From positions 1 through 14,502 of the forward strand of contig LJNI01000044.1 in NCBI GenBank assembly GCA_001303225.1: a DNA stretch of 14,502 nt, read 5' to 3'. The notes below the pieces were generated by a model. It worked only from the letters and a program-made list of their open reading frames with translations. It was not told the DNA's origin and ran no database searches. Made by a program: the position numbers and the translations under genes. Shown in pieces: positions 1-14,502 of the stretch. The DNA comes from a candidate division TA06 bacterium DG_78. GTDB taxonomy: Bacteria; Hydrothermota; Tepidihabitantia; SM23-42. Each line of letters begins with the position of its first letter. Position 1 is the stretch's first letter.

Positions 1-123
1 CAATGGATCATCTTCGGACAATTGCCAACTGAGTTCTATTTTGTTTCCTGCATCGTTTGGTTTATCAATCGCATGTATTTGTGTTGGTGGAGATATGATT
101 AAGACCAAGAATAGAGATAACAC
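1..123 (-). CDS. Secreted protein with fibronectin III-like start, N-terminal fragment (cut by window edge)
   Basis: Forty-one codons read leftward from a GTG at 123 without a stop and run off the left edge. The first 18 or so residues are a hydrophobic export signal (LSLFLVLIIS core, then PPTQIHA, with likely cleavage after the HA). The mature start reads IDKPNDAGNKIELSWQLSEDD, the style of opening strand seen in fibronectin type III-like modules of exported proteins in WOR-3-type genomes. The GTG start was chosen because it lies 5 bases after a good -10 box, which implies a leaderless mRNA. An ATG at 128 is out of frame and meets a stop after nine codons. One extra base would make that ATG read into the signal peptide, so a start-proximal indel or assembly error is a small alternative. 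Function beyond export is not visible. Confidence 0.6.
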   Translation of the reverse strand, partial: MLSLFLVLIISPPTQIHAIDKPNDAGNKIELSWQLSEDDPL

Positions 124-128
124 TTCAT

Positions 129-157
129 ATTGTATTCAGAAACATTTATTGTGTCAA
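129..157 (-). promoter_or_regulatory. Sigma-70-type promoter of the leftward secreted-protein gene
   Basis: On the minus strand a perfect TTGACA (157-152) is followed by a 17-bp spacer and TACAAT (134-129). The expected transcription start, 122-123, coincides with the GTG start codon at 123, so the transcript should be leaderless. The -35 box is the inner end of one arm of an 18-bp inverted repeat shared with the metG promoter. Confidence 0.65.
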
Positions 158-170
158 CCCCGCACCTATG
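153..170 (+). repeat. Left arm of an 18-bp inverted repeat over divergent promoters
   Basis: GTCAACCCCGCACCTATG pairs with the reverse complement of 256-273 at 17 of 18 positions. It covers the -35 box of the leftward promoter and the 13 bases upstream of it. A shared activator site or an inverted duplication of one promoter would both explain it. The bases between the arms (171-255) hold no gene that I can see. Confidence 0.7.
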
Positions 171-255
171 CGCCTTAAGGCCTTTAAGATTTTATTAGTA
201 GCTTTCCCGTGGAAACAGGTAAGGCTCATTAATAATTCTCACGAACCCTTCTTGG

Positions 256-273
256 CATAGGTGCGTGGTTGAC
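256..273 (+). repeat. Right arm of the 18-bp inverted repeat
   Basis: CATAGGTGCGTGGTTGAC is the inverted partner of 153-170 with one mismatch. It overlaps five bases of the metG -35 box (TTGACT, 269-274). Relative to the direction of transcription it occupies the same position as the left arm, so both divergent promoters carry the same element at the same distance from the start site. Confidence 0.7.
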
Positions 274-296
274 TTTTGAAATCTTTTATCTATAAT
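269..296 (+). promoter_or_regulatory. metG promoter, predicted leaderless
   Basis: TTGACT (269-274), a 16-bp spacer and a perfect TATAAT (291-296). Only five bases separate the -10 box from the metG ATG at 302, so transcription should begin at or within a base or two of the start codon. There is no Shine-Dalgarno sequence. Confidence 0.7.
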
Positions 297-301
297 ACGC
301 T

Positions 302-2272
302 ATGAAAATACTCGTGACGAGCGCTCTGCCGTATGCTAATGGTAATTTGCATCTGGGCCATCTTGCTGGTGCCTACTTGCCCGCAGATATTTACGTGCGG
401 TACCAACGGCTAAAGAAACGCGATGTCATCTATATCTGTGGTACTGATGAACACGGCGTGCCAGTAACCATCAGCGCTGAGAAGCTGCATAAGACTCCCC
501 ATGAGGTCGTTGATTATTACTACACATCAATCAAAAAATCATTCAAAGATTTCGGAATGACTTTTGATAACTTTTCTCGTACAACACTACCCATACACCA
601 TCGTCTCGCCCAGGATTTTTTTCTGAAGATATATAAAAAAGGATATATCTATCCTAAAGAAATTGAACAACATTATTGTTCACGATGCAAACGATTTCTA
701 CCAGACCGTTATATTATAGGCACGTGTCCTAAGTGCGGAACTGAAGGCGCTCGAGGAGACCAGTGTGAAGCATGCGGTCATTGGCTCGAACCGTTCCAGT
801 TAATTGCACCAAAGTGTTTAGTGTGTGGTGAAATGCCAAAGAAAACAAAAACCAAACACTGGTATTTCAAATTATCAGCATTCCAAGATAAACTGAATGC
901 ATGGATTGAGAAAAAAACAGATTGGAAAGAAACAGTTTTAACCTTTGTCAAGGGTTGGCTCAAAGAGGGCATCGAGGATCGTCCGATAACCAGGGATTTA
1001 TCCTGGGGTGTGCCAGTACCACTCGACGAGGCACAGAAAAAGGTTCTATATGTCTGGTTCGATGCACCGATTGGGTATATCTCATCAACTATAGAGTGGG
1101 CTGAAAAGTGTGGTAAACCTGATGTATGGAAGGAGTATTGGTTAAACAAAGATACAAAACTCGTTCATTTTATTGGCAAGGATAACATTGTATTCCATGC
1201 CCTCATATGGCCGGCAATGCTCATGGCGTATGGAGATTATATCCTACCTTCAGACATACCAGCCAACCAATTTCTCAATCTCGAAGGTGATAAATTTTCA
1301 ACATCGAAAAATTATGCAATATGGTTACCCGATTATTTAAAAAATTTTGACGCAGATTCACTGAGGTATACACTCACACGTAATGCTCCAGAGGCGCGTG
1401 ATACGGATTTCACATGGCGTGATTTTCAAGCATGGCACAATAATGAACTCGCTGATATATTGGGCAATTTCGTCAATCGAACGTTAACGTTTATTAATAA
1501 GTACTACAATTCATCAGTACCAAAGGCATCGACCTTTATTGACAGTGATAAGCGCATGCTCGATATACTCTCAAAAGCGCCGACTACAATTGGCAAGAGA
1601 ATCGAACATTTTGAATTTAAAAATGGTCTTCAAGAAACAATGAAGGTTGTCCAGGAAGCAAATCGATATTTCGACCAGGAGAAACCATGGACCACACGTA
1701 AAACAGAGCCGGCACGTTGTGAAAGAACGATGTACGTTTGCATGAATATTGTGACATCCCTTGCAGTGTTGATAGAACCATTCCTGCCCTTTACGAGTGA
1801 GAAAATAAAAAAGATGATAAATTTTATTCCTCAAGACTGGGATGCAATCGCTAAACCAAAGGTTGCACCGACACTTGGTAACATCGAAATTCTCTTTACA
1901 AAAATCAATGACGATGTCATTTCCGAACAAGTTGCACAATTAAAGCAAGAAGAGATTACCATAGAAGATTTTAAAAAGGTTGTTTTGAAAACAGCAATCG
2001 TTTTAGAAGCAGAATCTGTCGAAGGGAGTACAAATCTCATACGGTGTATGATAGAAGTGGGTAACAAGAAACGCCACATTGTGGCTGGAATCGGCAGGTA
2101 CTACAAACCCGAAGACCTCATCAATAAAACAATTATCATCGTCGAAAACCTTAAGCCGGCTAAAATCAGGGGTGTTTTATCACAAGGTATGCTTTTGGCA
2201 GCCGAGGGTAAAGAAGGTATTATCCTCCTGACCACAGATAAACCAATGTCATCGGGAGGAATTGTTAAATAA
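302..2272 (+). CDS. metG: Methionyl-tRNA synthetase
   Basis: Class I aminoacyl-tRNA synthetase that charges tRNA-Met with methionine in the cytoplasm. The HIGH signature is HLGH at residues 17-20 and the KMSKS loop is KFSTS at 331-335, a common MetRS variant. The connective peptide carries four CxxC knuckles (C126/C129, C142/C145, C155/C158, C172/C175), the two-zinc form. The helical anticodon-binding domain follows (NELADILGNFVNRTL near 380-395). Residues about 552-656 form a C-terminal EMAP/Trbp111-type tRNA-binding domain with the usual ending (LTTDKPMSSGG), so the 656-aa protein is full length. The ATG at 302 gives the standard N-terminus (KILVTSALPYANG). It heads a housekeeping run with tatD and rsmA. 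The start lies directly behind its -10 box with no ribosome-binding site, which predicts leaderless translation. Confidence 0.98.
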   Translation: MKILVTSALPYANGNLHLGHLAGAYLPADIYVRYQRLKKRDVIYICGTDEHGVPVTISAEKLHKTPHEVVDYYYTSIKKSFKDFGMTFDNFSRTTLPIHHRLAQDFFLKIYKKGYIYPKEIEQHYCSRCKRFLPDRYIIGTCPKCGTEGARGDQCEACGHWLEPFQLIAPKCLVCGEMPKKTKTKHWYFKLSAFQDKLNAWIEKKTDWKETVLTFVKGWLKEGIEDRPITRDLSWGVPVPLDEAQKKVLYVWFDAPIGYISSTIEWAEKCGKPDVWKEYWLNKDTKLVHFIGKDNIVFHALIWPAMLMAYGDYILPSDIPANQFLNLEGDKFSTSKNYAIWLPDYLKNFDADSLRYTLTRNAPEARDTDFTWRDFQAWHNNELADILGNFVNRTLTFINKYYNSSVPKASTFIDSDKRMLDILSKAPTTIGKRIEHFEFKNGLQETMKVVQEANRYFDQEKPWTTRKTEPARCERTMYVCMNIVTSLAVLIEPFLPFTSEKIKKMINFIPQDWDAIAKPKVAPTLGNIEILFTKINDDVISEQVAQLKQEEITIEDFKKVVLKTAIVLEAESVEGSTNLIRCMIEVGNKKRHIVAGIGRYYKPEDLINKTIIIVENLKPAKIRGVLSQGMLLAAEGKEGIILLTTDKPMSSGGIVK

Positions 2273-2420
2273 TTATTTACTAGACACTATGCAGAACGAC
2301 TTCGTTGTTTGTTTTACGTCATCGCAGCCAGTGTCGTCATTGAGATAAAAGGTGACAAAATACGAAAAACGCCTAACGATACTGGTATCGAAACCGAATA
2401 GCGATTGATGATATGTTAAC
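2273..2420 (+). promoter_or_regulatory. metG-tatD spacer with a 14-bp palindrome and a weak extended -10
   Basis: This 148-base gap holds no RNA gene or ORF that I recognise and no clear terminator. A palindrome CGATAC-TG-GTATCG lies at 2377-2390, where a -35 region would be expected for the TATGTT at 2412-2417. That hexamer is preceded by TG (an extended -10 form) and sits three bases before the tatD ATG. There is no Shine-Dalgarno sequence before tatD. The palindrome could be an operator. The promoter is weak evidence only, and read-through from metG is also possible. Confidence 0.3.
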
Positions 2421-3170
2421 ATGATCGATACCCACTGTCACCTTATCGACCCACAATTTACGCGCGATTTCAATGAAGTATTAAAACGAGCGCAGCGCGC
2501 AGGAGTGACATCAATTATCAATGCTGGATACGATGTCAAAACGAGTACAGATGCAATTGCTATGGGTAAGCAGTTTGCTTGGCTCAAACCAGCTATTGGC
2601 ATTCATCCGAACGAGGCTGCTGCTGAATTGATAAAAGAGATGGGATCAATTGAAGCACTGCTCAGCCATGGTTTTATCTGTGCAATCGGTGAAACTGGTC
2701 TCGATTACTATCGTGATTTTTCAGCGCGCGAAGCACAAAAAGCACTATTTCATAGACACATTGCTCTAGCCAAGAAGTATCACCTTCCTCTACTCATCCA
2801 TACACGCCGCTCTATCGATGATGCAATTGCGATACTGAAAGAAGACAATTATCACTGTGGCGTATTCCATTGCTACAGTGGAACCCATGAGCAGGCAAAA
2901 AGAATCATCGCCATGGGATACTATCTCGGATTCGGTGGTGTTCTTACCTTTTCAAAACGCTTGCAGGAAATTTTCAAGAAAGTTCCGACCGATCGCATTC
3001 TGCTTGAAACTGATGCTCCTTTTTTAGCACCTGAAGGACATAGAGGGCAGAGAAATGAACCTTCCTTTATCATCGAAACCCTCACGATTGCTGCTCGTAT
3101 TTTGGATGTAACACCACACCACCTCGAAGAAATTGTAGACCACAATGCCACGACGCTTTTCTCATTATAA
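2421..3170 (+). CDS. tatD: TatD family metal-dependent hydrolase (DNase)
   Basis: TIM-barrel metallohydrolase of the TatD/YcfH family. Members are 3'-5' exonucleases/DNases acting on single-stranded DNA, with proposed roles in DNA repair or degradation. Metal ligands are all visible: H5 and H7 (THCHLID), E91 (IGETGLDYYRD), H127 (LLIHTR), H150 (FHCYSG) and D198 (LLETDAPFLAP). GIHPNE at 60-65 is also a family motif. At 249 aa the length is normal and the end (NATTLF) matches the family. The ATG at 2421 places MIDTHCH at the N-terminus as usual, although no Shine-Dalgarno precedes it. Its last 26 bases overlap the rsmA start, implying coupled translation. The metG-tatD-ksgA neighbourhood resembles that of Bacillus subtilis. 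The precise in vivo substrate cannot be told from sequence. Confidence 0.93.
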   Translation: MIDTHCHLIDPQFTRDFNEVLKRAQRAGVTSIINAGYDVKTSTDAIAMGKQFAWLKPAIGIHPNEAAAELIKEMGSIEALLSHGFICAIGETGLDYYRDFSAREAQKALFHRHIALAKKYHLPLLIHTRRSIDDAIAILKEDNYHCGVFHCYSGTHEQAKRIIAMGYYLGFGGVLTFSKRLQEIFKKVPTDRILLETDAPFLAPEGHRGQRNEPSFIIETLTIAARILDVTPHHLEEIVDHNATTLFSL

Positions 3171-3912
3171 AAAAAGATTAGGTCAGCACTTTTTAAATAG
3201 TAACCGACTGGCAAAGAGAATTGTCGATTTCGCCGCAATCGACGATGACATTGTTCTGGAGATCGGTTCAGGAAAAGGAATGTTAACAAAACAGATTGCT
3301 GAAAAAGCAAAAAAAGTGTATGCGGTTGAGATCGATAAAATTTTTGCGAAACGTTTAAAAACAATGGCTCAAACACATGTGATTGTTCTCAATAAGGATT
3401 TTCTTAAACTCAATTTACACGACTATGATAAACCAGTGATCATCGGCAATATCCCGTATTCAATAACAACATTGATCTTACAGATGCTGGTTACCCAGAA
3501 AGATTATTTTAAACGGGCGATACTGACGATCCAAAAAGAGTATGGTGAACGTATCCTTGCTCACCTTGGTTGCCGGCAATACGGTTCAATCACCCTGTAT
3601 TTGAATTACTACTTTTCAATAAAGAAAGGTTTTGTTATTCCCGCAAAAAATTTTTCACCTCGACCAAAGGTGAATTCAGTTGTTATTTCATTAATAAAGA
3701 AACAACCGCCTTTTGCGTTAAAAAGCGAAGAAAAGTTTTTCCAATTCATTCGCGGTATCTTCCGGTACCGCCGTAAATCACTGAAGAACGCCATTATGCA
3801 TTATCTAGGGAAACTCCCCGATAACATCAACATCGAGCTGCTCAAAAAGAGACCTGAAAATTTGAGTATCGATGACTTTCATTATTTGTTTAACATCGTC
3901 GAACCTGAATGA
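3145..3912 (+). CDS. rsmA: 16S rRNA (adenine1518-N6/adenine1519-N6)-dimethyltransferase
   Basis: RsmA (KsgA) dimethylates two adjacent adenosines in the 3'-terminal hairpin of 16S rRNA, a late small-subunit maturation step, using S-adenosylmethionine. The signature LGQHFL sits at residues 12-17. Motif I is LEIGSGKG (38-45), the acidic SAM ligand lies in VEID (E62), motif III is KDFL (D85) and the catalytic motif IV is NIPY (102-105), followed by the family S-I-T-T. SPRPKVNS in the second half and the basic C-terminal domain complete a normal 255-aa protein. The ATG at 3145 lies inside tatD in another frame and puts about ten residues before the signature, as expected. Its stop overlaps the next start (ATGA), so translation is probably coupled with both neighbours. 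Confidence 0.96.
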   Translation: MPRRFSHYKKRLGQHFLNSNRLAKRIVDFAAIDDDIVLEIGSGKGMLTKQIAEKAKKVYAVEIDKIFAKRLKTMAQTHVIVLNKDFLKLNLHDYDKPVIIGNIPYSITTLILQMLVTQKDYFKRAILTIQKEYGERILAHLGCRQYGSITLYLNYYFSIKKGFVIPAKNFSPRPKVNSVVISLIKKQPPFALKSEEKFFQFIRGIFRYRRKSLKNAIMHYLGKLPDNINIELLKKRPENLSIDDFHYLFNIVEPE

Positions 3913-4958
3913 AGAAAACTCGAGTATACATAAAAGAAAGCGACAATCTTAGAGCATCAATCGCCACACTATTCCATGATATTGGTTTAGAAAAGGTATC
4001 TGGCAAAAAGGTGTTTGTAAAACCAAATATGCTCAGAACAGCACAACCAGATGAAAATGTCGTTACTCACCCCGAAATAATTTCAGAAACAGTATCATTT
4101 CTCATGGAGGCTGGCGCTGATGTTATTGTGGGCGATAATCCAGCACCGAATAAACGATGTAACGAACTCGTGGTTGCTGAACAGTGTGGTTTTTTAGAAG
4201 CAGCACATGGATGTTTTAGAAACATAGGTCGGTATCCACGAAAAGTGAAACGTCTGGGTAATATACTCAAAGAGATTTATGTGTCGAGAGAAATCATGGA
4301 CTGCGATGTACTCGTTTCTCTACCAAAATTTAAAAGCCATCAATTGACTACGATGAGCATTGCGATTAAAAATCAATTTGGCATTATCCCCGGTGGTCTA
4401 AAACCCTACATCCACGCGCTGTTTCCCAAGATAAGTGATTTCAGCAGGGTTCTCTTAGAGATCTACAATATAAGGCCGCCAGATCTTACTATTGTGGACT
4501 GTATTAACATTATCGATGCTACTGGTAAACGATTCACACCTAAAAAGATTATTGGTGGCACAAATGGGCATGCCATTGACTACACCTGTGCCTTAATGGC
4601 AGGAATCAATCCATACAGAATTCCTACGCTCGCTATAGCCAAGGATGAAAATCTATTTGATCCCATGGCAATCGAGTACCACGGTGAAATTGAAAAAATT
4701 AAGGGATATTCAGTGCCCTTTGGATTCCCACTGAGAAATTCAATTGTCGAATTTGTTGCTCGAATACTGTATAGGATCTGGCTGAGCGGAGCTCCGGTTA
4801 TCGATTCTTCTCTGTGCTCTCGATGTATGTCATGTGAAAATGTGTGTCCGAAAAGAGCAATAAGAAACCAGATAATCGATTATAGAAAATGTATTAAGTG
4901 TTACTGCTGCCTCGAGGTTTGTCCGAACCAGGCGATCAAAACAAAGTTCCGTCTATAA
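3909..4958 (+). CDS. DUF362 domain protein with C-terminal 2x[4Fe-4S] ferredoxin
   Basis: The first 240 residues or so match the DUF362 fold: VKPNM (37-41), VGDNP (74-78), LPKFKSH (138-144), SIAIKNQFG (150-158) and LTIVDCI (193-199). The last 47 residues are a bacterial-type ferredoxin with two CxxCxxCxxxCP motifs (C303, C306, C309, C313 and C328, C331, C334, C338), predicting two [4Fe-4S] clusters and an electron-transfer role. There is no signal peptide, so it should be cytoplasmic. DUF362 proteins are common in anaerobes and mostly uncharacterised, so I assign no reaction. It starts with a four-base overlap on rsmA and has no Shine-Dalgarno, so it is probably translated by coupling. No terminator follows before the next promoter at 5000. 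Confidence 0.9.
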   Translation: MKKTRVYIKESDNLRASIATLFHDIGLEKVSGKKVFVKPNMLRTAQPDENVVTHPEIISETVSFLMEAGADVIVGDNPAPNKRCNELVVAEQCGFLEAAHGCFRNIGRYPRKVKRLGNILKEIYVSREIMDCDVLVSLPKFKSHQLTTMSIAIKNQFGIIPGGLKPYIHALFPKISDFSRVLLEIYNIRPPDLTIVDCINIIDATGKRFTPKKIIGGTNGHAIDYTCALMAGINPYRIPTLAIAKDENLFDPMAIEYHGEIEKIKGYSVPFGFPLRNSIVEFVARILYRIWLSGAPVIDSSLCSRCMSCENVCPKRAIRNQIIDYRKCIKCYCCLEVCPNQAIKTKFRL

Positions 4959-4999
4959 AATACTACATTTAAGTTCCGACAACCCAGCTTATCTTTAGA

Positions 5000-5027
5000 T
5001 TGACATGATATATTTCGTCTCTATACT
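5000..5027 (+). promoter_or_regulatory. Promoter of exported paralog A
   Basis: A perfect TTGACA (5000-5005), a 16-bp spacer and TATACT (5022-5027). The predicted start near 5034 leaves a short leader of about 16 bases containing the Shine-Dalgarno. Unlike paralog B, this promoter has a canonical -35 box, so it need not depend on the BTAD regulator. Confidence 0.65.
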
Positions 5028-5036
5028 TGTTCCGTA

Positions 5037-5045
5037 GAGAGGAGG
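5037..5045 (+). promoter_or_regulatory. Strong ribosome-binding site of paralog A
   Basis: GAGAGGAGG ends four bases before the ATG at 5050 and fixes that start. It contrasts with the upstream housekeeping genes, none of which has a recognisable Shine-Dalgarno. Confidence 0.75.
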
Positions 5046-5049
5046 ACGT

Positions 5050-6447
5050 ATGAAAAAGTTGTTTCTTATATTCGGTATCGCGATGTGCCTCATGGCAAGC
5101 ACTAAAATCGTAGAACCACCGAGCCGGCCAGAACAGCTAAAGGTTCACAATATCAATCAGGTTGAGATGACAATATCTAACTACGGCGTCTTCGGCCAAA
5201 ATCTTTCGGGTTCTGGTTGCTGGTGGCCTATTGGTAGCGGAGAGGCTTACATCTTTGGTGCTGGTCTCTGGTTTGGAACTATTGACAATGGTGATACGCT
5301 CGTGACAAACAGTTATATTCCTAACAATGGCGCGCATGAAACTGAACCTGGTCTGTCCGGTACGAACTACAATGACTCCTATAATGTGATTTATATGTAT
5401 GGAGACAACTGGCCTGCACCTGTGGACACCTTTCCCATGGCACCACAAGACCATGTCTCACACCAGGACTCATGGTGTTGCTTCAATGATTCTCTTCCGT
5501 GGTTTCATGATACTGAGCCGATCGGCTTAGAGTTCTATCAAACGGTCTATGTCTGGAATGTATCTGAGATAGAGGATATTGTATTCTTTACTCATGAGGT
5601 AAAGAATGTCACTGACCATACCCTCCAAGATTGCTATATTGCTGTAGTAACCGATTGTGATGTCGGAGATGAAGCAGCCGCTCCTAATGACAGAAATTCT
5701 GGCGTAGTGGCGAGATGGTATGTGATTGATAGCGAGTCGATATTTGTCGATAATCTCGGCTATCAATGGCAAGAAGACCCAGAAGCTGGCTGGGCAGAAT
5801 TCCCAGGTGTTATCGGGTTCGACTTACTCGAAACACCAAACGATATTGGCATGAGCGCATTCAAGAGGTTTACCCTCAGCATTGAACCACTCACTGACCC
5901 TGACCGTTATGAGACGCTCGCTGGTTATGATTTCATGACCGGTCTGTATGAACCTTACGATACATTCCCATCTGATCCTACTGACCAGCGATTCTTGATG
6001 TCGAGTGGTCCATTCGACCTCGAGCCTGATCAGGGTGCAACACTTATATTTGCCGTACTCTTAGCCAGATGGGAAGGCATTTACCAGACACCTGATAGTG
6101 CCTTAGTTCTCGTTGACAAGTGGGCACAATACCAATACGACAGTGGCTGGCAGTTGTCGGTTGGAGAAAACTCATCCCCAGATATTATTAAAACAAGTGT
6201 AGCATTGAGTCCAAATCCATGTGCAGGAAATACGAAAATCTCTTTTTCTCTTGTAAAGTCTGGTGTGGTGTCTCTCAAACTATATAATACTGTTGGCCAG
6301 CTCGTACACAAACTTGTGCAGAGTAATATGAGTGCAGGTGCGTATACCTTCGACGTGGATGCCGGCGGGCTTGCACAAGGCACCTATTTCCTTATACTCG
6401 AAACACCCTATGGTACAGTATCTCGCTCGTTAGTAGTCCTGCGTTAA
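5050..6447 (+). CDS. Exported paralog A with type IX-style C-terminal sorting tail
   Basis: A 465-aa exported protein. The N-terminus is a signal peptide (MKKLFLIFGIAMCLMAS). The body shares a distinctive domain with paralogs B and C: KVHNINQVEM near residue 32, CWWP (C57), a GAGLWFGTID block, YPMAPQD-like and SHQDSWCC (C143, C144), GLEFYQTVY, DCY (C195), TDCD (C203), YQWQ and FKRFTL. Residues 384-465 form a beta-sandwich tail with SPNPC at its start and VGQLV, GLAQGTYFL and a final VVLR, the pattern of the type IX secretion (Por secretion system) C-terminal domain, which in known systems is cleaved as the protein is anchored or released. It lacks the Asp-rich insert of about 50 residues present in B and C; the junction falls at residues 266/267. 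Its role is unknown, and a structural or adhesive surface protein is as likely as an enzyme. No secretion-machinery genes are in the window. Confidence 0.85.
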   Translation: MKKLFLIFGIAMCLMASTKIVEPPSRPEQLKVHNINQVEMTISNYGVFGQNLSGSGCWWPIGSGEAYIFGAGLWFGTIDNGDTLVTNSYIPNNGAHETEPGLSGTNYNDSYNVIYMYGDNWPAPVDTFPMAPQDHVSHQDSWCCFNDSLPWFHDTEPIGLEFYQTVYVWNVSEIEDIVFFTHEVKNVTDHTLQDCYIAVVTDCDVGDEAAAPNDRNSGVVARWYVIDSESIFVDNLGYQWQEDPEAGWAEFPGVIGFDLLETPNDIGMSAFKRFTLSIEPLTDPDRYETLAGYDFMTGLYEPYDTFPSDPTDQRFLMSSGPFDLEPDQGATLIFAVLLARWEGIYQTPDSALVLVDKWAQYQYDSGWQLSVGENSSPDIIKTSVALSPNPCAGNTKISFSLVKSGVVSLKLYNTVGQLVHKLVQSNMSAGAYTFDVDAGGLAQGTYFLILETPYGTVSRSLVVLR

Positions 6448-6474
6448 ATAGAATCTCAGAGCGTTAAGAGAAAG

Positions 6475-6509
6475 AAGAGCTCATCCTCAGTAACCGAGGA
6501 TGAGCTCTT
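6475..6509 (+). terminator. 14-bp perfect hairpin after paralog A
   Basis: Arms at 6475-6488 and 6496-6509 (AAGAGCTCATCCTC and its exact complement) enclose a seven-base loop 27 bases after the paralog A stop. The stem is strong, but only a mixed TTACTGTTATAT follows instead of a U-run. It is therefore terminator-like and may act as a factor-dependent terminator or mRNA stabiliser. A further palindrome, AGAGCTCT at 6524-6531, repeats the core of the stem and could pair with either arm. Confidence 0.6.
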
Positions 6510-6553
6510 ACTGTTATATAGTGAGAGCTCTAAAAAGGTATTCATCGCTCTCA

Positions 6554-6579
6554 AGATTTCTGGTCTTTTTCAGAAATCT
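6554..6579 (+). promoter_or_regulatory. 9-bp inverted repeat upstream of the regulator promoter (candidate operator)
   Basis: AGATTTCTG (6554-6562) and CAGAAATCT (6571-6579) form a perfect inverted repeat with an eight-base T-rich centre, ending 12 bases before the TTGACA of the regulator gene. The 8-mer AGATTTCT recurs at 9933-9940 in the promoter of paralog B. It could be an operator or the stem of a second weak hairpin with terminator function, since the loop contains five T. Confidence 0.4.
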
Positions 6580-6591
6580 CACGGTAATAAC

Positions 6592-6619
6592 TTGACATAT
6601 ATTTTTATTTAGGTATTAT
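6592..6619 (+). promoter_or_regulatory. Promoter of the BTAD regulator, predicted leaderless
   Basis: A perfect TTGACA (6592-6597), a 16-bp spacer and TATTAT (6614-6619). The expected transcription start is 6626, the A of the ATG itself. No Shine-Dalgarno precedes the start. An AGGAG at 6634-6638 lies inside the reading frame, but no ATG, GTG or TTG in frame follows it at a useful distance. Confidence 0.65.
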
Positions 6620-6625
6620 TCTTGA

Positions 6626-9600
6626 ATGGTATCAGGAGAACATAATCTAATTATTCTCAGTAAACTCCAAGCACCTCAGATAACAACGAAAACACTGCGC
6701 CGGATGCGGCTCATCGACTCGCTGCAAAAAAACTTAGGTAAAAAAGTTATCCTTTTGTGTGCCGGAGCTGGATATGGTAAAACAACACTCCTCTCACAAT
6801 TCTTGTTACGTAAAAAGATATCGTACGTATATTACCATTTAGAAAAGAGCGATGCCGAACCTGCAGTGTTCTTATCATATCTCATTACTGGGTTACGTAA
6901 AATGAAACCTGGATTTGGTAAGAAAACAGAACGGTTAAGTCGTTTCTTCAACTATCCTAAAAAATATCTTGAAGTAATCGCCGGCACGTTCATAAACGAG
7001 GCTATTGAGTGGTTGCAAAAGGATGTATACATCATCCTCGAAGATTATCATGAACTCACTCCATCTGACCAAATAGACAGGATACTCGATTACATGGTCA
7101 GACATCTTCCGCCCCAACTACACTTTATCATCACCTCACGAACAGTACCTATGGTTTTCTCTCCACTCATGAGAGCTCGTGATGAGATATTTGAAATTAA
7201 CAGTCACGAATTAAAATTCACCAAGAACGAAATTAAACATCTTTTCGCGAAAATATATGAGATGCCTTTAAAAAACCAAGAGGCTCAGTGGATTGAAGAA
7301 CATTCTGAGGGTTGGCCGACGAGTTTACGGCTCATGCTACAATCATCCGATTACCTCGAGGGAATCAAATCATCAGATTATGTGAGAAAAATTTTAGATA
7401 GCTATCATCGATCACAGGCAAATTTGTTCAACTACTTTGTACAGGAAATTTTCAGCAAGGAATCAAAAACAACCCAGCGTTTCTTATTAGACTGTTCAAT
7501 CCTCGAATGGCTAACAACCGAACTTTGTAATGCGGTAACCAGAAGGAAAGATTCTGAAACGATTCTATCTAATTTAACAACAAGGAATGCATTTTTATTC
7601 AATATACCCGGTGTAGGCTATAGATTCCATAATCTCTTCAAGAATTTTTTGCAGAGCAAATTTATCAATATCACGAGAAAGAAAAGAATATACCGTCGTG
7701 CCGGTACCTTTTATATCAAAGGGAAAAATTTGGAACACGCCCTGAGGTTTTTCTTGGCAGCAGAGGAGTTTAAAAAAGCAGCTTCACTCATTGAAAAAAT
7801 CGGGACTGGTCTGACCGAGCAAGGGAAGAATGCTATCCTCTGTTCGTACATTGAACAAATACCACAAGCAATACTGAATCAACGTCCAAAACTTCTCATG
7901 AATTATGTGCAGTCGCTCATTTATGTCGGCCGTGCTGATGAGGCGAGGATCCATTGCCTCAGGGCAGTGAAATTACTCCACAAGAGCAGAAAGAATCGTA
8001 CACAGTATGCTGACGCGCTCTATCGATTAGGAGGGATATATCTCAATGAGGTTAAATACATCGTTGCAAAAAAATGGCTTTTAAGAGCCTTGCGTGCCTG
8101 TCCCCAAAATTCGCACCTCACCCGTGCCTCTATTTTGAATTCGATCGGTTCTGCCGACAATGAGATTGGAGGCAGACATCTCCGTAAGGCAGTACAATAC
8201 TTTGAAGAGGCTCTGCAGATAGCCCAACGCAATAAATATAAAGAACTCGAAGCAAGTATTCTCAACAATTGGGCGTGGTGTGAATTGAAGTTGGGGAATT
8301 TGTATCAAGCATATTTAAAATATTCTAAGATGGTTATGCTTCTCCGAAAACACTATTCATTTGGTTGTGGTGCAGGATTCTATAATGCTTCTCAGGTAAG
8401 TTTACTACTAGGCCACAATGAAGAGGCACGGTCAATTCTCGACCTAGGCATCAAAACATGCAATGCGCATAGTGACATTTGGTCTATGGCACGACTCTGG
8501 CACGGCTATGCATTGCTCTACGAAGAACTCGGTGATATAGAAAAAGCCAAGCAATTTATTTCTAAATCGCTGGATGTATATGAAAAATTGAGCCTCGTTC
8601 GGTTAATTATAAACGCACTCAATGAGATGAGTAAGATGTATATTCTCACTGGTGAACTCAATTTCGCATGGCGAAATCTGTCTGCGGTGTGGTGGTTCAA
8701 AAAAAATAGAGATGATGCCGAAGCTATTCCAATACTTTTAACTGAGGCGAAATTGAAAATGGCACAGGGTAAATATAAAGAAGCCGAAGATATCCTCTCG
8801 AAGGAATTACAATTAGCACAGAAAAGTAAACAGATTTACGATTCATTTTTGATAACCATTGAATTGAGTAAAGTGTACCACAAGCAAGGAGAAATAAAGA
8901 AAACATCGGCTGTATTGAAAGAAGCAATCGTGACGAGTAAAACCAAAGAATATAATTATCTGCTTCTCAAAGAATTACAAAAAGAACAGTGGATGTTGCC
9001 GATGATAAAAAAAGAAAATATTGAAAAAAACTACGTTGTGTCACTCGTCAAAAAATCGCACATCGATATTCACTGGATCGGTGCCTGCCTCTTCGGTGTT
9101 CCAAAAGTTAGCATCGACGGTCATGCAATTGCTGAAAGTGTCTGGAAAACAGCTAACGCAAAGAAACTTTTCTTTTATCTCTTATTGCAGAAGCAAGAAA
9201 ATGTCAGTCAGGACTCTATAATGAGAGCTTTTTGGCCTCATGCATCTCATAAAACTGGCTGTGCTAATCTTCGTAAGACAATACAGTATATTAGAGAAAC
9301 CATAAAATCACAGGTGGTTACTAGCAGTGATATAATTGTATCTCATAAAGGTATGTATCAATTAGCTTCGCATTTTTCGATAGAGCTAGATACCGATGAA
9401 TTTGAGAATGTAGTCAACCAAGCAAAAACGTTAAAGCCTCCTGATGAACGATCGAGAGTGTACTTACAAAAAGCAATTTCTCTCTACAAAGATGGTTTTG
9501 CTGTAGGATGGTATGACGAATGGATTGAGGACAATCGACGCTACTACGAAAATCTTTATGAAGACTGTTGTAATATGATGGCACGAATTTTCTTTGATAT

Positions 9601-9820
9601 AAAAAGATTTAAGCACGCAAGTGTTTGGTATAAGAAATTACTTTCACTAAATTTCTACAATGAAGAATATCATCGTCAATTGATGATGACATATGCTTAC
9701 TTAAAAAGATATCATGAAATAACAAGGCATTATGAAAACCTCAAAAAAATTCTCAAAGAAGAACTTAATACCGTACCTCAACAAGCAACTGTCCATCTCT
9801 ACTCAACACTTGTGAAATAA
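6626..9820 (+). CDS. STAND ATPase / TPR / BTAD-family transcriptional regulator (MalT- and SARP-like)
   Basis: A 1064-aa cytoplasmic regulator. The N-terminus is a MalT-type STAND ATPase: the run-in ILSKLQAP...LRRMRLI, Walker A AGAGYGKTT (46-54), Walker B IILEDYHEL (136-144), then IITSR and the RARDEIFEI...LKFT block typical of MalT-like proteins. The middle (about 350-800) is helical repeat sequence of TPR type, the usual place for inducer or partner sensing. From about 812 a winged-helix OmpR-like DNA-binding domain begins (CLFGVPKVSIDG, near 821-832) and leads into a BTAD helical domain (about 922-1060, DTDEFE onward to YENLKKILKEEL), as in SARP/AfsR-type activators. Here the DNA-binding part is C-terminal, whereas AfsR has it N-terminal. 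The gene lies between exported paralogs A and B, with a SARP-type repeat promoter directly downstream, so activation of paralog B is the likeliest job. The inducer is unknown. The ATG at 6626 is chosen from the leaderless promoter. Confidence 0.88.
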   Translation: MVSGEHNLIILSKLQAPQITTKTLRRMRLIDSLQKNLGKKVILLCAGAGYGKTTLLSQFLLRKKISYVYYHLEKSDAEPAVFLSYLITGLRKMKPGFGKKTERLSRFFNYPKKYLEVIAGTFINEAIEWLQKDVYIILEDYHELTPSDQIDRILDYMVRHLPPQLHFIITSRTVPMVFSPLMRARDEIFEINSHELKFTKNEIKHLFAKIYEMPLKNQEAQWIEEHSEGWPTSLRLMLQSSDYLEGIKSSDYVRKILDSYHRSQANLFNYFVQEIFSKESKTTQRFLLDCSILEWLTTELCNAVTRRKDSETILSNLTTRNAFLFNIPGVGYRFHNLFKNFLQSKFINITRKKRIYRRAGTFYIKGKNLEHALRFFLAAEEFKKAASLIEKIGTGLTEQGKNAILCSYIEQIPQAILNQRPKLLMNYVQSLIYVGRADEARIHCLRAVKLLHKSRKNRTQYADALYRLGGIYLNEVKYIVAKKWLLRALRACPQNSHLTRASILNSIGSADNEIGGRHLRKAVQYFEEALQIAQRNKYKELEASILNNWAWCELKLGNLYQAYLKYSKMVMLLRKHYSFGCGAGFYNASQVSLLLGHNEEARSILDLGIKTCNAHSDIWSMARLWHGYALLYEELGDIEKAKQFISKSLDVYEKLSLVRLIINALNEMSKMYILTGELNFAWRNLSAVWWFKKNRDDAEAIPILLTEAKLKMAQGKYKEAEDILSKELQLAQKSKQIYDSFLITIELSKVYHKQGEIKKTSAVLKEAIVTSKTKEYNYLLLKELQKEQWMLPMIKKENIEKNYVVSLVKKSHIDIHWIGACLFGVPKVSIDGHAIAESVWKTANAKKLFFYLLLQKQENVSQDSIMRAFWPHASHKTGCANLRKTIQYIRETIKSQVVTSSDIIVSHKGMYQLASHFSIELDTDEFENVVNQAKTLKPPDERSRVYLQKAISLYKDGFAVGWYDEWIEDNRRYYENLYEDCCNMMARIFFDIKRFKHASVWYKKLLSLNFYNEEYHRQLMMTYAYLKRYHEITRHYENLKKILKEELNTVPQQATVHLYSTLVK

Positions 9821-9844
9821 ACAACACAGGACTCACTAAACACT

Positions 9845-9879
9845 CGCAGGTTCTACTGAAGCTGAATATCAGCTCTGCG
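9845..9879 (+). terminator. Imperfect hairpin after the regulator gene
   Basis: CGCAG (9845-9849) pairs with CTGCG (9875-9879), and inside it AGCTGA (9860-9865) pairs with TCAGCT (9869-9874) around a three-base loop; the two stems are separated by an asymmetric bulge. No U-run follows. It may end the regulator transcript, but support is weak. Confidence 0.25.
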
Positions 9880-9917
9880 TCATCTTCGATATTTCTGCGG
9901 TCTCAGCGTATTTAATC

Positions 9918-9959
9918 TCACAGTTTTATCACAGATTTCTCACACCTCAATACTATAAT
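9918..9959 (+). promoter_or_regulatory. SARP-type promoter: three 11-bp-spaced TCACA repeats and TATAAT
   Basis: Heptamers TCACAGT (9918-9924), TCACAGA (9929-9935) and TCACACC (9940-9946) recur at exactly 11 bp, one helical turn. Seven bases separate the last one from a perfect TATAAT (9954-9959). No -35 hexamer is present at 16-18 bp. Known SARP activators bind 11-bp-spaced direct repeats in the -35 region, the last about 8 bp before the -10, and recruit RNA polymerase. The gene just upstream encodes a BTAD regulator. Confidence 0.6.
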
Positions 9960-9968
9960 AGGGTGGAA

Positions 9969-9974
9969 GGGAGG
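9969..9974 (+). promoter_or_regulatory. Ribosome-binding site of paralog B
   Basis: GGGAGG, with four bases to the ATG at 9979, in a short leader of about 13 bases counted from the predicted start site near 9966. It fixes the start of paralog B. Confidence 0.65.
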
Positions 9975-9978
9975 ACAC

Positions 9979-11523
9979 ATGGATAAGTATATAACGTTAT
10001 TGGGAATTGTGCTGTGTCTCAGTGCAGCAACTACGAGTAGCCTCGAGACCACCCATGGACGAGATATGAAAACACACAACATAAATCAAGTTGAATTACA
10101 AATTACAAACTATGGAACATGTGGACCGGCGTGGTGGCCTAAGGGAAGTGGTCATATGTATATTTATGGCGCAGGCTTTTGGTTTGGCACCATCGATCCT
10201 GTAACTGGTGATACACTCGTGACTATCGGTTATGGACCTCATGGTGGTGAATCAGAGTGTGTACCCGGCCTTCAAGGAATGCCTCTCGGGTCGATCATCT
10301 ATATGTACCCATCACCCTGGCCACCACCCGCCGACACCTATCCTATGGCACCGCAAGACCGTGTATCGCATCAAGATTCATGGTGTTGCTATAATGATTG
10401 TGATTCGAACCACCATATGCCTGGTGACACACGACCTATAGGCCTCGAGATATACCAAACCGGTTATGCGTGGAACGAACCAGGAATTGAAGATATCATT
10501 TTTCTAACCCTTGAGTTCAAAAATGTTTCAGAGCACAATCTTGAAAATTGTTATGTCGGTGTTTGTGCAGATTGTGACATTGGCAATGAGGCTGGTGGTT
10601 TTGCGAATGACATCTGTGGGCTTATATTAGATAAATCGTATTTTATTGGAGAGAATCTGTATATCATCGATGACCTCGCATACCAGTGGCAGGAAGTTGA
10701 AGAACCTGGTTGGCAAGAATCAGCAGGAGCAATTGGTTTTGACATCCTCCAAACACCATTTGATTTAGAAGAAGGTGAAGATAAAGATGGTGATGGTATT
10801 CCTGACCAGTATGAAAGGGATAGTGTGTATTACTGGAACAATGTTCCGCAACATAAGTGGGATGTTGATAGTGACGGCATACCAGACTGGCGCGATGCAT
10901 CTGAGAATCCGCAACTTGGTTTGACTGCATTCAAGCGTTTTACTTTAACTATCGAACCTAACAGAGATCCTGAACGCTATATGACACTTGCCGGTTATAA
11001 TTTCACGACTGGTGAGTATGAACCTTATGATACAATACCTTTGCCAGACCCTGATGACCAACGTTACCTCATGTCGACTGGACCATTCAACCTCGAGAAT
11101 GATTCCATCATGACCATTGTATGTGCAGTAGTCTTAGCTGAGTATGGTGAGAATGCTGTACCACAAGCAGAAACGTGTTTGGTTTTAACTGACCACAGAG
11201 CACAAGTACAATATAACATGAACTGGCTCTTATCAGTAGAAGAAATAATCTCAGACCAGACAGTGACGAATAACTTACTCTTCGGTCCTAACCCTGTTAT
11301 CAAGAGAGGGTTTATTACCTTTTCACTACAGCATGCAGGGAATGTTACTATTACATTGTACAATAGTGTGGGTCAGCTGGTAAAAGAAATTTATAATGAG
11401 AATACAGCAGCTGGTAGTCATAGTATACATTTTGATACATATGGTCTTGCTCAGGGGACCTACTTGTGTATACTTGAAACACCTGACAGTAGGTCATCCT
11501 GTTCTTTAGTAATACTTCGTTGA
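9979..11523 (+). CDS. Exported paralog B with Asp-rich calcium-type insert and type IX-style tail
   Basis: A 514-aa exported protein, paralogous to A along its whole length. The signal peptide is MDKYITLLGIVLCLSAATTSS. Shared landmarks are KTHNINQVEL, WWPKGSGH, GAGFWFGTID, WPPPADTYPMAPQD, SHQDSWCC (C136, C137), PIGLEIYQ, NCY, ADCD (C199), YQWQ and FKRFTL. The 49-residue length difference from A is explained by one insert (residues about 264-313) with two DxDxDGIPD loops (D268-D276 and D295-D303), like thrombospondin type 3/EF-hand-like calcium sites in extracellular proteins. Residues 433-514 are the sorting tail (GPNPV at its start, VGQLV, GLAQGTYLCIL, final VILR). It is probably activated by the upstream BTAD regulator. 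Enzymatic residues were not recognised and the function is unknown. Confidence 0.85.
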   Translation: MDKYITLLGIVLCLSAATTSSLETTHGRDMKTHNINQVELQITNYGTCGPAWWPKGSGHMYIYGAGFWFGTIDPVTGDTLVTIGYGPHGGESECVPGLQGMPLGSIIYMYPSPWPPPADTYPMAPQDRVSHQDSWCCYNDCDSNHHMPGDTRPIGLEIYQTGYAWNEPGIEDIIFLTLEFKNVSEHNLENCYVGVCADCDIGNEAGGFANDICGLILDKSYFIGENLYIIDDLAYQWQEVEEPGWQESAGAIGFDILQTPFDLEEGEDKDGDGIPDQYERDSVYYWNNVPQHKWDVDSDGIPDWRDASENPQLGLTAFKRFTLTIEPNRDPERYMTLAGYNFTTGEYEPYDTIPLPDPDDQRYLMSTGPFNLENDSIMTIVCAVVLAEYGENAVPQAETCLVLTDHRAQVQYNMNWLLSVEEIISDQTVTNNLLFGPNPVIKRGFITFSLQHAGNVTITLYNSVGQLVKEIYNENTAAGSHSIHFDTYGLAQGTYLCILETPDSRSSCSLVILR

Positions 11524-11526
11524 TCT

Positions 11527-11557
11527 TTGACAGACACTACAATTTTTAAAATTAAAT
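11527..11557 (+). promoter_or_regulatory. Possible promoter of paralog C
   Basis: A perfect TTGACA (11527-11532) lies three bases after the paralog B stop codon. No good -10 follows at 16-18 bp; the best candidates in the A/T stretch are TTAAAT at 11552-11557 (19-bp spacer) and AATTAA at 11550-11555. The assignment is therefore weak, and read-through from paralog B is possible because no terminator is seen. Confidence 0.3.
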
Positions 11558-11569
11558 AAAGGAGGTGAT
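11558..11569 (+). promoter_or_regulatory. Orphan perfect Shine-Dalgarno in the paralog C leader
   Basis: AAAGGAGGTGAT is the full complement of the usual 16S rRNA 3' tail, yet no ATG, GTG or TTG begins at normal spacing. The nearest ATG (11583) is 17 bases from the GGAGG core and opens only an eight-codon frame (MCLASMVV) ending at 11609. The real paralog C start has its own Shine-Dalgarno 60 bases further on. It could be a leader-peptide or ribosome-standby site, or a remnant of a lost gene start. Confidence 0.4.
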
Positions 11570-11623
11570 ACACTAAAATAGAATGTGTTTGGCTTCTATG
11601 GTGGTGTAGATTATAGAAATTGA

Positions 11624-11629
11624 AAGGAG
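11624..11629 (+). promoter_or_regulatory. Ribosome-binding site of paralog C
   Basis: AAGGAG with six bases to the ATG at 11636. It decides in favour of this start over the in-frame internal methionine at codon 13. Confidence 0.65.
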
Positions 11630-11635
11630 AGTAAC

Positions 11636-14502
11636 ATGAAGTACAGTGTTATAAATTCCACGAATGTTGTGATGATAAAGATTGTTGTTTTATTATTTAC
11701 AGTGATAGCTATGGCTTATAGCAAAACAGCATTCCCAGTCCAGGCAAGCCGTGGCTTTCAGACTAAGCTCCATAATGTAAACCAAGTAGAAATGACAGTC
11801 CACAATGATGGCCGATTTGCGCGCGGTACTTCCGGTAATGAGTGTTGGTGGCCAAAAGGGAGTGGTCACAATTATATCTTTGGTGCAGGAAATTGGTTTG
11901 GGACAATCGATGTAGCAACTGGAGATACACTGGCAACAATTGGGTACAATCCCAATGATGGTTCATCAGAATATACACCAGGATTGGTTGGCATGTCATT
12001 CAGTGACCCAAATGCGATTTTATTCTTTTATCCTACAGATTGGCCACCACCTGTATCAGTATATCCAATGGCACCACAAGACCCAACATCACATCAAGAT
12101 TCATGGTGTGCATATAATGATTTGAATGAAACGTATCATACGCCTGGTGACACTAGACCGATCGGCCTCGAAGTATATCAATCTGTCTATGCCTGGAACC
12201 TCTCATCGACCCAGGATATCATCTTTATGCGTGTTGAATTAAAGAATGTGAGTGGCGATACATTAAAGCAGTGCTATTTTAGTATTGGTGCAGATAATGA
12301 TATTGGTGCTGAAGGTGGTGATGCTAGGAATGATAGAATTGCTGGCATCCTGGGTAAGTGGTATGTCATTGATGGCGAATCACTCTGGGTAGATAATTTC
12401 GGCTACCAATGGCAAGATGTTCTTGAAGCTAATTGGGATGAATTCCCCGGCACTATTGGATATGATTTTCTCCAGAGCCCCTACGATTTAGTGCCAGGAC
12501 AGGATAAGGATAACGACGGCATTCCTGATGAGCATGAAACAGACAGTGCCTGGTTTGCACAACATCTTTCAGGAGATTCTCTGTATGATGCTGATATGGA
12601 CGGCACACCAGACTGGCGAGACCCTTCGCAGATTCCGCAGCTGGGCATGACTGCTCTCAAGAGGTTCACCCTAGCTACTGACCCAACTGTAGATCCTGAA
12701 CGGTATCTGATATTGGCTGGTTATAACTATAAGACCCTTGCCTATGAACCATATGATACCATACCATCAGACCCTGATGATTGGCGGTTCTATCAATGCA
12801 GTGGACCGTTTGAATTGCCCCCAGATTCCACGGCGATTGTCCTCGTCGGTATTGTCTTTGCTTATTGGCACGATACTTATGGAACACCAGATAGTGCACT
12901 CGCCGGGGTGGACAACACTGCCCAGTTCATCTATGATAAGAACTGGCTCTTACCAGGTCCACCACCGCCACCAACTCTGATGCTCATTCCCGGTGATACC
13001 AAGGTGACCTTGACTTGGAGTAGCGCACCTGAAACTGCAGCTGACCCCTACTACGATATTGTGAGCGATAGCGCTTTTGAATTACTCTATGATCCATACT
13101 ATCGTGAGTATGACTTCGAGGGCTACCGGATCTGGAGGAGTCTAACCGGACACACTGGTGATTGGCAGCTGATCACTTCCTACGATCTTTTTAATGATGT
13201 AATGTTTGAAGATACGACCGTCGCAGAATCGATCCGCATCAAGGCAGAGAACACTGGTATTACACACTACTACGTTGATGAAGGTCTGCGTAACGGCTTC
13301 ATGTACTACTACTCGGTCACCTCATTCGACTATAACTTTGTGAGAGAAATTGTTGACGGTGACACAATACCGTCTCCGCTCTGGTTCGAGAGTGGTTTGA
13401 GTGGTGAGGCAACATCACCTCGCCGTGATGCATGGAACTACGTTGGACCAGGTGAACCACAGTTTGAAGTCGTGAATGGTAATGAACGCCTTCTCGACCG
13501 AATTGATGCTCAAGTGGTTAATCCATGTGCTGTAGATCCGAATCGGCCAACCTACTTAGAATTCAGTGCACCTGAGACATTGACAATTACTGTTACTGAT
13601 ACGACCGACACTTCCATTGTAGTGTATAATACTAACGGTGTAAAATACACCGTATATGTTAAAGATGCTGATGATAATATTGTAATGACGAAAGTCACCA
13701 AAAATAGAATTGGTAGGAGTCTCCATCTTGATGACTTTGCACCGGTTGATGGTATCTTGACATTGCTCTATAATGGGACTGATTCATTTCCGAATCCATG
13801 CTTGGTGTTTGACACGGTTGAGGTAGGAGGCAGTTATCCGGATACCCTGGTAGGTACGGTGAAGACGCATATCCCGTCGGATAAAGCATACTACTGCTTT
13901 GGTTTTTGGGCGCATCGTGGCAATGACTATCAGGTGATCTGGAAGAAGAAGGATCCTGGTGGTGTGGTGAATACGGTTGTGGTGATTGATGAGGAGACCG
14001 GTGATACGATTCCGTATCAGCCGTATCAGAATACGATGGCGATGCGGCACCTCGGTGAGGGTTGGTGTTTTACCAAGACGGTGGATTTTTTGACCGAGTG
14101 GGCGACACCAGTGAGTGATACCTTGGTGACGACCGGTTCACCGGGGAATCGGACCAAGTCACTGTACATCAATGGTGGTTTGGTGACCTTGCGGGACGAC
14201 AAGTATATGGTGGATTCGATTCTTCCTGGTGAGAATGATGTTTGGATCGTGCGGGCGAATCGGGAATATATGGCGGCGCCAGTGTATGCTCGTGTTGGAG
14301 TGAGTGCAACACCGGGTTATTTTAATAATACGACGCAACTTACGCTCAATGTCAAGGTGGTGCCGAATCCGTATCTTGTGCAGAACGAGTGGCAGATATC
14401 GCCACAGCTACGTCGGTTAAAGTTCATCAATTTGCCGAACCAGTGTACGATTCGGATATTCAATCTTAATGGTGAGTTAGTGAAGACGCTTGTGCATTCA
14501 GA
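11636..14502 (+). CDS. Large exported paralog C, C-terminus beyond the window
   Basis: The frame opens at ATG 11636 and stays open for 955 codons to the window end, so the C-terminus is missing. An N-terminal hydrophobic stretch (MIKIVVLLFTVIAMAYS, residues 13-29) serves as signal peptide. Residues about 45-435 repeat the A/B domain: KLHNVNQVEM, CWWPKGSGH, GAGNWFGTID, WPPPVSVYPMAPQD, SHQDSWCA (C158 A159), PIGLEVYQSVY, QCY, ADND (N221) and YQWQ. The Asp-rich insert (286-336) has DxDxDGIPD (D290-D298) and a DxDxDGTPD (D318-D326). A proline run at 441-446 then introduces a fibronectin-like segment (TKVTLTWSS, EGYRIWRS, YYYSVTSFD) not found in A or B. The last residues (VVPNPYLVQNEW, FINLP, IRIFNLNGELVKTL) are the start of a FlgD/type IX-style tail. 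Codon choice changes clearly toward ACG/ACC, CCG and GTG in the last 700 bases. The role is unknown; a large surface or secreted protein is likely. Confidence 0.82.
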   Translation, partial: MKYSVINSTNVVMIKIVVLLFTVIAMAYSKTAFPVQASRGFQTKLHNVNQVEMTVHNDGRFARGTSGNECWWPKGSGHNYIFGAGNWFGTIDVATGDTLATIGYNPNDGSSEYTPGLVGMSFSDPNAILFFYPTDWPPPVSVYPMAPQDPTSHQDSWCAYNDLNETYHTPGDTRPIGLEVYQSVYAWNLSSTQDIIFMRVELKNVSGDTLKQCYFSIGADNDIGAEGGDARNDRIAGILGKWYVIDGESLWVDNFGYQWQDVLEANWDEFPGTIGYDFLQSPYDLVPGQDKDNDGIPDEHETDSAWFAQHLSGDSLYDADMDGTPDWRDPSQIPQLGMTALKRFTLATDPTVDPERYLILAGYNYKTLAYEPYDTIPSDPDDWRFYQCSGPFELPPDSTAIVLVGIVFAYWHDTYGTPDSALAGVDNTAQFIYDKNWLLPGPPPPPTLMLIPGDTKVTLTWSSAPETAADPYYDIVSDSAFELLYDPYYREYDFEGYRIWRSLTGHTGDWQLITSYDLFNDVMFEDTTVAESIRIKAENTGITHYYVDEGLRNGFMYYYSVTSFDYNFVREIVDGDTIPSPLWFESGLSGEATSPRRDAWNYVGPGEPQFEVVNGNERLLDRIDAQVVNPCAVDPNRPTYLEFSAPETLTITVTDTTDTSIVVYNTNGVKYTVYVKDADDNIVMTKVTKNRIGRSLHLDDFAPVDGILTLLYNGTDSFPNPCLVFDTVEVGGSYPDTLVGTVKTHIPSDKAYYCFGFWAHRGNDYQVIWKKKDPGGVVNTVVVIDEETGDTIPYQPYQNTMAMRHLGEGWCFTKTVDFLTEWATPVSDTLVTTGSPGNRTKSLYINGGLVTLRDDKYMVDSILPGENDVWIVRANREYMAAPVYARVGVSATPGYFNNTTQLTLNVKVVPNPYLVQNEWQISPQLRRLKFINLPNQCTIRIFNLNGELVKTLVHS

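Follow-up and report, generated by a model that had tools for sequence, protein, structure and literature searches.

The element at positions 9918 to 9959 of the window, the whole analyzed stretch of 14,502 nucleotides, is very probably an activator-dependent promoter of AfsR/SARP geometry, at which the 1064-aa regulator encoded upstream would bind direct repeats and activate the gene of the exported paralog B. On the forward strand, the pentamer TCACA lies at 9918 to 9922, 9929 to 9933 and 9940 to 9944 (repeat units TCTCACA, TATCACA and TCTCACA), its starts at 9918, 9929 and 9940 giving an exact 11-bp period, and the forward-strand -10 hexamer TATAAT (9954 to 9959) begins after a further 9 bp. 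Counted as heptamers that open with TCACA, the third repeat ends at 9946 and seven bases separate it from TATAAT, while the best TTGACA match 16 to 18 bp before this hexamer agrees at two of six positions; the coordinates thus bear out the three heptamers spaced by 11 bp and the missing -35 box given in the preliminary description. The exact TCACA triple occurs once in the organism's own genome (2.09 Mb, 80% complete), and its backward control is absent. The general repeat unit is TTTCACA, of which the window carries the variant T(C/A)TCACA, and the window has three repeat copies where most other sites have two.

The regulator gene (6626 to 9820, forward strand) encodes an N-terminal MalT/STAND-type NTPase, a MalT-like TPR region and, at about residues 838 to 1061 of 1064, an OmpR-type winged helix followed by BTAD, the succession found in SARP/AfsR-type proteins; no SARP domain was found at the N-terminus of the window regulator, the wHTH-BTAD unit being C-terminal. 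The Trans_reg_C-like winged-helix DNA-binding domain (9137 to 9352, forward strand, recognition helix KTGCANLRKTIQYIR) scores 19.7 bits in the window regulator, under the cut-off of 26.2, and the BTAD domain (PF03704, 9386 to 9808, forward strand) scores 51.7 bits, above its cut-off; among the relatives, Trans_reg_C is matched at E ≤ 1 in 25 of 26 and BTAD in 23 of 26. The TPR region passes the Pfam cut-off, and the NTPase call is based on a conserved Walker A motif, GAGYGKTT, at the N-terminus, the Pfam NTPase matches being below their cut-offs. A C-terminal LuxR helix-turn-helix is the defining trait of MalT/LAL activators, with which the regulator shares the MalT-like TPR region and the N-terminal Walker A motif; in the window regulator the LuxR domain has no Pfam match at E ≤ 0.001 and is replaced by wHTH-BTAD. 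When a profile of 26 C-terminal regions was compared with solved structures, AfsR was the top match (8hvr, E = 7.9e-7), followed by TPR proteins, EmbR and further wHTH proteins. The best reading of the regulator is a MalT-like sensor in which the LuxR domain has been swapped for an AfsR-type wHTH-BTAD unit.

Most of what is known about SARP-type activation comes from antibiotic clusters of Streptomyces. An actinomycete host and an antibiotic gene cluster, usual though not strictly defining SARP traits, are not found here: in an alignment search with 18 regulators, the best 20 of 27 loci were named Candidatus Stahlbacteria or candidate division WOR-3, which confirms the non-actinomycete lineage proposed earlier. 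The open-access literature yielded no paper on such regulators in WOR-3 nor on a TCACA word with SARPs, and the words transcription, regulator, promoter and SARP are absent from the main text of a WOR-3 genome survey (PMC12542636).

To the regulator gene itself we assign, by eye, a promoter with TTGACA at 6592 to 6597 and TATTAT at 6614 to 6619 and no repeat promoter; a single TCTCACG half-site lies at 6577 to 6583, just before this -35. Because the promoter stops 6 bp short of the ATG (6592 to 6626), the regulator mRNA may be leaderless, and similarly close promoter-ATG spacing is seen before several regulator relatives.

Conservation of the repeats was assessed by listing regulators by protein similarity and then reading the DNA after their stop codons. 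From 29 clade-I genes, the 27 with at least 45 nt downstream were evaluated (G002:C113 and G025:C45 were left out because the contig ends at once; clade-I pieces in G012, G014 and G024 are outside the 29 examined downstream). TCAC-N7-TCAC was present in 24 of these 27 regions 3′ of the regulator ORFs, whereas mononucleotide shuffles averaged 0.095 and never exceeded 2; in other parts of these loci, 149 of 18,258 350-bp windows contained it. The 27 regions are not independent, paralogs and near relatives being included. Pairs of TCAC in the clade-I regions are spaced by 11 bp in 27 cases, by 12 bp in three, by 22 bp in three and otherwise in five. TANNNT follows the last TCACN after 9 bp in 22 of 26 sites, with at most six at any other gap, and the TTGACA match 16 to 18 bp before the hexamer reaches at most two of six positions in all 27 clade-I sites; in G010 the regulator is present and the hexamer at the fixed gap is poor (CGATAT). 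In the related genomes, direct repeats at 11 bp and a -10 at a preferred gap stand where a SARP/AfsR-type promoter has them, in place of a -35 box. With the repeats adjoining it so regularly and AfsR as the top structural match, the adjacent BTAD regulator is, as first suggested, the likely activator.

Among the regions lacking the pair, those of G003 and G018 are not evaluable, the gene meeting a 100-N gap before its end, and G026:C128 is genuinely without it, having a single half-site and no second repeat. In six of seven relatives from outside WOR-3 (L257 to L263 without L261), read by eye, no box follows the gene. A second G003 piece begins directly after a 100-N gap. Four single-contig WOR-3 'chromosomes' (L081, L086, L104 and L105, from G003, G004, G018 and G005, respectively) look like joined contigs because of their 100-N runs, and gene ends at the joints mislead; a supposed loss of the regulator C-terminus together with the boxes in G018 was dropped, as a 100-N gap ends the gene there.

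Families f1 and f2 of the WOR-3 order, where clade-I regulators were seen, comprise 27 genomes with 124 genome-wide matches to the box pattern TCAC-N7-TCAC-N10-TANNNT and 12 to its reversal; the 34 other genomes compared have 14 and 7, respectively. A matched set of 27 genomes (21 from f1 or f2 and six others) yielded 102 matches with the true spacing, 11 with period 10, 32 with period 12, 40 with a gap one base shorter and 18 with a gap one base longer; since several gap-8 sites look genuine, the 9-bp gap is preferred and not absolute. The 'strong' boxes, an ad hoc class defined after looking at the sites, comprise 92 of the 124 (one regulator-adjacent site, in G003, is outside the class), and the profile of 91 of them reads TTTCACANATTTTTCACA-N9-TATAAT; the pattern and the filter for strong boxes dictate its TCAC words, TA and the final T in the -10, and some of the T-rich spacer. 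Strong boxes were found in 18 of 19 genomes with a clade-I wHTH and in two of eight without (Fisher 6e-4, kinship uncorrected), the eight including G012, G014 and G018, in which a contig end or gap truncates the gene; without these three, one of five genomes lacking the clade-I wHTH has strong boxes. The exceptions to the pairing are G010, which has no strong box, G007, which has four and no detected regulator (66% complete), and G014, where the contig stops within the gene and leaves a fragment. The regulator gene is itself preceded by a box, at a distance of 86 nt, in three g2 genomes, which hints at autoregulation in some species. An 11-bp repeat, TCACAAAT(T/C)GGTCACAAA, occurs unexplained in three places in G047, a genome of another family in which the protein-similarity listing found no regulator.

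In the window, the repeat promoter sits directly before paralog B (9979 to 11523, forward strand, start codon at 9979), a protein of 514 aa with a T9SS-type C-terminal sorting domain and the predicted target. Paralog C (11636 to 14502, same strand) begins 112 bp after B and runs off the window, and perhaps is co-transcribed with B. Paralog A (5050 to 6447, forward strand) has no box and a sigma-70-like promoter, read by eye as TTGACA at 5000 to 5005 and TATACT at 5022 to 5027, so that among the promoters of A, the regulator gene and B, the repeat promoter is found at B only; Por_Secre_tail was found in both A and B in a Pfam scan that covered these two. An inverted repeat without a T run, aagagctcatcctc / gaggatgagctctt, read by eye at 6475 to 6509 after paralog A, is a possible terminator.

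Across the order, an ORF that encodes 100 aa or more and starts no further than 200 nt away follows 70 of the 92 strong sites, leaving 22 without one, and nine of 32 weak sites. By a crude rule, a signal-peptide-like start is present in 61 of 67 downstream ORFs (the 70 less three regulator ORFs) versus 173 of 492 control ORFs from the same loci, the controls being at least 150 aa against at least 100 aa for the targets, including neighbors of box genes and possibly holding false ORFs and repeats from overlapping loci. Among the best 25 of 89 Pfam families in 63 targets (L086, L164, L213 and L222, with unread X runs, were also left out), Por_Secre_tail was matched in 19, carboxypeptidase-regulatory domains in seven, FlgD_ig in seven, TonB receptor barrels in five and Peptidase_C25 in four; 63 control ORFs gave six for Por_Secre_tail and six for FlgD_ig, the latter hardly differing from the targets. 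SprA of the T9SS translocon was found in eight of eight genomes tested, above the cut-off in seven. Because of these export counts, Pfam families and SprA, the box appears to mark mainly genes of secreted and outer-membrane proteins, type IX secretion cargo among them. Paralog B accordingly stays a predicted target of the regulator, while the notion that it is the only one falls, given that many exported genes across the order have the box.

Regulators of other clades, mostly 25 to 32% identical, adjoin other words. In a word-free test, which asks for an exact 6-mer repeated at period p and then TANNNT, period 11 was scored in 17 of 26 clade-I and nine of 22 other-clade regions, period 12 in no clade-I and three other-clade regions, and each other period from 7 to 21 in zero to two, with shuffles and genomic windows averaging below 0.5; as 10 of the 22 other-clade regions have no match at period 11 or 12, the rule is not universal. 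The other-clade words, found partly by script and partly by eye, include TGTGAG, TGTAACA, TTGTTATG, ACTGTAATG and TTGTTGTG, as well as TGTCAACA at period 12 and, by eye, TTGAC in three copies beside the G010:C36 regulator. Recognition helices differ in step with the words, LRKAxQHIR going with TTTCACA and LHVEISALR with TGTGAG. The TGTGAG pattern gave 35 matches versus 3 reversed in f1 and f2 and 2 versus 0 in the other 34 genomes; 32 of the 35 fall in eight genomes where that clade was seen (G003, G004, G016, G018 to G021 and G025), and of the remaining three, the one at G002:C138 is a TTTCACA box read on the opposite strand. TTTCACA boxes without any of TGTGAG occur in G005 and G014, G019 shows the reverse, and 15 of 20 TGTGAG loci read have an exported-looking first ORF. 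In this distribution the two words, TTTCACA and TGTGAG, track two regulator clades across genomes.

The closest known system is AfsR/afsS of Streptomyces coelicolor. In the parts of the published account covered here, SARP repeats have a spacing of 11 or 22 bp and the 3′ one stands 8 bp from the -10, the afs box is centered at -29.5 with its upstream repeat at -40 to -30, the afsS promoter has a poor -35, TTCAGC, at -38 to -33, and AfsR contacts T-38 through R92 and the G opposite -36 through T88 (PMC10936776); the AfsR repeat is given in the covered part of a review as CGTT(T/C)ATCGNN (PMC10972967). Assuming a conventional -10 start at -12, TTCAGC stands 20 bp before the -10, as does the first word of TTCACA-N5-TTCACA-N9-TATAAT, and the box register fits the published promoter. 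As far as these parts of the accounts go, AfsR, a large SARP, likewise joins an OmpR-type wHTH and BTAD to extra NTPase and TPR parts, and its promoter likewise has two 11-bp direct repeats with a TTCA core, a poor -35 and a set distance to the -10. The SARP-like architecture first proposed is thereby corroborated by the repeats, the preferred -10 gap, the missing -35 and the structural match; the accompanying claim of a new word is correct with respect to TCGAG of ActII-ORF4 but not with respect to AfsR, which also reads TTCA, in the same register, so that TCACA is not wholly new. In AfsR, however, wHTH-BTAD is N-terminal, and because the domain order is reversed here, signal gating may differ. 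Read from the profile-structure alignment, T88 of AfsR is replaced by K and R92 by H or Y; unlike AfsR, the regulators described here belong to WOR-3, have many paralogs, several beside their own word, and would act mainly on exported proteins. The variable base before TCAC (T, A or C) is position -38, the R92 contact. This base is T in 28 of 28 repeats of rows with His, in 13 of 25 with Tyr and in two of two of the one Asn row, non-T occurring only in Tyr rows (12 of 25; Fisher for His versus Tyr rows, 2e-5); on a tree, three independent pairs on well-supported branches gave a non-significant sign test, so the covariation of helix and base is a lead only.

Other systems share parts of this layout. 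PimR-type SARP-LAL proteins fuse a SARP DNA-binding part to a LAL-like part and, as given in the portion of PMC5930380 covered, bind three heptamers with 4-bp spacers, as here, but with the word CGGCAAG and a main operator that does not overlap the -35, and their SARP part is N-terminal according to the covered portion of PMC3367932. Thermus DnrS is, in the covered text of PMC5748679, a BTAD activator outside the actinomycetes with a C-terminal BTAD, as here, and, unlike here, a GAF sensor; 'direct repeat' is absent from the main text of that paper. The window promoter would work like a SARP/AfsR promoter, as a family member differing in domain order, lineage and targets.

OmpR/PhoB-type response regulators, the main rival binders, likewise bind direct repeats of 11-bp period that stand where a -35 would be; the Bacillus Pho box is TT(A/C)ACA. 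The repeats could then be a Pho-box-like operator bound by similar OmpR-type wings, with the neighboring BTAD gene incidental, and stand-alone Trans_reg_C proteins of 231 and 242 aa do exist in box-bearing G005. We regard this as very unlikely, since in a PF00486 search of eight genomes, box-bearing G000, G004, G020 and G021 (80-97% complete bins) had no match of response-regulator size, only matches inside frames of 760 to 1107 aa, an absence that is not absolute because the bins are incomplete; a response regulator was thus not found in every box-bearing genome, as a PhoB/OmpR regulon would have it. Furthermore, G019 has a 236-aa PF00486 match and no strong box, the box directly follows the BTAD gene in nearly all clade-I regions, and other BTAD clades adjoin other words. 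It is unlikely, too, that the regulator binds but mainly represses or autoregulates while promoter opening depends on another factor: binding is compatible with either sign, and the box before the regulator gene in the three g2 genomes would suit such a role, yet the missing -35 and the predominant 9-bp gap fit an activator substituting for the -35 contact, and AfsR, with this geometry, is an activator.

TCACA is also the half-site of the CRP site, TGTGA-N6-TCACA. Despite the matching pentamer, a CRP-type operator is exceedingly improbable, as the copies are all in direct orientation, none of those in the window has a TGTGA arm 6 bp upstream, and TTTCACA belongs with one regulator clade and set of genomes and TGTGAG with another; the inverted arrangement was not found. 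Short AT-rich words are common, and 11 of the 124 genome-wide matches lie inside ORFs, but a chance or non-regulatory repeat is hardly credible in view of the shuffled regions, an excess of 10-fold over the reversed pattern and of 2.6- to 9-fold over one-base shifts of the pattern, the single preferred -10 gap, and the peak of the word-free test at period 11.

We therefore retain direct activation of B by the adjacent regulator as the preferred reading. From the repeats, their preferred spacing, the missing -35, the conservation with the regulator and the regulator-word association, all obtained from sequence, we infer repeat binding, activation, sigma contact and signal gating along the following lines. 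The C-terminal wHTH-BTAD units would bind next to one another on the repeats, with a protomer for each 11-bp turn, and occupy the space where a -35 box would be; the bound regulator would help sigma-70 RNA polymerase open at TATAAT, which would switch on paralog B and perhaps C, and the MalT-built NTPase-TPR part would probably gate activation by some signal and ATP. The regulator probably controls a secretome regulon beyond the adjacent promoter. The proposal places SARP promoter geometry in an uncultured lineage, tied to type IX secretion cargo and outer-membrane proteins, and offers a handle on gene regulation in WOR-3.

More broadly, we somewhat favor the view that WOR-3 harbors an expanded family of MalT-chassis wHTH-BTAD activators that share one promoter layout (repeats at 11, sometimes 12 bp, about 9 bp to the -10, no -35), with an own word per clade (TTTCACA, TGTGAG, TGTAACA, TTGACA, TTGTTATG, ACTGTAATG and others). 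Since clades differ in word but share the layout, sequence lets regulators be matched to their operators, and the matched pairs constitute a data set for base choice by OmpR/SARP helices and candidate insulated activator-promoter parts. If the expanded-family view is true, the pairs would be naturally insulated and control secretome blocks, and the base code of SARP recognition helices would be directly readable. The word ATCAC(T/C)GTAATC stands beside three other BTAD regulators of the organism's own genome (L092, L095 and L096). The BTAD regulator G000:C92 (L094) has an in-frame TGA, which may reflect decay or misassembly of this copy; downstream of it, TTGTTGTG is still repeated ahead of TATAAT.
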